64,000 nucleotides of DNA from an uncultured Lachnospiraceae bacterium. GTDB lineage: Bacteria; Bacillota; Clostridia; Lachnospirales; Lachnospiraceae. The position numbers were made by a program, and so were the translations under genes. A model generated the notes under the pieces. The model had not been told where the DNA came from. It saw only the letters and a program-made list of their open reading frames with translations, and did no database searches. Below, one piece after another: positions 1 through 64,000 of this stretch. Within the stretch, counting starts at the first letter, position 1, and each line of letters starts with the position of its first letter. The stretch spans positions 1 to 64,000 of the forward strand of contig CACXAT010000002.1 in assembly GCA_902765725.1 (NCBI GenBank). Reading direction: 5' to 3'.

Positions 1-102
1 AAGCAACCGCCTGATGGCCGATAACACTGCTTTTTACAGGTTGTCAGGCATAAATCCTATCACAGGAAATCCTATTTACAGAAATTCCTTCACACACTCA
101 AA

Positions 103-126
103 CTGCCCGGCAGTAATACCGGGCAG
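103..126 (-). terminator. Candidate terminator downstream of the heptad-repeat gene
   Basis: Perfect 8-bp arms (CTGCCCGG at 103-110, CCGGGCAG at 119-126) enclose an 8-nt loop, about 130 bases past the stop of the minus-strand heptad-repeat gene. Read on the minus strand, only three T follow the stem, so it may be a weak terminator. On the plus strand a T-run lies about 15 bases further on. The rest of 1-256 shows no gene I can support. Confidence 0.4.
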
Positions 127-256
127 GAAAAACTATTTGTTTTTTTAATTGTCTACTTGACGGGTTGCACACCATTTTCGGGCATTTCCGGACCTTTCAA
201 GATATAGAGAAAGGCTCTTACTGCGGATACCATCTCTGGTATGCCGCAGTACATGC

Positions 257-3200
257 TCACGATGCGTTATCCGGCAATATGGAATCACTCTTTATCACAA
301 ACCGGACAGAGCCGTCCATACCGTCTGCAATTCCGGAGAAACTGTTGTAGCCGTCTCCAGCATCCTTCAAAGCTTCCATCCGGTCCATAAGCACCGTCAG
401 GTCCCCGTTGAACAGGGCAACGATCCTGCCTACTCCCTCTTCATCAAACTTCTTCATACCGTCCGCAAGCTTACTGGATCCTTCTACCAGTTTGCCTGTT
501 CCATCCTTCAGTGCTGCTGTTCCGTCAGTCAGCTGAGAACTGTTCTCATCCAGCGTTCCAAGACCTGCCTGAAGCTGGCCTGCTCCGGCATCCAGGGCAG
601 AAGTTCCCTGTTTGAGAGTATCTGCTCCCGTTGACAGAGTCTTCGATCCTCCTGCAATCTTTGAGATTGCGGCAGCTACCTTTTTGATCCCATTTCCAAG
701 CGCGTCGGCGCCGCTCTTCAGAGATGGCATATTCTGATCCAGCTCTGACGTTCCCTTCTCCAGTGTGGAAGAGCCTTCACTCAGTGCTGCTGCGCCATCA
801 GACAGTTCCTGAGCCCCTCCCGTCAGAGAAGGCATATTCTCATTCAGTGTATGCAGACCCTTTGCCAGGGAAGATGTACCGCCGCTCAGGCTTGAGGTCC
901 CGTTCTTCAGAGTGGAAAGCGCACTGATCAGACCATTTTCTCCGAAAAATGAATCCCGTACACCCTGTGCGAGCCTGACCAGATCCTGCAGGCCGGATAC
1001 AGTCTGCTTTCCCTCTGCTATCTTTTCAGAAGTACCTTCCGAAGCAAGATCCTCATCGGAGTTGATCCCTGCCATTCCCATCAGCATGGACTTACTGGCC
1101 TGCAGCTGTGACACTGCCTGCTGCGTGCCGCTGATCAGAGCGCCGGCCTTAGCCTGTGCCGCTGCGGCAGCCTCCTCTGCAGACAGTCCTGCCTGGATCC
1201 CGCCGGCGGTCAGCATATAGACCAGTCCGCGGTCCACATCCTGCGCCGTATAATCGGATGAGGCCTCTGCTGATACGAGGTCTGCTGATACAGCGCCTGC
1301 TGCCGCTGCCTGTACTGTCTGCGGTCCGCTCTGCACCGGAGCCTCCATCTGCCCGGTCTCAGGCTGTACCTGCTGCACCTGCTGTGTCTGCTCCGTCTGC
1401 ACCGAAGCTGCCTGCTCCAGAGCTGCTTCACCCTGGCTCTCCAGCGCAGCTTCATACAGGGCCACAAGTTCTTCATAGGACTGAATCACTTCTTTATAGG
1501 AAGAGATTGCTGCTTCATAGGACTGTGCCCCGCTCTCATAGCTTCCGGACGCACTCTGATAATCAGACTGTGCCTGCGTAAATGAACCTGCCACGCTCTG
1601 TGCCTGGCTCACGATCGAACTGATCGAATCTGCTTCAGCGGTAAGAGGTGTCTTCTTCATGGCAGCGATCAGGTTATTCACATCCGGCAGGTACTGATCG
1701 GATGCAGCCTGATAGGAAGCTGCCGCGCTGCTTCCCTCAGATTCTGCCGTCTGCCTGCTGGTCTGGGCAGCCGCCACGCTCTCCTGCGCCGACTGGACTT
1801 CCGATTCTGCCTGGCTCTTCGCAGTCGCTGCCGATTCCTTCGCTGCTGCAGCACTGTCTGCGTCGAAGGACGCTGCCGGCATTGTTTCCTCCGGAACCGG
1901 CGCCGTCTCGGCAGGCATCTCATCTGCTGCCGGGGACGCTGTCTCCCCTGCCGGTGCTTCCTGGCTGGCTGCGCTGTCTGCCGGTGCTTCCTGACTGACT
2001 GTGCTGTCTGTCTGCACACCTTCTGCCGCCTGACTTATATCCGCGGCTTCTGCTGCCGTATAGTCTGCCGGAGCTGTCTCATTTGCAGTATTCGGAGCTG
2101 CCTTCGCCGTAAGGATGCACTGCATAAGAACTGCCCTGTCGATCTCGGTGCCGTTCAGCTTCGCGATGGTGACAAGAGCGTCTATCCTGCTGTCTGCGTC
2201 CGAAAGATCACAGGTCAGCAGAGACGGATCGGCGCTGAGCATGTCCAGTCCCTTCTGCAGGGCTTCAAACTGCCTGGAGGATGCTTCCAGCTTCTGACGG
2301 CTCTCCTCCGTGTTCAGTGACGCGAGGTCTTCCCTGCCGCTGAGTGCAGCATAGATCCTGCCCACACCGTCATCAGCAGCGCCGGCGCCTTCACTCAGGG
2401 CGGCAGCACCCTTATCCGCGCTGTCAACAGCACCCGAGACACTCTTCGCTCCGTCAGAGAGGGTTTTTGCCCCTTCACTGAGCTTCTTCACGCCGCCGCC
2501 AAGGCTCTTCATACCGGCCGCCAGCTGCGTGACCGCAGTCCTGACTGCTTCGATACCTTTGGACAATGCATCCGAGCCGCCGGTCAGCTCTCCCGTCCTG
2601 CTGTCAAGCGTCGAAGCGCCGCTGTGGAGTGTCTTAGCGCCGGCAGCCAGTTCTCCTGCGCCAGTGTCCAGCTTCGAAGCACCGTCCTTCAGGTCCTTCG
2701 AGCCGCCGTACGCCTTGCCGACACCTTCCGTATATTTCTTCACACCTTCATCCAGGCTTCCGGCACCTTCATCAAGCTCCGTCATGCCCTCATACAGATC
2801 CTCCGACCCTTCGGCCAGCTCCGAGGATGCGGTTTCCAGCTTGTCCACATCCTCCGTGATCTGATCCAGATCACTTCCGGCATCGAACAGCCCCAGCACC
2901 TCATCCAGCGCATCATCCAGGATAAGAGACATGTTCATCTCCATCGAGAAGTTCTCAACGTCGGCCTCGATCTCCACGGACTGTGGTATGTTCAGCTCCT
3001 CGAATCGAAGATCCTGGTTCTTCTCCAGCTTCAGGCTGTCCTTCAGACCCGGAAATGCAAGCCCCACGACGGCTACATTGCCGCCTTCATCCAGCACCTT
3101 GCCGCTGGATACGGTTACATTGGACGCGCAGCCGTCCGTAAACAGGCAGCCTGATATCACACCGAACGGTACATAGACCGTCTCCTTCTTTCCATCGATC

Positions 3201-3730
3201 TCTGCCTCTGTGGCTGCGCGGTTTACATAATCATAGCGCATCTTCAGGTGTCCGGACGCGCCGCCCAGCTCCTGAGGCTGAACCTCCCGTCCGTCAAGAG
3301 TGTAGGTGATCCGGACGTCCACCGGAGGCTGATTCGTACTCTCTCCCTGATAGTAGATATCATGTCCGGAGGCATTCCAGATTACATCCCGGCCATCCCT
3401 GGCAAAGGATTCATCCCCCTTCACATTTTCAATATTCTCCAGATCAGATCGGTCTGCAATGGTCCCGAGCGCTCCTGTATTCTTCAGCCAGTCAGAGATC
3501 ACGACAGACTTCTGTCTGCCGGAGGCATCTGTGAAGATGTAGACCGTCTCCTCCTTCTGTACGCCATCACCGGCCGCATTTTCCCCAGTGGCCCGCTCAC
3601 CTGCCTCCGGCATTGCCGCCATGCTGAAGGCCAGTCCTGCTGCAGTCACCACCGCAGTCATCTTCCTGATCGCAGTTCTCATATTTCCTCTGTTCTTTTC
3701 ATTCTTTTTATCTTTTATTCCTGACATCAT
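257..3730 (-). CDS. Secreted X-X-X-Leu-X-X-Gly heptad-repeat protein, MMPL-associated
   Basis: About 1157 residues. The start is the ATGATG at 3730/3727, which overlaps the stop of the upstream MMPL gene and follows a GGGAGGG ribosome-binding site; the reading frame stays open further upstream but only inside the MMPL gene. A basic, hydrophobic signal peptide (MRTAIRKMTAVVTAAGLAFS) opens the protein. A folded-looking region (about residues 55-285) follows, then long runs of L-x-x-G heptads (about 290-460 and 935-1105), separated by a Ser/Ala/Gln/Glu/Pro-rich stretch (about 540-820). No membrane anchor is visible at the C-terminus. Heptad proteins of this kind (TIGR03057-like) occur beside or fused to MMPL/YhgE transporters. 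Translational coupling suggests an extracytoplasmic coiled-coil partner of the transporter; the substrate is unknown. Confidence 0.8.
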   Translation of the reverse strand: MMSGIKDKKNEKNRGNMRTAIRKMTAVVTAAGLAFSMAAMPEAGERATGENAAGDGVQKEETVYIFTDASGRQKSVVISDWLKNTGALGTIADRSDLENIENVKGDESFARDGRDVIWNASGHDIYYQGESTNQPPVDVRITYTLDGREVQPQELGGASGHLKMRYDYVNRAATEAEIDGKKETVYVPFGVISGCLFTDGCASNVTVSSGKVLDEGGNVAVVGLAFPGLKDSLKLEKNQDLRFEELNIPQSVEIEADVENFSMEMNMSLILDDALDEVLGLFDAGSDLDQITEDVDKLETASSELAEGSEDLYEGMTELDEGAGSLDEGVKKYTEGVGKAYGGSKDLKDGASKLDTGAGELAAGAKTLHSGASTLDSRTGELTGGSDALSKGIEAVRTAVTQLAAGMKSLGGGVKKLSEGAKTLSDGAKSVSGAVDSADKGAAALSEGAGAADDGVGRIYAALSGREDLASLNTEESRQKLEASSRQFEALQKGLDMLSADPSLLTCDLSDADSRIDALVTIAKLNGTEIDRAVLMQCILTAKAAPNTANETAPADYTAAEAADISQAAEGVQTDSTVSQEAPADSAASQEAPAGETASPAADEMPAETAPVPEETMPAASFDADSAAAAKESAATAKSQAESEVQSAQESVAAAQTSRQTAESEGSSAAASYQAASDQYLPDVNNLIAAMKKTPLTAEADSISSIVSQAQSVAGSFTQAQSDYQSASGSYESGAQSYEAAISSYKEVIQSYEELVALYEAALESQGEAALEQAASVQTEQTQQVQQVQPETGQMEAPVQSGPQTVQAAAAGAVSADLVSAEASSDYTAQDVDRGLVYMLTAGGIQAGLSAEEAAAAAQAKAGALISGTQQAVSQLQASKSMLMGMAGINSDEDLASEGTSEKIAEGKQTVSGLQDLVRLAQGVRDSFFGENGLISALSTLKNGTSSLSGGTSSLAKGLHTLNENMPSLTGGAQELSDGAAALSEGSSTLEKGTSELDQNMPSLKSGADALGNGIKKVAAAISKIAGGSKTLSTGADTLKQGTSALDAGAGQLQAGLGTLDENSSQLTDGTAALKDGTGKLVEGSSKLADGMKKFDEEGVGRIVALFNGDLTVLMDRMEALKDAGDGYNSFSGIADGMDGSVRFVIKSDSILPDNAS

Positions 3731-5898
3731 AGATTCCCTCCCTGATGAACCACATTCCGCGAATGAACCGCCGTTCCTGATATATCTGTCTGCTTCTTCG
3801 GCCTGAACCCGAGGGATGTATACAGGATCACCCGGTCGAAGGCGTACAGCAGAGCCGGCAGTATGAATATGACAGTGACCATGGAGATCAGCGCCCCGCG
3901 TGCCATAAGCGTGCACAGGGAACTGATCATATCGATCTCTGAATACAGTCCCACTCCAAAGGTTGCCGCAAAAAAGCTGAAGGCGGATACCAGGATCGAA
4001 GCGATCGACGTGGAGTGCGCAATACAGATCGATTCTTTTCGATTTTTTCCGGACGCCCGTTCCGTCCGGTACCGTGTCGTCATCAGGATCGCGTAATCGA
4101 CGGTTGAGCCCAGCTGGATCGTACCGATAACGATCGATGCGATAAACGGAAGGGTCGTCCCCGTATAATACGGGATTCCCATATTAATGAAGATTGCGAA
4201 CTCGATCGCGGCGACCAGGATGACCGGCAGAGAGACAGACCTAAACACAAACAGGATAATGACTGCGATCACTCCGATGGATACCCAGTTGACGGTATTG
4301 AAATCATGGTTCGTGATCTCGATCAGGTCCTTCGTGCAGGCTGCTTCTCCTACCAGCATGCACCTGCTGTCGTACCGGCTGATCACCTGGGTGATCTCAC
4401 TGCACTGACGGTTCACCTCAGGTGACGCGGTCTTATACTCACTCATCATCAGGAGCATCTGCCAGCCGCCCTTTTCAAACACCTGCAGGATCTCCCCGGG
4501 CAGGAGCTCTCTTGGGATCTCGCTCCCGATCAGCGCGTCGATCCCAAGCACCGACTTGATGCCGTCGATCTTCTTCAGCTCTCCGCACAGTTCAGATACC
4601 GCTTCCGGATCCATATCTGAAGGGACGAGGATCATCTGTGTCGTATTCATGCCGAAGTCTTCCGACAGCTTCCGGTTCGCTGTGACCGAGGGAAGGGACT
4701 TAGGAAGAGTGGAATCCAGATTGTAGTAGACCTGGGTATTGAAGTACCCCTTTACAGCCGGGATCCAGATCAGTGCAAATGCGATCAGAAGCAGCGGATA
4801 GAATCTCTGTACAAACCGCGGGATCTTCTTAAACTGCGGAAGCAGTGCCCTGTGGTGAGTGCGCTCGATCGCCCGGTCAAAGATCAGAAGCATAGAGGGC
4901 AGTACCGTAACACAGCCCACTACGCCGAACAGGACACCCTTGGCCATGACCAGTCCCAGGTCTTTGCCGAGGGTGAAGCTCATAAAGCACAGTGCCAGGA
5001 AACCCGCCATGGTCGTGACGGAGGAACCCACCACACTGGAGAGCGTGGCACTGATCGCCGCTGCCATAGCCTCCTGCTTCATGTCTTTGTCACATTCGTC
5101 CGGCCTGCTCTGTGCAAGCAGAGTCTTCTGCTCCTCGTAGGAATGCCACAGGAAGATGGAATAGTCCAGTGTTACGCCCAGCTGCAGTACCGCAGCCAGT
5201 GCCTTCGTCACATAAGAAACCTGGCCGAACACAATATTTGTCCCCAGGTTGTAGATCACCGCGAATCCGATCGACAGAAGGAAGAAAAGCGGCGCGAGAA
5301 ATGAATCCATGGTAAGCATCAGCACGATCGTGCACAGGATCACCGCGATCAGTACATAGACCGGCGCCTCCCTGTCCGAAAGCTCCCTGGTATCCTCCAC
5401 GACAGCCGTCATGCCGGAGATGAAGGTCTGCTCATTTGCGATCTTCCTGAGCGAGCGGACCGCCTCCATGGCCTCGTCAGATGACATCGTCACATCGAAC
5501 ACCGCGACCATCATCGTCGCGTTCCCATCCTCACTCAGAAAGATCCGGCGGATCCTGTCTGGGAACAGTTCTACCGGTATCGATATGTCAGCAATGCTGT
5601 CATACCATACAATCTTTTCGATATGAGGTACCTCTGACATCTTCTCCTTCATCTTCAGAACGTCTTTGTTCTTCATCCCTTCGCAGACGATCATGGAGAA
5701 TCCGCCTGTCCCGAATTCATCGACCATGATCTTCTGTCCCTTCATGGTCTCGATGTCCTCCGGAAGATAGCTCAGCATGTCATAATTGATCCGCGTATGC
5801 AGATACCCCAGCGCAGCGGGGATCAGCAGCAGTATGCTGGCGATCAGGATCACATATCTCATTTTCACAACGATTTTACCGAACCGATGAGATTCCAT
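3727..5898 (-). CDS. MMPL/RND-superfamily transporter
   Basis: A 723-residue membrane protein with the duplicated RND architecture. There is an N-terminal helix (about residues 12-32), an extracytoplasmic loop domain (about 35-175) and a helix cluster (about 180-340). The same pattern then repeats: a helix at about 365-385, a loop domain and a cluster at about 540-690. The family moves lipids, peptides or drugs with the proton-motive force, and in Firmicutes members are often linked to heptad-repeat proteins, as here. The gene follows a tetR gene and its terminator, and its promoter region carries palindromes. The likely role is export of a membrane-active or envelope compound under TetR control; the substrate cannot be read from sequence. 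Confidence 0.88.
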   Translation of the reverse strand: MESHRFGKIVVKMRYVILIASILLLIPAALGYLHTRINYDMLSYLPEDIETMKGQKIMVDEFGTGGFSMIVCEGMKNKDVLKMKEKMSEVPHIEKIVWYDSIADISIPVELFPDRIRRIFLSEDGNATMMVAVFDVTMSSDEAMEAVRSLRKIANEQTFISGMTAVVEDTRELSDREAPVYVLIAVILCTIVLMLTMDSFLAPLFFLLSIGFAVIYNLGTNIVFGQVSYVTKALAAVLQLGVTLDYSIFLWHSYEEQKTLLAQSRPDECDKDMKQEAMAAAISATLSSVVGSSVTTMAGFLALCFMSFTLGKDLGLVMAKGVLFGVVGCVTVLPSMLLIFDRAIERTHHRALLPQFKKIPRFVQRFYPLLLIAFALIWIPAVKGYFNTQVYYNLDSTLPKSLPSVTANRKLSEDFGMNTTQMILVPSDMDPEAVSELCGELKKIDGIKSVLGIDALIGSEIPRELLPGEILQVFEKGGWQMLLMMSEYKTASPEVNRQCSEITQVISRYDSRCMLVGEAACTKDLIEITNHDFNTVNWVSIGVIAVIILFVFRSVSLPVILVAAIEFAIFINMGIPYYTGTTLPFIASIVIGTIQLGSTVDYAILMTTRYRTERASGKNRKESICIAHSTSIASILVSAFSFFAATFGVGLYSEIDMISSLCTLMARGALISMVTVIFILPALLYAFDRVILYTSLGFRPKKQTDISGTAVHSRNVVHQGGNL

Positions 5899-5923
5899 TA
5901 CTTTTCTTCCTTTCTCTTTTTAA

Positions 5924-5945
5924 CTGAGACCTAAACTAATCTCAG
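5924..5945. promoter_or_regulatory. Inverted repeat in the MMPL leader
   Basis: Perfect 6-bp arms CTGAGA (5924-5929) and TCTCAG (5940-5945) are separated by 10 bases, between the candidate promoter and the MMPL start codon. It could be a second operator or an mRNA hairpin; the sequence alone cannot decide. Confidence 0.35.
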
Positions 5946-5952
5946 GAAAGAA

Positions 5953-5985
5953 AAGTTGGTATAACCAGTTTCGGCAATGTGTAAA
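5953..5985 (-). promoter_or_regulatory. Candidate MMPL promoter with overlapping TetR operator
   Basis: On the minus strand a -35-like TTTACA (5985-5980), a 16-base spacer and a -10-like TATACC (5963-5958) lie about 60 bases before the MMPL start. An imperfect 19-bp palindrome (5953-5971, core GGTATAACC) covers the -10 box. That is the usual arrangement for repression by the TetR-family protein encoded just upstream. Confidence 0.5.
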
Positions 5986-6017
5986 AAAAAAGCGACACTT
6001 CCAAAAAAGTGTCGCTT
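5983..6017 (-). terminator. Rho-independent terminator of tetR
   Basis: An 11-bp perfect stem (AAGCGACACTT / AAGTGTCGCTT, 5990-6000 with 6007-6017) has a 6-nt loop and is followed on the minus strand by an uninterrupted T-run. It ends the tetR transcript and separates it from the MMPL operon. Confidence 0.85.
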
Positions 6018-6065
6018 ACGGATATACAACTCTGAAAAAATGTGCCGCCTCTCCTCTGCCTTCTG

Positions 6066-6626
6066 TCAGAAGCCCTTCGGCAGATCGATCAGCGAATGCG
6101 CCGCCACATACTCGTAGATGTCCACCATCTCCTCCGGGGAGACGCTCATGCCCTTCTCGATCCAGCTCATCAGGATATAGGTCAGGCTCATCGCATAGTA
6201 ATCCGCGACCCATCCCGCAGTCAGCCAGTTATACTTCTCATGCTTCCCGAACTCGCTGGACATGAAATACTCTTCGATCGTCTCGGCGATCAGCTGCCGG
6301 ACGGTGCTGGCAAATGAATTCTGTCCCTGCGTGTGGGCAACGTGGCTGTAGAATTCTTTATTCTTAAGAAGGGCGGTAAACATGAACATGACCGCTTCTT
6401 TGCGCATATTGTTCTGAAGCAGGATCCTGGTCGGACTCACGATCTCCTCACGGCAGATCCACTCCAGAAGCTCATACTTATCCTGAAAATGGTTATAGAA
6501 AGTGACACGAATCACCCCTGCGCGATCCGTGATCTCTTTAATCGTGATCTTCTCCACGGGCTTCTCCTGAACAAGCTCTTTGAAGCTGTCAGCAAGAAGA
6601 ACCTTCACTTCCCTTTTCTGCTGCAA
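6066..6626 (-). CDS. TetR/AcrR-family transcriptional regulator
   Basis: A 186-residue protein. The N-terminal 50 residues hold the TetR helix-turn-helix, with the recognisable pattern ITIKEITDRAGVIRVTFYNH. The C-terminal ligand-binding part is all-helical and resembles the group with a DhaS-like C-terminal domain. The start is a TTG preceded by AGGA about 6 bases upstream. The gene has its own terminator and stands directly before an MMPL transporter operon in the same direction. The most likely job is repression of that operon through the palindrome at 5953-5971, relieved by a transported or membrane-active ligand. The ligand is unknown. Confidence 0.85.
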   Translation of the reverse strand: MQQKREVKVLLADSFKELVQEKPVEKITIKEITDRAGVIRVTFYNHFQDKYELLEWICREEIVSPTRILLQNNMRKEAVMFMFTALLKNKEFYSHVAHTQGQNSFASTVRQLIAETIEEYFMSSEFGKHEKYNWLTAGWVADYYAMSLTYILMSWIEKGMSVSPEEMVDIYEYVAAHSLIDLPKGF

Positions 6627-6726
6627 TGCTATCCTGCTCCGTTATCAGATTCCATCCCGATTCAGTAATGATGTCATGATACCATTTTTTTATATTGCAG
6701 GCAACTCGATGTGATAAAACCAAATT

Positions 6727-7527
6727 TTATAATGAAAACCCGGGTGTGACCGTGAACTCCATCCTCCGTCCGCTCCCGGGATGCGTGAAGCACAGCCGGG
6801 CCGCGCACAGGCACAGTCTGCCGTCCTCCCCGGCTCCGCCGCCGTATTTACGGTCTCCCGCAAGCGGCATGTGGGCGTGTGCCATCTGGACCCGGATCTG
6901 GTGGTGCCGTCCGGTGAGAAGACGGATCTCCACCATCGCTCTGCCGTCCTTCATCTCCAGAGTCCGGAAGTAAAGCTGCGCCTTCTTCGCGTCCCTGACA
7001 CCTTCCTCCACTACCATGGCCGTATTTCCGGAATAGTCCCGGAGGATCCAGTCCGTCAGCAGGATCTCTCTCTTCCTGCCCTCCAGGGCCAGCGGATATG
7101 CCTCCCTGTCCAGCAGGACCACAGCCCTGTAGATCTTCTCCATGGCAGGCACTTCCTTCTTCCCCTTCTTCGCGCCTGCCTGGCGGCCCGGACCAGAGTT
7201 TCCCTTCGCTGCCTCCTGGTGATCCGGATCAGCGCTTCCCTTCGCTGCTGCCTGGCGGCTGAGATGGGCTGCCGCCCCGGGCGTCTTCGCAAAGACCAGA
7301 AGCCCCTCCACCGGCTGGTCAAGGCGGTGCACAATGCCAAGATAGGGCTCCGCTCCCCGCACAGCCTGGCGCGGATCCGGTGCCTGACCGGCTGAGCGGC
7401 TCTCCTGCGCCAGATGGTTCTTCAGCACACTCACCAGATCCCTGGAAGATGTCCTGCCCGACTGGACCGCAAGCCCCGCTTCCTTATAGACCACGATGAT
7501 CTCATCATCTTCGTATTCGATCCGCAT
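6727..7527 (-). CDS. RluA-family RNA pseudouridine synthase
   Basis: About 266 residues from the ATG at 7527, chosen because GGGGG lies 4 bases before it; an open frame continues to 7566 without a good ribosome-binding site. The catalytic signature HRLDQPVEGLLVFAKT is present with the nucleophilic Asp near residue 70. The C-terminal part has the LTGRHHQIR motif of the family. Residues about 85-125 are a low-complexity Ala/Gly/Gln/Lys insert that looks like a flexible linker. The enzyme isomerises uridine to pseudouridine in rRNA or tRNA; the target base cannot be assigned. It lies 63 bases downstream of metK and is probably co-transcribed in part. Confidence 0.88.
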   Translation of the reverse strand: MRIEYEDDEIIVVYKEAGLAVQSGRTSSRDLVSVLKNHLAQESRSAGQAPDPRQAVRGAEPYLGIVHRLDQPVEGLLVFAKTPGAAAHLSRQAAAKGSADPDHQEAAKGNSGPGRQAGAKKGKKEVPAMEKIYRAVVLLDREAYPLALEGRKREILLTDWILRDYSGNTAMVVEEGVRDAKKAQLYFRTLEMKDGRAMVEIRLLTGRHHQIRVQMAHAHMPLAGDRKYGGGAGEDGRLCLCAARLCFTHPGSGRRMEFTVTPGFSL

Positions 7528-7548
7528 GATTCCCCCTGCATAAGAACT

Positions 7549-7577
7549 GCCCCGGAGCGCTTTCACGGCTCCGGGGC
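7549..7577 (-). terminator. GC-rich hairpin between metK and the pseudouridine synthase
   Basis: Nine perfect base pairs (GCCCCGGAG at 7549-7557, CTCCGGGGC at 7569-7577) form a very stable stem just after metK. No proper T-run follows on the minus strand, so it is more likely an attenuating or mRNA-stabilising hairpin than a full terminator. Confidence 0.45.
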
Positions 7578-7590
7578 GGTATTGTACTGA

Positions 7591-8778
<1,188 letters not shown>

Positions 8779-8845
8779 ATCTACTCTCTTTCCGGCTGAA
8801 CCGATTACAGCCATCTGACATCTGCTTTTCTTTTATCTTTTCTGT

Positions 8846-8872
8846 AAGAAAAAAGCCCGCACAAAGCGGACT
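8846..8872 (-). terminator. Expression-platform terminator of the SAM riboswitch
   Basis: On the minus strand AGTCCGC-TTTGT-GCGGGCT (8872-8854, one G-U pair) is followed by a T-run broken only by one C. It sits between the SAM-I aptamer and metK, as expected for transcriptional attenuation in the SAM-bound state. Confidence 0.85.
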
Positions 8873-8892
8873 CAACGATTCTGAATGAATCC

Positions 8893-8993
8893 CCTTATTG
8901 TTCGAGATATCTCGCTCAGGTTGGCACCTTCCGTAAAACGGGGTTGCCGCGGTTTCACAGGTCCTTTGTACCTCCGCCGCCTCTGAATAAGAG
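8893..8993 (-). ncRNA. SAM-I (S-box) riboswitch upstream of metK
   Basis: Read on the minus strand, the region has the S-box core in order: CTTATTCAGAG at the 5' end, GGCGGAGGTACAAAGGACC, the conserved GTGAAACCGCGGCAACC, then GGTGCCAACCTGAGCGAGA and the closing CAATAAG that pairs with the 5' arm. An intrinsic terminator follows, then metK. SAM binding should stabilise the terminator and turn metK off. I recognise the class from its conserved core; no covariance model was run. Confidence 0.93.
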
Positions 8994-9004
8994 AAAAGCA
9001 AATT

Positions 9005-9033
9005 ATTATATTAACGCTCATACTATACGTTAG
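9005..9033 (-). promoter_or_regulatory. metK: Candidate metK promoter
   Basis: A perfect -10 box TATAAT (9010-9005, minus strand) with a weak -35-like CTAACG (9033-9028) at 17-base spacing. The predicted start of transcription is a few bases before the first base of the SAM riboswitch, which supports it. Confidence 0.55.
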
Positions 9034-9039
9034 CCATTT

Positions 9040-9071
9040 AAAACCGTCAAGGGCAATTTTACCCTTGACGG
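9040..9071 (-). terminator. Terminator of the CdaR-type regulator gene
   Basis: A perfect 10-bp stem (CCGTCAAGGG / CCCTTGACGG, 9044-9053 with 9062-9071) is followed on the minus strand by TTTT. It lies 60 bases after the regulator stop codon and just before the metK promoter. Confidence 0.7.
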
Positions 9072-9130
9072 AAACAAATTCCACAGTATGTCAGACGAAT
9101 CTATACACCGCAGGCTCTTTGTAGCCTTGC

Positions 9131-10216
9131 TCAGGAATGCTTCTCAAGATACTTGAGATAATTCTCGACCATCAGCGCGATCTTGAATGTGACTGCGTCA
9201 TCAAAGGAGCGGATATCCAGCCCGGTCGAGCGGGACAGCTTCTCAAGACGGTACACCAGAGTATTGCGGTGCACAAACAGCTGTCTTGCGGTCTCAGAGA
9301 CATTCAGGCTGTTTCCGAAGAACATCTTGATCGTAGAGAGCGTCTCCTCGTCGAATTCCTCCGGCTGCTGCTTTGTGAAAACTTCTTTGATGAACATCCG
9401 GCACAGATTCTCCGGAAGCTGATAGATCAGGCGGCCGATCCCCAGGGTATTGTACATATGCACACGCTGTCCGGAATAGAAGATCTTGCCTACATTCAGC
9501 GCCATGCGGGCCTCCTTGAAGGAGCGGGAAACCTGTGAGATCTCGTCCACGATGGTTCCGCAGGCAACCCGGACATCGATCATCGCCTCTGTGTTCAGCG
9601 TATCGCGGATCGTAGCCGCAGTGTCCTCCAGATCCTCATAGACCGCCTTCTCATCCAGCGCCTGGATCAGGATGATGCTCTTCTCATCCACCTCCGTGAT
9701 CAGATTGCCCTCTTCACTGCCATACAGGCTCCGGATCACTTCCATCGCGGAATTGTCACGTTCGTGCTTCGTCTCAATGATAAAGACCGTACGGCGCAGC
9801 TGGGGTTCGATATGCAGCTTCTTCGCCCTGTTATAGATATCGACCAGCAGAAGATTATCCAGCAGAAGATTCTGGACAAAGTTGTTGCGGTCAAACCTCT
9901 CTCTGTAGGCAATGATCAGATCCTGGAGCTGACTGACGGCGATCCGTCCGATCATATGGACATCCTCGCCGGAGCCTCTGGCAATCAGGATATATTCAGG
10001 TTCCTCTTCACCCCTTATCTTAAAGAAATGAAATCCCTGCAGCTCCTGGCTGTCAGCCGGTGACTGGGCGAACTGGACAACCGTCTCGGAACCGACCGAC
10101 TCCTTCGCCTGTGTAGAGGCAACGATATAGCCCTCCAGATCCCATACGGAAAAATCAATCTTCGTGATCGATTTCAGCTTATCAATAGAATTCTTGATCG
10201 TCTGGTTCGAAATCAT
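9131..10216 (-). CDS. CdaR/PucR-type transcriptional regulator
   Basis: A 361-residue protein from the ATG at 10216, chosen over upstream starts because AGGACAG precedes it. The last 60 residues carry the PucR-type helix-turn-helix with the family pattern VSETARQLFVHRNTLVYRLE followed by the TGLDIRSFDDAV segment. The central part resembles the GGDEF-like domain of CdaR regulators and the N-terminus a sensory region. CdaR proteins respond to sugar diacids or related metabolites and usually activate uptake genes. The neighbour upstream on the same strand is an orphan sugar-ABC ATPase, so a role in carbohydrate control is plausible but unproven. Confidence 0.82.
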   Translation of the reverse strand: MISNQTIKNSIDKLKSITKIDFSVWDLEGYIVASTQAKESVGSETVVQFAQSPADSQELQGFHFFKIRGEEEPEYILIARGSGEDVHMIGRIAVSQLQDLIIAYRERFDRNNFVQNLLLDNLLLVDIYNRAKKLHIEPQLRRTVFIIETKHERDNSAMEVIRSLYGSEEGNLITEVDEKSIILIQALDEKAVYEDLEDTAATIRDTLNTEAMIDVRVACGTIVDEISQVSRSFKEARMALNVGKIFYSGQRVHMYNTLGIGRLIYQLPENLCRMFIKEVFTKQQPEEFDEETLSTIKMFFGNSLNVSETARQLFVHRNTLVYRLEKLSRSTGLDIRSFDDAVTFKIALMVENYLKYLEKHS

Positions 10217-10284
10217 AACTGTCCTGACCTCATTTCTTTTATTCTGTATCATTATTGTATGATACAACGCCGTATGAAACAAGT

Positions 10285-10308
10285 GGACCGTCCCGGAAGG
10301 GACGGTCC
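10285..10308 (-). terminator. Strong hairpin between the ABC ATPase and the CdaR-type gene
   Basis: A perfect 10-bp GC-rich stem (GGACCGTCCC / GGGACGGTCC) with a 4-nt loop lies 36 bases after the ATPase stop codon. No T-run follows on either strand, so it may stabilise the 3' end of the ATPase mRNA or pause polymerase rather than terminate fully. Confidence 0.5.
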
Positions 10309-10344
10309 ATGTAATTCATGTTTCAGATCAATTCAGCCATCTGA

Positions 10345-11448
10345 TCAGTTGGTGATGGTCTGCTCGGTCTCCTTATCGAAGACATGAACCTTATCAACAT
10401 CGATCGCGAACTTGACTTCGGATCCGGTTCTTGCGTCAGTCTTCGGATTGACACGAGCGGTCATGTTAGCGCCGTTGATGGTGAAGTACAGGAATACTTC
10501 TGCACCAAGCAGCTCGTAAACTTCGATCTTCGCATCGAGTACGGAATTGCTCTTTGCAACGACTTCCGGATCATCATTCAGATGCTCAGGACGAACGCCC
10601 ATAACAACCGTCTTGCCGGCATAGCCGCCGTCAAGCAGCTTCTTGGCCTTCTCTGCCGGAAGAGTAACCTTGCCGGCCTGACCCAGATCCAGTCCTCCAT
10701 CCGGAGTAACCTTCGCATCCAGGAAGTTCATCTGCGGAGATCCGATGAATCCTGCGGTGAACAGGTTCGCCGGCTTGTTGTACAGATTCTGCGGGGTGTC
10801 GACCTGCATGACAACGCCGTCCTTCATAACGACGATTCTGGTACCAAGGGTCATAGCCTCGGTCTGGTCATGGGTGACGTAGATGATGGTAGCGCCGAGT
10901 CTCTGATGAAGCTTGGAGATCTCAGTTCTCATCTGAACACGGAGCTTGGCATCCAGGTTGGACAGCGGCTCGTCCATAAGGAAGACCTTCGGATTACGTA
11001 CGATAGCACGTCCCATAGCAACACGCTGTCTCTGGCCGCCGGACAGAGCCTTCGGCTTTCTGTCGAGGAGCTTCTCAAGGTCAAGGATCTTGGCTGCCTC
11101 GCGGACCATCTTGTCGATCTGATCCTTCGGGGTCTTTCTCAGCTTCAGAGAGAATGCCATGTTATCATAAACGGTCATATGCGGATACAGAGCGTAGCTC
11201 TGGAAGACCATTGCAATGTCACGATCCTTCGGCTCTACATCGTTAACAACGCGATCGCCGATCTTCAGTGTTCCGGAGGAGATCTCTTCAAGACCTGCAA
11301 CCATACGAAGGGTGGTGGACTTTCCGCATCCGGACGGTCCTACGAAAATGATGAACTCCTTGTCAGCGATCTCAAGATTGAAATCCTTAACTGCTTCAAA
11401 GCCGTTCGGGTAAACTTTGCAAATGTGTTCAAGAGATAAGCTTGCCAT
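10345..11448 (-). CDS. Sugar ABC transporter ATP-binding protein (MsmX/MsmK/UgpC type)
   Basis: A 367-residue ATPase from the ATG at 11448, which follows GGAGG. Walker A (GPSGCGKSTT), the Q-loop, the ABC signature LSGGQRQRVAMGRA and Walker B (VFLMDEPLSNLD) are intact, and the C-terminal third is the TOBE-type regulatory domain typical of MalK, UgpC and MsmX. No permease or binding-protein gene lies nearby. In Firmicutes such stand-alone ATPases energise several carbohydrate ABC importers. The sugar operon at 54.0-57.2 kb has a binding protein and two permeases but no ATPase, so this is its likely partner, acting at the inner face of the membrane. Confidence 0.93.
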   Translation of the reverse strand: MASLSLEHICKVYPNGFEAVKDFNLEIADKEFIIFVGPSGCGKSTTLRMVAGLEEISSGTLKIGDRVVNDVEPKDRDIAMVFQSYALYPHMTVYDNMAFSLKLRKTPKDQIDKMVREAAKILDLEKLLDRKPKALSGGQRQRVAMGRAIVRNPKVFLMDEPLSNLDAKLRVQMRTEISKLHQRLGATIIYVTHDQTEAMTLGTRIVVMKDGVVMQVDTPQNLYNKPANLFTAGFIGSPQMNFLDAKVTPDGGLDLGQAGKVTLPAEKAKKLLDGGYAGKTVVMGVRPEHLNDDPEVVAKSNSVLDAKIEVYELLGAEVFLYFTINGANMTARVNPKTDARTGSEVKFAIDVDKVHVFDKETEQTITN

Positions 11449-11657
11449 TATATAACCTCCAAAATAACCGATCTGTGCCGCGGCAGAACCCTCCCGCCGC
11501 ATCAACAACTGGAATGAGTATACCGCAGGCGGCCAGATCGCACCATTGATGACTTAGACAAAATTTATTCGGAACCCACGTGCATTCTAACAAGAAAAAA
11601 CCAATTCATTTTTTTATATATCTGATTTGACGAATTTTCGCATTATTCATGAGCAAA

Positions 11658-11686
11658 TTGACGAAAACAGACTCTGTGAGTATACT
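11658..11686 (+). promoter_or_regulatory. Near-consensus sigma-A promoter of the exonuclease gene
   Basis: TTGACG (11658-11663), a 17-base spacer and TATACT (11681-11686) lie about 60 bases before the TTG start of the exonuclease gene. The spacing is ideal and each hexamer differs from consensus by one base. The divergent ATPase gene begins about 200 bases to the left. Confidence 0.8.
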
Positions 11687-11746
11687 GAATGAAACATCCG
11701 GTTAAGGTACCATGATCTGTTTTATATACAGGAAAGGCGGAAACCG

Positions 11747-12733
11747 TTGAATTACATCGTAATGGATCTGGAATGGAATCAGTGCCCATATGGAAAAAAA
11801 CAGGAAGACCCGAAGATGCCCTTCGAGATCATTGAGATCGGAGCGGTAAAACTGGATCCTTCTTTTAATGAGCTCGGAACATTTCACGAGACCATCCGTC
11901 CCATCCTGTATAAAAAGCTGCATTATATGACAAGGAATGTCATCCATATGACGGAGGATGATTTCCAGGGAAGACGAACCTTCCCGCAGGTCTTTGCGGA
12001 CTTTCTGATCTGGTGCGGTCCCGGTCCCGTGTTCTGCACCTGGGGTCCCGGCGATCTGACGGAGCTTCAGAGAAATGTGCGCTGGCACATGGATCACGGC
12101 TACCTGACAGGACACTGGCCCTTCCCATTTCCCCTGATCTTCCGGGATATACAGAAGATCTTTTCCTATGTCCATGAGGACGGGAAGCAGAGAAGGGCGC
12201 TGAAATGGGCTGTCGACTATCTGAACCTGGATAAAACGATGGAATTCCACGACGCCTTTGCCGACGCTTCCTATACCGCCAGGATCGTGAAGATGCTTCC
12301 GGAAGAGGCGCTGGAAGAATTCTCCTCTGTGGACACCTACATCACCCCGTCCAGGCGAAGCGAGGAGATCCTGATCCGGTACCGGAATTACACCAAGTTC
12401 ATATCCAAATCATTTCATGAAAGAGATGCTGTCATGAAAGACCGTGTCGTATCCTCCACCAGGTGCCACGTCTGCGACAACAAAATCCGGCGGAAGATCC
12501 GGTGGTTCTCCGAGAATGGAAGGAATTATCTGTGCGTCGCCGAATGCCCCGAACACGGGCTGATGAAGGGAAAGGCAAGAATAAGACAGAACGCTTCCGG
12601 AGACTGGTTCGCTGTCAAAACGACCAGACCGATCACACCCCAGGAGATGGATCTGGTTAAGAAAAAACAGGATACCCTGCGCGCGAAGCGCAGATTCCAC
12701 CGTCAGGCGGAAAAAAAGAACTCTGCAGAATAA
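11747..12733 (+). CDS. DEDDh 3'-5' exonuclease family protein with C-terminal zinc-ribbon-like tail
   Basis: A 328-residue protein starting at TTG (11747) six bases after GGAAAGGCGG. The N-terminal 190 residues have the RNase T/DnaQ-type exonuclease motifs: DLEW (Asp and Glu ligands) near residue 7 and HDAFAD, the H-x4-D of the DEDDh group, near residue 168. KapD and related single-domain exonucleases look like this. The C-terminal third is unusual: CHVC followed about 35 residues later by CPEH, a possible zinc ribbon, and a Lys/Arg-rich end. It probably trims RNA or DNA 3' ends; the natural substrate is unknown. It is the only plus-strand gene I call left of the origin. Confidence 0.82.
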   Translation: MNYIVMDLEWNQCPYGKKQEDPKMPFEIIEIGAVKLDPSFNELGTFHETIRPILYKKLHYMTRNVIHMTEDDFQGRRTFPQVFADFLIWCGPGPVFCTWGPGDLTELQRNVRWHMDHGYLTGHWPFPFPLIFRDIQKIFSYVHEDGKQRRALKWAVDYLNLDKTMEFHDAFADASYTARIVKMLPEEALEEFSSVDTYITPSRRSEEILIRYRNYTKFISKSFHERDAVMKDRVVSSTRCHVCDNKIRRKIRWFSENGRNYLCVAECPEHGLMKGKARIRQNASGDWFAVKTTRPITPQEMDLVKKKQDTLRAKRRFHRQAEKKNSAE

Positions 12734-12756
12734 CAGCTATTCTGCAGAGTTTTTTT
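12721..12756. terminator. Bidirectional terminator
   Basis: A perfect 12-bp stem (CTCTGCAGAATA / TATTCTGCAGAG) with a 5-nt loop, followed by seven T on the plus strand; on the minus strand it is followed by TTCTTTTTTT. It serves the convergent exonuclease and recombinase-like genes and overlaps the end of the exonuclease frame. Confidence 0.9.
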
Positions 12757-13486
12757 ACATATCCATATGAAAATCCCGGATCAGATCCTCCATGCCTGTC
12801 AGGAGCGTGTCGACCCTTCCGTAGAACGCGTCATTGTTCATGGGATTGTCCATCTCTTCTTCCAGCAGATTCATAAGATCCTTCACCGCTTCCATGCGGC
12901 CGATCCCTGCCCTGTCCTGGAACAGCTTCCTGCGCGAGCGCATGTTCTCCTCCGGAGTCATCCTGGAGGCGATCGTATCCACGCGGGGCTTCTCCCCGAT
13001 AAAGCGGTACGTGACAGAGGGGGACGCGTGATTCAGGAGATTCGTCAGGTAATAGATATCTCCTGTGTTCTTATAATATTTCCAGGCAAATGTCTTCCGC
13101 ATCGTCTGGGCTCCGATCGTCCCGAGGCCGATCCTGGTCCCGGCATTCTTCAGGGCCCTGTACGCCTGCTCCCTGGACACCGGATTCTGCTTCATTCCCC
13201 TGAACAGAGGGGCGTCATCCGGCTTGCCCCGGGTGTACTCCTCTATGACATTCTTCAGATCTTCGTCAAACCGGTAGGAGCGCTTCACCTTATGCGTGCC
13301 CAGATATACGACGATCGAATCCCTGTCCCGCACATCGCCGATCTTCAGCTTCAGGATGTCCTGAACCTGCATCCCGGTCCCGACTCCGATCCGGAACATA
13401 ATATAATATTTTACATCAAGGCTCAGAAGCTCTTCTTCGTATCTTCTGAGGGTTTCTTCATCTTTGATCGGGGCGACCCAGTTCAT
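12755..13486 (-). CDS. Tyrosine-recombinase-like protein with eroded active site
   Basis: A 243-residue protein resembling the catalytic domain of phage-type integrases but without a full N-terminal core-binding domain. Aligned by eye, the first catalytic Arg (in GLRxSE) is Gln40 in TGMQVQDIL, the HxxR motif is Q127-T-M-R130, and the nucleophilic Tyr, expected nine residues after His153 in LNHAS, is Phe162. Only the beta-hairpin Lys, Arg130 and His153 remain, so DNA strand cleavage is not expected. The start codon overlaps the dacF stop (ATGA) and follows GAGGTGACC, so it is translationally coupled to dacF. There are no phage neighbours. A DNA-binding role is possible but undemonstrated. Confidence 0.75.
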   Translation of the reverse strand: MNWVAPIKDEETLRRYEEELLSLDVKYYIMFRIGVGTGMQVQDILKLKIGDVRDRDSIVVYLGTHKVKRSYRFDEDLKNVIEEYTRGKPDDAPLFRGMKQNPVSREQAYRALKNAGTRIGLGTIGAQTMRKTFAWKYYKNTGDIYYLTNLLNHASPSVTYRFIGEKPRVDTIASRMTPEENMRSRRKLFQDRAGIGRMEAVKDLMNLLEEEMDNPMNNDAFYGRVDTLLTGMEDLIRDFHMDM

Positions 13487-15168
13487 TCACGGTCACCTCT
13501 CTTCTGCAGATCCAGATCTTCGAGGTTCGGATCATCCATCCAGTCATCCCTGGATCTTTGTTCCATCTCCTGCGCCATGGCCCTTCTGAGCTCTTCCTCG
13601 ATCTCAAGGGCGGATTTCGCATCGATCTCCGCCTCACGGCGCATCGCCTCTTCCCTGGCAGCCTTCATCTTCTTTCTGGAACGGTAGTCTCTGGAGGACT
13701 GCAGCAGGAGGACCAGAAGAAGAACCAGCAGGACGATGATCAGAAGGCCGACCGTCAGTATGACTGCCGTCCTGTTGCTGGCGACAAACTCCTGAGCCTT
13801 CGCGTACCATTCATTTACAAATTCACCGATATTCTGCCATACGACTTCCTTCGTATCCGCAATATTATTTTCCTTATCGCCGCTCTCGCCTTGCATCGTC
13901 ACCAGGACAGCTCTCTGCCACGGATAGGTCATGGACAGATTCACCGTCGGGACCGTCAGGCTTAAGCCTCCCACCGGCCAGGTATGATATGTGATGTTCA
14001 GCCTCTTCGCCTGTCCCGGAACCGCTTCATCGGAGGCGGGTGATACGACGATGGCGGAGATATCTGCTTCCCTCGGTACGGTCACGACAGGACTGCCGGT
14101 GAATTCAGAGATCGTCTGCTGAAGCTCCGGCGCCTCCAGAACCGCAGCCTTGCCAAGGTAATTCACATGCATTGCCTGGGCCATCGTTCTGCCTTTGTAG
14201 CCGTCTGACAGACTGACATTCTGGAAATTGTCAAAGCCGTAGTTGAGAAGGTCGATCGTCTCAAGATAATTCTGATCCGCTCCGTTTCCGTGAAGAAGCA
14301 CGCAGACCAGTCTTTTTCCGTCCCTCTCCGCATACGTGACCAGTGTATTCCAGGCCTTCTCCGTATATCCGGTCTTACCGCCGGTACACCAGCTTGTATA
14401 ATAATCACTGTCGCCGATCAGCATCCGGTGATGGTTCTGGAGATACCGTGTCTCCTCGTACATATTCGTGGGAGGCACATCATAATTCACCGTCGAGCAC
14501 AGCGTCCTGAATCCTTCATTGCGGTACGCTTCTGCCGCGATCAAGGCATAGTCATGAGCCGTCGTGTAGTGATCATCCGCCGACAGACCTGAAGGATTGG
14601 AAAAATGACTGCCTGTGCAGCCCAGAGCGGCAGCTCTGTCATTCATCATCTGGGCGAAGCCTTCCATCGAACCGCCGACATACTCCGCCAGAGCGTTTGC
14701 CGTATCATTCGCGGACTCCAGCATCAGAGTATACAGCGCATCCCGGATCGTCATCTGCTCGCCTTCGGACAAGCCCACATTCGACGCGTTTTCATCCAGC
14801 TCATAAACAATGGGAGAACAGGTCATAACAGCATCCAGATCCGCATTCTCCAGCGTCAGGAGACAGGTCAGGATCTTGGTGATGGATGCGGGATACAGCT
14901 GGCGGTCGCAATTCTTGGAATACAGAACGACCCCCGTATCGATATCCATAACGACGCCGGCAGATGCCTGGATCGCCTGTCCCTGCGGCCATCCCTCCAC
15001 GTCATTGGACTGGATCGGTTCATAATATTCATCCGGGATATATTCGTCATCCGCGAATACGGAACCGGTCATGCCGGCCAGAAGCAGCGCTGTCATGAAC
15101 AGACATACAATTGCGCGCACAGAAAAAGGTAAGAAATGATCCTTACGGAAATGACTCAGATTCTTCAT
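13483..15168 (-). CDS. D-alanyl-D-alanine carboxypeptidase (DacF/PBP5 type)
   Basis: A 561-residue serine peptidase that trims the terminal D-alanine from peptidoglycan stem peptides outside the cell. The start follows AAGGGGAG. Residues about 17-39 form a signal peptide. The three active-site motifs are intact: S95-I-T-K98, S152-A-N154 and K265-T-G267. A C-terminal hydrophobic helix (about 470-490) followed by a highly charged cytoplasmic tail of about 70 residues anchors it in the membrane, longer than the amphipathic anchor of typical PBP5 proteins. It is followed, with overlap, by a recombinase-like gene and preceded by a ridA gene with its terminator. Confidence 0.92.
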   Translation of the reverse strand: MKNLSHFRKDHFLPFSVRAIVCLFMTALLLAGMTGSVFADDEYIPDEYYEPIQSNDVEGWPQGQAIQASAGVVMDIDTGVVLYSKNCDRQLYPASITKILTCLLTLENADLDAVMTCSPIVYELDENASNVGLSEGEQMTIRDALYTLMLESANDTANALAEYVGGSMEGFAQMMNDRAAALGCTGSHFSNPSGLSADDHYTTAHDYALIAAEAYRNEGFRTLCSTVNYDVPPTNMYEETRYLQNHHRMLIGDSDYYTSWCTGGKTGYTEKAWNTLVTYAERDGKRLVCVLLHGNGADQNYLETIDLLNYGFDNFQNVSLSDGYKGRTMAQAMHVNYLGKAAVLEAPELQQTISEFTGSPVVTVPREADISAIVVSPASDEAVPGQAKRLNITYHTWPVGGLSLTVPTVNLSMTYPWQRAVLVTMQGESGDKENNIADTKEVVWQNIGEFVNEWYAKAQEFVASNRTAVILTVGLLIIVLLVLLLVLLLQSSRDYRSRKKMKAAREEAMRREAEIDAKSALEIEEELRRAMAQEMEQRSRDDWMDDPNLEDLDLQKRGDRE

Positions 15169-15211
15169 GTTACTCCCCTTGAATGATTATTCTGCTCCCC
15201 AGCAGATAAGC

Positions 15212-15245
15212 AAAAAGCTTCGCCGTGATCATCTCACGACGAAGC
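15212..15245 (-). terminator. Terminator after ridA
   Basis: On the minus strand a 12-bp stem (GCTTCGTCGTGA / TCACGGCGAAGC with one G-U pair, 15245-15217) with a 5-nt loop is followed by TTTTT. It ends the gyrA-lipoprotein-ridA transcript and isolates dacF. Confidence 0.85.
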
Positions 15246-15348
15246 CAGTGTACCATGATTCTGTCTGAAATGCAACTTAAACTGAATTCTGTTGCATCTC
15301 CGGAATATACGGCGGCTGGTCTGTCCTGCTGCCGCATAACGATCAGAT

Positions 15349-15723
15349 TCACTCAATAACCGCGACAGCCTCGATCTCGCACAGCACACCCTTCGGAAGG
15401 GCCTTGACCGCTACGCAGGAGCGTGCCGGTTTGCTGACAAAATACTTCTCATAGACCGCGTTGAAAGCGGCAAAATCTGCCATATCTGCCAGGAAGCAGG
15501 TTGTCTTGAATACCTTCTCAAATGAAGTTCCCGCTTCTTCCAGAAGCGCTCCGACATTCTTGCAGCTCTGCTCTGCCTGTACCTCGATGGTATCGCCCGG
15601 AACATTTCCGGTTGCCGGATCTACCGGGATCTGTCCCGACAGATAAGCGATATTGTTGACAATGATGCCCTGGGAATAGGGACCGATCGCCGCGGGTGCT
15701 TTATCTGTAGAAATGTATTTCAT
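15349..15723 (-). CDS. ridA: RidA-family reactive enamine/imine deaminase
   Basis: A 124-residue protein matching the usual length of RidA (YjgF/YER057c/UK114). It begins KYISTDKAPAAIGPYSQGI, and the C-terminal half has the conserved region with RSCVAVKALPKG (the Arg that binds the substrate carboxylate) and CEIEAVAVI. RidA hydrolyses reactive enamines and imines such as 2-aminoacrylate released by PLP enzymes, protecting other PLP enzymes. The start follows AAGGAGG. It lies 39 bases after the beta-lactamase-fold lipoprotein gene and is followed by a strong terminator, so it is probably the last gene of the gyrase-led transcript. Confidence 0.92.
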   Translation of the reverse strand: MKYISTDKAPAAIGPYSQGIIVNNIAYLSGQIPVDPATGNVPGDTIEVQAEQSCKNVGALLEEAGTSFEKVFKTTCFLADMADFAAFNAVYEKYFVSKPARSCVAVKALPKGVLCEIEAVAVIE

Positions 15724-15762
15724 AATCCATACCTCCTTATAAGTGCATTACATGTTTTTTAG

Positions 15763-16866
15763 TTATCTGCTCTGCTGATACCACTGTGCGGTCAGCGAGG
15801 ATATCTGTTTGATTGCTTCCCCGGCTTCGTTATTTCTTCCTGCCAGGTCATTGCTCAGAACGGTCAGGACATAGCCTTCTCCCATGCCCTCCGGCGGAAA
15901 TACGATCGCCACATCGTTCTCGATACAGCCCAGGTTGTAGCCTTCCGGCATCTCCCCGGTCTTGTTGCCGCTGGTAAAGCCCTCCGGAAGCCCTGCGGGG
16001 ATCTTGTGCTTCACGGTCTGTCCCTTTACGAATTCCAGCATCTTGGCAGATGCCTCTTCATTGATCAGCTTTCCGTGATAGATATCCGACAGGAACTTCC
16101 TGGTATCTGCCGCCGTCGTGTAATTATCACCGGTCGGATTGGATTCGAGGAATCTTCTTCCGATGGACGTTCCGGTATATCCGTTTTCCTTACAGAATTC
16201 TGCAACCAGCTGAGCGCCCTTCTTAAAGTCTCCTCCGCCAAGACGGTCGACCAGAAGATTCGAGGCTTCGTTATCTGACACAGTGATCATCTTCCCGATG
16301 ACCTCTCTGAGCTGTCCGTCATATTCTTCCCCGAAGGGGATGACCTCCTCCCCTTCTTCGGGATAGCACATGTAACGGTACACAGCGCCCATGATAAACA
16401 GCTTCACCACGCTGGCGGACTGCATGACATCCGAATCATGATATCCGCACACTTCGCCGGTCTCGAGATCCTCATATCCGACAGCCCAGTGTTCTCCGGC
16501 AGCCTCATGGCTGCTGATCACCTGCGCTACAGCTGTTTTGACAGGCTCCGGCAGGCTCTCTGCCTCCGTCTCCGCCTCTGTTTCGGCTGCCGCTTCCGAA
16601 GCATATTCTGTATCCGGAACGACCATAAAATCTGCTTCTGCTTCGCTCTCTGTCGAAGCAGTGAGATCAGACTCTGTGGAATCATTCTCAGCCTGGGTCT
16701 CTATAAACGGAATCCCGTCTTCCGTATCGATCGCAACGGACTGCTCTGACTGAGCCTGTGTTTCCTTTGCTGTCCCCGTATTCGAAACAGCCTGATCCAG
16801 CAGTTCACAGCCGCTCAGGCCAAGCACTGCAGCAAGCAGCGCTGCATAAAGGCTCAACCTTTTCAT
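15763..16866 (-). CDS. Class A beta-lactamase-fold lipoprotein
   Basis: A 367-residue protein with a lipoprotein signal ending LGLSGC (lipid-bearing Cys20), followed by an acidic Ser/Thr/Glu-rich spacer to about residue 108 and then a serine hydrolase domain. Class A motifs are present: S152-V-V-K155, S197-D-N199 and K302-T-G304. An omega-loop Glu (Glu241 in FLESNPTG) is only tentatively placed, so genuine beta-lactam hydrolysis is uncertain; related proteins may act on peptidoglycan. The start codon overlaps the gyrA stop (ATGA), giving translational coupling to gyrase. It probably sits on the outer face of the cytoplasmic membrane. Confidence 0.82.
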
Positions 16867-19415
16867 TCTTCTTCTCCTGCAGCATCCTCGGGCGAACCGT
16901 CTTCTTCAGAAGTATCTTCCTCATCCGACCCGTCAGGATCCTCTTCATCGTACTCGTTCTTCGGAACCGTCTCTCTTACCTTCGCGATCGAAACCACGAC
17001 ATCTTCACCGTCAATCCTCATCAGCTTGACGCCTGACGTGACTCTGCTCAGTACAGAGATGTTCTCACAGCTCATGCGGATGATGATGCCATCCGTGTTG
17101 ATCATCATGATCTCATCGTCCTGCTCTACAGGTATCGCACCGACGATATTGCCGGTCTTGTCCAGGATCCGGTAACACAGGATTCCTTTACCGCCGCGGC
17201 CCTGAACACGGAATTCATTCACATCCGTCAGCTTGCCCATACCCTTCTCGGATACGAACAGCAGGTACGGCGCCTCATCGGCCAGTACCATGGAGACGAC
17301 CTCATCTCCGTCGATCAGGTTAATTCCACGCACACCCATGGAGGATCTGCCGGTCGCCCTGGCGTCAGACTCCCTGAAGCGGATGCACTGGCCATACTTG
17401 GTGACCATCAGGATCTCTTTCTCACTGTCTGTCGCTTCGACAGCGATCAGTTCATCGTCTGCCCGCAGCGAGATAGCGATCAGACCATTCTTGCGAACGT
17501 TGGCGTACTCGGAGATAAGCGTGCGCTTGATCTGACCCTTTCTGGTCGCCATGGTCAGATATCCGTCCTCCGAGATCTCCTGATCACTACCCACCGGGAT
17601 CACTGCAGACAGCTTCTCGTCAGGCTGCAGCTGCAGCAGATTGACGATTGCAACGCCTCGGGCAGTCCTGCCGGCCTCCGGCACTTCATATGCCTTGAGC
17701 TTATAGACACGTCCCTTATTGGTAAAGATCATAAGATCCGCATGCGTGTCAGTCATCAGCAGACGGTCGATGTAATCTTCCTTCAGTGTCTGCATGCCCT
17801 TAATGCCTCTTCCGCCGCGGTTCTGGGCCTTGAAGTTATCCTCGCTCATGCGCTTGATATAGCCAAGCTTGGTGACCGTGATAACGATATCCTCTCTCTC
17901 GATCAGATCTTCCGCGTCAAATTCCGCGATATCATATCCGATCTTGGTCCTGCGGTCATCACCGTATTTTTCCCGGATGACCAGGATCTCTTTGCGGATA
18001 ACACCGAGAAGAAGCTTCTCATCTCCCAGGATCGCGGTCAGCTCCGCAATCAGCTTCAGCAGCTGCTGGTGCTCTGCCTCGATCTTGCCTCTTTCCAGAC
18101 CTGTCAGAGCTCTCAGACGCATGTCGACGATTGCCTGGGCCTGCGCGTCATCCAGACCGAACTTCTCCATCAGGGAATTCTTCGCGATCTGTACCGTCTC
18201 GGACGAGCGGATGATCCGGATCACTTCATCGATATGATCCAGCGCGATCAGCAGTCCCTGCAGGATATGATCTCTCTCCTGCGCTTTGTTCAGCTCATAT
18301 CTCGTGCGGCGGGTAACCACTTCCTCCTGATGCTTCAGGTAATACTGAAGCATCTCAAGGATGTTCATGATCTTCGGCTGGTTATTGACCAGCGCAAGCA
18401 TGATAACGCCGAAGGTATCCTGAAGCTGAGTATGCAGGAACAGTTTATTTAAAATGATATTGGCGCTGGCGTCCCTTCTGATATCAATGGTGACGCGCAT
18501 TCCTTCACGGCTGGATTCATCGGTGATACCGGTGATACCGTCGATCTTTTTGTCCCGGACAAGCTGCGCAATCTTCTCGATCAGCCTTGCCTTGTTGACC
18601 AGATACGGAAGCTCCGTGATCACGATACGGCTTCTTCCGTTGGGGAGCGTCTCGATATCCGTGACAGCACGGATACGGATCTTCCCGCGGCCTGTGCGGT
18701 ATGCCTCATTGATGCCGGCCCTGCCGAGGATCTCGGCACCGGTCGGGAAATCGGGACCCTTTACGATCTTGATGATCTCATCGATCGAGGTCTCTCTGTC
18801 CTCCTCCACACGATTGTCGATGATCTTCACCACCGCGTCGATCACTTCTCTCAGGTTGTGGGGCGGGATGTTGGTCGCCATGCCGACTGCGATACCGGTG
18901 GTTCCATTTACCAGAAGATTGGGGAACCGGCTGGGAAGAACCGTGGGCTCTTTCTCCGTCTCATCGAAGTTCGGAACGAAATCGACCGTATCCTTGTTGA
19001 TGTCCGCCAGCATCTCCATGGACATCTTCGACAGACGCGCTTCCGTGTATCGCATGGCCGCGGCGCCGTCGCCGTCCACCGAACCGAAATTGCCGTGCCC
19101 GTCTACCAGCGGATACCGCATGGACCAGTCCTGAGCCATATAGACAAGAGCTCCGTAGATGGAACTGTCTCCGTGGGGATGATATTTACCCATGGTATCG
19201 CCGACAATACGCGCGCACTTTCTGTGCGGCTTGTCAGGACCATTATTCAGTTCGATCATCGAATACAGAACTCTTCTCTGCACCGGCTTCAGACCGTCTC
19301 TGACATCCGGAAGCGCCCTGGAGGCGATTACGCTCATCGCATAATCGATATAGGATTCCTCCATTGTCTTCTGCAGATCTACTTCCTGAATCTGATCAAA
19401 TATTTTGTCGTCCAT
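16863..19415 (-). CDS. gyrA: DNA gyrase subunit A
   Basis: An 850-residue type II topoisomerase subunit that cuts and rejoins DNA and, with GyrB, introduces negative supercoils. The catalytic Tyr is in AAMRYTE (about residue 123), and the GyrA-box region and C-terminal beta-pinwheel follow to a Glu/Asp-rich acidic tail. In the quinolone-determining region the sequence reads [10 protein letters not shown], with the first Ser kept (Ser84) but Gly88 where E. coli has Asp87. It starts 12 bases after gyrB, with AGGAG upstream, and overlaps the following lipoprotein gene. Order and length are typical of Firmicutes origins. Confidence 0.98.
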
Positions 19416-19427
19416 TCTCTGCTCCTG

Positions 19428-21356
19428 TTATACATCCAGGTTTCTGACCCTTGCGGCATTCTCTTCAATGAATTCACGTCTGGGCTCAACCTGGTCTCCC
19501 ATAAGCGTCGTAAATGTGACATCGATCGAGGACTCGTCATCATCATCCATCGAGACTCTCTTGAGGATACGCCTTGCCGGGTCCATGGTCGTCTCCCAGA
19601 GCTGCTCCGCATCCATCTCACCCAGACCCTTATAGCGCTGGATCTTGTTGTTCTGGTCTCTTCCCACCTCGGCGAGGATATTGTTCAGCTCCTCATCCGA
19701 GTAGGCATACCAGACCTTTTTATTTTTCTCCAGCTTATACAGCGGAGGTGTCGCCAGGTATACGTGGCCCTGCTTGATCAGCTCAGGCATGAACCGGTAG
19801 AAGAACGTAAGAAGAAGCGTTGCGATATGAGCTCCGTCTACGTCGGCATCCGTCATGATGATGATTCTGTTATATCGAAGCTTCTCGATATCGAAATCCT
19901 CATGGATTCCCGTTCCGAAGGCCGTGATCATGGCCCGGATCTCGGCATTGCCCAGTATACGGTCAAGTCTTGCCTTCTCCACATTCAGGATCTTGCCGCG
20001 AAGCGGCAGGATCGCCTGGGTTGCCCTGGCTCTCGCAGTCTTGGCAGATCCTCCTGCGGAATCTCCCTCAACGATGAAGATCTCACAGTTCTCACGATTC
20101 TTATCCGTGCAGTCAGCCAGCTTGCCGGGAAGACTCAGACCGTCCAGCGCGCTCTTTCTGCGCGTCAGGTCCCTGGCCTTTCTCGCCGCGGCCCTGGCCC
20201 TCTGGGCCATGACAGACTTCTCTATGATGATCTTGCCGATCTGCGGATGCTGCTCCAGATAGATCGTAAGACTCTCACTCAGCAGGCTTTCCACCGCGCC
20301 TCTGGCCTCGGAATTGCCCAGCTTCTGCTTCGTCTGTCCCTCGAACTGCGGCTCTCCGATCTTCACGGATATGATCGCGGTGAGACCTTCACGGATATCA
20401 TCGCCTGTCAGATTCTCCTCACTGTCCTTGAGAAGCTTCTGCGCCCTTCCGTAATCATTGAACGTCTTGGTCAGCGCATTGCGGAAGCCCGTCATATGCG
20501 TTCCGCCTTCCGGCGTAATGATATTATTGACAAATGAATACGTGGATTCGTTGTATCCGTCATTGTGCTGCATCGCGATCTCTACGAGCACACCGTCCTT
20601 CTCGCCCTCGCAGTCAATGATATCTTCATAAAGCGGCGTCTTGCCCTTATTCAGATACTGGACAAATTCACGGATGCCGCCTTCATAGTGGAAGGACCTC
20701 TCCTTCCAGGGCTCGACCCTCTCATCCGTCAGGGTGATCCGCAGCCCTTTGGTAAGGAAGGCTGTCTCCCTGAGCCTCTGTTTCAGAGTATCGAAATCAT
20801 AATTCAGAGTCTCGAAGATAGAACTGTCTGCCAAAAAGGTGACCTGTGTCCCGCTCTTTTCAGGATCACATTCACCGACGACCTTCAGATCATACTTCGC
20901 ATTGCCCCTCTCATATCTCTGCTGGTAGATCTTTCCATCATGAAAGACCTGTACCTCCAGATAATCGGACAGAGCATTGACAACAGAAGCACCGACTCCA
21001 TGAAGGCCTCCGGAGACCTTATATCCCCCTCCGCCGAACTTGCCGCCGGCGTGAAGGACCGTGAATACGACCTCCACCGCAGGCTTGCCCGCCTTCTCAT
21101 TGATTCCGACAGGAATGCCGCGTCCGTCATCCAGGACCGTTATGGAATTATCCGGATGGATATTGACCTTTATATGAGAGCAGGCACCAGCCAGAGCCTC
21201 ATCGACCGAATTATCTACGATCTCATAGACCAGGTGGTGCAATCCTCTTGCTGAAGTAGAACCGATATACATACCGGGTCTTTTCCGTACTGCCTCAAGA
21301 CCTTCAAGAATCTGTATCTGATTAGCACCATATTCGGTGTTTGTCTCAGTTCCCAT
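19428..21356 (-). CDS. gyrB: DNA gyrase subunit B
   Basis: A 642-residue ATPase subunit of gyrase. The ATG at 21356 was chosen because GGAGG precedes it and it gives the usual GyrB beginning; the frame remains open upstream to 21443 without support. GHKL ATP-binding motifs are clear ([37 protein letters not shown]), followed by the transducer domain and the TOPRIM region (EGDSAGGSA near residue 425; DADVDGAHI). Length is normal. It is the first gyrase gene, transcribed away from the origin from a promoter in the recF-gyrB gap. Confidence 0.98.
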
Positions 21357-21431
21357 ATTTCCTCCACATTCATCGTCTGACTGTCTGATACACATAGTCG
21401 GAAAACCGAAAAAAAGTAAACATTTGGATGT

Positions 21432-21440
21432 ATTATACCA
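21432..21440 (-). promoter_or_regulatory. gyrB: Extended -10 promoter of gyrB
   Basis: The minus strand reads TGGTATAAT, an extended -10 element (TGn plus a perfect TATAAT), in the 105-base gap between recF and gyrB. No good -35 hexamer is seen at 17 bases, which fits extended -10 promoters. It lies about 75 bases before the gyrB start. Confidence 0.65.
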
Positions 21441-21461
21441 CATCCTTTTTGATTTCCCTAA

Positions 21462-22550
21462 TCAAACGTCCGCGCAGACTGCTTTACCGTCACTTACGCG
21501 GAAGATCCTGTCGATCTGCACAGGGCTGTTCTCATATTCCTCCAGTCCCGTACAGGTAATGAAAGTCTGGATCCTGCCGATAGAATCCAGAAGATAATGC
21601 TGCCTGTTTGTATCCAGCTCTGAGAGCACGTCATCAAGAAGAAGAACCGGAATATCCCCCGTCGACTCCTTCACAAGCTCGATCTCCGCAAGCTTCAGTG
21701 AAAGAGCGGCCGATCTCTGCTGTCCCTGGGAACCGAAATGTCTTATATCGACTCCGTTCACGGTAAAACTCAGATCATCCCTGTGCGGGCCGGTCTCTGT
21801 AGATTTGAGATATAGATCCTTCTCACGGCTCCGGGCAAGGCTCCCGGCAAACTGTTCCACACTGACATTCTTCTCATAGCCGACACAGATCTTCTCCCTG
21901 CCGCCGCTCAGCTTCTCGTGGATCGGTTCGATGATCTCCCCCAGCTTGCGCACAAACCGCTCCCTTGCCTCGATCAGAGAAGAACCATACCTGATCAGCT
22001 GTTCATCCCATACATCCAGCGTATCTGCATCCTGCGGTCTGTAGGAGAGATCCTTCAGGAGCTTATTTCGCTGGACCAGGACCTTATTGTAGGCTGCCAG
22101 CGCGGATACATACACCTGATCCAGCTGGCACAGCTCCATATCCAGAAACCGTCTTCTCTCAGAGGGACCATTTTTGATGATTCCCAGATCTTCAGGAGAA
22201 AAGAATATAAAATGACCGAGCCCGATCAGCTCCTGCGCCTTCCGGATCGCGATCCCATTGATTGCGATCCCCTTCGCCCTGGATTTGCGAAGATGCATAT
22301 CGATTCTGTAATCAATGTCTTTTTTCGACATCTCCATCCGAAGATGGGCTTCATCGGAATCAAAACGGATCAGTTCTCTGTCTCTGGAAGTCCTGTGCGA
22401 CCTTGTAGTGCCGCAAAAATAGATGGCCTCGAGTATGTTCGTCTTCCCCTGGGCATTATCTCCGTAAAAAAGATTGGTCCCTCTGGAAAATGACAGCTCC
22501 AGACCATCGTAGCTTCGAAATTGTTCCAGTTTAAGCGTGCTGATGTACAT
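21462..22550 (-). CDS. recF: DNA replication and repair protein RecF
   Basis: A 362-residue SMC-like ATPase that helps load RecA at gaps. The start at ATG 22550 gives the usual MYISTLKLEQFRSY; a TTG six codons upstream is the alternative. Walker A is GDNAQGKTN near residue 30; the ABC-type signature region SQGQQRSAALSLKLAE and Walker B (PVLLLDDVLSELD) are in the C-terminal part. The beginning overlaps the end of yaaA by 20 bases, as is common for this pair. It is part of the dnaA-dnaN-yaaA-recF series. Confidence 0.96.
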   Translation of the reverse strand: MYISTLKLEQFRSYDGLELSFSRGTNLFYGDNAQGKTNILEAIYFCGTTRSHRTSRDRELIRFDSDEAHLRMEMSKKDIDYRIDMHLRKSRAKGIAINGIAIRKAQELIGLGHFIFFSPEDLGIIKNGPSERRRFLDMELCQLDQVYVSALAAYNKVLVQRNKLLKDLSYRPQDADTLDVWDEQLIRYGSSLIEARERFVRKLGEIIEPIHEKLSGGREKICVGYEKNVSVEQFAGSLARSREKDLYLKSTETGPHRDDLSFTVNGVDIRHFGSQGQQRSAALSLKLAEIELVKESTGDIPVLLLDDVLSELDTNRQHYLLDSIGRIQTFITCTGLEEYENSPVQIDRIFRVSDGKAVCADV

Positions 22551-22752
22551 GGATCTCTTCGCTCTCAAAACCTACCACGTCACCATCATGGATCTTCTTG
22601 CCCCTCATCGTGCAGACCTCACCATTGACGGTAACTTCTTCATTTTCGATCACATGCTTGGCATCGGATCCTTCATCAACAAGCCCGGCAGCCTTCAGAA
22701 GCTGGCCAAGCTTGATGTAATCTTCACCTGCGCGCAGTATAAAATCTTTCAT
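22531..22752 (-). CDS. yaaA: S4-domain RNA-binding protein YaaA (RlbA family)
   Basis: A 73-residue protein made almost wholly of an S4 RNA-binding domain (YIKLGQLLKAAGLVDEGSDAK, VTVNGEVCTMRGKKIHDGD). The ATG at 22752 follows AGAGGA; the frame is open nine codons further upstream. YaaA sits between dnaN and recF in many Firmicutes, and a link to ribosome assembly has been proposed. Its ribosome-binding site abuts one arm of an unusual structured repeat (22762-22897), suggesting possible control of translation. It overlaps recF by 20 bases. Confidence 0.92.
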   Translation of the reverse strand: MKDFILRAGEDYIKLGQLLKAAGLVDEGSDAKHVIENEEVTVNGEVCTMRGKKIHDGDVVGFESEEIHVHQHA

Positions 22753-22761
22753 AATAATCCT

Positions 22762-22897
22762 CTCGATGTGTGTTAGCATGTTTTATCTGCAGATATCGCC
22801 TTGCGCATCGCTTCGCTGCTTCGCAGCTCCCACGATGCTGACACACATCGAGTGCCTCCTGTGCTGCTTCGCATCACGGCACTCGATGTGTGTTAGC
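22762..22897. repeat. Palindromic, highly structured repeat between dnaN and yaaA
   Basis: CTCGATGTGTGTTAGC occurs twice as a direct repeat (22762-22777 and 22882-22897), and its near-perfect complement lies between them (22837-22852). The right pair extends to 19 bp (22837-22855 with 22879-22897, one G-U-type pair). Smaller stems are nested: GCATCG (22805-22810) with CGATGC (22833-22838), GCTGC-ttc-GCAGC (22815-22827), and TGC-ttc-GCA in the loop. The middle arm can pair with either outer copy, giving two exclusive folds. It resembles a REP/MITE-type element and covers the yaaA leader. Confidence 0.8.
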
Positions 22898-22914
22898 GTC
22901 TCTCATGCAACGAC

Positions 22915-22939
22915 GGACCGGCACATAAATGTGCCGTCC
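22915..22939 (-). terminator. Hairpin after dnaN
   Basis: Stem GGACCGGCACAT / ATGTGCCG-TCC with a 2-nt loop and one bulged base, about 30 bases after the dnaN stop. No T-run follows on the minus strand, so it may be a weak terminator or an mRNA-stabilising structure. Confidence 0.4.
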
Positions 22940-22967
22940 GGTCTTTGCATGGAGACTGGGCGATATC

Positions 22968-24068
22968 TTACACGAAGTTGACCGGCAGTACCAGGTAGAT
23001 GTAGGATCCCGCGTCATCCCTGATAAAGCAGGGCGCCTTGGAATTCAGGAAGTAGATGGATATCTCTTCATCGTCTATTACACGCAGTACATCCAGTATG
23101 AACTTCGGGTTGAATCCAATCCTCAGTTCCTTTCCTTCAGATTCCACTGCTACGTCATCGGACATGGAGCCTGCCGAGGAACGAATCGAAAGATTCATGG
23201 AATCTGCAGCGATCGTCAGTACCAGAGTTCCTTTGTCAGATTCACTGGTAAAGAGCATGGCTCTGTCTACAGCGCTCATAAGAGCTGCCTTTTTAACACG
23301 GATCTTCGTCTCATAGTCATTGGACAGCATCTGGTCAATGCGGAAATACTTTCCGTCGATCAGGCGCGATACCACCAGGGTTCCGTCCATCTCAAACAGA
23401 ATCTGGTTTCTGGTAAAGTAGACGCGTACTTCATCCTCGATCTCTCCGGACACGATCTTGCTGATCTCGCTGAGCGTCTTTCCGGGGATGATCGCCTCAT
23501 AATCCTCGTAGGAGGACTCAAGATTCAGCTGGCGGATCGCGATGCGGTGTCCGTCCAGAGCCGTCATGCGAAGCTCATTTTCATGGATCTGCAGATTCTC
23601 ACCCGTCATGATCTTGTTGGCATCATTGGGCGAGATCGAGAACAGGGTCTGGCGGATCAGTTCACGCAGCTGGAACTGGTTCAGTATCACCGGATTCTCT
23701 CTGTCCACAGAGGGAAGTGGACTGAATTCCGTTCCGTCCTTGCCAACGATATTGAATACAGAATTCTCACAGGTAATGGTCGTCTGATAATTGGGTGCAG
23801 TTTCTATGGTAATATCCGCATCCGGCATCTTTCTGATGATCTCGGAGAACAGTTTTGCATCCAGGCAGATCAGACCTCTCTCTTCTATGGTTCCCTTTAC
23901 CTCAGTCTCGATGCCAAGCTCCATGTCATTGCCGGTAAGCTTGATCGTGTCAACCGTCGCATCGATCAGAACGCAATAGAGAATGTTCATGGTCGTCTTG
24001 GAGGGAACTGCCTTCAGAACAATATTCAGAGATTTCGACAGTTCCTGTTTCTTCGCTGTGATCTTCAT
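22968..24068 (-). CDS. dnaN: DNA polymerase III sliding clamp (beta subunit)
   Basis: A 366-residue protein from the ATG at 24068, which follows AGGAAGG; the open frame extends 46 codons upstream across the promoter region and is not used. The start MKITAKKQELSKSLNIV and the three repeated clamp domains (about 1-120, 125-245 and 246-366) are typical, ending in YLVLPVNF as in other beta clamps (peptide-binding C-terminus). It encircles DNA and tethers the polymerase and repair factors such as DinB. It is separated from dnaA by 321 bases with DnaA boxes. Confidence 0.97.
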   Translation of the reverse strand: MKITAKKQELSKSLNIVLKAVPSKTTMNILYCVLIDATVDTIKLTGNDMELGIETEVKGTIEERGLICLDAKLFSEIIRKMPDADITIETAPNYQTTITCENSVFNIVGKDGTEFSPLPSVDRENPVILNQFQLRELIRQTLFSISPNDANKIMTGENLQIHENELRMTALDGHRIAIRQLNLESSYEDYEAIIPGKTLSEISKIVSGEIEDEVRVYFTRNQILFEMDGTLVVSRLIDGKYFRIDQMLSNDYETKIRVKKAALMSAVDRAMLFTSESDKGTLVLTIAADSMNLSIRSSAGSMSDDVAVESEGKELRIGFNPKFILDVLRVIDDEEISIYFLNSKAPCFIRDDAGSYIYLVLPVNFV

Positions 24069-24389
24069 ACCATCATCGCCTTCCTCATACAAATAAATAA
24101 AAACAAGATCCGTATTATTCTTATTATAGCCTGTGGAAAGGTGGAAATATGGCTTCAGCCTTCCTGACCACAGCATTTTTCGACTGGAAAACCTGTTGGA
24201 GAACAAGATTGTTCAAACAGGAAAACCATCCATCTATCCACAGACCGTTCGAAGATCCGGGAAGAACGATCCCTCTTTCCGGATCAGAACCTGATCGTTC
24301 ATCAACCGTATTCCCAACTGATTAACTCGTTTAAACGGTGGAAAAGTGGATAATTCAGTGGAAAAGTTATTATTTTATCAAACAGAGCC
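24069..24389. other. oriC, dnaA-dnaN part (DnaA boxes)
   Basis: A gene-free 321-base segment. DnaA-box-like 9-mers are CTATCCACA (24234-24242) and AGTGGATAA (minus-strand TTATCCACT, 24345-24353), with further GTGGAAA-type partial boxes around 24131-24147 and 24338-24365. An A/T-rich stretch lies at 24361-24390. A -10 box TATAAT (24128-24123, minus strand) with a poor -35 region precedes dnaN. With the segment on the other side of dnaA it forms a two-part origin as in Bacillus subtilis. Confidence 0.7.
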
Positions 24390-25772
24390 TTAATTCGAAG
24401 GGCTGATCTTCTTTTTCAGCACGTCAATAGTCCTGCGGAATTCGTCATACTGCTTGATATCATCCTCTACCTTATTAATACCGTATATGACTGTGGAGTG
24501 GTCTCTCTTCCCCAGAGCGTCTCCGATGGAGTTGAAAGACATGTTGGTCATATTGCGGCACAGATACATCACGATCTGCCTGGGCTGTACGATCTCGGAA
24601 TTACGCTTGGATCCCTTGATATCCTGTACAGGGATATTAAAATGCTCCGCGACCGTATTGAGGATAAGCTCTGCAGTGATCTCCTTCTTCTCATCCGGAG
24701 AAATGAATTCCTTCAGGGCATCTTCCGCAAGCTCTATGGTGATGTCCCTGTTTTCCACACGGCTGAGGGCGATCAGCTTGGTGAGAGCGCCTTCAAGCTC
24801 ACGGATGTTTGACTTGATATTGGTGGCGATATACTGGAAGACATCATTATTAATGGAATATCTCTCCATCTCCGCCTTCTTCTGCAGGATCGCCATCCTG
24901 GTCTCATAGTCAGGCATCTGGATATCTGCGAGAAGACCAGATGCAAACCTTGTGCGCAGTCTCTCATCCAGTGTGTCGAATTCCTTCGGAGGACGGTCCG
25001 AGGAGATGATGATCTGCTTTTCTCTTCCGATCAGTTCATTGAAGGTGTGGAAAAACTCTTCCTGAGTTGATTCTTTTCCTATAATAAACTGTATATCGTC
25101 GATCAGCAGAACATCGATGCTGCGGTATCTGTGCCGGAAGCTGTTGATCAGAGATATATTATTGGAAGTTCTCAGAGCATCGATCAGCTCATTGGTGAAG
25201 GTCTCGGAGGAAACATACCGGACGGTCTTCTCTGGCTGTGTCGATATAATATGACCTGCGATGGCATGCATCAGGTGGGTCTTGCCAAGTCCGGGTCCTC
25301 CGTAAATAAACAGAGGATTGTACATGCGTCCCGGAGACTCTGCCACAGCCACAGCCGCGGAATGCGCGAACTTGTTATTGGATCCAACGACGAAATTCTC
25401 GAAGGTATACTTCGGATTGAGTCCTGCGTCCAGCAGAACCATATTCACTTTCGGATCACCGCCCGGGATCTCGATCCTGGCGGCCTGTCCGCTGCGGAGG
25501 TTATCCTCTTTTGCCTCTTCCGGAAGAATAAAACCGATCTCGTATTCTGTTCCCGTGATCTCTGCGACCGCGACCTTCAGGGGAAATACGTACTTCTTGG
25601 ATATATAGTCAATTCCCATCTGACCTGTGGGAACCAGGATAATCACTGTATTATCCCTTACACCGTGTACTTCCAGAGGCTGCAGCCAGGTCCGGAAGGC
25701 CACGTCTGTCACGTCAAATTCCTTCTTTACACTCTGAAGGATTTCATTCCATATTTCTTTGCTGATTTCCAT
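24390..25772 (-). CDS. dnaA: Chromosomal replication initiator DnaA
   Basis: A 460-residue AAA+ ATPase that binds DnaA boxes and opens oriC. The start at 25772 gives MEISKEIWNEILQSVKKEF; the ribosome-binding site (CAGGG) is weak. Domain I covers about 1-80 and a short domain II follows. Domain III has Walker A GPGLGKTHL and Walker B LLIDDIQF. Domain IV ends the protein with the DnaA signature near GKRDHSTVIYGINKVEDD. DnaA boxes lie in both flanking gaps, so autoregulation is expected. Confidence 0.98.
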   Translation of the reverse strand: MEISKEIWNEILQSVKKEFDVTDVAFRTWLQPLEVHGVRDNTVIILVPTGQMGIDYISKKYVFPLKVAVAEITGTEYEIGFILPEEAKEDNLRSGQAARIEIPGGDPKVNMVLLDAGLNPKYTFENFVVGSNNKFAHSAAVAVAESPGRMYNPLFIYGGPGLGKTHLMHAIAGHIISTQPEKTVRYVSSETFTNELIDALRTSNNISLINSFRHRYRSIDVLLIDDIQFIIGKESTQEEFFHTFNELIGREKQIIISSDRPPKEFDTLDERLRTRFASGLLADIQMPDYETRMAILQKKAEMERYSINNDVFQYIATNIKSNIRELEGALTKLIALSRVENRDITIELAEDALKEFISPDEKKEITAELILNTVAEHFNIPVQDIKGSKRNSEIVQPRQIVMYLCRNMTNMSFNSIGDALGKRDHSTVIYGINKVEDDIKQYDEFRRTIDVLKKKISPSN

Positions 25773-25814
25773 AGTTAACCCTGCTATTCTCAAAGACAAC
25801 ACAATATCACAGTA

Positions 25815-25843
25815 ATTCTATAAAAAAGTCCGACGATTTTCAA
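25815..25843 (-). promoter_or_regulatory. dnaA: Promoter of dnaA
   Basis: On the minus strand TTGAAA (25843-25838), a 17-base spacer and TAGAAT (25820-25815) lie about 43 bases before the dnaA start. The perfect DnaA box at 25862-25870 is about 19 bases upstream of the -35, a good place for autoregulation. Confidence 0.7.
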
Positions 25844-25978
25844 ATCGCCTCAGATGAACATTGTGGATAATCAGAAATCTGATAAATACTGTATTTCCAG
25901 AAGTTATCAACGGATGATAAACGACTTCTCCACAGGTTTTCCCGTATCAGTGGAAAATAATGTGGAGAACTTTTATCC

Positions 25979-26007
25979 TTGACTCGTTGATATCATCTGA
26001 ATATAAT
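25979..26007 (+). promoter_or_regulatory. rpmH: Near-consensus promoter of rpmH
   Basis: TTGACT (25979-25984), a 17-base spacer and a perfect TATAAT (26002-26007) lie about 80 bases before rpmH. A DnaA-box-like sequence at 25961-25969 abuts the -35 region. Confidence 0.88.
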
Positions 26008-26089
26008 TAGAGCGATGTTTTCTCGAAATATGGCGGGATACAGAAACCCATTAAGATAGATTACTGGGAAGTGAAGGGGGTGCAGTTCT

Positions 26090-26224
26090 ATGAAGATGAC
26101 ATTTCAGCCGAAAAAGAGACAGAGATCAAAAGTCCATGGCTTCCGCAGCAGGATGAGCACAAAGGGCGGCAGAAAAGTTCTCCAGGCCAGAAGAGCCAAG
26201 GGAAGAAAAGTTCTTTCCGCATAA
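26090..26224 (+). CDS. rpmH: 50S ribosomal protein L34
   Basis: A 44-residue, strongly basic protein, too short for most ORF filters. It begins [18 protein letters not shown] and continues with [19 protein letters not shown], the L34 signature, ending in VLSA. Length is typical. An AGGGGG ribosome-binding site lies about 10 bases upstream, behind a near-consensus promoter. L34 sits in the large ribosomal subunit near the exit-tunnel side. It is the first gene of the rightward series rpmH-rnpA-yidD-yidC-jag, and a terminator-like hairpin separates it from rnpA. A longer open frame in another phase (26071-26280) overlaps it and is not real. Confidence 0.97.
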
Positions 26225-26237
26225 GAAGGGTTGAGGA

Positions 26238-26273
26238 GAGTTTCGAAGTTCCGATTCGAAACTCTTTTTATTT
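26238..26273 (+). terminator. Terminator/attenuator between rpmH and rnpA
   Basis: A perfect 10-bp stem (GAGTTTCGAA / TTCGAAACTC, 26238-26247 and 26255-26264) with a 7-nt loop is followed by TTTTTATTT. It lies between rpmH and rnpA, so it should reduce read-through and keep RNase P protein output below that of L34. Confidence 0.8.
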
Positions 26274-26284
26274 ATGGTAAAAAA

Positions 26285-26644
26285 ATGATTAAATCGGAAA
26301 GTTTAAAAAAGACCCGGGATTTTTCAGTCGTCTATCAGAATGGAAAGTCCATCGCGAACCGTACGCTGGTTCTCTATGTTCTCAGGGTAAAGGACAGAGA
26401 TACGAACCGGATCGGTATATCCGTGAGTAAGAAGGTCGGAAACAGCGTAGTCCGCCATCACCTGACAAGGCTTGTAAGAGAAAGCTATCGTCTACATGAA
26501 AAAGAATTCGTTGGGGGCATAGACCTGATCGTTCTGGTCCGGCCCGGCGCGAAAGAAAGCAATTTCTTTACTATTGAACGCGCGCTGCTCTCATTGGGAA
26601 GAAGAGCAGAAATCATCGAAAGCCATACGGAGGCACAGATATGA
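26285..26644 (+). CDS. rnpA: Ribonuclease P protein component
   Basis: A 119-residue basic protein that binds the catalytic RNA of RNase P and aids 5' maturation of tRNA. The ATG at 26285 gives the usual MIKSESLKKTRDFSVVY; an upstream TTG in frame (26231) falls inside the terminator stem and is rejected. The conserved RNR-like segment appears as RIGISVSKKVGNSVVRHHLTRLVRE. No clear ribosome-binding site precedes the start, which together with the upstream terminator suggests low expression. Its stop overlaps the yidD start (ATGA). Confidence 0.95.
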   Translation: MIKSESLKKTRDFSVVYQNGKSIANRTLVLYVLRVKDRDTNRIGISVSKKVGNSVVRHHLTRLVRESYRLHEKEFVGGIDLIVLVRPGAKESNFFTIERALLSLGRRAEIIESHTEAQI

Positions 26645-26850
26645 AGAAGATCATGTTATGGTCCATTCACAAATATCAGAAATATCTGTCTCCGGTTAAA
26701 ACGACCCGCTGTCCGTATTATCCGACCTGCAGCAACTATGCTCTGCAGGCAATCGAGAAATACGGTGCAGTCAGGGGCGGGATACTTGCCGGATGGAGGA
26801 TACTCCGCTGCAATCCGTTTTCGCACGGAGGATATGATCCGGTACCGTAA
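26641..26850 (+). CDS. yidD: Membrane protein insertion efficiency factor YidD
   Basis: A 69-residue protein whose start overlaps the rnpA stop. It has the conserved family core YQKYLSPVKTTRCPYYPTCS with the Cys residues, then the YALQAIEKYGAVRGG and RILRCNPFSHGGYDPVP motifs. YidD is a small peripheral membrane protein thought to help YidC insert membrane proteins. Its position between rnpA and yidC is conserved across bacteria. Nothing unusual is seen. Confidence 0.95.
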   Translation: MKKIMLWSIHKYQKYLSPVKTTRCPYYPTCSNYALQAIEKYGAVRGGILAGWRILRCNPFSHGGYDPVP

Positions 26851-26876
26851 TTTCATTTTTTAAAGAGGACAGACGA

Positions 26877-28136
26877 ATGAGTTTACTTACCAAGAGCGGT
26901 GGATTTCTTGGCCCGATCGCTACAGTGCTCGGATACGTAATGAGCGGCATCTTCGCAATTCTTGTAGCGATCAATATTCCGAATATCGGCCTTGCAATCA
27001 TATTGTTCACCATCGTCATCTATATGCTGATGTTTCCGCTGACCTACAGGCAGCAGAAATTCTCCAGAATGACCCCGCTGATGAACCCGGAACTGAATGC
27101 GATCCGCGATAAGTATAAGGGAAAGCAGGATCAGGTCTCCATGCAGCGCATGAATGAGGAAACCCAGATGGTTTATGCCAAATACGGCGTGAACCCTGCC
27201 GGCTCCTGCGTGCAGCTGGTGATCCAGATGCTTATCCTGTTCCCGCTGTACCGCGTGATCATGAATGTCCCGGCATATGTTTCACAGGTCAAGGATGTAT
27301 TCACATCACTGGCCGGACAGCTTCTGACAACCTCCGGTGCGGAAGAATATCTCAAAGAGATCGCCACTTCCATACAGGCAACCACGATCACCAAGAGCTT
27401 CACAGAGAATACGATCATCGATACGCTCTATAAGTTCCGTCCTGCAAACTGGACAGGACTTGCGGAGCAGTTCCCTGAACTGGGCAGTGTTATCTCCAGC
27501 ACGCAGAAAACGATCGGCGGCATGAACAATTTCCTCGGACTGGATATTGCGAATACACCGATGAATATCGTCAGAGAGCATGCTTCCGTGTGGCTTGTGA
27601 TCGCCGCAATCCTGGTTCCGGTCCTTGCAGCCTTTACCCAGTGGATCTCCGTCAAGCTTTCCATGGCAGGCAACCCGCAGCCGGAAGGTTCCGACCAGAT
27701 GGCCGGTACGATGAAGACCATGAACAACGTCATGCCGCTGATGTCTGCATTCTTCTGTCTGACTCTCCCGGTTGGTATGGGCATCTACTGGATCATGTCC
27801 GCAGTTGTGCGTACGGTCCAGACATGGTTTATCAACAAGCATCTTGAGAAGGTCGATATGACTGAGCTTCTCAAGAAAAATATGGAGAAGAACAAGAAGA
27901 AAATGGAGAAGAAGGGGGGCGTGACGGCTTCCCAGATCACTCAGAATGCGGCTATCAATACCAAGAATATAGAGAACCGTCCTCAGACCAGACTTGAGAG
28001 AGCCAAGAAGCTCACAAAGGAAGTCGGGAACATATCGGATGAGGCAGTGCAGAAGAAGAAGGATTACCGTCCCGGATCTCTGGCTGAAAAGGCGAATATG
28101 GTATCTCAGTATAATGAGTCTCACCGCAAGAAGTAA
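26877..28136 (+). CDS. yidC: Membrane protein insertase YidC/OxaA
   Basis: A 419-residue integral membrane protein that inserts and folds membrane proteins, alone or with SecYEG. Hydrophobic segments lie at about residues 20-60 (with the MFPLTYRQQKFS segment near the conserved groove), about 105-125, 230-260 and 285-315. A highly Lys-rich cytoplasmic tail (about 325-419) follows, as in other Gram-positive YidC proteins, and may contact ribosomes. No N-terminal lipobox Cys is visible, unlike Bacillus SpoIIIJ. The start follows AGAGGA. It lies between yidD and jag. Confidence 0.95.
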   Translation: MSLLTKSGGFLGPIATVLGYVMSGIFAILVAINIPNIGLAIILFTIVIYMLMFPLTYRQQKFSRMTPLMNPELNAIRDKYKGKQDQVSMQRMNEETQMVYAKYGVNPAGSCVQLVIQMLILFPLYRVIMNVPAYVSQVKDVFTSLAGQLLTTSGAEEYLKEIATSIQATTITKSFTENTIIDTLYKFRPANWTGLAEQFPELGSVISSTQKTIGGMNNFLGLDIANTPMNIVREHASVWLVIAAILVPVLAAFTQWISVKLSMAGNPQPEGSDQMAGTMKTMNNVMPLMSAFFCLTLPVGMGIYWIMSAVVRTVQTWFINKHLEKVDMTELLKKNMEKNKKKMEKKGGVTASQITQNAAINTKNIENRPQTRLERAKKLTKEVGNISDEAVQKKKDYRPGSLAEKANMVSQYNESHRKK

Positions 28137-28172
28137 TTGTGAAAAGTCCATACTATTAAGAGGAATAATGAA

Positions 28173-29288
28173 ATGAGTGAATTGATCAGGGTCAGCGGCA
28201 AAACCCTTGAGGATGCGATCACAAACGCAACCATCAGACTTGGCGTGACCAGTGACAAGATCGTTTATACGGTAATAGAGCATGAATCCAAAGGTTTCCT
28301 CGGGATCGGCGCAAAGGATGCGGTGATCGAAGTAAGAGCCAAGGATGAGGCGGATTTTGAGGCCGAGAGATTAAAGATCAAGGCTGAGGAAGACGCGGTG
28401 CGTGCCGCTCAGGAAGCAGCGGCAAGAGCTGAGGAACAGAAGAAAGCAGCGCAGGAAGCTGCCCTCAGAGAAGCTCAGAAGAAAGAGGAAGCTGCATCTT
28501 CCAAAGAAGAACCTGTCAGAGAGCAGGTCGCAGAGGAAGCGTTTGAAGAGTCTTCTGAAGAAGTGGCTGAAGAGACTGCGGAAGCTCCCAGAAAGAGAGA
28601 AAGAGAGATCAGACCTCTTGAAGATCCCAGCGAAGCGATCGCGAAGGCGGAAGGATTCCTCAGGGATGTATATCAGGCGATGGGCATGGATGTTGACCTT
28701 GTCAGCACCTATGACGGAGAAGTCCTGAATGTCCAGATGAATGGCGACGATATGGGCATCCTGATCGGCAAGAGAGGACAGACCCTTGATTCCCTTCAGT
28801 ATCTGGTCAGCCTGGTGGTCAACAAGGGAAGCTCTACCTATGTAAGAGTGAAGCTGGATACGGAGAATTACAGGGAGAGACGCAAGGCAACCCTTGAGAA
28901 CCTTGCCAAGAATATCTCCGTAAAGGTCAAGAAGAGCCGTCAGAGCGTATATCTGGAGCCGATGAATCCTTATGAGAGAAGGATCATCCATTCCGCGCTT
29001 CAGGGAGATCCGTTCGTGACGACCTACAGTGAAGGGGAAGAGCCCAACCGCAAGGTGGTCGTAGCTCTGAAAAAGGACGCTGACCTGGATGCTCTGGAGC
29101 GTAAGTACGGAGAGAGGCGTTCAAGAGGCGGATACCGCAATTCCAGAGGAAGAGGCGGCCGTCAGGACCGCAGAGGATCCAGAAGACACAACAGAGAGTC
29201 TGCCGGTGATATGACAGATTACATCGAGCCGGTACAGATTCCGGATACTTCGGCAAACAATACCGGTGATGCCTTCACAGAGGAATAA
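28173..29288 (+). CDS. jag: RNA-binding protein Jag/KhpB
   Basis: A 371-residue protein with three parts. The N-terminal Jag domain (about 1-55) has the pattern GFLGIGAKDAVIEV. A long Glu/Ala/Lys-rich, probably helical linker (about 60-150) follows. Then a KH domain (about 150-235, with GILIGKRGQTLDSLQYL) and an R3H domain (about 236-300, with ENYRERRK and MNPYERRIIHSAL) complete the core. The last 70 residues are Arg/Gly-rich, an RGG-like tail not present in most family members. Jag/KhpB binds RNA and affects cell elongation and division in Gram-positive bacteria. It follows yidC directly, the usual order, and ends at a good terminator. Confidence 0.93.
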   Translation: MSELIRVSGKTLEDAITNATIRLGVTSDKIVYTVIEHESKGFLGIGAKDAVIEVRAKDEADFEAERLKIKAEEDAVRAAQEAAARAEEQKKAAQEAALREAQKKEEAASSKEEPVREQVAEEAFEESSEEVAEETAEAPRKREREIRPLEDPSEAIAKAEGFLRDVYQAMGMDVDLVSTYDGEVLNVQMNGDDMGILIGKRGQTLDSLQYLVSLVVNKGSSTYVRVKLDTENYRERRKATLENLAKNISVKVKKSRQSVYLEPMNPYERRIIHSALQGDPFVTTYSEGEEPNRKVVVALKKDADLDALERKYGERRSRGGYRNSRGRGGRQDRRGSRRHNRESAGDMTDYIEPVQIPDTSANNTGDAFTEE

Positions 29289-29319
29289 GATCCGGTCTGG
29301 CGGACAGGCATGAGACAGT

Positions 29320-29353
29320 CGGGAGGTTATCATAAGATGGCCTCCCGTTTTTT
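29320..29353 (+). terminator. Terminator after jag
   Basis: CGGGAGG (29320-29326) pairs with CCTCCCG (29341-29347) and is followed by six T. It ends the rpmH-jag transcript; mnmE starts about 70 bases later. Confidence 0.85.
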
Positions 29354-29421
29354 ACATATTCGGATTATCATAAACGGTAGAGAACAGTCTGCTGCCGCAG
29401 GCTGTATGCCGGAGGTTGTAT

Positions 29422-30843
29422 ATGGGTTATGTAAGCGAAGATACGATAGCCGCGGCTGCGACTGCCATGAGCGCGGCCGGTATAGGAATCGTCAGGATCT
29501 CAGGACCGGATGCTGTCCGTGCCGCTGATATGGTATATCATTCACCAAAGGGAAAAACAAAGCTTTGTGAAGTTCCTTCCCATACGATCCATTACGGAAC
29601 GATCTGCGATAAGGACGGACAGGTGATCGACGAAGTCCTGGTCAGTGTTATGAGAGCACCCAGGTCCTATACGGCGGAGGATACCGTAGAGATCAACTGT
29701 CATGGAGGAGTGCTGGCCGTACGCCGCGTACTGGATGCCGTGATCTCCTGCAGTACTGAGGTTCCGATCCGCCTTGCCCAGCCTGGAGAATTCACCAAAA
29801 GGGCTTTCCTGAACGGGCGGATCGATCTCTCGCGGGCAGAGGCTGTCATGGATCTGATCGAGGCGAAAAATGAGTATGCCCTTAAAAACTCCGTAAGTCA
29901 GGTGCGGGGATCTCTGTATGAGAAGATCACTGCTCTCCGCTCTCAGATCCTGTATCAGATCGCCCATATCGAAGCCTCTCTGGATGATCCGGAAAACCTT
30001 GATTTTACTTCTCACATTGAAGAACTTGGAAACCAGGTTCGCGGATGGGAAGAAGAGATCCGCCGTCTGATCGATACGGCACAGGACGGCAGGCTGGCCA
30101 CGGAAGGGATCAGGACGGTCATAGTAGGAAAGCCGAATGCAGGGAAATCATCCCTGCTGAATCTGATGATCGGTGAGGAGAGAGCCATCGTGACAGATGT
30201 CGCCGGCACCACCAGGGATGTGCTGACAGAGACCATCAATCTTCAGGGCATCACACTTCTGATCACGGATACGGCAGGAATCCGTCAGACGGATGACCTG
30301 GTGGAGCAGATCGGTGTGGAGAGAGCAAAACAGAGTGCTGCCGGAGCGGATCTGCTGCTGTGGATCGTTGATTCCTCGGTGCCTCTTGATGAAAATGACA
30401 GGCAGATCTGCAGCCTTCTGGCAGGCAGGAGTTCAATTGTCTTACTGAATAAGTCAGATCTTGATACGGTAGTTGATGAGTCGGATATCCGAGGCCTGTT
30501 CGCGGACAGAGAAGAAGGCTGCAGGGTTCCGGTACTCTCCTTCTCTGCCCGGCAGAAAACAGGATTTGACGAACTGGTCGCAATGCTGAAAGATATGTTC
30601 TTTCGTGGTAAACTGTCGTGGAATGATGAGGTTGTGATCACGAACATGCGCCACACTTCTCTTCTGCAGAGGTCGGAGGAGAGTCTGAGAAAAGTGGAAG
30701 AAAGCATTGAGAACGGGATGAGCGAGGATTTCTTCTCCATTGATCTCATGGATGCCTATGAGGCACTGGGTGATATCATCGGGGAAGAGATCGGGGATGA
30801 TCTGGCAGATGAGATCTTCAGCCGCTTCTGCATGGGTAAATAA
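29422..30843 (+). CDS. mnmE: tRNA modification GTPase MnmE (TrmE)
   Basis: A 473-residue GTPase that works with MnmG to place a carboxymethylaminomethyl (or aminomethyl) group on the wobble uridine of some tRNAs. The ATG at 29422 follows CGGAGG; a TTG two codons upstream is less likely. The N-terminal folate-binding domain (to about 120) and helical domain flank the G domain, with G1 GKPNAGKSS, G3 DTAG and G4 NKSD. The C-terminal CxGK motif is present as C-M-G-K at the end. mnmG follows 29 bases downstream. Confidence 0.97.
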   Translation: MGYVSEDTIAAAATAMSAAGIGIVRISGPDAVRAADMVYHSPKGKTKLCEVPSHTIHYGTICDKDGQVIDEVLVSVMRAPRSYTAEDTVEINCHGGVLAVRRVLDAVISCSTEVPIRLAQPGEFTKRAFLNGRIDLSRAEAVMDLIEAKNEYALKNSVSQVRGSLYEKITALRSQILYQIAHIEASLDDPENLDFTSHIEELGNQVRGWEEEIRRLIDTAQDGRLATEGIRTVIVGKPNAGKSSLLNLMIGEERAIVTDVAGTTRDVLTETINLQGITLLITDTAGIRQTDDLVEQIGVERAKQSAAGADLLLWIVDSSVPLDENDRQICSLLAGRSSIVLLNKSDLDTVVDESDIRGLFADREEGCRVPVLSFSARQKTGFDELVAMLKDMFFRGKLSWNDEVVITNMRHTSLLQRSEESLRKVEESIENGMSEDFFSIDLMDAYEALGDIIGEEIGDDLADEIFSRFCMGK

Positions 30844-30872
30844 GCAGGTACAATACAGACAGGAATAAGCGA

Positions 30873-32750
30873 ATGATAGAAGAACATGTTGATGTAGTGA
30901 TCGTCGGTGCAGGTCATGCCGGATGTGAGGCGGCCCTTGCCTGTGCAAGGCTCGGACTTGAGACGGTGGTATTTACCATGAGCGTCGAATCGATCGCCAT
31001 GATGCCCTGCAATCCGCATATCGGAGGAAGCTCCAAGGGTCATCTGGTGAGAGAGATAGACGCACTGGGCGGAGAGATGGCCAGGTGCATAGACAAAACC
31101 TTTCTGCAGAGCAAGATGCTCAATCAGTCGAAGGGTCCCGCAGTCCATTCACTGAGGGCTCAGGCTGACAAGGCGGCCTACTCTGCTCTCATGCGCCATA
31201 CACTGGAAGAACAGGAGCACCTTCAGATCAGGCAGCAGGAAATTACCGGGATCGTTACGGATGAAAATAACCGGCTGACCGGAGTTACCACCATATCGGG
31301 GACGCTCTGGCACTGCAAGGCTGCCGTTCTGTGTACCGGAACCTACCTGAACGCCCGCTGTATCTATGGAGATGTGTCGGTTGCGACCGGACCGAACGGG
31401 ACCCAGTCAGCTGCTTTCCTGACCGACTCACTCAAAGAGCACGGAATCGAGATGTACCGGTTTAAGACGGGAACACCTGCAAGAATGGACGGGAAGACCA
31501 TTGACTATTCGAAAATGGTCCGGCAGGATGGAGATGTTCCCGTAGTTCCATTTTCATTTGAGACCGATCCTGCGTCGGTACAGATCGAGCAGATGCCGGT
31601 ATATCTGACCCATACCAATGAAGAGACCCACAGGATCCTGAGAGAGAATCTGGACCGCTCTCCTCTCTTCTCCGGACAGATCAAGGGAACCGGTCCGCGC
31701 TACTGCCCGTCCATCGAAGATAAGGTGGTCAGATTTGCCGATAAACCGTCTCATCAGGTATTTGTCGAGCCTCAGGGCAGGGATACCAATGAGATGTATA
31801 TCGACGGGATGTCCAGCAGCATGCCGGAGGATGTCCAGATTAGAATGTACAGGACTGTGCCTGGCCTGGAGAACGCACGCATCGTAAAGATGGCCTATGC
31901 GATCGAATATGACTGCATCAATGCCCTGCAGCTGACTCCTTCCTTTGAGTTTAAGAAGATTCCAGGCCTGTATTCAGGCGGTCAGTTTAACGGAAGCTCC
32001 GGTTATGAAGAGGCGGCCGCGCAGGGACTGTATGCCGGTATCAATGCAGCCATGAAGATACTGGGCAGGGAGAGACTCTTTATAGACCGCTCAGAGGGCT
32101 ACATAGGCGTTCTGGTTGATGATCTGATCACGAAAGAGAATCATGAACCCTACCGCATGATGACATCCCGCGCAGAGTACAGGCTTCTTCTGCGGCAGGA
32201 TAACGCTGAACTGAGACTGCTGGAAAAGGGATACCGCTGCGGACTGGTCCCTGAGGAGAGATATCAGAGGTTCCTGAAAAAGAAGGAACAGATCCGTGAA
32301 GAGATAGCAAGAGTCAAATCCCTGAGAGTCGGGGCAGGAGCCGCGATACAGAAGTGTCTGGCAGAGCTTGGCAGTACACCGCTCTCCACATCCGCTACCA
32401 TGGCGGAACTGATCAGAAGACCGGAGCTTGATTACAGATCCCTTTCTCCCATTGATCCGGACAGGCCTGAGCTTCCCTATGATGTACAGGAAGAGGTTAA
32501 TATAGAGATCAAATATGAGGGATATATAACCAGGCAGGAAAGACAGGTCGAACAGTTCAGAAAGATGGAAGAGAAGAAGATCCCGGATGACATCGACTAT
32601 GATCAGGTTCCCAGCCTTAGAAATGAAGCGAGGCAGAAACTGAAGGAAGTACGGCCGTCTTCCATAGGCCAGGCATCCAGAGTGATGGGAGTCAATCCTG
32701 CCGATGTCTCGGTCCTTCTGGTTTATCTGAAAGGCAATAACAGACTGTAA
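30873..32750 (+). CDS. mnmG: tRNA uridine-5-carboxymethylaminomethyl modification protein MnmG (GidA)
   Basis: A 625-residue FAD-dependent partner of MnmE. It begins with the dinucleotide-binding motif VDVVIVGAGHAGCEAALACAR and has the family segments MMPCNPHIGGSSKGHLVREID and GQFNGSSGYEEAAAQGLYAG. The C-terminal helical domain (about 550-625) that contacts MnmE and tRNA is complete. Length is normal. The start follows AGGAATAA. It sits between mnmE and rsmG, the classic gid order next to the origin. Confidence 0.98.
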   Translation: MIEEHVDVVIVGAGHAGCEAALACARLGLETVVFTMSVESIAMMPCNPHIGGSSKGHLVREIDALGGEMARCIDKTFLQSKMLNQSKGPAVHSLRAQADKAAYSALMRHTLEEQEHLQIRQQEITGIVTDENNRLTGVTTISGTLWHCKAAVLCTGTYLNARCIYGDVSVATGPNGTQSAAFLTDSLKEHGIEMYRFKTGTPARMDGKTIDYSKMVRQDGDVPVVPFSFETDPASVQIEQMPVYLTHTNEETHRILRENLDRSPLFSGQIKGTGPRYCPSIEDKVVRFADKPSHQVFVEPQGRDTNEMYIDGMSSSMPEDVQIRMYRTVPGLENARIVKMAYAIEYDCINALQLTPSFEFKKIPGLYSGGQFNGSSGYEEAAAQGLYAGINAAMKILGRERLFIDRSEGYIGVLVDDLITKENHEPYRMMTSRAEYRLLLRQDNAELRLLEKGYRCGLVPEERYQRFLKKKEQIREEIARVKSLRVGAGAAIQKCLAELGSTPLSTSATMAELIRRPELDYRSLSPIDPDRPELPYDVQEEVNIEIKYEGYITRQERQVEQFRKMEEKKIPDDIDYDQVPSLRNEARQKLKEVRPSSIGQASRVMGVNPADVSVLLVYLKGNNRL

Positions 32751-32776
32751 GAAAATGTGCAGGAGCTATTATATCG

Positions 32777-33517
32777 ATGAATATAGATATAAATAATTAT
32801 AATATATCGACACTTGTCGATGGATGCAGACAGCTGAATATAGAGCTCTCAGATGAACAGATTCGCCAGTTTATCTGTTATTATGAGATGATGACAGAGA
32901 AGAATAAGGTGATGAATCTCACTGCCATCACAGAGTGGAAAGAAGTACTTACAAGGCATTTTCTCGACAGTCTCCTGGTATGCAGGGTTGTGGATCTGTC
33001 CGGGAAGAGTCTGACCGTACTTGACCTTGGTACAGGGGCAGGTTTTCCGGGAATTCCGCTGAAGATCGCGTTTCCGCAGCTGCGTGTTACCCTTGCGGAT
33101 TCACTGAACAAGCGCATCGTCTTCCTCAATGAGGTGATTGAAGCGCTGCAGCTGAAGGAGATCAGTGCGGTTCATGCCAGAGCAGAGGAGCTCGGACACA
33201 GGAAGGAATACCGTGAGAAGTATGATCTTGTAGTGTCGAGAGCTGTGGCGAATCTTTCCTCATTGAGTGAATACTGCATTCCCTTTGTCAGAACAGGCGG
33301 CAGATTTATATCATACAAATCGACAAATATCGATACGGAATACCAGGATTCAAAGAGAGCATTCTTAATCCTGGGAGGCAGGTCGGAAGGTGTTAAGACT
33401 CTTCCCCTTCCTGAAACCGATCTGGAGAGATCATTTGTCATAGTTGATAAGGTGAAGGCTACACCTTTGAAATATCCGAGAAAGGCAGGAACTCCTTCCA
33501 GGGAACCCCTGCAGTGA
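32777..33517 (+). CDS. rsmG: 16S rRNA (guanine-N7)-methyltransferase RsmG (GidB)
   Basis: A 246-residue methyltransferase that uses SAM to make m7G in helix 18 of 16S rRNA (G527 in E. coli numbering). The SAM-binding motif VLDLGTGAGFPGIPLKI is near residue 80; LTAITEW and DLVVSRAVANLSSL are typical of the family. The start follows AGGAG. It is 27 bases after mnmG and ends before a strong terminator. Loss of RsmG gives low-level streptomycin resistance in other bacteria; this copy looks intact. Confidence 0.97.
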   Translation: MNIDINNYNISTLVDGCRQLNIELSDEQIRQFICYYEMMTEKNKVMNLTAITEWKEVLTRHFLDSLLVCRVVDLSGKSLTVLDLGTGAGFPGIPLKIAFPQLRVTLADSLNKRIVFLNEVIEALQLKEISAVHARAEELGHRKEYREKYDLVVSRAVANLSSLSEYCIPFVRTGGRFISYKSTNIDTEYQDSKRAFLILGGRSEGVKTLPLPETDLERSFVIVDKVKATPLKYPRKAGTPSREPLQ

Positions 33518-33562
33518 TCTCAGTATATTTCTGAACTGATCTTCCGGGAAAAAGAATAGAAG

Positions 33563-33597
33563 GGCCGAGGTTCATGTGGTGTGAACCTCGGCCTTTT
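33563..33597 (+). terminator. Terminator after rsmG
   Basis: A perfect 12-bp stem (GGCCGAGGTTCA / TGAACCTCGGCC) with a 7-nt loop is followed by TTTT. It ends mnmE-mnmG-rsmG and faces the convergent alpha/beta-hydrolase-like gene. Confidence 0.88.
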
Positions 33598-33644
33598 ATC
33601 AATATTATATAAACACTTCCCCTTGAATGTCTTTGGATGTGCAG

Positions 33645-34598
33645 TCAGCCCAGACTGTTGAATGCAGCGATAAATTCTGATGGGTTTTCCATCTGGGGCA
33701 GCATGCCGGCTGATGGAACAGCCTGTATTTTCAGGGAAGAATCCTCCTTCTGATAGACACTCGCGATCATCTCTGCGTTCTCAGCCTTTTCACCGTAGAT
33801 GATACACAGCTTCTCTCCCACCTTCCTGAGAGCCTTGCTGAGATCGACCGTCATCGTATTACCCTGGATGGATGCAAGGAGATATTTTCCTTTTCCCTCA
33901 TTGAAGTGTGCACCCTCATAAAAAGCATCTGTGAATCTGTTCTTGGAGCGGAAAGGATTATACATATATTTCTCGGTGAAGGCATAGTCTATATTACTCC
34001 TGGACTGAGACATATTGTATACACTGGTTCCGATAACCGGCAGGGCGATCAGGATAGATGCTGCGCTGGACCGCCTGGTGGGTGTGCGCATCAGGGCATT
34101 CAGACTCTTTGGATTCACTGCGACTATTCGATCGATCAGAGACTCATCGTGGGCAGCTGTGGTGATCGCAAAGGAGGATGAATAACCGCTTGCGATGACT
34201 GTACATTTCTTTTTAACGATGTCCTTGATAAAGGACGTCAGAAACAGTTCATAGAAATAATTCGTATAGGTCATCTTTTTCTTGGATGATCTGCCGCAGC
34301 CGGGAAGGTCTATGGTATATACAGTATGATCCATGCTCAGTGCATCAACGACTTCATTCCATTCATAAGAACTGAAAGCCGGATGAAGATCATGAATCAG
34401 AACCAGCGGGTCGCCGGCTCCGTATCTGTGATAGAAGACTTCTCCATGTTTCCATGTATAGTATTTACCGCCGCCGGGTTTGAGCATATTCTTACCTGCA
34501 GCAATCGAATTGATAAAGCTGTTGGAAAGGTGCATGATACCCAGTGCGAAGGTATCAAGCTTTATAAGGGTCTTGATATGTTCTGTAAAGCGTGACAT
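33645..34598 (-). CDS. Alpha/beta-hydrolase-fold protein with incomplete catalytic triad
   Basis: About 317 residues from the ATG at 34598, chosen because GGAGG lies upstream; the open frame goes on to 34718 without a ribosome-binding site. The fold is recognisable from PLVLIHDLHPAFSSYEW, YTIDLPGCGRS and a nucleophile-elbow-like SGYSSSF (Ser140). The strand-7 Asp is replaced in YGEKAENAE, and the usual His appears as Met in AGMLPQMENP. With both gone it is probably not a working hydrolase, or it uses other residues. An N-terminal amphipathic region (1-45) may touch the membrane. It stands alone, convergent to rsmG, beside the parS cluster. Confidence 0.78.
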   Translation of the reverse strand: MSRFTEHIKTLIKLDTFALGIMHLSNSFINSIAAGKNMLKPGGGKYYTWKHGEVFYHRYGAGDPLVLIHDLHPAFSSYEWNEVVDALSMDHTVYTIDLPGCGRSSKKKMTYTNYFYELFLTSFIKDIVKKKCTVIASGYSSSFAITTAAHDESLIDRIVAVNPKSLNALMRTPTRRSSAASILIALPVIGTSVYNMSQSRSNIDYAFTEKYMYNPFRSKNRFTDAFYEGAHFNEGKGKYLLASIQGNTMTVDLSKALRKVGEKLCIIYGEKAENAEMIASVYQKEDSSLKIQAVPSAGMLPQMENPSEFIAAFNSLG

Positions 34599-34732
34599 AT
34601 ATTCATACCTCCATACACGTTTGAAATGCGTATGACTGTTGTAATGATCTGCAATAAGGTAATTATACAGTAAATTAGTTTCATCTACCACAGACAAATC
34701 ATGTGATTTGTTGTTCATCCTTTATTTCTAAA

Positions 34733-35155
34733 TGTTTCACGTGAAACAAAGCACTCCTCTATACAGGATAGTTTATTCTAAGTTCTGATCAGAATAGTGT
34801 TGTGAGGACTTTGAATGTACATAATCATTCTGGCGGGAGATGATTCTGCAGAAGGGATGAGAAACTTGTCCCTTCTGTGTTTCACGTGAAACATTTATTT
34901 GTCTACGATTATAGAATAGTCTTATTCTGTAACAACCGTAATTATACCCAGGGATGAGTTTATGGATCTATAGTATGAGGAGTAGCCTCAAACAGATAGT
35001 GAGATAATAGGATAAATGTTTCACGTGAAACACAGGGAGATTAGATAGATATATTAGAATTAATTGTCAGTTATAGTGTTTCACGTGAAACAATAGAAAG
35101 GAATAGCAGTAATCTGAAAGCAAAAGCAGAAAAATAAAATGTTTCACGTGAAACA
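34733..35155. repeat. parS: Cluster of five parS centromere sites
   Basis: Five perfect copies of the 16-bp ParB-binding palindrome TGTTTCACGTGAAACA lie at 34733-34748, 34878-34893, 35017-35032, 35077-35092 and 35140-35155. They fill the otherwise gene-free 640 bases between the hydrolase-like gene and parA. ParB loads here, spreads, and recruits SMC to organise and separate sister origins. The cluster is about 9 kb from the origin centre. The bases between the sites are A/T-rich and show no other feature I can support. Confidence 0.97.
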
Positions 35156-35199
35156 AAGTCGATTTTAATAGAATATCTCTTTTTTCAATCTTTAAGCTG

Positions 35200-35208
35200 T
35201 GGTATAGT
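35200..35208 (+). promoter_or_regulatory. parA: Candidate extended -10 promoter of parA
   Basis: TGGTATAGT (extended -10 plus TATAGT) lies 31 bases before the parA ATG, 45 bases downstream of the last parS site. No good -35 is seen. ParB bound at the nearby parS could repress it. Confidence 0.5.
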
Positions 35209-35238
35209 AGTGAATGCATTGTAAAGGAGTATAAAATA

Positions 35239-36015
35239 ATGAATCGTACTATTATTATAGCGAACCAGAAGGGTGGGGTTGGTAAAACGACTACAGCCAT
35301 CAATCTGGCCGCATGTCTGGCCGCAAGAAAGAGAAAAGTCCTGCTGATCGATATGGATCCGCAGGGTAACACGTCGAGTGGGTTTGATGTCTCCAGGGAT
35401 CTGATCAAAAAGAATATCTACGATGTAATGCTGGGAGAGGCGAAGATAGAGGATGCTATCGTCAGAGATATCCGTCCGAAGCTTTCTCTGATCCCATCCG
35501 ATGTAAATCTGGCTGCCTGTGAGATCCAGCTGTCAGATGCAGAGGACAGAAACTATATATTAAGGAAGCAACTCGAATATATCCAGAAGGATTTCGAATT
35601 CATTATTATTGACTGTCCACCATCACTGAATATCCTTACACTGAATGCGATGTGTGCGGGAGACACGGTTCTTGTCCCGCTCCAGTGTGAGTACTATGCC
35701 CTGGAGGGTCTCGCCCAGCTGATGCAGACGGTTAAGCTTGTCTCGGAAAGACTGAACCCGGAGCTTATGATCGAGGGAATCGTCTTTACGATGTATGACA
35801 GCAGAACCAAGCTGGCTACTCAGGTTGTAGAGAATGTTGAGCAGAATACAGATAAGAAGATCTATAAGGTAGTGATACCGAGAAATGTTCGTCTGGCGGA
35901 AGCTCCCAGCTACGGAATGCCGATTATCGAATATGATCCTCGTTCAACCGGAGCGAGAGCATATGATGCTCTGGCCAAAAAGGTGATCCGGTATCATTAC
36001 AAGAGAACTCGTTAA
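35239..36015 (+). CDS. parA: Chromosome-partitioning ATPase ParA (Soj)
   Basis: A 258-residue Walker-type ATPase. The deviant Walker A KGGVGKTTTAINLA is near residue 12, Walker A' LIDMDPQGN follows, and IIIDCPPSLNILTLNA is the Walker B region. The short N-terminus lacks a DNA-binding domain, as in chromosomal ParA/Soj. It acts on the nucleoid and with ParB moves origins and modulates DnaA. The start follows AAGGAG. parB is 36 bases downstream. Confidence 0.97.
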   Translation: MNRTIIIANQKGGVGKTTTAINLAACLAARKRKVLLIDMDPQGNTSSGFDVSRDLIKKNIYDVMLGEAKIEDAIVRDIRPKLSLIPSDVNLAACEIQLSDAEDRNYILRKQLEYIQKDFEFIIIDCPPSLNILTLNAMCAGDTVLVPLQCEYYALEGLAQLMQTVKLVSERLNPELMIEGIVFTMYDSRTKLATQVVENVEQNTDKKIYKVVIPRNVRLAEAPSYGMPIIEYDPRSTGARAYDALAKKVIRYHYKRTR

Positions 36016-36051
36016 GGCACAGTATGAACCAGAAAATGAGAGGAGCAGAAC

Positions 36052-37266
36052 ATGCCAAAAAGAGGAGGACTTGGTCAGAGGGGAATTGACCTTTTGATCT
36101 CTGCTTCGCCCGGCGCGGCAGATAAGTCTGGAGCTGATGAGAAGACAGCAGCAAAAGGAAAAAGCTCTGCAAATAAGGGTAGGAGTTCCGCTTCAGCGGG
36201 AAAGAGCAGAAGTAAGAGTCTGGCTAAGACAACCGGAAAGGCTGCGTCAAAGACTGCCGGAAGAAAAACCGTAAAGAATTCTGCGGAGAGTACAGACAGC
36301 ACTAATAGAGTGTTGCAGGAAGAGAGCGCAGCATCTGATATTGCAAAAGCAGCTGGTATAGATGCAGACAGTGCTGAGATCGCGAAAAATGCAGCGGGCA
36401 CAGAAGGTGCAGCAGGCACGGAGAGTGCAGCGTCTGCGGCTTTCCAGACTGTTATAAAGAATGAGCCTCTGGAGGTTTCAATCGATCTGGTTGAGCCGAA
36501 CAGGGAACAGCCCAGGAAGAATTTTGATGATGACGCGCTGCAGGAGCTGGCGGATTCCATCAGGCAGTTTGGTGTGATTCAGCCGCTGATCGTTCAGAAG
36601 AAGAATGATTACTATGAGATCATAGCCGGTGAGAGAAGATGGAGGGCATCCAGACTGGCCGGGCTGAAGAAGATCCCGGTTCTCGTTAAGGATTACACGG
36701 ATAAGGAAGCGATGGAGATCTCTCTGATCGAAAATATCCAGAGAGAGGATCTCAATCCGATTGAAGAGGCTTTTGCGTATAAGAAGCTCATGGAAGAGTA
36801 CCATCTGCGTCAGGATGAGGTTGCGCAGAGAGTCTCGAGAAGCAGAGCTGCGATCGCCAATTCGGTCCGTCTTCTGAATCTTGACCAGAGAGTGCAGGAT
36901 ATGGTAATAAGCGAGATGCTGACAACTGGTCATGCCAGAGCGCTTCTTGCGATCCAGGATCCTGATCTTCAGTATGAAACGGCGCAGAGAGTCTTTGATG
37001 AGAAAATGAGCGTGCGCGAAGTGGAGAAGCTTGTGCGCAGACTGCTTGAAGGACCTGCTCCTGAAAATAAGCCGGTTGTCAGTGAAACACTGAAGACGGT
37101 GTATGCGGGAATGGAAGAGGCCATGAAGCTGACTCTGGGGACGAAGGTTTCAATCTCCCCGAAGAGTGCGCAGAAGGGCAGGATCGAGATAGAGTACTAT
37201 TCCGCAGATGAACTGGATCGCCTGTGCGATCTGCTGAAAACACCGCATGGTGAGACGGGGAGGTGA
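36052..37266 (+). CDS. parB: Chromosome-partitioning protein ParB (Spo0J) with long linker
   Basis: A 404-residue CTPase clamp that binds parS. The first 20 residues (MPKRGGLGQRGIDLLI) are the usual ParA-stimulating motif. They are followed by an inserted, disordered-looking Ala/Lys/Ser/Thr-rich stretch of about 110 residues, Lys-rich first and then acidic. The ParB core begins near residue 140 (ISIDLVEPNREQPRKNF), with the CTP-binding GERRWRA and ENIQREDLNPIEEA. The helix-turn-helix is near 260 and the dimerisation domain is at the end. Typical ParB proteins are about 290 residues, so the linker is odd. The 3' end overlaps an open frame that feeds the next gene. Confidence 0.95.
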   Translation: MPKRGGLGQRGIDLLISASPGAADKSGADEKTAAKGKSSANKGRSSASAGKSRSKSLAKTTGKAASKTAGRKTVKNSAESTDSTNRVLQEESAASDIAKAAGIDADSAEIAKNAAGTEGAAGTESAASAAFQTVIKNEPLEVSIDLVEPNREQPRKNFDDDALQELADSIRQFGVIQPLIVQKKNDYYEIIAGERRWRASRLAGLKKIPVLVKDYTDKEAMEISLIENIQREDLNPIEEAFAYKKLMEEYHLRQDEVAQRVSRSRAAIANSVRLLNLDQRVQDMVISEMLTTGHARALLAIQDPDLQYETAQRVFDEKMSVREVEKLVRRLLEGPAPENKPVVSETLKTVYAGMEEAMKLTLGTKVSISPKSAQKGRIEIEYYSADELDRLCDLLKTPHGETGR

Positions 37267-37270
37267 TGAA

Positions 37271-37789
37271 GTGCAGGATTCTATATTGAACAGACTTGGA
37301 TTTGATCCGGGTCTTCTGATACTGGGACTGATGGTGATCCTGGTCTTTGTACTGATCTACCTTGCAAGCATATCCATGAAGCTTTCACGTTTCATGAAGA
37401 GGTATAAGATCTTCATGAGGGGCAAGGACGGAGTTTCACTGGAAAGGGCCTTTGAAAGCAATTTCATTGAGGTGGACCGGATCGCGGAACAGAGCAAGAA
37501 CCAGGCACAGGAGATCATCCGGCTTCGTGAGATGATGAGCCGGACACCGATGAAGACCGGAATCGTCAAGTATGATGCGTTTTCTGACGTCGGCGGCCGC
37601 ATGAGCTTTGCGCTCGCGATGCTGGATATGAATAATACAGGATTTGTGATCAACGCAATTCACAGCAAGGAAGGCTGTTATACCTATATTAAAGAGATCG
37701 TTAAGGGTGAGTCCTATATCCAGCTTGGAGAAGAAGAGAAGGAAGCGCTCAGACAGGCGGTTGTGACATTTGAGAATCATGAGCAGTAA
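37271..37789 (+). CDS. DUF4446 family membrane-anchored protein
   Basis: A 172-residue protein with a single N-terminal membrane helix (about residues 10-32) and a soluble domain of about 130 residues. I choose the GTG at 37271, which lies after a strong GGGAGGTGATG; an ATG at 37247 lies within parB and is less likely. The soluble part contains VKYDAFSDVGGRMSFALAMLD, the recognisable core of DUF4446. The family is usually found next to parB in Clostridia and Bacilli relatives; its function is not known. It begins four bases after the parB stop and precedes serS. Confidence 0.8.
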   Translation: MQDSILNRLGFDPGLLILGLMVILVFVLIYLASISMKLSRFMKRYKIFMRGKDGVSLERAFESNFIEVDRIAEQSKNQAQEIIRLREMMSRTPMKTGIVKYDAFSDVGGRMSFALAMLDMNNTGFVINAIHSKEGCYTYIKEIVKGESYIQLGEEEKEALRQAVVTFENHEQ

Positions 37790-37833
37790 TCCTGTATCGG
37801 ACAGAAGATACAGCTGTTAAGAGGAGGACTATT

Positions 37834-39117
37834 ATGTTAGATATCAAGTTTGTAAGAGAAAACCCGGAGGTTGTCAAAGAGAATATCCGCAAGAAGTTTC
37901 AGGATGCGAAGCTTCCTCTGGTTGATGAAGTGATCGGACTGGATAAGAAGAACCGTGAGATCAAGCAGGAGCTGCAGGCTCTTCAGGCTGACCGCAACCG
38001 TATCTCCAAATCCATCGGAAAGCTGATGAAAGAGGGCAAGAAGGAGGAGGCAGAGAATGCCAAGGCTGAGGTTGTCCGCAATCAGAACCGCGTTGCCGAG
38101 CTGACGGAGAATGAAAGAGTTGTTGAGGAAGATCTAAAGAAAAAGATGATGGTCATCCCGAACATCATCGATCCTTCCGTTCCGATCGGCAAGGACGATT
38201 CCGAGAATGTGGAGATCGAGAGATTTGGCGAGCCGGTCGTGCCGGACTTTGAGATCCCGTATCACACGGAGATCATGGAGAAGCTGAACGGAATCGATAT
38301 GGACGCTGCCGGCAGAGTGGCAGGAAATGGATTCTATTACCTGATCGGAGATATCGCAAGACTTCATTCCGCCTGCCTGTCCTACGCAAGAGATTTTATG
38401 ATCGACCGCGGATTCACCTATGTAATTCCGCCTTACATGATCCGAAGCGCAGTTGTGGACGGCGTCATGTCCTTTGCGGAAATGGAAAACATGATGTACA
38501 AGATCGAGGGAGAGGATCTGTACCTGATCGGTACCAGTGAGCACTCCATGATCGGAAGATTCATCGGCCAGACCATCGATGAGAAAAAGCTGCCGTATAC
38601 ACTGACTTCCTACAGCCCCTGCTTCCGCAAGGAGAAGGGCGCCCATGGAATCGAGGAGAGAGGTGTGTACCGCATTCATCAGTTCGAGAAGCAGGAGATG
38701 ATCGTCGTCTGCAAACCGGAAGAATCGCCCATGTGGTATGACAGACTGTGGCAGAATACCGTTGACTATTTCAGAAGCCTGGAGATTCCGGTCCGCACAC
38801 TGGAGTGCTGCTCCGGCGATCTTGCGGATCTGAAGGTGAAGTCTCTTGACGTCGAGGCATGGAGCCCGAGACAGAAGAAGTATTTCGAGGTAGGCTCCTG
38901 CTCCAATCTCGGAGATGCCCAGGCAAGAAGACTTGGCATCCGCGTCAAGGGTGAGGATGGAAAGAAGTATCTTGCGCATACACTGAACAATACCTGTGTC
39001 GCTCCGCCGCGTATGCTGATCGCGTTCCTTGAGAACCACCTGCAGGCGGACGGAAGTGTTACCATCCCCAAGGCACTGCAGCCTTACATGGGCGGCAAGG
39101 AAGTACTGGTTCCGTAA
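37834..39117 (+). CDS. serS: Seryl-tRNA synthetase
   Basis: A 427-residue class II aminoacyl-tRNA synthetase that charges tRNA-Ser (and tRNA-Sec where present). The N-terminal coiled-coil arm (about 30-105), rich in Lys and Glu, binds the tRNA's long variable arm. Motif 2 (PCFRKEKGAHG) and motif 3 (NTCVAPPRMLIAFLENH) are intact. The start follows GAGGAGG. No T-box leader is visible in the 44 bases upstream. It is followed with zero spacing by the DUF3881-like gene, suggesting co-expression. Confidence 0.97.
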   Translation: MLDIKFVRENPEVVKENIRKKFQDAKLPLVDEVIGLDKKNREIKQELQALQADRNRISKSIGKLMKEGKKEEAENAKAEVVRNQNRVAELTENERVVEEDLKKKMMVIPNIIDPSVPIGKDDSENVEIERFGEPVVPDFEIPYHTEIMEKLNGIDMDAAGRVAGNGFYYLIGDIARLHSACLSYARDFMIDRGFTYVIPPYMIRSAVVDGVMSFAEMENMMYKIEGEDLYLIGTSEHSMIGRFIGQTIDEKKLPYTLTSYSPCFRKEKGAHGIEERGVYRIHQFEKQEMIVVCKPEESPMWYDRLWQNTVDYFRSLEIPVRTLECCSGDLADLKVKSLDVEAWSPRQKKYFEVGSCSNLGDAQARRLGIRVKGEDGKKYLAHTLNNTCVAPPRMLIAFLENHLQADGSVTIPKALQPYMGGKEVLVP

Positions 39118-40038
39118 ATGCATTCATACCTCAGGGCAATCGGCTTTTCCGATGAGTATCTAACTGAATATGAGCTGGGAGTTCTGCTCGACAGTGTATA
39201 CAGAAACTATGACAACCTGGTTTCTGTGATCGGCAGGGATACGACGACTTCATTTCTGGAGATCTCCCGGTCCTGCGGGGCGGGGTTCGGACTGCGCGTA
39301 TGCGGAGAAAAGGATTCTCACGGATTTCACCGGATCAATTATTTTCCGTACCTGACCGGAAGGGGGATCACCAGTGAGGAGAATGTGGCGATCCAGGTGC
39401 GGGCTTCCGGGGATTCCTATACAGGGGTTCTGGAGGATGGAAGAGTGGGCATGTCTCTCATTTTCGCGCTTCAGAATCCGGGTGATTACCGCAGAGAGCT
39501 GAAGCTGGGCAGACTGGAGGAGGGCCGTATCACGACGACGCTGTCAGCGCTGTCCCTGAGCGGTCTGGTCCTGCTGCCGGTCCTGGAAGAAGAGGATCCG
39601 GACAATAAGAAGAAAGAATATTACGACAAGAGGGTCCGGACGGTCGCCGAGGCAAAATCCGGCAGTGAGAAGGCAATGGAATTGCTGACGCTGCAGGACA
39701 TGGACCTGTATGCCATGCTCCAGAGGCGCGTGCTGCAGGAGGATATTCTGTCAATCGTAGACAGTTATTTCATGCCCTATGGGATGGAGAGTGACCAGTA
39801 CAGGATCCTTGGCAGGATCCAGAAGGTTCGGACGGAGATCAATAAGATCTCCAGAGAGGAGATCGTGATCCTGACTGTTCTGTGCAACGGGATGCAGTTT
39901 GATGTCTGCATCAACCGCGCGGATCTTGGCGGGGAGCCGGAAGTGGGCAGACGGTTCAAGGGAACCGTATGGCTGCAGGGCAGGGTCAATTTTACGGTCC
40001 GCAGTACAGCAAAATCGGGAAGTCCTTATCCCGGATAA
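39118..40038 (+). CDS. DUF3881-like protein of unknown function
   Basis: A 306-residue protein whose ATG directly follows the serS stop codon. I see no catalytic motif or membrane helix. The N-terminus MHSYLRAIGFSDEYLTEYEL and the SxGRGITSEENVAIQVRASGDSY-like region fit the DUF3881 family, which is largely confined to Lachnospiraceae; this assignment is from memory and moderate. The C-terminal part (about 225-300) resembles a small beta-barrel. Its tight coupling to serS hints at a translation-linked role, but this is speculation. A terminator stem overlaps its end. Confidence 0.75.
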   Translation: MHSYLRAIGFSDEYLTEYELGVLLDSVYRNYDNLVSVIGRDTTTSFLEISRSCGAGFGLRVCGEKDSHGFHRINYFPYLTGRGITSEENVAIQVRASGDSYTGVLEDGRVGMSLIFALQNPGDYRRELKLGRLEEGRITTTLSALSLSGLVLLPVLEEEDPDNKKKEYYDKRVRTVAEAKSGSEKAMELLTLQDMDLYAMLQRRVLQEDILSIVDSYFMPYGMESDQYRILGRIQKVRTEINKISREEIVILTVLCNGMQFDVCINRADLGGEPEVGRRFKGTVWLQGRVNFTVRSTAKSGSPYPG

Positions 40039-40053
40039 AGGGCAGACTTCCCG
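40016..40053 (+). terminator. Terminator after the DUF3881-like gene
   Basis: CGGGAAGTC (40016-40024) pairs with GACTTCCCG (40045-40053); an 'ATAAAAATC' tail follows on the plus strand, so the T-run is poor. The stem begins inside the coding end. On the minus strand it also sits after the convergent DUF362 gene. Confidence 0.5.
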
Positions 40054-40090
40054 ATAAAAATCATAGATGTGATCTGTAAAAGGTCAGCCG

Positions 40091-41131
40091 TCAGCGGCTG
40101 ATCTTTTTAAATGAATCATTCCACTGGTCCGGAACCCAGTTTCCGGAGATCCCTTCCACCGCCTCGGCGGCAGTGATGACCTTCTCGTCATGGTCCAGAT
40201 CGATCAGGCAGTAGCGGTCATTGCCCATGCCCATCTCCTTCATGTAAGAGAGCTGGCGGTGGCCATGCCTTGACTCGATGCGCTCTACCAGATCCTTTTT
40301 GCTCTCCTCGGGGAGGGCGTACAGCAGATCTACGCAGGTCTGGTCAGCCGCGAGGATATCCAGGGAGGCAACGATGCCTACGTCCGGTACGGTGACAGGC
40401 TTGGCTTCGACACCTTCGCAGTCGCAGGAGACGCTCATGTTTCTCATGATATTGATGTAGCAGACATGCTCGCCGAAGAATCCGATGGTGGCATTGGTGG
40501 ATTCGGTGATCCGCTCCATCAGTGTCTCCTTGCTGATGTCCCACTGATTCTGCAGGCCTGTATCGGAGTGGATCCATCCTTTTCCGAGACGTCCGTCCGC
40601 GCAGCCGATACCGATATTTTTATTGGAGCCTCCGAAGCCGCCCATCATGTGTCCCTTGAAATGAGTCAGCGTAAGCATGCTGTCATAGTTCAGCATATTC
40701 TTTCCGACAGACATGGTGTCAAACCATTTTCCGTTGCGGACAGGAAGCTCAGCGGTTCCGGCATCATCGGTAATATCTACGTCGCAGAAGTTCCATCCGT
40801 TGATCTTCAGGGTTTCCAGGTGCTGCTTCGTGGTGTAGCGGTCGCCGGGATAATAGGTATTGGTCTCAATGATATGGGCATCCGGAAGTCTGTTCTCGAT
40901 CAGATGCTTCACCCAGGGACGCGGGATGATATTCGGACCGTGAGGCTCTCCTGTGTGGAGCTTGATCGCGACCTTTCCCTCCAGGACGCTGCTGACCTTG
41001 TCGTAGATTTTGATAAGTCCCTTTTCAGACAGATCTCTCGTGAAGAAGACAACGGATTCATTGCCGGTGCGTTCACTGTAGGGAACATACCTGTCTCCGC
41101 CTGAACCGGGCACAGCTTTTTTTATTGCCAT
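40091..41131 (-). CDS. DUF362 domain-containing protein
   Basis: A 346-residue protein, start after AAAGGAG. It has the DUF362 pattern: AIKLHTGEPHGPNIIPRPWVKHL near residue 55, then LTLTHFKGHMMGGFGGSNKNIGIGCADGRLGKG near 155-190 and the C-terminal DILAADQTCVDLLY. Unlike many family members it lacks a C-terminal ferredoxin-type Cys cluster, although several Cys are present (CADG, CDCEG). The biochemical role is unknown; some relatives are thought to be Fe-S or metal-binding. It is divergent from the Fe-S aldo/keto reductase gene, with which it may share control. Confidence 0.8.
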   Translation of the reverse strand: MAIKKAVPGSGGDRYVPYSERTGNESVVFFTRDLSEKGLIKIYDKVSSVLEGKVAIKLHTGEPHGPNIIPRPWVKHLIENRLPDAHIIETNTYYPGDRYTTKQHLETLKINGWNFCDVDITDDAGTAELPVRNGKWFDTMSVGKNMLNYDSMLTLTHFKGHMMGGFGGSNKNIGIGCADGRLGKGWIHSDTGLQNQWDISKETLMERITESTNATIGFFGEHVCYINIMRNMSVSCDCEGVEAKPVTVPDVGIVASLDILAADQTCVDLLYALPEESKKDLVERIESRHGHRQLSYMKEMGMGNDRYCLIDLDHDEKVITAAEAVEGISGNWVPDQWNDSFKKISR

Positions 41132-41308
41132 AAGGACTCCTTTCTCAGATTAACTTATATTGTACAAAATGTAATCAGATACAATCTGGGATGAAACAAT
41201 CATAGCATAGGAAAAACTGCGCAGGCAACTGTCATTTTCATATGGAAAATAAATGAGAAAAAAACCGGCAGATTGTGTATAGTTAAGGCAGAAGGAGGAG
41301 ATCTGATC

Positions 41309-42334
41309 ATGAGAAATATTACACTTGGACGTACAGGCATTACAGTACCGCAGAATGCGTTCGGGGCGCTTCCGATCCAGCGTGTCTCCAAAGAAACGGC
41401 AGTGAATCTGCTGAGAACTGCATATGAGGGCGGTATGCGCCTGTTTGACACGGCCCGTGCCTATTCAGACAGCGAGGAGAAGGTCGGAGCCGCTTTTGAG
41501 GGAATGCGGGATAAGGTGTATATTACCACGAAGACACAGGCAAAGACGGCGGAGGATTTCTGGAAGGACCTGGATACCTCTCTAAGGATGCTTCGCACGG
41601 ATTATATTGACGTATATCAGCTGCACTGTGCGCCGCGCTGTTTCGGACCGGGGGACGAGAGCGGACTGTATGAGTGCATGCTGGAGGCAAAAAAGCAGGG
41701 AAAGATCCGTCATATCGGTATCACCGCGCATCTGATCGCTGTCGCGCTGGAGGCCGCGAAGTCCGGGCTGTATGAAACCGTGCAGTTCCCCTTCAGCTAT
41801 CTTGCTGCAGAGCAGGAGATGGAGCTGGTGCGACTCTGCGCGGAGAATAACGTTGGATTCATAGCCATGAAGGGACTGGCGGGCGGTCTGATCACGCGCT
41901 CTGAGGCTGCGATGGCCTTTATCCAGACGCAGCCGAACGTACTTCCGATCTGGGGGATCCAGAGGGAACAGGAGCTGAAGGAGTGGCTGTCTTATTTTGA
42001 AAAGACACCTGAGATGACGGATGAGATCCGCTCTTATATAGAGAAGGAAAGAAGCGAGCTGGCCGGGGAGTTCTGCCGCGGATGCGGATACTGCATGCCA
42101 TGTCCGTCAGAGATCCTGATCAATAACTGTGCCAGGATGTCTCTGATGCTGAGAAGAGCGCCGTCTCAGGACTGGCTGAATGATTACTGGCAGGAGCAGA
42201 TGAAGAAGATCGAGAATTGTATCGAATGCAGGCGCTGCGTTTCCAGATGTCCCTACAGTCTCGATACGCCGAATCTTCTGAAGAGGAATTATGAGGACTA
42301 TAAGAAGGTTCTGGCCGGAGAAGTGAAGGTCTGA
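41309..42334 (+). CDS. Aldo/keto reductase with C-terminal 4Fe-4S domain
   Basis: A 341-residue protein from the ATG at 41309, which follows AGGAGGAG. The first 270 residues form an aldo/keto reductase barrel (LGRTGITVPQNAFGALPI; DTARAYSDSEE with the catalytic Asp/Tyr; YIDVYQLHC). The C-terminus has two ferredoxin-like clusters, CRGCGYCMPCP and CIECRRCVSRCP. This architecture is common in Clostridia and implies electron exchange with ferredoxin-type carriers as well as NAD(P)H chemistry. The substrate is unknown. It is followed by dinB 36 bases later. Confidence 0.88.
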   Translation: MRNITLGRTGITVPQNAFGALPIQRVSKETAVNLLRTAYEGGMRLFDTARAYSDSEEKVGAAFEGMRDKVYITTKTQAKTAEDFWKDLDTSLRMLRTDYIDVYQLHCAPRCFGPGDESGLYECMLEAKKQGKIRHIGITAHLIAVALEAAKSGLYETVQFPFSYLAAEQEMELVRLCAENNVGFIAMKGLAGGLITRSEAAMAFIQTQPNVLPIWGIQREQELKEWLSYFEKTPEMTDEIRSYIEKERSELAGEFCRGCGYCMPCPSEILINNCARMSLMLRRAPSQDWLNDYWQEQMKKIENCIECRRCVSRCPYSLDTPNLLKRNYEDYKKVLAGEVKV

Positions 42335-42370
42335 GGAAACCGGCAGCCAGACAGTTCAGGGTGACAGATT

Positions 42371-43777
42371 ATGCATGAATGGAAGCAGGACGAACATTGT
42401 ATCTTTCATGTGGACGTGAATTCTGCCTTTCTGTCCTGGTCTGCGCTCAAGAAGATGGAGGATGACCCGGAGGCTGTGGACCTTCGCACCATTCCCTCGG
42501 CGGTAGGGGGAGACGTGCAGACCCGGCACGGGGTCATCACCGCCAAGTCGATCCCCGCTAAAAAGTATGGAGTGCAGACCGGGGAACCTGTGGTCAAGGC
42601 ACTTCAGAAGTGTCCGGCTCTGGTACTGGTCAAGTCTGATTTTGCGGTGTACCGCAGGTACTCCCATGCGCTGATGGATATACTCCGGGAATATACGGAT
42701 CTTGTGGAGCAGGCCTCCATCGATGAAGCGTACCTGGATATGACACAGAGCCGGGGGAAGCTGAAAGGCAGTGAGTCTGCAGATCTTCCGTGGCCGTTGA
42801 ACGCAGCGCATGAGATCCGGAAGAGAGTGTACAGGGAGCTTGGCTTCACGGTGAATGTCGGGATCTCTGTCAATAAGCTGCTGGCAAAGATGGCCAGTGA
42901 TTTCGAAAAACCGGACAAGGTGCATACGCTGTTTCCGGAAGAAGTGCCCTCCAAACTGTGGCCGCTTCCAATGAGAGAGCTTCACGGGTGCGGGAAGGCA
43001 ACGGCACAGCGCCTGCATGAGATGGGGATCGAGACCATCGGACAGGCCGCGGCAATGAGCCTTCCGATCCTGCAGGCGAACCTGGGAGAGAAAGCGGGAC
43101 TCTATATATGGAAGAGTGCCAACGGCAGGGGCTCCGTTCTTGTCAGAACAGAAAGGGAGAAGGCGAAGAGCTATTCCAACGAGGAGACAACGGCGGAAGA
43201 CATAACTAATGAGAACTACAGGACGCTGGGACTGGAGATCATAGGAAGACTCAGCAGGAAGGTAGCGTCCCGCATGGAGAAGGCGGGCGTCTATGCCCAG
43301 ACGGTCGGAGTCAATGTGAAGACGGAAGACTTTCGCAGACACTCCAGGCAGGTAACTTTGTTATCTCCCACAAGGGATGCAGAGGTGATCCGGAGAGAGT
43401 CCGAGAAACTGATGGAAGACATGGTGTTCGGAGACAAGGGCTTTTTTGCCGCCGGACACGGACTTCGCCTGATAGGGATCGGCTGCACCAACCTGTCTGA
43501 CGGAAGCTATGTGCAGATGGACCTGTTCTCCTGGGCACAGACATTGAAGGAACAGGAGAAGCAGGAAGAGGAGCGCCGCAGGAGGGAACAGGAGAAACAG
43601 GAAGCAGAGCGCCGCAGGAAGGAAGAAGAACGGAAGCAGTCAGAGCAGGCGCTCCGGAAAAAAGAGAAGCTGGAAGCCATGATGAAGCGTGTACAGACAC
43701 GGTATGGCAGGGGAGCCATATCAAAGGGCGCCGTATCAGAATCTTCTTCTCATTTTGACAAGAAATCGAATTCATAA
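42371..43777 (+). CDS. dinB: Y-family DNA polymerase IV (DinB)
   Basis: A 468-residue translesion polymerase. The catalytic carboxylates are in FHVDVNSAFLSW (near residue 14) and SIDEAYLDMT (about 118). The thumb contains helix-hairpin-helix sequences (LHGCGKATAQRLHEMGIETI), and the little-finger domain follows (NEETTAEDITNENY onward). A C-terminal extension of about 80 residues is an Arg/Lys/Glu-rich coiled coil ending in a basic tail, longer than in E. coli DinB. No clear clamp-binding motif was identified. It inserts opposite damaged bases with low fidelity. No SOS box was identified upstream. Confidence 0.93.
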   Translation: MHEWKQDEHCIFHVDVNSAFLSWSALKKMEDDPEAVDLRTIPSAVGGDVQTRHGVITAKSIPAKKYGVQTGEPVVKALQKCPALVLVKSDFAVYRRYSHALMDILREYTDLVEQASIDEAYLDMTQSRGKLKGSESADLPWPLNAAHEIRKRVYRELGFTVNVGISVNKLLAKMASDFEKPDKVHTLFPEEVPSKLWPLPMRELHGCGKATAQRLHEMGIETIGQAAAMSLPILQANLGEKAGLYIWKSANGRGSVLVRTEREKAKSYSNEETTAEDITNENYRTLGLEIIGRLSRKVASRMEKAGVYAQTVGVNVKTEDFRRHSRQVTLLSPTRDAEVIRRESEKLMEDMVFGDKGFFAAGHGLRLIGIGCTNLSDGSYVQMDLFSWAQTLKEQEKQEEERRRREQEKQEAERRRKEEERKQSEQALRKKEKLEAMMKRVQTRYGRGAISKGAVSESSSHFDKKSNS

Positions 43778-43808
43778 CAGGAAGTTCCAAAACAGATAGC
43801 TTTGAAAC

Positions 43809-43840
43809 ATGGAGTCCCGGATAATTCCGGGACTCCATTT
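43809..43840 (+). terminator. Terminator after dinB
   Basis: An almost perfect 13-bp stem (ATGGAGTCCCGGA / TTCCGGGACTCCAT) with a tiny loop is followed by TTTG. The stem is strong but the T-run is short. Confidence 0.65.
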
Positions 43841-43902
43841 GTGCCTGTACTGTAAAACCTGTTATAATAATACGGTTATGACAGACGGTCCGGAGGACAG
43901 GA

Positions 43903-44418
43903 ATGAGCAGACATAAAAGAGGCATAACGACCCGTCTTGACAGGCAGGAAGAGAAGGACTTTGAGGATCTGGTCAGACGGCTGTCGGAGGATGAGAGAAC
44001 GATGCGCATGCGGGATTTTATCCAGCACGGTACCATTACCACGCATGAGCACTGTATCGATGTTGCCAGATGCGCGTTTAAACTCAACCGCCGTCTTCAT
44101 CTGCATGCGGATGAGCAGGCACTGGTGGAAGCCGGATATCTTCACGATTATTATCTCTATGACTGGCATACGCAGGGGGACAGGCTGCACGGGTATCATC
44201 ATCCGAAGATTGCGGCGGAGAATGCCCGCAGGGACTTTCAGATATCGGAGAAGGCGGAAAAGGCGATCCGCACTCATATGTGGCCGCTCACACTGATTCA
44301 TGTTCCGTCTACGAAGGAAGCCTGGCTGATCACACTTGCGGATAAGATCTGCTCAGCCAGGGAGACAGTGTTTGAGCGAGGCTCACACTCCGGTAAGACT
44401 GCATCAAAAGGAGAATGA
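43903..44418 (+). CDS. HD-domain phosphohydrolase
   Basis: A 171-residue protein; the start follows CGGAGGACAG. The HD-fold metal ligands are seen as THEHCIDVARCAF (near residue 46), YLHDYYLYDW (about 80) and YHHPKIAAENA (about 100), with the last Asp in ITLADKICSAR. Such small HD proteins hydrolyse phosphate esters or nucleotides; the substrate is unknown. The metallophosphoesterase gene starts 4 bases after its stop, so the two are co-translated. The last 20 residues look disordered. Confidence 0.85.
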   Translation: MSRHKRGITTRLDRQEEKDFEDLVRRLSEDERTMRMRDFIQHGTITTHEHCIDVARCAFKLNRRLHLHADEQALVEAGYLHDYYLYDWHTQGDRLHGYHHPKIAAENARRDFQISEKAEKAIRTHMWPLTLIHVPSTKEAWLITLADKICSARETVFERGSHSGKTASKGE

Positions 44419-44422
44419 CAGC

Positions 44423-45673
44423 ATGTATTTTTACATCATTCCGCCGGTCTATGTACTGGCTCACCTGATCTTATTTGCTGTATGGAATCTGTGGCTTAGC
44501 AGCGCATCTGACAGATACCGGAAGAATAAAAAGATGCACTGGGTATTACTGGCTGCGATCGTCCTGGCATCACTTCCCTCTCTTCTGGGGTGCTTCCTTC
44601 CGGAGAGCAGAGTGCAGTCTTCTCTTGCGGCGATCGGCAATCTCTGGCTTGGGATCTTTTTCTATGTTGGAGGCATCAGCGTGCTTCTGGCAATGTTTGT
44701 CAGCTTTCCCATGTTTGTGTACGGACGTGTCAGTTCAGGAAGAGGCCGTGGATTCTGGGGTGTGATCGGGAGCATTCTCAGCAGCTGGAAAAAGGTGCAC
44801 CGGGGACTGATCATCGGGACTCTGCTGGCCGCTCTTATCCTGAATGTGTATGGTATCATCCATGCGGTGGATATCAAGGTGCATGAGTTTACGGTATCTG
44901 TCGATAAGCCGCTGGTGATCGACGGAGAGAAAAAGGATTCTCTGAAGGTGGTTCTAATCGCGGACCTTCACATGAGCGTGAACTCCAGACCGCAGACCAT
45001 GCAGCGCATGGTGGATCTGATCAATGAGCAGGACGCGGACCTGGTGATGGCAGCAGGAGATTTTCTGACCAGTACGTATGTGGGGCTGAAGAATCCGGAG
45101 ACCTATGCGCAGATTCTGCGGCAGATCAAGTCAAAGTACGGATCCTACGGGGTCTATGGGAACCACGATGTGGAGGAGCCGCTGCTGGGCGGTTTCCCGA
45201 TGACCAGTATCAGCGAAGCGTACAGAAGTGAAGAAGTGGTTTCATTTATCAATTCACTGGGATTTGAGATCCTGTCGGACGAGGTCGTGGACGCGGCCGG
45301 CGGCGGAATCGTTCTGGTGTGCCGTGAGGACGGGGAGAAGACCGGGGACGGAACCCGCAAGAGGCTGGAAGCTTCTGAACTGATGAAGGATATTGATACG
45401 ACCCGGCCCGTATTCGTTCTGGAGCATGAACCGGTGGATTTCGGCCATCTGGAGGAAATGGGAGCGGATCTGGTGCTGAGCGGACATACTCATGCGGGTC
45501 AGATCTTCCCCGGAACCCTGATCACACCGCTATTCAATGAAAATAACTATGGAATCAAGCAGTTCGGAAGCCTTCAGAGTATCGTCACATCCGGGGTCGG
45601 CTTCTACGGCCCGCCCCTTCGTGTCGGATGCGACAGCGAGATCATGGTACTGAACCTCCAGTTTGTTGGATAA
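44423..45673 (+). CDS. Membrane-bound metallophosphoesterase
   Basis: A 416-residue protein from the ATG at 44423, after AAGGAGA. The first 165 residues hold about four membrane helices. The calcineurin-like phosphoesterase domain follows with all motifs: LIADLHMS (DxH), AAGDFL (GD), GNHDVEE (GNHD) and SGHTHAGQIFP (GHxH). YkuE/YaeI-type enzymes of this kind can act on lipid-linked phosphates; the substrate here is unknown. An insert of about 30 residues near residue 290 (EDGEKTGDGTRKRLEA) is hydrophilic. It is coupled to the upstream HD protein. Confidence 0.9.
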   Translation: MYFYIIPPVYVLAHLILFAVWNLWLSSASDRYRKNKKMHWVLLAAIVLASLPSLLGCFLPESRVQSSLAAIGNLWLGIFFYVGGISVLLAMFVSFPMFVYGRVSSGRGRGFWGVIGSILSSWKKVHRGLIIGTLLAALILNVYGIIHAVDIKVHEFTVSVDKPLVIDGEKKDSLKVVLIADLHMSVNSRPQTMQRMVDLINEQDADLVMAAGDFLTSTYVGLKNPETYAQILRQIKSKYGSYGVYGNHDVEEPLLGGFPMTSISEAYRSEEVVSFINSLGFEILSDEVVDAAGGGIVLVCREDGEKTGDGTRKRLEASELMKDIDTTRPVFVLEHEPVDFGHLEEMGADLVLSGHTHAGQIFPGTLITPLFNENNYGIKQFGSLQSIVTSGVGFYGPPLRVGCDSEIMVLNLQFVG

Positions 45674-45767
45674 AAAATATAAAAAAACAACATCTTTCAA
45701 AACATTTCTGTAAATAATGACGGATAGTGTGCTATAGTGAAAGAAAAAAAGAAGGAGGCAGTACACT

Positions 45768-46472
45768 ATGTCTACACCACATAATAAGGCAGAGAAGGGG
45801 CAGATTGCGAAAACCGTGATCATGCCGGGCGATCCCCGCAGATCCAAATTCATCACGGATACATTCCTTGAAAATCCGGTCCTTGTCAACGATGTCCGCG
45901 GAGTGCAGGGATATACCGGCACCTATCAGGGCAAGCCGGTAACGGTTATGGCAAGCGGAATGGGCATGCCGAGTATCGGTATCTATTCCTATGAGCTGTA
46001 CAAGGAATATGATGTAGAGAACATCATACGTGTGGGATCCGCCGGGAGCTACATTCCGGAGCTGAAGATCTTCGACGTAGTCCTTGCGACCGGAGCCTGG
46101 AGTGAATCCAGCTTCGCATACACCCAGTCCGGAGACACACAGAAGATCCAGGCTGCTTCTGAGCAGCTCAACGAAGCGATCCGCAAAAGCGCCGCGGAGC
46201 AGGGGATCAAGCTCTATGAAGGCATCATCCATTCCTCCGATGTTTTCTACAGGGAGAGCTCGGATTACCTGAAGGAAGTTGTGGACGTCAATCACTGCTG
46301 CTGCGTTGAGATGGAGAGCTTTGCGCTGTTCCACAATGCGAAGGTGCTCGGAAAGAATGCCGCATGCCTGCTGACGATTTCCGACAGCTTCGTCGCTCCA
46401 GAGATCACGACTCCGGAGGAGAGAGAGCAGAAGTTTACGGATATGATGAAAGTGGCACTCGGAACCTTATAA
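45768..46472 (+). CDS. deoD: Purine-nucleoside phosphorylase (DeoD type)
   Basis: A 234-residue enzyme that cleaves purine (deoxy)nucleosides with phosphate to base and (deoxy)ribose-1-phosphate. Family features are VIMPGDPRRSKFI at the start, ASGMGMPSIGIYSYELY, IIRVGSAGSY, the base-binding CVEMESFALF and the general-acid Asp in TISDSF. Length fits the hexameric low-molecular-weight class. The start follows AGGAGG. It stands alone with a good terminator downstream. A possible -10 (TATAGT near 45733) lacks a convincing -35. Confidence 0.96.
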   Translation: MSTPHNKAEKGQIAKTVIMPGDPRRSKFITDTFLENPVLVNDVRGVQGYTGTYQGKPVTVMASGMGMPSIGIYSYELYKEYDVENIIRVGSAGSYIPELKIFDVVLATGAWSESSFAYTQSGDTQKIQAASEQLNEAIRKSAAEQGIKLYEGIIHSSDVFYRESSDYLKEVVDVNHCCCVEMESFALFHNAKVLGKNAACLLTISDSFVAPEITTPEEREQKFTDMMKVALGTL

Positions 46473-46501
46473 GAACTATATAAGAACCTTATAAGAAACA
46501 G

Positions 46502-46525
46502 TCCCCGGCTCTGCCGGGGATTTTT
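46502..46525 (+). terminator. Terminator after deoD
   Basis: A perfect 8-bp stem (TCCCCGGC / GCCGGGGA) with a 3-nt loop is followed by five T. Confidence 0.9.
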
Positions 46526-46563
46526 CAACAGCCAGGAGATTCGGACGATCGGGAGCAATACCT

Positions 46564-47469
46564 ATGAAATACCTTTCAGATGTCTTAAAAAAGCAGTACG
46601 GCGAAAAAGTGTATAAGTTATCCCTGTCTTCCGGATGTACCTGCCCGAACCGTGACGGGAAGATCGGATACGGAGGCTGTGCCTTCTGCTCGGAGGGAGG
46701 ATCGGGAGAATTCGCCGCAAAAGCAGCAGACATGGAAACACAGCTCGAAGAGGCAAAGAACCGGATCCGGCTAAAGACAGATGCCCGCCGGTTCATTGCC
46801 TATTTTCAGTCATTTACCAACACATATGGCGATGCAGAGGTGCTGAGGAAGCTGTATGAGAAGGTTATCCGCAGGGATGATATAGAGATCCTCTCCATCG
46901 GGACGAGGCCGGACTGCCTGGGGGAGGACATACTGGATATGCTGCGGCAGCTTAATGAGATCAAGCCGGTCTGGATCGAGCTTGGTCTGCAGACGATGCA
47001 CGATTCGACCGCGGACAGGATGAACAGAGGTTATCCGCTCTCTGTCTTTGAGGACGCCCTGGTCAGGCTGAAGGATGCGGGGATAGAGGTGATCGTCCAC
47101 GTGATATTCGGTCTGCCGTCCGAAACGAAAGAGGACATGCTGGAGACCATCCGCTATCTGGCCAATCTTCATCCCGCCCCCGACGGGATCAAGATCCAGA
47201 TGCTGAATATCCTCAGAGGATCCCGGCTTGCGCAGATCTATGAAGAAGAACCCTTTGAGCTTCTGTCCATGGAGGAATATACGGATCTGGTGGCGGAAAG
47301 TATGCGCCTCCTTCCGGAAGAGATGGTGATCCACCGCATGACAGGAGACGGCCCGAGGGATCTTCTGATCGCTCCGGACTGGGTGAGAAATAAGAAAAAA
47401 GTACTGAATACCATCCGCAGGAAAGTGTCCGCGGAAAATTACACAGGAAAATTACCGGCTGATGCGTGA
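46564..47469 (+). CDS. TIGR01212-family radical SAM protein (YtqA-like)
   Basis: A 301-residue radical SAM protein; the start follows GGGAG. The cluster-binding Cys are in GCTCPNRDGKIGYGGCAFC, in the form C-x-C...C-x-F-C rather than the simple CxxxCxxC, as is typical of this family. The barrel motifs ELGLQTMHDST and HVIFGLPSETKEDMLET follow. The family is related to tRNA- or metabolite-modifying Elp3-like enzymes; the function is unassigned. Its stop overlaps the GTG start of the PepSY-like gene (GTGA). Confidence 0.9.
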   Translation: MKYLSDVLKKQYGEKVYKLSLSSGCTCPNRDGKIGYGGCAFCSEGGSGEFAAKAADMETQLEEAKNRIRLKTDARRFIAYFQSFTNTYGDAEVLRKLYEKVIRRDDIEILSIGTRPDCLGEDILDMLRQLNEIKPVWIELGLQTMHDSTADRMNRGYPLSVFEDALVRLKDAGIEVIVHVIFGLPSETKEDMLETIRYLANLHPAPDGIKIQMLNILRGSRLAQIYEEEPFELLSMEEYTDLVAESMRLLPEEMVIHRMTGDGPRDLLIAPDWVRNKKKVLNTIRRKVSAENYTGKLPADA

Positions 47470-48068
47470 CATCAGGGCAGACCGCACAGACCGAAGCTTC
47501 ACAGGAAAAGATAGTCAGCTTTGCGGATGCGGTGCAGACCGCACTGGAGGATGCAGGACTGGAGAAGGATGCAGTGAAGTTCAGCAAGCAGATGCGTACC
47601 TATGAAGACGGGATGCCGGTCTATGAGATCAAGTTCGTTGTCCCGGGCGAAGCGAAGTACGAGTACGTTATCGATGACAAGACCGGAGAGATCAAGAAGA
47701 AGGAATCTGAGGCGTGGGAGGCTGAAGATGATGCCGATTACGCAGCACTGCTGAAGGAGAATCAGAACTTCTTCGATTATGAAGCAGACGAGACTCAGAT
47801 CGTTGTAATGCCGGCTTCCAGCAAAGTGATCGAGGAATGTGCCAAGGACAGAGAGACGGATCTTGTTGAATACCAGTACGGTATGGAATACGAGGATGGC
47901 AGGATCGTGTATGAGCTGTGCGCGATGTTCCCGACCGAGATGAAGTTTGAGTACAAGTTTGATATGAAGACCGGTGAGGTTATCTCGTCCGAAAAAGAAG
48001 GATGGGAAGCAGAAGACAATGCCCAGTACAGGGACATCCTGGAGAGCAAGGGCCTCAACGCGCAGTAA
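47466..48068 (+). CDS. Tandem PepSY-like protein lacking a signal peptide
   Basis: A 200-residue acidic protein with two similar PepSY-type halves. Each has an Y-E-[IL] strand, then K-[YF]-E-Y-x-[IF]-D-x-K-T-G-E-[IV] and a W-E-A-E-D tail (about residues 45-95 and 145-195). PepSY proteins are normally exported and inhibit or bind proteases or cell-surface targets. This one starts with GTG overlapping the radical SAM stop and has no hydrophobic N-terminus: MTSGQTAQTEASQE resembles the residues just after a lipobox. Either it is cytoplasmic or the signal sequence was deleted. No good ribosome-binding site is seen. Confidence 0.75.
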   Translation: MTSGQTAQTEASQEKIVSFADAVQTALEDAGLEKDAVKFSKQMRTYEDGMPVYEIKFVVPGEAKYEYVIDDKTGEIKKKESEAWEAEDDADYAALLKENQNFFDYEADETQIVVMPASSKVIEECAKDRETDLVEYQYGMEYEDGRIVYELCAMFPTEMKFEYKFDMKTGEVISSEKEGWEAEDNAQYRDILESKGLNAQ

Positions 48069-48108
48069 GAGGCTGCGATTCATCAGGAAGAAAACAGGAA
48101 TACAGAAA

Positions 48109-48141
48109 AGCGGGAACCGATTACCTCGGTCCCCGCTCTTT
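48109..48141. terminator. Terminator between the PepSY gene and tRNA-Arg
   Basis: AGCGGG-AACCGA (48109-48120) pairs with TCGGT-CCCCGCT (48126-48137) with one mismatch. On the plus strand CTTTGATT follows; on the minus strand TTTTCTGT follows, so it can also end the tRNA transcript. Confidence 0.65.
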
Positions 48142-48147
48142 GATTAC

Positions 48148-48221
48148 CGTTCCTGGCGGGATTCGAACCCACGACCTTCCGCTTAGGAGGCGGACGCTCT
48201 ATCCTGCTGAGCTACAGAAAC
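48148..48221 (-). tRNA. tRNA-Arg (anticodon CCU)
   Basis: A 74-base cloverleaf on the minus strand. The acceptor stem is GTTTCTG (48221-48215) with CAGGAAC (48155-48149), including one G-U pair. The D arm is GCTCAGCAGGATAGAGC and the anticodon loop CTCCTAA (anticodon CCT), closed by TCCGC/GCGGA. The T arm is GTGGG-TTCGAAT-CCCGC. CCA is not encoded. It reads AGG codons and stands alone between the PepSY and Nudix genes. Confidence 0.95.
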
Positions 48222-48466
48222 ATGCCGGATCAGATATTGCTGTCTCAAATTGAGACAATGGATAGTATAGCAGAAGTACAGCGAGAATGAAAGCATAACT
48301 TTTTTTAGTGAGCGGCGGATATCTGTACAGCTGCGGCAGGTCAGGGATGGCTGAACCATGTTTTAAAGTGTGCGTGGAGCCTGCTGCCGGCTTCCGTATA
48401 TGAAAGTGTATGGTATAATATCGGTAAGGTTGCATATTATTCATATCAAGAAATAGAGGCGCAGTG

Positions 48467-48862
48467 ATGAAGGTCATCAGAGTAGCGGCAGCAGTGATAC
48501 GCCGCGGCGACAGAATATTCGCAGTACAGCGTGGCTATGGAGAATACAAGGACGGATGGGAATTTCCGGGCGGCAAGATCGAGCCCGGGGAAACTGCCCG
48601 TGAGGCTCTGGAGCGCGAGATTATGGAAGAGCTGGATACGAAGATCGAGGTGGGAAGCCTGATCGATACCATTGAGTATGATTATCCGCTCTTTCATCTG
48701 TCCATGGACTGTTTCTGGTGCAGTATACTGGACGGGAAGCTGACTTTGCTGGAGGCTGAAGACAGCCGCTGGCTGACAGGTGACTCACTGTATTCCGTTG
48801 ACTGGCTTCCTGCGGACCGCAGCCTGATACCGGTGATCGAGAGTGAATTACTGCCCCGGTGA
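48467..48862 (+). CDS. Nudix hydrolase (MutT/NudG-like)
   Basis: A 131-residue protein starting at ATG 48467 (a GTG one codon earlier is possible). The Nudix box is complete: GGKIEPGETAREALEREIMEELDTKI, matching G-x5-E-x7-REU-x-EE. It begins with VIRVAAAVIRRGDRIFAVQRG, as in (deoxy)nucleoside triphosphate pyrophosphohydrolases. It likely removes damaged or modified nucleotides such as 5-methyl-dCTP or 8-oxo-dGTP; the precise substrate is uncertain. The PreA-like gene starts 33 bases downstream in the same direction. Confidence 0.9.
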   Translation: MKVIRVAAAVIRRGDRIFAVQRGYGEYKDGWEFPGGKIEPGETAREALEREIMEELDTKIEVGSLIDTIEYDYPLFHLSMDCFWCSILDGKLTLLEAEDSRWLTGDSLYSVDWLPADRSLIPVIESELLPR

Positions 48863-48895
48863 GATCCGGAAGGCAGTAAGGGAGAAAGGAGTATT

Positions 48896-50377
48896 ATGAA
48901 ACAGAGAAAAACCTATGGATCCTGCATTCTGTGCCATGATGCGCCGTGCAGCAGGGCCTGTACCAAGTGTGACCCTGCGCGGATCCTGAGAGCACTGAGA
49001 TTCGACAACGTGGAGGAGGCAGCCCGCCTGCTCCCGGAAGACTATGATCCTTCCTGGGTGAAGGAGGCACAGGAGGTATGTCCTGCAGGTGTCGAGATTG
49101 CCAGGGCGCTGGATGAACTGAATGAACAGAGAGTGTACCTGGAGGGTACTGAAGGGGCGGATCAGGTGGATCTGTCCTGCGATATCTGCGGCGTGAAGCT
49201 GGAGAATCCTTTCCTGCTGTCGTCCTCTGTCGTTGCGAGCAATTATGAGATGTGCGCAAGGGCATTTGAGATGGGATGGGCCGGCGTCGCATTTAAGACG
49301 GTATGTCTCATGGATATACACGAAGCCTCTCCCAGATTCTCGACGGTGCGAAGCGCAGAGGGTGACTGGTACGGCTTCAAGAATATCGAGCAGCTGTCAG
49401 ACCACAGCCTTGAGGAGAATCTGGAATGCTTCCGCGAGCTGAAGAAGAACTATCCCACCAAGGTGATCGTGGCTTCTATCATGGGAAGAAACGAGGAAGA
49501 GTGGGAGTATCTTGCCCGCAAGGTAACGGAAGCCGGCGCGGACGTGATCGAATGCAATTTCTCCTGCCCGAATATGGAAGAGCACGGAACAGGCTCTGAC
49601 GTCGGACAGGATCCGGAGACAGTCCGCCGGTATACGGAAGCGACCCGAAGGGGAACCCGGATCCCGATCCTGGCCAAGATGACGCCCAATATCACGGATA
49701 TCACAGTCCCTGCCGAAGCGGCCAGACTGGGCGGTGCGGACGGAATCGCCGCGATCAACACGATCAAGTCGATCACCGGAGTCAACATTGACACCCTGGT
49801 CGGTTATCCGTCGGTGCATGGCAAGACCATGGTCGGAGGATATTCCGGACGGGCCGTGAAACCCATCGCCCTTCGCTTTATCTCGGACCTTGCAGGTGCA
49901 AAGAGCCTGAAGGGGCTTCATATCAGCGGCATGGGCGGCATCGTGACCTGGAGAGACGCGGTGGAGTTCATCCTGATGGGCTCGGGGAGCCTGCAGATCA
50001 CGACCAGCGTAATGGAATATGGATACCGTATTATCGACGACCTGCTGTCCGGTCTGAAGATCTACATGGCGCAGCGCAATTATCACTCCGTCAGCGAGCT
50101 GATCGGATGCGGACTTGACAGTGTGGTGGATAATGATATGCTGGAGCGTGATACGGTTGTATTCCCGGTCTTTAATAAGGATAAGTGCGTCGGATGCGGA
50201 CGCTGCTTCCTGAGCTGCCGTGACGGCGGCCATCAGGCGATCGTATTTGACGAGGAGACACGGACCGTAAGACTGAACGGCAGAAAATGTGTGGGATGCC
50301 AGCTCTGCTCCCTGGTATGTCCGGCGGGAGCGATCACACAGAGCAGGCGGATCTCCAGGAAGAAAAAGGAGGCTTGA
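48896..50377 (+). CDS. PreA-like dihydropyrimidine dehydrogenase family protein with extra N-terminal Fe-S segment
   Basis: A 493-residue protein. Residues about 5-85 resemble the N-terminal Fe-S segment of PreT/DPD (CILCHDAPCSRACTKCDP). Residues about 90-410 form an FMN-binding dihydroorotate-dehydrogenase-like barrel very close to E. coli PreA (ECNFSCPNMEEHG, GSDVGQDPE, AKMTPNITD, GGADGIAAINT). The C-terminus has two 4Fe-4S motifs, CVGCGRCFLSC and CVGCQLCSLVCP. It probably reduces or oxidises a uracil-like or related substrate. No PreT (NAD/FAD subunit) is encoded nearby; a flavodoxin-like gene follows within 2 bases and may supply electrons. Confidence 0.85.
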   Translation: MKQRKTYGSCILCHDAPCSRACTKCDPARILRALRFDNVEEAARLLPEDYDPSWVKEAQEVCPAGVEIARALDELNEQRVYLEGTEGADQVDLSCDICGVKLENPFLLSSSVVASNYEMCARAFEMGWAGVAFKTVCLMDIHEASPRFSTVRSAEGDWYGFKNIEQLSDHSLEENLECFRELKKNYPTKVIVASIMGRNEEEWEYLARKVTEAGADVIECNFSCPNMEEHGTGSDVGQDPETVRRYTEATRRGTRIPILAKMTPNITDITVPAEAARLGGADGIAAINTIKSITGVNIDTLVGYPSVHGKTMVGGYSGRAVKPIALRFISDLAGAKSLKGLHISGMGGIVTWRDAVEFILMGSGSLQITTSVMEYGYRIIDDLLSGLKIYMAQRNYHSVSELIGCGLDSVVDNDMLERDTVVFPVFNKDKCVGCGRCFLSCRDGGHQAIVFDEETRTVRLNGRKCVGCQLCSLVCPAGAITQSRRISRKKKEA

Positions 50378-50379
50378 AA

Positions 50380-51006
50380 ATGAGCAAGGTTCTGCTTCTG
50401 AACGGAAGTGCGCACCAGCATGGATGTACAGCGACGGCACTCGAAGAGATGATCAGGGTGTTTGACGCAGAGGGGATCGGGACGGAACTGATCCAGGTGG
50501 GGTCAAAAGGAATCCGCGGATGCATCGCCTGCAACAAGTGCAGTGAAGCGGGCAGATGCGTGTTTGATGATCTTGTAAATGAAACAGCGCCGAAGTTTGA
50601 GGCGGCTGACGGTCTGGTGGTGGGAAGTCCGGTGTATTACGGCTCCCCGAACGGAGGCCTCCTCGCGTTTCTGGACAGACTGTTTTACAGCACACATTTC
50701 TCCAAACAGATGAAGGTGGGTGCTGCAGTGGTCAGCTGCAGAAGAGGCGGCAATACGGCGAGCTTCGATGTGCTGAACAAGTATTTCACGATCAGCAGCA
50801 TGCCGGTGGCGTCCTCCTCTTACTGGAATCAGGTTCACGGGTTCAGCGCCGAGGACGTGAAGAAGGACCTGGAAGGTCTGCAGACGATGCGAAACCTTGC
50901 CCGCAATATGAGCTTTATGATCAGAGCGATCGCCGACGCGAAGGAAAAGTATGGTTATCCTGAACTGGAGAACCAGTTCTTTACCAGTTTTCCGGACGGG
51001 AAGTGA
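50380..51006 (+). CDS. NADPH-dependent FMN reductase / flavodoxin-like protein
   Basis: A 208-residue flavoprotein from the ATG at 50380, which follows AGGAGG; longer in-frame starts lie in the upstream gene. The FMN phosphate loop is LLNGSAHQHGCTATALEEM, followed by CIACNKCSEAGRCVFDD (a Cys-rich segment common to the iron-sulfur flavoprotein/NAD(P)H reductase group) and GSPVYYGSPNGGLLAFLDR. It starts two bases after the PreA-like stop, so the two proteins are co-translated and may form an electron-transfer pair. A terminator follows. Confidence 0.88.
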   Translation: MSKVLLLNGSAHQHGCTATALEEMIRVFDAEGIGTELIQVGSKGIRGCIACNKCSEAGRCVFDDLVNETAPKFEAADGLVVGSPVYYGSPNGGLLAFLDRLFYSTHFSKQMKVGAAVVSCRRGGNTASFDVLNKYFTISSMPVASSSYWNQVHGFSAEDVKKDLEGLQTMRNLARNMSFMIRAIADAKEKYGYPELENQFFTSFPDGK

Positions 51007-51027
51007 GACAGGATCGTACCCTTTACG

Positions 51028-51062
51028 CAGGGAGCAGTGTAAAAACTGCCCCCTGTTTTTTT
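51028..51062 (+). terminator. Terminator after the flavoprotein gene
   Basis: CAGGGAGCAGT (51028-51038) pairs with ACTGCCCCCTG (51045-51055) with one mismatch and is followed by TTTTTTT. It ends the Nudix-PreA-flavoprotein operon. Confidence 0.88.
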
Positions 51063-51245
51063 GTGTTTATTTCCCCGGATCAGCGTGCCATGGGCGGACA
51101 GGCCGGAGGCATTGTGCAAATGTGATAATTTTATGTCCTGCATGGGTGCTTATATTGTCCTTCGTATATCAAGATGTAACACGAATGTGGTTTGAATTAC
51201 ATTGAATTACAACTTGAAAACTGAATATATAGAAAGGAACAATAT

Positions 51246-53819
51246 ATGAAGTACAAAAAGTATATAGGAGCGTTGCTTGCTGCGGCGATGCTTCTTCACT
51301 CATCAGCAGCATTCGCCTCAGGTACCGGGGGCGGGATGAATTCCATCTCACCTGCTGCCGTGCAGAGCGCAATGACAGTGTCCGACGGTCAGCTGACCAT
51401 GAAGGACATCCAGGCTTTGAACGGCGGCAGTGCGAAAGTCCACAAGACGAAGGATGGAAATGTTTACTTCATCGAAGGAACCCTCAGCGAGAATCCTGTA
51501 GAGAACATGGAGGATGCCGCGAAGGTGGTTTCTTCCCTGACAGACATTCTTGGAGGCGATTCAAGGATGCAGTTTGAACCATGGCGCACGTTCAATGACA
51601 CCGCAGGCAACCATTATTATGTGTTCCAGCAGATGTACGCGGATACAACGGTATCCGGAGGAGCGATCAAGGTCGTGACGGATGCGGACAATCATATGAC
51701 TGGCCTGGTCTGCAGTGTGGAACGGAATCTTCCGGATGAAGAGGCATCCGAGGGGATCAGCGCTGAGGAAGCAGAGAGCATCGTACTTCAGCATGAAGAG
51801 AAAAAGAGTGCGGACTTGGAGACGGGTGCGGCCCAGATCATTGACGGAATGACCACAAAGATCATTCTCCCGGTGAATCTGGAACTGGATCCAGAGTATG
51901 AAGGCGTGGAAGAGAGCCGCTTTGTATGGGTGGTCTATACCAACAATACTTCCGGCCGCGAGGAGCAGAATTCGGATCTTCCCTACCTGGCGCATTATGT
52001 GTCCATGGACGGGGAGTATCTCTACAGCCTGCCCACGGTGATCCCGGGAGATGAAGCGGGAAACACGGGCTTTGACGCGTCCTATGCGTTCGAGTTCATG
52101 GAGCCTGCAGAGTACACCGGCACTGTGGAGATGTCTGACGGAACCCAGAAGGAGATCACGGTCACGCTGATGCGTGATAAGCGTACAGGAATGTACTATC
52201 TTGGCAATATTGAGCGCAAGATCGCAGTTGCCGACTGTTATGAGTTTCTGTACAACAAAGGCAATGTGGTGATGGAAGCCAGCCCGGACAACACCGGCTG
52301 GGACAGCAACAGCCTGCTGGCTCTGTATAATTACTGCCGTGCCTGGGATTATTACAATGAGATCGGCTGGAAAGGCGGAGACGGCCTCGAGACACCGATG
52401 CTCATCCTGAAGGATTTCTGCGACCAGGATCATAATCCGGTGGACAATGCCGCGTATGCGGGCCGCTATTATGGCTGGCAGACATTCCTTTCCAGCAGCG
52501 TCAATGACCTGAGCGGATGTCTGGATGTCCTGGCTCATGAGTTCACACACTGTGTGACGGGCTCTGTGATGACGTACAATGCCTATGTGAATGACTTTGG
52601 CGCGATCAACGAGGCCATGAGTGACATTCAAGGCAATATCTGCCAGATGATGGCAGGTGATACAGAGGATACGGAATGGAACCTCGGTGAGGGCAGCCAG
52701 ATGGGCGTGATCCGGAGTATGAGTGATCCGCACAGCTCGATGCAGCCGGAATACTCCTGGGATCTGTACTATGTACAGAATGTCAAGGATGGAACCGGAA
52801 TAAACGACCTCGGAGGCGTTCATACGAATTCCTCACTGCTCAACAATGTGGCATACCGTCTGTGCAATGACGGCAAGATGACACTGGATGAAGCGCGCAG
52901 CTTCTGGTTTGCGGCGGACTGCTCGATGGTCCCCGGTACAGACCATAAACAGCTGAAGGAACTGCTTCCCTGGGTACTGAAGAATACAGGAATGCAGAAG
53001 TATGAAGGAGCCCTCGCGGACGCGATCGACGCGACGAAGCTTGGCTCCGACGAGCTCCCCTCATCCGTCGGGGAGGACAAATCCATGGTCACCCTGAAGC
53101 TTCCGGATACGGAGAACTTCAATGACGGAAACTGGGCACTCTATGTGTTCAGCCTGGATCCTGAGGAGATCCAGAGCAGAATCAACTCGATCCTGGAAGG
53201 CGAAGGAGAGTACGCGACCGCATTCGATGAGCTGCTGGAGATCGTCCTGGGCGGACTGACTGATGAAGCAGACGAAGCAGGGGCTGAAGAGGAATCATCT
53301 TCTGATATGATGACAAAGCTGGCTGAATGGTCCGGAAAATATTTCGGCTCGATCGCTCACACCGGCACGGGCTATGCGGGTAAGGACGGCACTACCATCA
53401 ACATGGTGTGCAAGCCCGGATATGCGATCCCGGTTCTGCTCCGACTGGAGGTAAACGGGGAGAGCATGGTCCCGGACAGCTTCGGTGCTGCGGCGTACCT
53501 GTTCGGCAAGTGGATCGATCTTGGATCTCTGGCCGACAGCCTGATGTCTCTTGCAGAGCTGGATCTGGAGAACAATCCGGATATCGATCTGGACCAGATA
53601 ATGGAGAAGCTGGGAGTCGAGTTCGATTTTGGCAAAGTTCTGGACTTCCTGCTGGGCGGCAATCCTCCGTTCACCCAGATCAAAGCGGGTGAAAACTGCC
53701 AGATCAGTGCGGACGGCATTGAGAAGGTGAAGATCATGGACCAGGAATGGTTCCTCAAACTGGCTCCGGAGACGGAAATGGATGAAGAGGCATCCGAGGA
53801 ATCGGCTCAGGCTGTATGA
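51246..53819 (+). CDS. Secreted M4-family (thermolysin-like) metalloprotease
   Basis: An 857-residue secreted zinc endopeptidase. The signal peptide ends near AFASG (residue 24-28). A propeptide of FTP/PepSY type covers about 35-230. The catalytic domain has LAHEFTHCV (H431-E432-x2-H435), the second Glu in INEAMSD (about 456), and GGVHTNSSLLNN. After the M4 C-terminal helices (to about 600), an extra region of about 250 residues, acidic and Leu/Asp-rich in parts, follows; it is not in thermolysin and looks like a domain of unknown function. It probably degrades extracellular protein. It lies alone between two terminators. Confidence 0.92.
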   Translation: MKYKKYIGALLAAAMLLHSSAAFASGTGGGMNSISPAAVQSAMTVSDGQLTMKDIQALNGGSAKVHKTKDGNVYFIEGTLSENPVENMEDAAKVVSSLTDILGGDSRMQFEPWRTFNDTAGNHYYVFQQMYADTTVSGGAIKVVTDADNHMTGLVCSVERNLPDEEASEGISAEEAESIVLQHEEKKSADLETGAAQIIDGMTTKIILPVNLELDPEYEGVEESRFVWVVYTNNTSGREEQNSDLPYLAHYVSMDGEYLYSLPTVIPGDEAGNTGFDASYAFEFMEPAEYTGTVEMSDGTQKEITVTLMRDKRTGMYYLGNIERKIAVADCYEFLYNKGNVVMEASPDNTGWDSNSLLALYNYCRAWDYYNEIGWKGGDGLETPMLILKDFCDQDHNPVDNAAYAGRYYGWQTFLSSSVNDLSGCLDVLAHEFTHCVTGSVMTYNAYVNDFGAINEAMSDIQGNICQMMAGDTEDTEWNLGEGSQMGVIRSMSDPHSSMQPEYSWDLYYVQNVKDGTGINDLGGVHTNSSLLNNVAYRLCNDGKMTLDEARSFWFAADCSMVPGTDHKQLKELLPWVLKNTGMQKYEGALADAIDATKLGSDELPSSVGEDKSMVTLKLPDTENFNDGNWALYVFSLDPEEIQSRINSILEGEGEYATAFDELLEIVLGGLTDEADEAGAEEESSSDMMTKLAEWSGKYFGSIAHTGTGYAGKDGTTINMVCKPGYAIPVLLRLEVNGESMVPDSFGAAAYLFGKWIDLGSLADSLMSLAELDLENNPDIDLDQIMEKLGVEFDFGKVLDFLLGGNPPFTQIKAGENCQISADGIEKVKIMDQEWFLKLAPETEMDEEASEESAQAV

Positions 53820-53846
53820 TACAGCCTGAACCGGTTCTTTTTTATT
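53808..53846 (+). terminator. Terminator after the M4 protease
   Basis: A perfect 9-bp stem CAGGCTGTA / TACAGCCTG (53808-53816 and 53820-53828) encloses the stop codon. TTCTTTTTTATT follows after a short gap. Confidence 0.7.
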
Positions 53847-53883
53847 GCAGAAAAATATATTTAAACAACCTTGCGTTCCCTTA

Positions 53884-53912
53884 TTGACAAAATTATATTT
53901 CGTACCTATACT
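53884..53912 (+). promoter_or_regulatory. Strong sigma-A promoter of the sugar operon
   Basis: A perfect -35 TTGACA (53884-53889), a 17-base spacer and TATACT (53907-53912) lie 110 bases before the binding-protein start. It is the best sigma-A promoter I noticed in the window and implies high expression when not repressed. Confidence 0.9.
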
Positions 53913-53951
53913 GAAAATGCCACATAAAGAGGGCGAAAATTCTGCGAAAAT

Positions 53952-53964
53952 AGCATAGAATGCT
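53952..53964. promoter_or_regulatory. Candidate operator in the sugar-operon leader
   Basis: AGCATAGAATGCT is a perfect 5-bp inverted repeat with a 3-base centre, 40 bases downstream of the -10 box. It could bind the RpiR-type regulator encoded at the end of the operon. Only the symmetry supports this. Confidence 0.3.
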
Positions 53965-54021
53965 CAAAACATTGCAAAACGCTCTCAGAACCGTGAAATT
54001 TCATTTTTTGGAGGTGCACAG

Positions 54022-55281
54022 ATGACGAGTTGGTTAAAGAAGGGTCTTGTTGTGATAACCGCGGCTGCTATGACCGTAGGTATGGCAACGGCTGCATTTG
54101 CAGACGACGTTACTCTTGAATTCCAGCAGTGGTGGGGCGTAGAGCTTCCCGATGGCGCACTGCAGGAGATCGTTGATGGTTTCACAGAGCAGAGTGGTGT
54201 GGCAATTGAGCTGCTGAGCAATCCGTATGCGGACACCAAGACGCAGGTTTCGGCAGGCGCAGCAACCGGCACCATGGCTGACGTAGTAGGTCTGGACGGA
54301 TCATGGGTCTATGACTTCGCGAAGCAGGAAGCCATTGCAAACCTGAGCGAGCTGATGGCAGCGGACGGATATGATGATTCCCAGCTTTCTGATCAGATCA
54401 AGTACGAAGGAAACACATACATGATCCCGGTTGTCAACTTCGCTTATCCTCTGTATGTCAACCTTGACATCCTTGAGGAAGCCGGCGTAGAAGAGATCCC
54501 GGCTACATGGAGCGAATTTACGGATGCCTGCGCGAAGATCGCGGAGAACACCGACAAGGCTGCATACTGCATCCCGCTGAACACGGAAGCACCGAACGGC
54601 ATCCAGAACCAGTTCAGCAGCTGGCTGTGGGCATCAGGCGGATCCCTTCTGAAGGACGGCAAGCCGGCTCTGACCGACAACACTCTTCTGAAGGATGTTG
54701 TGGAATACTTCAAGCAGATGAAGGACAACGGATATCTCTCTGACGGCGTGGAAGCAATGCATGAGCAGGATATGGTCAATGAGTTTGAGAACGGCCGCCT
54801 TGCATTCATGGTTGACGGTATCTCCCATCTGACCACCATCAAGAACGAGAGCCCGGACCTCAACTTCACATATGCTCCGATGCCGAAGCAGGACGCTTAT
54901 GAAGGAAAGAGCGGACTCGACGTTGCTTGCTGGGGCATCGGCATTGCCGAGAACTGCGAGCACAAGGAAGAGGCCATGGCATTTGTCGAGTACATGATGA
55001 GCCCGGAAGTCAACGCGAAGCTTGCACAGCTTGCGAATGCATTCCCCGGCAACTCCAAGGCAGAGCCGGATTATTCCGCAAACGATGAGCTGTTCCTGAA
55101 GGCATTCGAGATCTTCCAGGAAGGCTATGCGATCAACGAGTTCACCGGCGCTCCGACGGCTGAAGACCTGATGAGAAGCATGAACGAGCAGCTGATCCTC
55201 TACTTCGACGGCGATACCGCATCTGTAGATGATATGCTTGCAGCAACACAGGAAGCATGGGACGCTGCGTATAACAACTAA
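54022..55281 (+). CDS. Sugar ABC transporter substrate-binding protein
   Basis: A 419-residue extracellular-solute-binding protein of the family-1 (MalE-like) type: TLEFQQWWGVELPDG at the mature N-terminus, TGTMADVVGLDGSW, and CEHKEEAMAFVEYMMSPEV. The signal peptide runs to about AFAD (residue 28) and has no lipobox Cys, which is unusual because Gram-positive binding proteins are normally lipoproteins. The start follows GGAGG. It is the first gene of the operon with two permeases, an ADP-dependent kinase, an aldolase and RpiR. The sugar is unknown but should be one the downstream enzymes can use. Confidence 0.92.
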   Translation: MTSWLKKGLVVITAAAMTVGMATAAFADDVTLEFQQWWGVELPDGALQEIVDGFTEQSGVAIELLSNPYADTKTQVSAGAATGTMADVVGLDGSWVYDFAKQEAIANLSELMAADGYDDSQLSDQIKYEGNTYMIPVVNFAYPLYVNLDILEEAGVEEIPATWSEFTDACAKIAENTDKAAYCIPLNTEAPNGIQNQFSSWLWASGGSLLKDGKPALTDNTLLKDVVEYFKQMKDNGYLSDGVEAMHEQDMVNEFENGRLAFMVDGISHLTTIKNESPDLNFTYAPMPKQDAYEGKSGLDVACWGIGIAENCEHKEEAMAFVEYMMSPEVNAKLAQLANAFPGNSKAEPDYSANDELFLKAFEIFQEGYAINEFTGAPTAEDLMRSMNEQLILYFDGDTASVDDMLAATQEAWDAAYNN

Positions 55282-55361
55282 AGACACTGCGGATATCCTG
55301 CGTGTAATGAAACAGAATAGGGCGGTTGGTACGTTGCCTGCCCTGTAACTGAGATGCGACC

Positions 55362-55390
55362 GGGGGCGTACAGAATTGTACGCCCCCTTT
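55362..55390 (+). terminator. Intra-operon hairpin between binding protein and permeases
   Basis: A perfect 10-bp stem GGGGGCGTAC / GTACGCCCCC with a 6-nt loop is followed by TTT. In other sugar operons such hairpins stabilise the binding-protein mRNA or partly terminate it, so the binding protein is made in excess over the permeases. Confidence 0.7.
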
Positions 55391-55441
55391 GAAATAAGTG
55401 GAGATAAACAGGTAGCCGGAAAGAGGAGGTGCAGCCTGTCT

Positions 55442-56323
55442 ATGAGTGCAAGAACAAAAAAGAAGTTACTTCCATACGGGTATCTTCTCCCCACGATCAT
55501 ACTGATGATGATCCTTCTCGTGATCCCCATCGTTATGGTTATCAACTATTCTCTGTATGACAATGTGATCGCCAATAAGAATCCGGTGTTCGTCGGGCTT
55601 GCGAATTATGTGACTGTCCTGAAGAACAAGGATTTCTGGAACGCGATCAGACATACGCTGTTCTTTGTCATCGTAAGTATCATCGCCCATATGGTGATCG
55701 GCATGGTCTTTGCCATGATCCTGAACACGCGTTACCTCAGCAGCAGGACGAAGGGGATCTTCCGTGCGGTGTACGCTCTTCCGTGGATGTTTACGGCTTC
55801 TGTCATCGCGATCACGTGGCGCATGCTTCTGGATCCCAACGGTGTGCTGAATTACTTTATCCTGCTGTTCCATATCTCACCGGAAAAGGTTACGTTCCTT
55901 GCATCCAGAGATATCGCGCTGCAGTCCGTTACACTGATCAATATCTGGTCCGGCTATCCGTTCTATATGATCAGTATCCTTGCGGGACTGCAGGGAATCT
56001 CACCGGATCTGTATGAAGCTGCCGCGCTGGACGGCGCAGATGCGGTCCACTCATTTATCGGAGTGACCATCCCGCAGCTGAAGCCCATCCTGATCAGCCT
56101 GATCATGCTGGACTTCGTCTGGACTCTGCAGCAGTTCGCACTGATCTGGATGACGACCGGCGGCGGTCCTGTAAACGCGACGGAGACGGTCAGTACCTGG
56201 ATCTACAAACAGGGCTTCACCAAATATCAGTATTCGATGGCATCTACGGGTGCGGTGATCCTGCTGATCCTGTGTACGATCATCGGTATCTTCTATGTAA
56301 GACACCAGAGAGCGGAGGAATAA
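55442..56323 (+). CDS. Sugar ABC transporter permease (MalF/UgpA-like)
   Basis: A 293-residue membrane protein with six helices (first near residues 12-36). The ATG at 55442 was chosen because AGGAGGTG precedes it; longer frames are unlikely. The EAA loop, which contacts the ATPase, is YEAAALDGADAVHSFIGVTIPQLKPI near residue 200. Together with the next permease it forms the channel for the sugar captured by the binding protein. The ATPase is missing from the operon and is probably the MsmX-type protein encoded at 10.3-11.4 kb. The next gene starts three bases after the stop. Confidence 0.93.
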   Translation: MSARTKKKLLPYGYLLPTIILMMILLVIPIVMVINYSLYDNVIANKNPVFVGLANYVTVLKNKDFWNAIRHTLFFVIVSIIAHMVIGMVFAMILNTRYLSSRTKGIFRAVYALPWMFTASVIAITWRMLLDPNGVLNYFILLFHISPEKVTFLASRDIALQSVTLINIWSGYPFYMISILAGLQGISPDLYEAAALDGADAVHSFIGVTIPQLKPILISLIMLDFVWTLQQFALIWMTTGGGPVNATETVSTWIYKQGFTKYQYSMASTGAVILLILCTIIGIFYVRHQRAEE

Positions 56324-56326
56324 GCT

Positions 56327-57160
56327 ATGATAGGAAAGCAGAAAAAACCTGTGAAGGTACTTATCATCGTGCTCCTGATCCTTGGCGCGGTCTGGGCCGG
56401 ATTCCCCGTTTTGTGGATGCTGTCGAACTCATTTAAGACCAATGCGGAGATCTTCGAATTCCCGCCAAAGCTCATCACGGAGAATTTCAGCTTTACTGCC
56501 TACGCCAAGATCTTCCAGAATCCGGAGCAGGTGCGGTTCTTTATGAACAGCTACGCGATCTCGGCGCTTGTCGTGGTACTCACGCTGTTTATCGGCATCA
56601 TGGCGGCGTATTCATTCAGCCGGTTTAATTTCCCCGGCAAGAGCGCGATCAATACGATCATCGTTGCCGTGCAGGCAGTCCCGCCGATCACGCTTCTGAT
56701 CCCGTATCTGAGCCTGATCGTTACACTGAGGATCTACAATACATACTGGGCGCTGATCCTGACCTATCTGGTGTTCACGCTTCCGTACTGTATCCTGATG
56801 GTCACGGGATATCTGAACACCATGCCCAAGGAGCTGGATGAAGCGGTCATGATCGACGGCGGATCCCACTGGACCGCGCTGTGGAAGATCCTGATCCCGT
56901 CAGCGATCCCGGGCCTGATCTCGGTCGGCATGTATACCTTCATGCAGGCATGGAACGAGTATCTGTTCGCCCTGACACTGACCAAGACCAATGACATGCG
57001 TACGGTCCCGGTCGGAATCAACCTGCTGATGGGCCAGCACGCATATGAGTGGAACCAGATGATGGCGATGAGTGTTCTCGGCTCACTGCCGATCCTGGTA
57101 TTGTTCCTGTTCTTCCAGAAATATTTCATCGCCGGCATGACGGCAGGAGCAGTCAAATGA
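56327..57160 (+). CDS. Sugar ABC transporter permease (MalG/UgpE-like)
   Basis: A 277-residue partner permease with six helices and the EAA motif ELDEAVMIDGGSHWTALWKILIPSAIPG near residue 170. The family ending FFQKYFIAGMTAGAVK is present. The start follows GGAGGAA, and its stop overlaps the ATG of the ADP-dependent kinase gene (ATGA), so transport and phosphorylation are translationally coupled. Confidence 0.93.
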   Translation: MIGKQKKPVKVLIIVLLILGAVWAGFPVLWMLSNSFKTNAEIFEFPPKLITENFSFTAYAKIFQNPEQVRFFMNSYAISALVVVLTLFIGIMAAYSFSRFNFPGKSAINTIIVAVQAVPPITLLIPYLSLIVTLRIYNTYWALILTYLVFTLPYCILMVTGYLNTMPKELDEAVMIDGGSHWTALWKILIPSAIPGLISVGMYTFMQAWNEYLFALTLTKTNDMRTVPVGINLLMGQHAYEWNQMMAMSVLGSLPILVLFLFFQKYFIAGMTAGAVK

Positions 57161-58470
57161 TGACATGTGAGAAAATGCTTGATATCTACAACGGACTCCA
57201 GGACAGGATTGCCCGGAGAAATAAGGACGGTGTCTATACCTCTCTGGGCTATTCCAGCAATCTGGATCTGGTCCCCGAGTTTACCGCCGGGGATCTGAAC
57301 CGGCTGCTCGCAGAACATCTGCCGGACGGGATCCTTCGGGAAATGAAACCGGCAAAGCTGATCCGGAATGTCCGGGAGCTGCTGGAGACGATCGTTTATT
57401 TCTGCCTTCACGGGATCGGCGGTGAGGTGGACATAGAGGATCCGGACCTGATCCGGGCAAGCTTCCCCTGTAGAAACGCGATGGGAGGAACGGCCGTGCA
57501 GGCTGCCCTCGCACTGGACAGGCTCGGGGCAGGCTCCATCGTTCATCTGTCGGATGACTCAAAGGAAGTGCTGGATCAGCTGATCTCGCCGAATATCCGG
57601 GTCCCGCTCGCAGACGGAAAACTCGGCGGCGCGCAGGATGTGAAGGGGATCAATCCGCAGGAGACCCATGTGATCATCCAGTTCCAGAAGGGAAACCGGA
57701 TCTGCCTGGGCGGCCAGGAGGAGGTCATCCCTGCGTCCAACCGGCTGATCCTGACCCGCAATACGATCAACGTCACACTTCCGCTGGATGAGAACTATCT
57801 TGGATGGGTCGAGGAACATGCCAGGCAGGTAAGCAGCAATGTTCTGTCCAGCTTCAACTGCATACTGGACCCGGCGGTCCTTACACAGAGGCTGGCCAGA
57901 ATCCGGGAGCATGTTGAGAAATACCGGGCAAATAATCCTGATGGGATCGTTTATTTTGAAGACGCGCACTATCACGACAAGGATGTGCGCAGGCTGTGCA
58001 TCGAGACAATGTACCCTCATGTCGATATCATGAGCATGAACGAGGAAGAGCTTCAGTATACGATGGAGATGTATCAGTTTCCGATTGAAATTGATGATAT
58101 ATTTTCCTGCGTAAATGGAGTACAATACCTGCTGGACAAATTCGGGATAAAGAGAGGCATTATCGTTCACACGAAGGATTACGCCATGTTTGTGGGGGAC
58201 CGGACCGGACTGGATATTGAAAGCGGGATGGCATACGGTTCACTGATGGCTACCGCGAGGGCCGCGTTCGGAGAATACGCGAATGACGCCCAGATCCGGA
58301 AGATCCTGGAGGGGCCCCTCAGCAGTGTCGGACTGGAGAATCAGGAGAAGATCGAGAACAGTTCCCTGAAGGATCATGTGATCGTCGTTCCGACATTCGC
58401 TCTGGACCGTCCCAAGTACACGATCGGCCTGGGAGACTGTTTTACAGGCGGAGTGCAGCTCTGTTTCTGA
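57157..58470 (+). CDS. ADP-dependent glucokinase/phosphofructokinase family sugar kinase
   Basis: A 437-residue protein. The start overlaps the permease stop. It belongs to the ADP_PFK_GK family, best known from archaea and animals, which phosphorylates glucose or fructose-6-phosphate with ADP. Seen motifs are RNAMGGTAVQAALALDRLG (residues 106-124), IVYFEDAHYHDKDVRRL and YPHVDIMSMNEEEL (the NEEE motif at 295-298), RGIIVHTKDYAMFV (333-346) and the catalytic GLGDCFTGG (424-432, Asp427). The length is close to archaeal ADP kinases. Its place between a sugar importer and a ketose-bisphosphate aldolase suggests phosphorylation of the imported sugar or its isomer. Substrate and phosphoryl donor need testing. 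Confidence 0.82.
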   Translation: MMTCEKMLDIYNGLQDRIARRNKDGVYTSLGYSSNLDLVPEFTAGDLNRLLAEHLPDGILREMKPAKLIRNVRELLETIVYFCLHGIGGEVDIEDPDLIRASFPCRNAMGGTAVQAALALDRLGAGSIVHLSDDSKEVLDQLISPNIRVPLADGKLGGAQDVKGINPQETHVIIQFQKGNRICLGGQEEVIPASNRLILTRNTINVTLPLDENYLGWVEEHARQVSSNVLSSFNCILDPAVLTQRLARIREHVEKYRANNPDGIVYFEDAHYHDKDVRRLCIETMYPHVDIMSMNEEELQYTMEMYQFPIEIDDIFSCVNGVQYLLDKFGIKRGIIVHTKDYAMFVGDRTGLDIESGMAYGSLMATARAAFGEYANDAQIRKILEGPLSSVGLENQEKIENSSLKDHVIVVPTFALDRPKYTIGLGDCFTGGVQLCF

Positions 58471-58522
58471 ATAACGGCAGCTGTTGCAGCATAATTACAC
58501 AAACATAAGGAGGAATTGTAAC

Positions 58523-59386
58523 ATGTTAATGAATATGAAGGACATCCTGGCGGTTGCAAAGGAGCACAAATTTGCCATACCTGCATTTAACATCAGCGAC
58601 TGGTCGATGTTCATCGGTATCATGGATCTGTGCGAGGAGACCAATTCACCGGTTATCATCGAGATCCATCCGGACGAGCTGAGCTTCACCGGTCCTGATC
58701 TGGTAGTCGGTGTGCGTGAGCGTGCCATGAAGTCTCCGGTTCCGGTCTGTATCCATCTGGATCACTGCAGTGATTTCGGAAAGATCATCTACGCAATCCA
58801 GAGCGGCTTTACCTCTGTCATGTTTGATGGCGCTGCGCTTCCCTTCGAGGAGAATATCGCCGGCGCGAAGAAGGTAGTTGAGGCGGCGCATCCCGCAAAT
58901 GTATCTGTCGAAGCTGAGCTTGGAACCATCGGCTCCACCAACCCGGCAGATCTGGAAGGGGGCTCCGCGAAGATCATCTACACGGATCCGGACGACGCGG
59001 TGAAGTTTGTCGAGGCGACCGGTGTTGACACTCTTGCAGTCGCGATCGGAACCTGCCATGGCCTGTATCCGGCGAACATGAAGCCGGAGCTGAAGCTGGA
59101 TATCCTGAAGGAGATCGCAGCCAAGGTCGATATCCCGCTGGTCCTTCACGGCGGTTCCAACAACCCGGACAAGGAGATCGGTGAATCCGTAACCCTCGGC
59201 ATCAATAAGATCAATATTTCCTCCGATATCAAGGTTGCTTATTTCGAGAAGATGCGTGAAGTCCTGCAGGACAAGGGTCTGAGAGAGCCCAATGAGATCG
59301 AGCCGCCCTGCATCGAAGCGATGAAGGTTGTGGCGAAGCATAAACTGGATCTGTTCCAGACAACCGGAAAGGCGGCGTTGTATTAA
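58523..59386 (+). CDS. Class II ketose-bisphosphate aldolase
   Basis: A 287-residue zinc aldolase from the ATG at 58523, after AAGGAGG. The class II motifs are present: CIHLDHC (catalytic Asp80, zinc ligand His81), EAELGTIG near 130, IGTCHGLYP and VLHGGSNN (zinc ligands), and INKINISSDI. The length and sequence resemble GatY/KbaY/YdjI-type enzymes more than long Fba enzymes. It splits a ketose-(1,6-bis)phosphate into dihydroxyacetone phosphate and an aldehyde. With the upstream kinase it probably completes catabolism of the transported sugar. Confidence 0.92.
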   Translation: MLMNMKDILAVAKEHKFAIPAFNISDWSMFIGIMDLCEETNSPVIIEIHPDELSFTGPDLVVGVRERAMKSPVPVCIHLDHCSDFGKIIYAIQSGFTSVMFDGAALPFEENIAGAKKVVEAAHPANVSVEAELGTIGSTNPADLEGGSAKIIYTDPDDAVKFVEATGVDTLAVAIGTCHGLYPANMKPELKLDILKEIAAKVDIPLVLHGGSNNPDKEIGESVTLGINKINISSDIKVAYFEKMREVLQDKGLREPNEIEPPCIEAMKVVAKHKLDLFQTTGKAALY

Positions 59387-60247
59387 TTGAAAGAGATCTG
59401 CGTTGTTGACAGAGAAGTATCAGATGTCATCCGCGAGATGTACGATGCGATATTTCCCGCGGAGCGGAAGGTAGCGGACTTTGTTCTGGAACATATAGAC
59501 GATGCAGTTCAGTATAATGTCTCAGAACTGGCGAAGGCCAGTGGTGTCAGCGATGCAACGATCATAAGAATGTGCCATCATCTGGGCTACAGCGGCTATT
59601 ATCAGTTCCGGCTTGCGCTGTCGAGGGACGTCGGAAGGATGCAGTCTCAGGACTCATCCGGCGCAAGCTCACAGGATGTACTGCAGTCATTATTTGAAGG
59701 ATACGTGTCGACCATCACATCGATCGGGCGCGGCCTTCAGACACAGAAGCTGCTGGAGTGTATCTCCTGGCTGAAAAACGCGGGGACGGTACACATTATC
59801 TCAGTCGGCAATACGACCAATGTGGCATCTTATCTGGGATTCCGTCTGGAGAGGCTGGGCGTGCGGTGCACCAGCGATCTGCAGCCGGAGCGGTTCATCA
59901 ATCATATCAGCCTTGCGGACGAGGATGATATCATACTGGCAATCACGAAGTCGGGTTCCTCCAAGCGGGTGCTCGACGGGATGAAGCTGGCAAAAAAGAA
60001 AAACCTTAAAGTGATCGTGATCACGGCCCACAGTCAGTCTCCGGCGTCCGAGCTGGCGGACTGTGTGCTGGACTGCAGCGGCAGTCTCAAGGGGTCGGAA
60101 CTCTTTAAGGAGCATAAGAAGGGGTATTCCTATCTGAATGAGTTTGTGATGGCCGAGACGCTGGTCAATATCATGGCAAATGAAGACTGGCTGAGAGTGC
60201 ATTCCACCGGATCTCTCGAGTGGGTGCTGGCTGAGAGCAAGCTGTAG
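59387..60247 (+). CDS. RpiR/MurR-type transcriptional regulator
   Basis: A 286-residue protein with an N-terminal RpiR helix-turn-helix (about 20-90; SELAKASGVSDATIIRMCHHL) and a C-terminal SIS sugar-phosphate-binding domain (about 125-260; VGNTTNVASYLGFRLERLGV, ITKSGSSKRVLDGMKLAKK). The start is a TTG immediately after the aldolase stop, with only a distant AAGG, so a later internal start (ATG at residue 18) is possible. RpiR proteins sense phosphosugars. Its place at the end of the operon suggests feedback control by a phosphorylated intermediate. A terminator follows. Confidence 0.9.
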   Translation: MKEICVVDREVSDVIREMYDAIFPAERKVADFVLEHIDDAVQYNVSELAKASGVSDATIIRMCHHLGYSGYYQFRLALSRDVGRMQSQDSSGASSQDVLQSLFEGYVSTITSIGRGLQTQKLLECISWLKNAGTVHIISVGNTTNVASYLGFRLERLGVRCTSDLQPERFINHISLADEDDIILAITKSGSSKRVLDGMKLAKKKNLKVIVITAHSQSPASELADCVLDCSGSLKGSELFKEHKKGYSYLNEFVMAETLVNIMANEDWLRVHSTGSLEWVLAESKL

Positions 60248-60292
60248 CAGATGGGTCAGGGCATGCCGGCGGCGTGCCTGAAGTACTTAAAT

Positions 60293-60348
60293 AAAAAAGC
60301 CCGGAACTGCACCTCCTGCATACAGGATCGCGCCGTTCCGGGCTTTTT
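60293..60348. terminator. Bidirectional terminator of the sugar operon and isomerase gene
   Basis: GCCCGGAAC (60299-60307) pairs with GTTCCGGGC (60335-60343), with A-runs before and TTTTT after, so it works on both strands. It separates the convergent RpiR and isomerase genes. Confidence 0.88.
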
Positions 60349-60389
60349 ATTATTGCGGGTTCTGTCTGATCTGTCTGCTTCGCGCCAGA

Positions 60390-61076
60390 TTACGGAGCGG
60401 GCGGATATTCATTGCAGAGCAGCCTGTAGGGCGGCTCATCTTCTTCGATCTTCGGGAATCTGCCGATCTCATCATAGAAGAAGTTATCGTTGTTATCATC
60501 GTTGCAGCGGGAGACCTCACCCAGCAGAATCATGCCGCCGCAGTCCGGCGTTACCTCAAAACGGTGGAAGAGGTAGGGCGTGATGGTGATGCTCTCGCCG
60601 GGGCCCAGGGTGATCACCGTTCCTGCAGGCACCGTGATCCGGTGTCCGTCGCAGCTTACGGTCACATCCGTATCCAGAAGCTTTCTGTCGGGGGTTCCGT
60701 TATATACGCGGATGCCGAAGGGATGACTGCCGCGGTTGATGATATCTTCCGTCTTGAAGATGTGATAGTGCATCGGGAACTTCTGACCCGGATACATCAT
60801 CAGGAACTTCTCCGCGTACTGCTTCGGATATTCGTCGCTGCGAAGCTGGTTTCCGTTCCGTACGGTGAAGAGCACGAAGCCTTCCTCATAGAACCGGCCG
60901 AGTCCTCCGTCCGTGACGTCCCAGCCGAGCATGTTGTCACGGATCTCGTCATAGTCATGGCCTTTGGAATCCCAGTCTGACGGGGTCCAGGATCCGAATG
61001 GGGGAAGATGATAGCGCTCTTCCTGCAGCAGCGCCTCCATGTCTTTGATTACTTTATTGATCTGCGAACGTTTCAT
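60390..61076 (-). CDS. D-lyxose/D-mannose ketol-isomerase family protein
   Basis: A 228-residue cupin-like enzyme. The start follows GGAGGATAC. Metal-binding residues appear as FPMHYHIFKTEDI (about residues 100-112, His-x-His and Glu) and the later LFHRFEV (about 167). The pattern and length match D-lyxose isomerases, which interconvert D-lyxose/D-xylulose and often D-mannose/D-fructose. Convergent on the sugar operon, it would feed a ketose to the kinase and aldolase. It is in its own unit with a shared terminator. Confidence 0.88.
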   Translation of the reverse strand: MKRSQINKVIKDMEALLQEERYHLPPFGSWTPSDWDSKGHDYDEIRDNMLGWDVTDGGLGRFYEEGFVLFTVRNGNQLRSDEYPKQYAEKFLMMYPGQKFPMHYHIFKTEDIINRGSHPFGIRVYNGTPDRKLLDTDVTVSCDGHRITVPAGTVITLGPGESITITPYLFHRFEVTPDCGGMILLGEVSRCNDDNNDNFFYDEIGRFPKIEEDEPPYRLLCNEYPPAP

Positions 61077-61272
61077 AATTCTGTATCCTCCCTGCGCAAA
61101 CCTGTTTCAACAAGACTGCAGATACATTATAAATGACATCCCTCGGAATGTCTATTTATTGCATCGCAGCAGGAATGTGTGGCGGGATCAGGGCGGAAGT
61201 AGTATTATGGAAAAGATGGCATGAATATGCACATTCACGGCATATTACACAGGCAGTAAGGAGGCACTTCGA

Positions 61273-62562
61273 ATGAAGCAGTATGGAACAGGAACCAAGT
61301 GTGTGCAGGCCGGATATACTCCGGAGAACGGCGGACCGCGCCAGATCCCGATCATCCAGTCCACTACTTTTAAATATGATACCAGTGAAGATATGGGAAA
61401 GCTCTTTGACCTGGAGACCTCCGGGTACTTCTATTCCCGCCTGCAGAACCCGACCTGCGACCATGTGGCGGCCAAGATTGCCGCGATGGAGGGCGGCTGC
61501 GCAGGGATGCTGACTTCTTCCGGACAGGCGGCGAACTTCTTCGCTATGTTCAATATCTGTGAATGCGGCGGACATATCGTGGCATCCTCCACCATCTATG
61601 GAGGGACCTACAATCTGATCAAGGTCACGATGGCGAAGATGGGCATCGAGTCTACCTTTGTGTCTCCGGACGCAACGGACGAGGAGCTGGACGCGGCATT
61701 CCGCCCGAACACAAAGCTGGTATTCGGCGAGTCCATCGCGAATCCCGCGCTGACGGTCCTGGATATTGAGAGATTTGCCGCTGCGGCGCACAGACACGGT
61801 GTTCCGCTGATCGTGGACAATACCTTCCCGACTCCGGTGAATCTAAGGCCGATCGAGTGGGGAGCCGATATCGTAACCCACTCCACTACGAAATACATGG
61901 ACGGCCACGGCTCCGCGGTAGGCGGCGCGATCGTGGACAGCGGTCATTTTGACTGGATGGCCCACAAGGAGAAGTTCCCGGGGCTGACGACGCCGGATGA
62001 TTCCTATCACGGCATCGTCTATGCGGAGAAGTTCGGACAGGAGGGTGCATTTATCACGAAGGCGACCTCCCAGCTGATGCGCGACTTCGGGTGCGTGCAG
62101 TCTCCGCAGAGTGCATTTTATCTGAATCTCGGACTGGAGTCCCTGCATGTGCGTATGCCCAGACATGTGGAGAACGGGCAGGCGGTTGCCGAATTCCTGG
62201 AGGCGCATCCGCTGGTGACGCATGTGAATTATTCCGGTCTTCCCTCCAGCCCCTACTATGAGCGGGCGAAGAAGTATATGCCGAAGGGCGGCTGCGGCGT
62301 GGTCTCCTTCGAGCTGTCCGGCGGACGCCCGATGGCGGAAGTGTTCATGAAGCATCTGAAGCTTGCGGCGATCGAGACCCATGTTGCGGACGCGCGTACC
62401 TGCTGCCTGAATCCGGCAACCAGTACGCACCGTCAGATGAATGATGAAGAACTGATCGCGGCCGGAGTGCCGGCCGGGATGGTCCGCATGTCCTGCGGCC
62501 TGGAGGATAAGGAAGATCTGATCGCGGATCTGTCCCAGGCGCTGGACGCGTGCGCGGGCTGA
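61273..62562 (+). CDS. metY: O-acetylhomoserine aminocarboxypropyltransferase (MetY family)
   Basis: A 429-residue PLP enzyme of the Cys/Met-metabolism family, with the length typical of MetY rather than MetB/MetC (about 390). Motifs are YSRLQNPTCDHVAAKIAAMEGG, SSGQAANFFA and the PLP-Lys in THSTTKYMDGHG (about 206), followed by a C-terminal domain with ETHVADARTCCLNPATSTHRQ. It makes homocysteine (or methionine) from O-acetylhomoserine and sulfide or methanethiol; cystathionine-lyase type activities are alternatives. No SAM riboswitch is visible upstream. The start follows AAGGAGG. Confidence 0.87.
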   Translation: MKQYGTGTKCVQAGYTPENGGPRQIPIIQSTTFKYDTSEDMGKLFDLETSGYFYSRLQNPTCDHVAAKIAAMEGGCAGMLTSSGQAANFFAMFNICECGGHIVASSTIYGGTYNLIKVTMAKMGIESTFVSPDATDEELDAAFRPNTKLVFGESIANPALTVLDIERFAAAAHRHGVPLIVDNTFPTPVNLRPIEWGADIVTHSTTKYMDGHGSAVGGAIVDSGHFDWMAHKEKFPGLTTPDDSYHGIVYAEKFGQEGAFITKATSQLMRDFGCVQSPQSAFYLNLGLESLHVRMPRHVENGQAVAEFLEAHPLVTHVNYSGLPSSPYYERAKKYMPKGGCGVVSFELSGGRPMAEVFMKHLKLAAIETHVADARTCCLNPATSTHRQMNDEELIAAGVPAGMVRMSCGLEDKEDLIADLSQALDACAG

Positions 62563-62608
62563 GCGATTGTAATGAATTGATGAAAATAGAGTATTGCATA
62601 ATTACAGA

Positions 62609-62645
62609 GAATCCCTGCCTCCTCGCAAGAAGGAGACAGGGATTC
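62609..62645 (+). terminator. Terminator after metY
   Basis: GAATCCCTG-C-CTCCT (62609-62623) pairs with AGGAG-A-CAGGGATTC (62631-62645) with one mismatch. Only TTATATATTGTT follows, so it is a strong stem with a weak T-run. Confidence 0.6.
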
Positions 62646-62689
62646 TTATATATTGTTCATCTGTTATTATTTATACTGCCTGAAGGTGC

Positions 62690-63058
62690 TCACATGGGGA
62701 TCCTGCCGGTGACCGGCTTGCCCGTGATCGCGACCCGCATGCCCCAGGCTACGGAATCGGCGGCTGCTTCCAGGTTATCCCGGACATTTCTGCAGGCCTT
62801 TTTCAGGGCTCTGCGGGCATGGGATACACGAAACAAAGGCTGAAGATCATAATCGAAGAGATCCTCTTCCTGTTCATGATCCCGGAAGTCCTCGTCTGTT
62901 ACGTTCATATCCAGGTACTGCAGCAAGGTCATCGCACGACCGGATCCAAGAAGGATCGCCTTCCGGAAGCAGTCCCGGGCAGCTTCATCTCTTCCGTCCT
63001 CCATGAAACGGATCCCTTCGGTCTCGTAGTATTCCATCTGATTCATCTGTGTACGCAT
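62690..63058 (-). CDS. Small hypothetical protein with TPR-like helices
   Basis: About 122 residues from the ATG at 63058, which follows GGGGAGG. I do not recognise the family. The N-terminal 60 residues read like one TPR/Sel1-type helical hairpin (YETEGIRFMEDGRDEAARDCFRKAILLGS). A hydrophilic acidic stretch (EDFRDHEQEEDLFDYD) follows, then a basic helix. There is no signal peptide. It lies alone between metY and the NimA-like gene, with no operon partners. It is probably a real gene because of the good ribosome-binding site and codon use, but confidence is moderate. Confidence 0.55.
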   Translation of the reverse strand: MRTQMNQMEYYETEGIRFMEDGRDEAARDCFRKAILLGSGRAMTLLQYLDMNVTDEDFRDHEQEEDLFDYDLQPLFRVSHARRALKKACRNVRDNLEAAADSVAWGMRVAITGKPVTGRIPM

Positions 63059-63337
63059 TCTGATTACCTCCCCTGGTTTGAAACCCCTGATCTGTACCGC
63101 GCGTCTCATATAGCAGCAGTGTATAGGGCAAATATGTCTGAATAGTGTTTATTTCATTAGCCAAAGATTAAGTTCATCTGAAATTCGGCCGGGCCATATG
63201 ATATATTCTAGATATCTATACGCAGCGGCGCGGATAAATCCACGCATTGGCTGCAAAAGTTTTGCCGGAAATATTTGCCGGAAATGTTTTGCCGGGTCTG
63301 TGCGGCAGGTACATGCTCAGACCGGGAGGGAGGTTTT

Positions 63338-63805
63338 ATGTTTCGAGAGATGAGAAGAAAGCGGCAGCAGACGGAGGATGCGGTCTGTCTCGAGATATTG
63401 CGGACGGCGAAGAGGGGCGTGCTGGCAGTGCTGGGGGACGGGGAATATCCTTATACTGTGCCGATGGATTTTGTATATGAGGATGGCTTCATCTACTTCC
63501 ACTGCGCGAAGGAGGGACATAAGCTCGATGCGGTCAGAAAGCATGACAAGGTGTCCTTCTGCGTTCTCAGTGAACCGGTGCCGGAGGAGGGTTCGTGGTG
63601 GTTCCACGTCACCAGTGTGATCGCCTTCGGGAGGATCAGCGAGGTGGAGGATCCGAAGGAGCATGACCGGTGTCTGCGGCTTCTGGCCCATAAATATATG
63701 CCGGAGGAGGAGATCGAGGGGGATATGCAGAGAAATGCGGCCCGCGCAGTGGTGCTGGCTCTTCGCGTCGAGCATATGACCGGAAAGCAGGTGAAGGAAC
63801 AATGA
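63338..63805 (+). CDS. Pyridoxamine 5'-phosphate oxidase-like (NimA-type) flavin-binding protein
   Basis: A 155-residue protein from the ATG at 63338, after GGGAGG; the frame extends upstream without support. It has the split-barrel flavin-binding pattern EILRTAKRGVLAVLGDGEYPYTVPMDF and FIYFHCAKEGHKLDAVRKHDKVSFCVL, as in NimA-like nitroimidazole reductases and FMN-binding proteins of anaerobes. The true substrate is unknown, and resistance cannot be inferred from sequence alone. Its stop overlaps the start of the nitrilase-family gene (ATGA). Confidence 0.88.
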   Translation: MFREMRRKRQQTEDAVCLEILRTAKRGVLAVLGDGEYPYTVPMDFVYEDGFIYFHCAKEGHKLDAVRKHDKVSFCVLSEPVPEEGSWWFHVTSVIAFGRISEVEDPKEHDRCLRLLAHKYMPEEEIEGDMQRNAARAVVLALRVEHMTGKQVKEQ

Positions 63806-64000
63806 AGGCATCAGTCTGGGCGGTGCAGATGCGAACCCTCGCATCACCGCGGGAGAACCTGGAGAAGGTGAGAGCGATGCTGGAGAGTGCTGCAGCGAAG
63901 GACCCGGCGCCGGATGTGATCGTTCTTCCCGAGATCTTCACCTGCCCTTATGACAACAGCTGCTTTCCGGTGTTTGCCCAGGAGGAAGAAGGGGAGGTCT
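63802..64000 (+). CDS. Carbon-nitrogen hydrolase (nitrilase family), partial
   Basis: Only the first 66 codons lie in the window; the gene runs off the right edge. It begins MKASVWAVQMRT and contains DVIVLPEIFTCPY with the catalytic Glu of the nitrilase superfamily (near residue 43). Similarity to omega-amidase-like enzymes is likely, but the catalytic Lys and Cys lie outside the window. The start overlaps the NimA-like stop, so the two are co-translated. Confidence 0.75.
   Translation, partial: MKASVWAVQMRTLASPRENLEKVRAMLESAAAKDPAPDVIVLPEIFTCPYDNSCFPVFAQEEEGEV

Follow-up and report, generated by a model that had tools for sequence, protein, structure and literature searches.

Between dnaN and yaaA, in the replication operon of an uncultured Lachnospiraceae bacterium, lies a nest of palindromes. 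What does this element do, and where does it come from? The original prediction, made for a 64,000-nucleotide stretch of contig CACXAT010000002.1 (assembly GCA_902765725.1; this whole stretch is the window), was that a middle arm can pair with either of two outer arms and in this manner could switch the translation of yaaA, and that the element could be a REP/MITE-type insertion. Here we examine the pairing of the arms, the fate of the element in sister genomes, its relatives elsewhere, and the marks which these relatives have left in their flanks.

The Element in the dnaN-yaaA Gap

The gene order on the minus strand is dnaA, dnaN, yaaA, recF, followed by what we take to be gyrB and gyrA, named from their open reading frames only. 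The yaaA reading frame scores 71.7 bits against TIGR02988, i.e., under the curated cut-off of 84.75; the synteny dnaN-yaaA-recF also supports the naming. The stop codon of dnaN and the start of yaaA are separated by 215 bases (Table 1).

The 16-mer GCTAACACACATCGAG is present on the minus strand in two exact direct copies, A' and A'', and once as an inverted copy, B, with one mismatch. The three arms are real, as had been claimed. The longest direct repeat in 22762-22897 is 16, compared to a maximum of 13 in 2000 dinucleotide shuffles. The inner pairing covers 23 nt with 91% complementarity (22834-22856 with 22878-22900), the outer pairing 18 nt with 94% (22762-22779 with 22835-22852). The fold predicted for the RNA of 22740-22930 is better than that of 200 out of 200 shuffles for either strand, with z-scores of -4.2 (minus) and -6.4 (plus).

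The span of 22762-22897 that was originally assigned is too small, although the repeat in it exists. The whole element begins at about 22967, beside the stop codon of dnaN, and extends to about 22791; A'' is located outside. The ends of the element are terminal inverted repeats of 10 bp, AGATATCGCC/GGCGATATCT, and the first A of AGATATCGCC is the final base of the dnaN stop codon.

Table 1. Features of the dnaN-yaaA gap and its neighbours (window coordinates).
Feature	Position	Strand	Basis and remarks
dnaN, DNA polymerase III beta	22968..24206	-	TIGR00663, 247 bits; upstream neighbour; stop TAA at 22970-22968
Left terminal repeat / closing-stem 5' strand AGATATCGCC	22959..22968	-	sequence; complementary to 22791-22800
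Core element, full-length RF01699 match	22794..22965	-	cmscan, model 1-166/166
Hairpin 1 (GTCTC...GAGAC)	22898..22956	-	predicted fold; Rfam structure
Hairpin 2 5' arm, A' copy of 16-mer	22882..22897	-	exact repeat; predicted fold
Hairpin 2 3' arm B, inverted copy, one mismatch	22837..22852	-	P ~1 with A'
Hairpin 3, conserved GGGAG...CGAAGC type internal loop	22805..22838	-	predicted fold; family alignment
Right terminal repeat / closing-stem 3' strand GGCGATATCT	22791..22800	-	sequence and predicted fold
Third arm A'', exact 16-mer repeat	22762..22777	-	beyond Rfam element
yaaA Shine-Dalgarno GAGAGG	22759..22764	-	sequence; first three bases common with A''
yaaA, S4-domain protein near RecF	22531..22752	-	downstream neighbour; ATG 22752-22750

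Pairing of the Arms and the yaaA Ribosome-Binding Site

A switch would have B paired either with A', leaving the ribosome-binding site of yaaA open, or with A'', closing it. The location of the outer arm is as proposed, since A'' covers the first three Shine-Dalgarno bases. A switch further needs two exclusive pairings of similar stability, and these were not found. When the 261-nt dnaN-yaaA leader (22972-22712) was folded as RNA, the minimum energy was -116.7 kcal/mol with A'-B formed and -97.6 kcal/mol with A' blocked, i.e., about 19 kcal/mol apart. The probability of A'-B is close to 1, that of B-A'' 1.15e-10. In addition, A' is transcribed well ahead of A''. If A' is blocked, B does pair with A'', yet the following AGGAUUAUU lies outside of that helix and the core AGGA is unpaired.

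The same leader in the sister genome G012 has a coordinated change: base 8 of A' and of A'' is altered from C to A, and B is altered to match. At first sight this favors a switch. However, such a three-place change could also arise in palindromes through gene conversion or through template switching. A'' of G012 carries a second change, T to C, which is uncompensated. The outer pairing in G012 is mismatched, its duplex amounts to -10.9 versus -24.7 for A'-B, its probability is 4e-12, and it is absent even with A' blocked. An intrinsic terminator or an internal promoter for yaaA was also considered and rejected: neither a terminator nor a promoter-like site is present on the minus strand near the window copy.

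The Element in Sister Genomes

Where the dnaN-yaaA gap of relatives was read, an intact element is found at this position only in the genome of the window (G000) and in G012. In G007 the end sequence is kept and the interior is deleted. In G005 the left end breaks off after about 14 bp and gives way to unrelated sequence. The gaps of the other relatives that were read contain no element. An assignment as a conserved yaaA leader was rejected on this distribution of two intact copies and two remnants. Given the pairing energies and this comparison, the switch model was rejected as well, and we consider it extremely improbable in spite of the three arms and the coordinated change in G012.

The unrelated sequence in G005 amounts to about 280 bp and contains repeated GGGTAAAGAAG/CTTGCCCAA motifs, possibly another small repeat. 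In the gap of G010, tandem copies of GTAAGTGAATTTC stand right behind the dnaN stop codon.

At a second locus, wzm-wzt, G000 and G005 have the full element, G012 has only hairpin 1 left, and in other relatives the element is absent or replaced. Repeated internal deletion at both loci speaks against a conserved job.

A Dispersed Family Catalogued as RF01699

The core element matches RF01699, the Clostridiales-1 RNA, on the minus strand with 70.7 bits (gathering cut-off 48, E-value 1.6e-14), and is alike in sequence and structure across all 166 model positions. It is nevertheless a divergent copy: hairpin 2 is one nearly perfect long stem and an extra arm is present downstream. The genome possesses only one further RF01699 copy, on contig C20 (54.9 bits, sense orientation). 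From our own reading of the genes it presumably separates the permease gene of an ABC transporter from that of the ATPase. The 16-mer, too, is confined in this genome to the dnaN-yaaA gap and to contig C20, where it has one mismatch.

A search beyond this genome, as suggested with the original prediction, disclosed a dispersed family: RF01699 matches are present in 58 out of 145 relatives, with counts from 0 to at least 18 per genome. A closer look at 12 genomes gave 19 copies in G110, 17 in G003, and 15 in G004. Many dispersed copies without a link to start codons had been named in advance as evidence against a switch, and this is what was found. Tandem head-to-tail copies were seen in G080, G110, G006, and G004. 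Three to five RF01699 units are lined up in arrays at G080:C5 256720-257222, G110:C1 1032209-1032955, and G006:C4 52186-52702.

A covariance model made from an alignment of 29 copies was used to locate copies in the fetched loci. Of the 34 consensus pairs in this alignment 33 show at least one double change. Rfam classes RF01699 as 'sRNA'. Weinberg et al. (2010; PMC2864571), who list the motif from Clostridiales and human gut, consider it 'probably RNA' and give 'probably not' both for a cis-regulatory function and for a switch. One may then ask whether this is a genuine family of trans-acting small RNAs with many gene copies, of which the window copy is cotranscribed with dnaN. The strong covariation, the conserved internal loops and the ratio of G-U to A-C pairs of about 2:1 (see below) agree with such a family, as do both of these classifications. 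Against it stand the wide range of copy numbers among genomes of one family, the lack of a promoter-like site or intrinsic terminator on the minus strand near the window copy, and the marks of mobile DNA, i.e., tandem arrays and the terminal repeats, 5-bp duplications and deletion derivatives described next. We regard a small RNA family as very unlikely.

Ends, Target Duplications, and Deletion Derivatives

The RF01699 model ends short of a 3' terminal hairpin that is present in TGAT-type copies. Where flanks were inspected, these copies extend past the Rfam 3' end by an extra hairpin ending in ...CCTTTTGACCCCAACATCA and, when it is included, they possess terminal inverted repeats of about 19 bp, TGATGYYRGGGTCAAAAGG. 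Among 31 copies in which the 3' end could be recognised, 21 are bordered by identical 5-bp flanks, compared to a mean of 2.04 and a maximum of 8 in 500 shuffles. The duplicated 5 bp correspond to TNNNA, with T first in 20 and A last in all 21 cases. An excess of identical flanks was observed at one other length only, 6 bp (4 vs. 0.14 in shuffles). The end pattern TGATGTTGGGGTCAAAAGG, allowing up to 3 mismatches, is present at 101 places in G056, 68 in G045, 41 in G003, and 21 in G020; a reversed control yielded 0-1. Two deletion derivatives of 38 bp (L271) and 71 bp (L275) have kept both ends and their flanks are repeated.

The situation at the window copy and in its TATCGCC subfamily is different: target duplications are absent, with none of four showing at least four out of five direct matches, and longer closing stems are present in their place. 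In the TATCGCC and TAAGTCC subfamilies the flanks tend to be inverted-complementary and no duplication is detectable. An intact TGAT-type terminal repeat was not found in the genome of the window, where a single match at 3 mismatches compares with 2 for the reversed control. Among the end-pattern matches listed for G045, G056, and G065 no inward-facing pair of ends 0.8-3.5 kb apart surrounds a transposon, and those listed for G003, G020, G045, G056, and G065 contain no autonomous partner element.

Like MITEs, the family is short, non-coding, multi-copy, and equipped with terminal inverted repeats, and the TGAT-type relatives show 5-bp duplications. It departs from them in the window subfamily, with its longer closing stems and lack of target duplications, and in an interior that retains an RNA-like structure. 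With REP/BIME elements and their RAYT transposases the family has in common that it is palindromic, intergenic, dispersed, often located behind stop codons, and occasionally arrayed. It differs in its larger size (about 170-210 bp), the inverted ends, and the target duplications; the latter are not known from Y1-type REP transposition.

The proposal of a REP/MITE-type insertion in the replication operon is therefore borne out for the family, which is dispersed and has terminal repeats and 5-bp duplications. It does not carry over in full to the window copy, which is without a target duplication. Since these marks were found in TGAT-type copies, a MITE origin of the TATCGCC and TAAGTCC subfamilies is inferred by homology, and the presumed MITE status of the window copy rests on the same homology.

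The Third Arm

Many of 128 solitary copies have a partial repeat of the element downstream, up to 60 nt long; matching upstream flanks never exceed 12 nt. In many TGAT-type copies the downstream match is the 3' terminal hairpin. In others, such as L002, L174, L186, and L197, it is a partial second unit. In L002, the C20 copy of the same genome, hairpin 2 is duplicated downstream at the corresponding place. A'' of the window copy fits such L002-type duplicates, and judging from the sequence it is probably a partial downstream repeat of the element, i.e., a decayed second unit.

Gene Context and Possible Selection on the RNA

Genes were called with a purpose-written codon-usage caller. Solitary copies between co-directional genes are oriented 66 times in sense and 27 times in antisense (binomial p 6e-5, with relatedness ignored). 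About 40 of the 109 copies with a sense upstream gene have their first base between -8 and +13 relative to the stop of this gene, and in 12 copies the element's own TGA is the upstream stop codon. Does this indicate an intercistronic REP-like element for message stability or processing, the hairpins of which shield the upstream dnaN message or serve as substrates of RNase III? The placement at stop codons, including the start of the window copy beside the dnaN stop, and the sense bias point in this direction. On the other hand, insertion at TNNNA also yields proximity to stop codons, so that the placement partly derives from the target sites, and at both loci studied sister species have lost the element or much of its interior. 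We find this explanation distinctly unlikely. The choice of TNNNA leaves the sense bias unexplained.

In the paired columns of the alignment G-U was counted 128 times and A-C 63 times, among 5022 Watson-Crick cells; a tRNA control of 8 genes gave 10 vs. 0. Upkeep of a palindrome at the DNA level alone would predict a ratio of about 1:1, a strongly selected RNA a far larger one. The interior covariation, the kept loops, and the G-U excess leave room for selection on RNA. That the interior of the MITE is selected as a folded, sense-biased RNA module behind stop codons, which acts on the stability or processing of the host message and makes insertions tolerable, appears unlikely.

Origin of the Element and Meaning of RF01699

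The window element is probably an old copy of a dispersed family, the interior of which is catalogued as RF01699, and this family a MITE. The family would be a non-autonomous DNA transposon with TGATGYYRGGGTCAAAAGG ends, moved in trans by a transposase; its insertions, often beside stop codons, would target TNNNA and duplicate 5 bp there. The TATCGCC subfamily of the window would descend from the same transposon as the TGAT-type copies, the insertion at dnaN-yaaA would predate the split of four sister species, and A'' would be what remains of a second unit. Provided that dnaN-yaaA is one transcript, the element would be read through in sense. In this message four helices are predicted to make it a stable spacer; the inner hairpin would be permanently formed and the ribosome-binding site of yaaA accessible, so that no switching is expected. 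Passively, the element might influence the stability of the message or its cleavage by RNase III.

For this locus the meaning is limited: an old insertion in a replication operon, of no conserved role. What is useful is the reinterpretation of RF01699, the locus itself being ordinary. Although Rfam lists the family among the small RNAs, copies of the TGAT type act as mobile DNA, and the model omits their ends and duplications. In a Lachnospiraceae genome, automatic annotation will report as many as dozens of 'sRNA genes' which are probably transposon copies. Covariation, though strong here, did not by itself tell a small RNA from a transposon. In the literature searched, which left most subscription journals outside, there was no earlier report of RF01699 as a transposon and nothing relevant on MITEs in Lachnospiraceae or Butyrivibrio.

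A minor observation concerns the C20 copy (L002/L077, G000 C20 18965-19137) and its counterpart L076 on contig C1 of G005. The host bases beside the closing stem change pairwise between them, TGA/TCA versus TAA/TTA, and these paired changes stretch the palindrome into the stop codon of the upstream gene.
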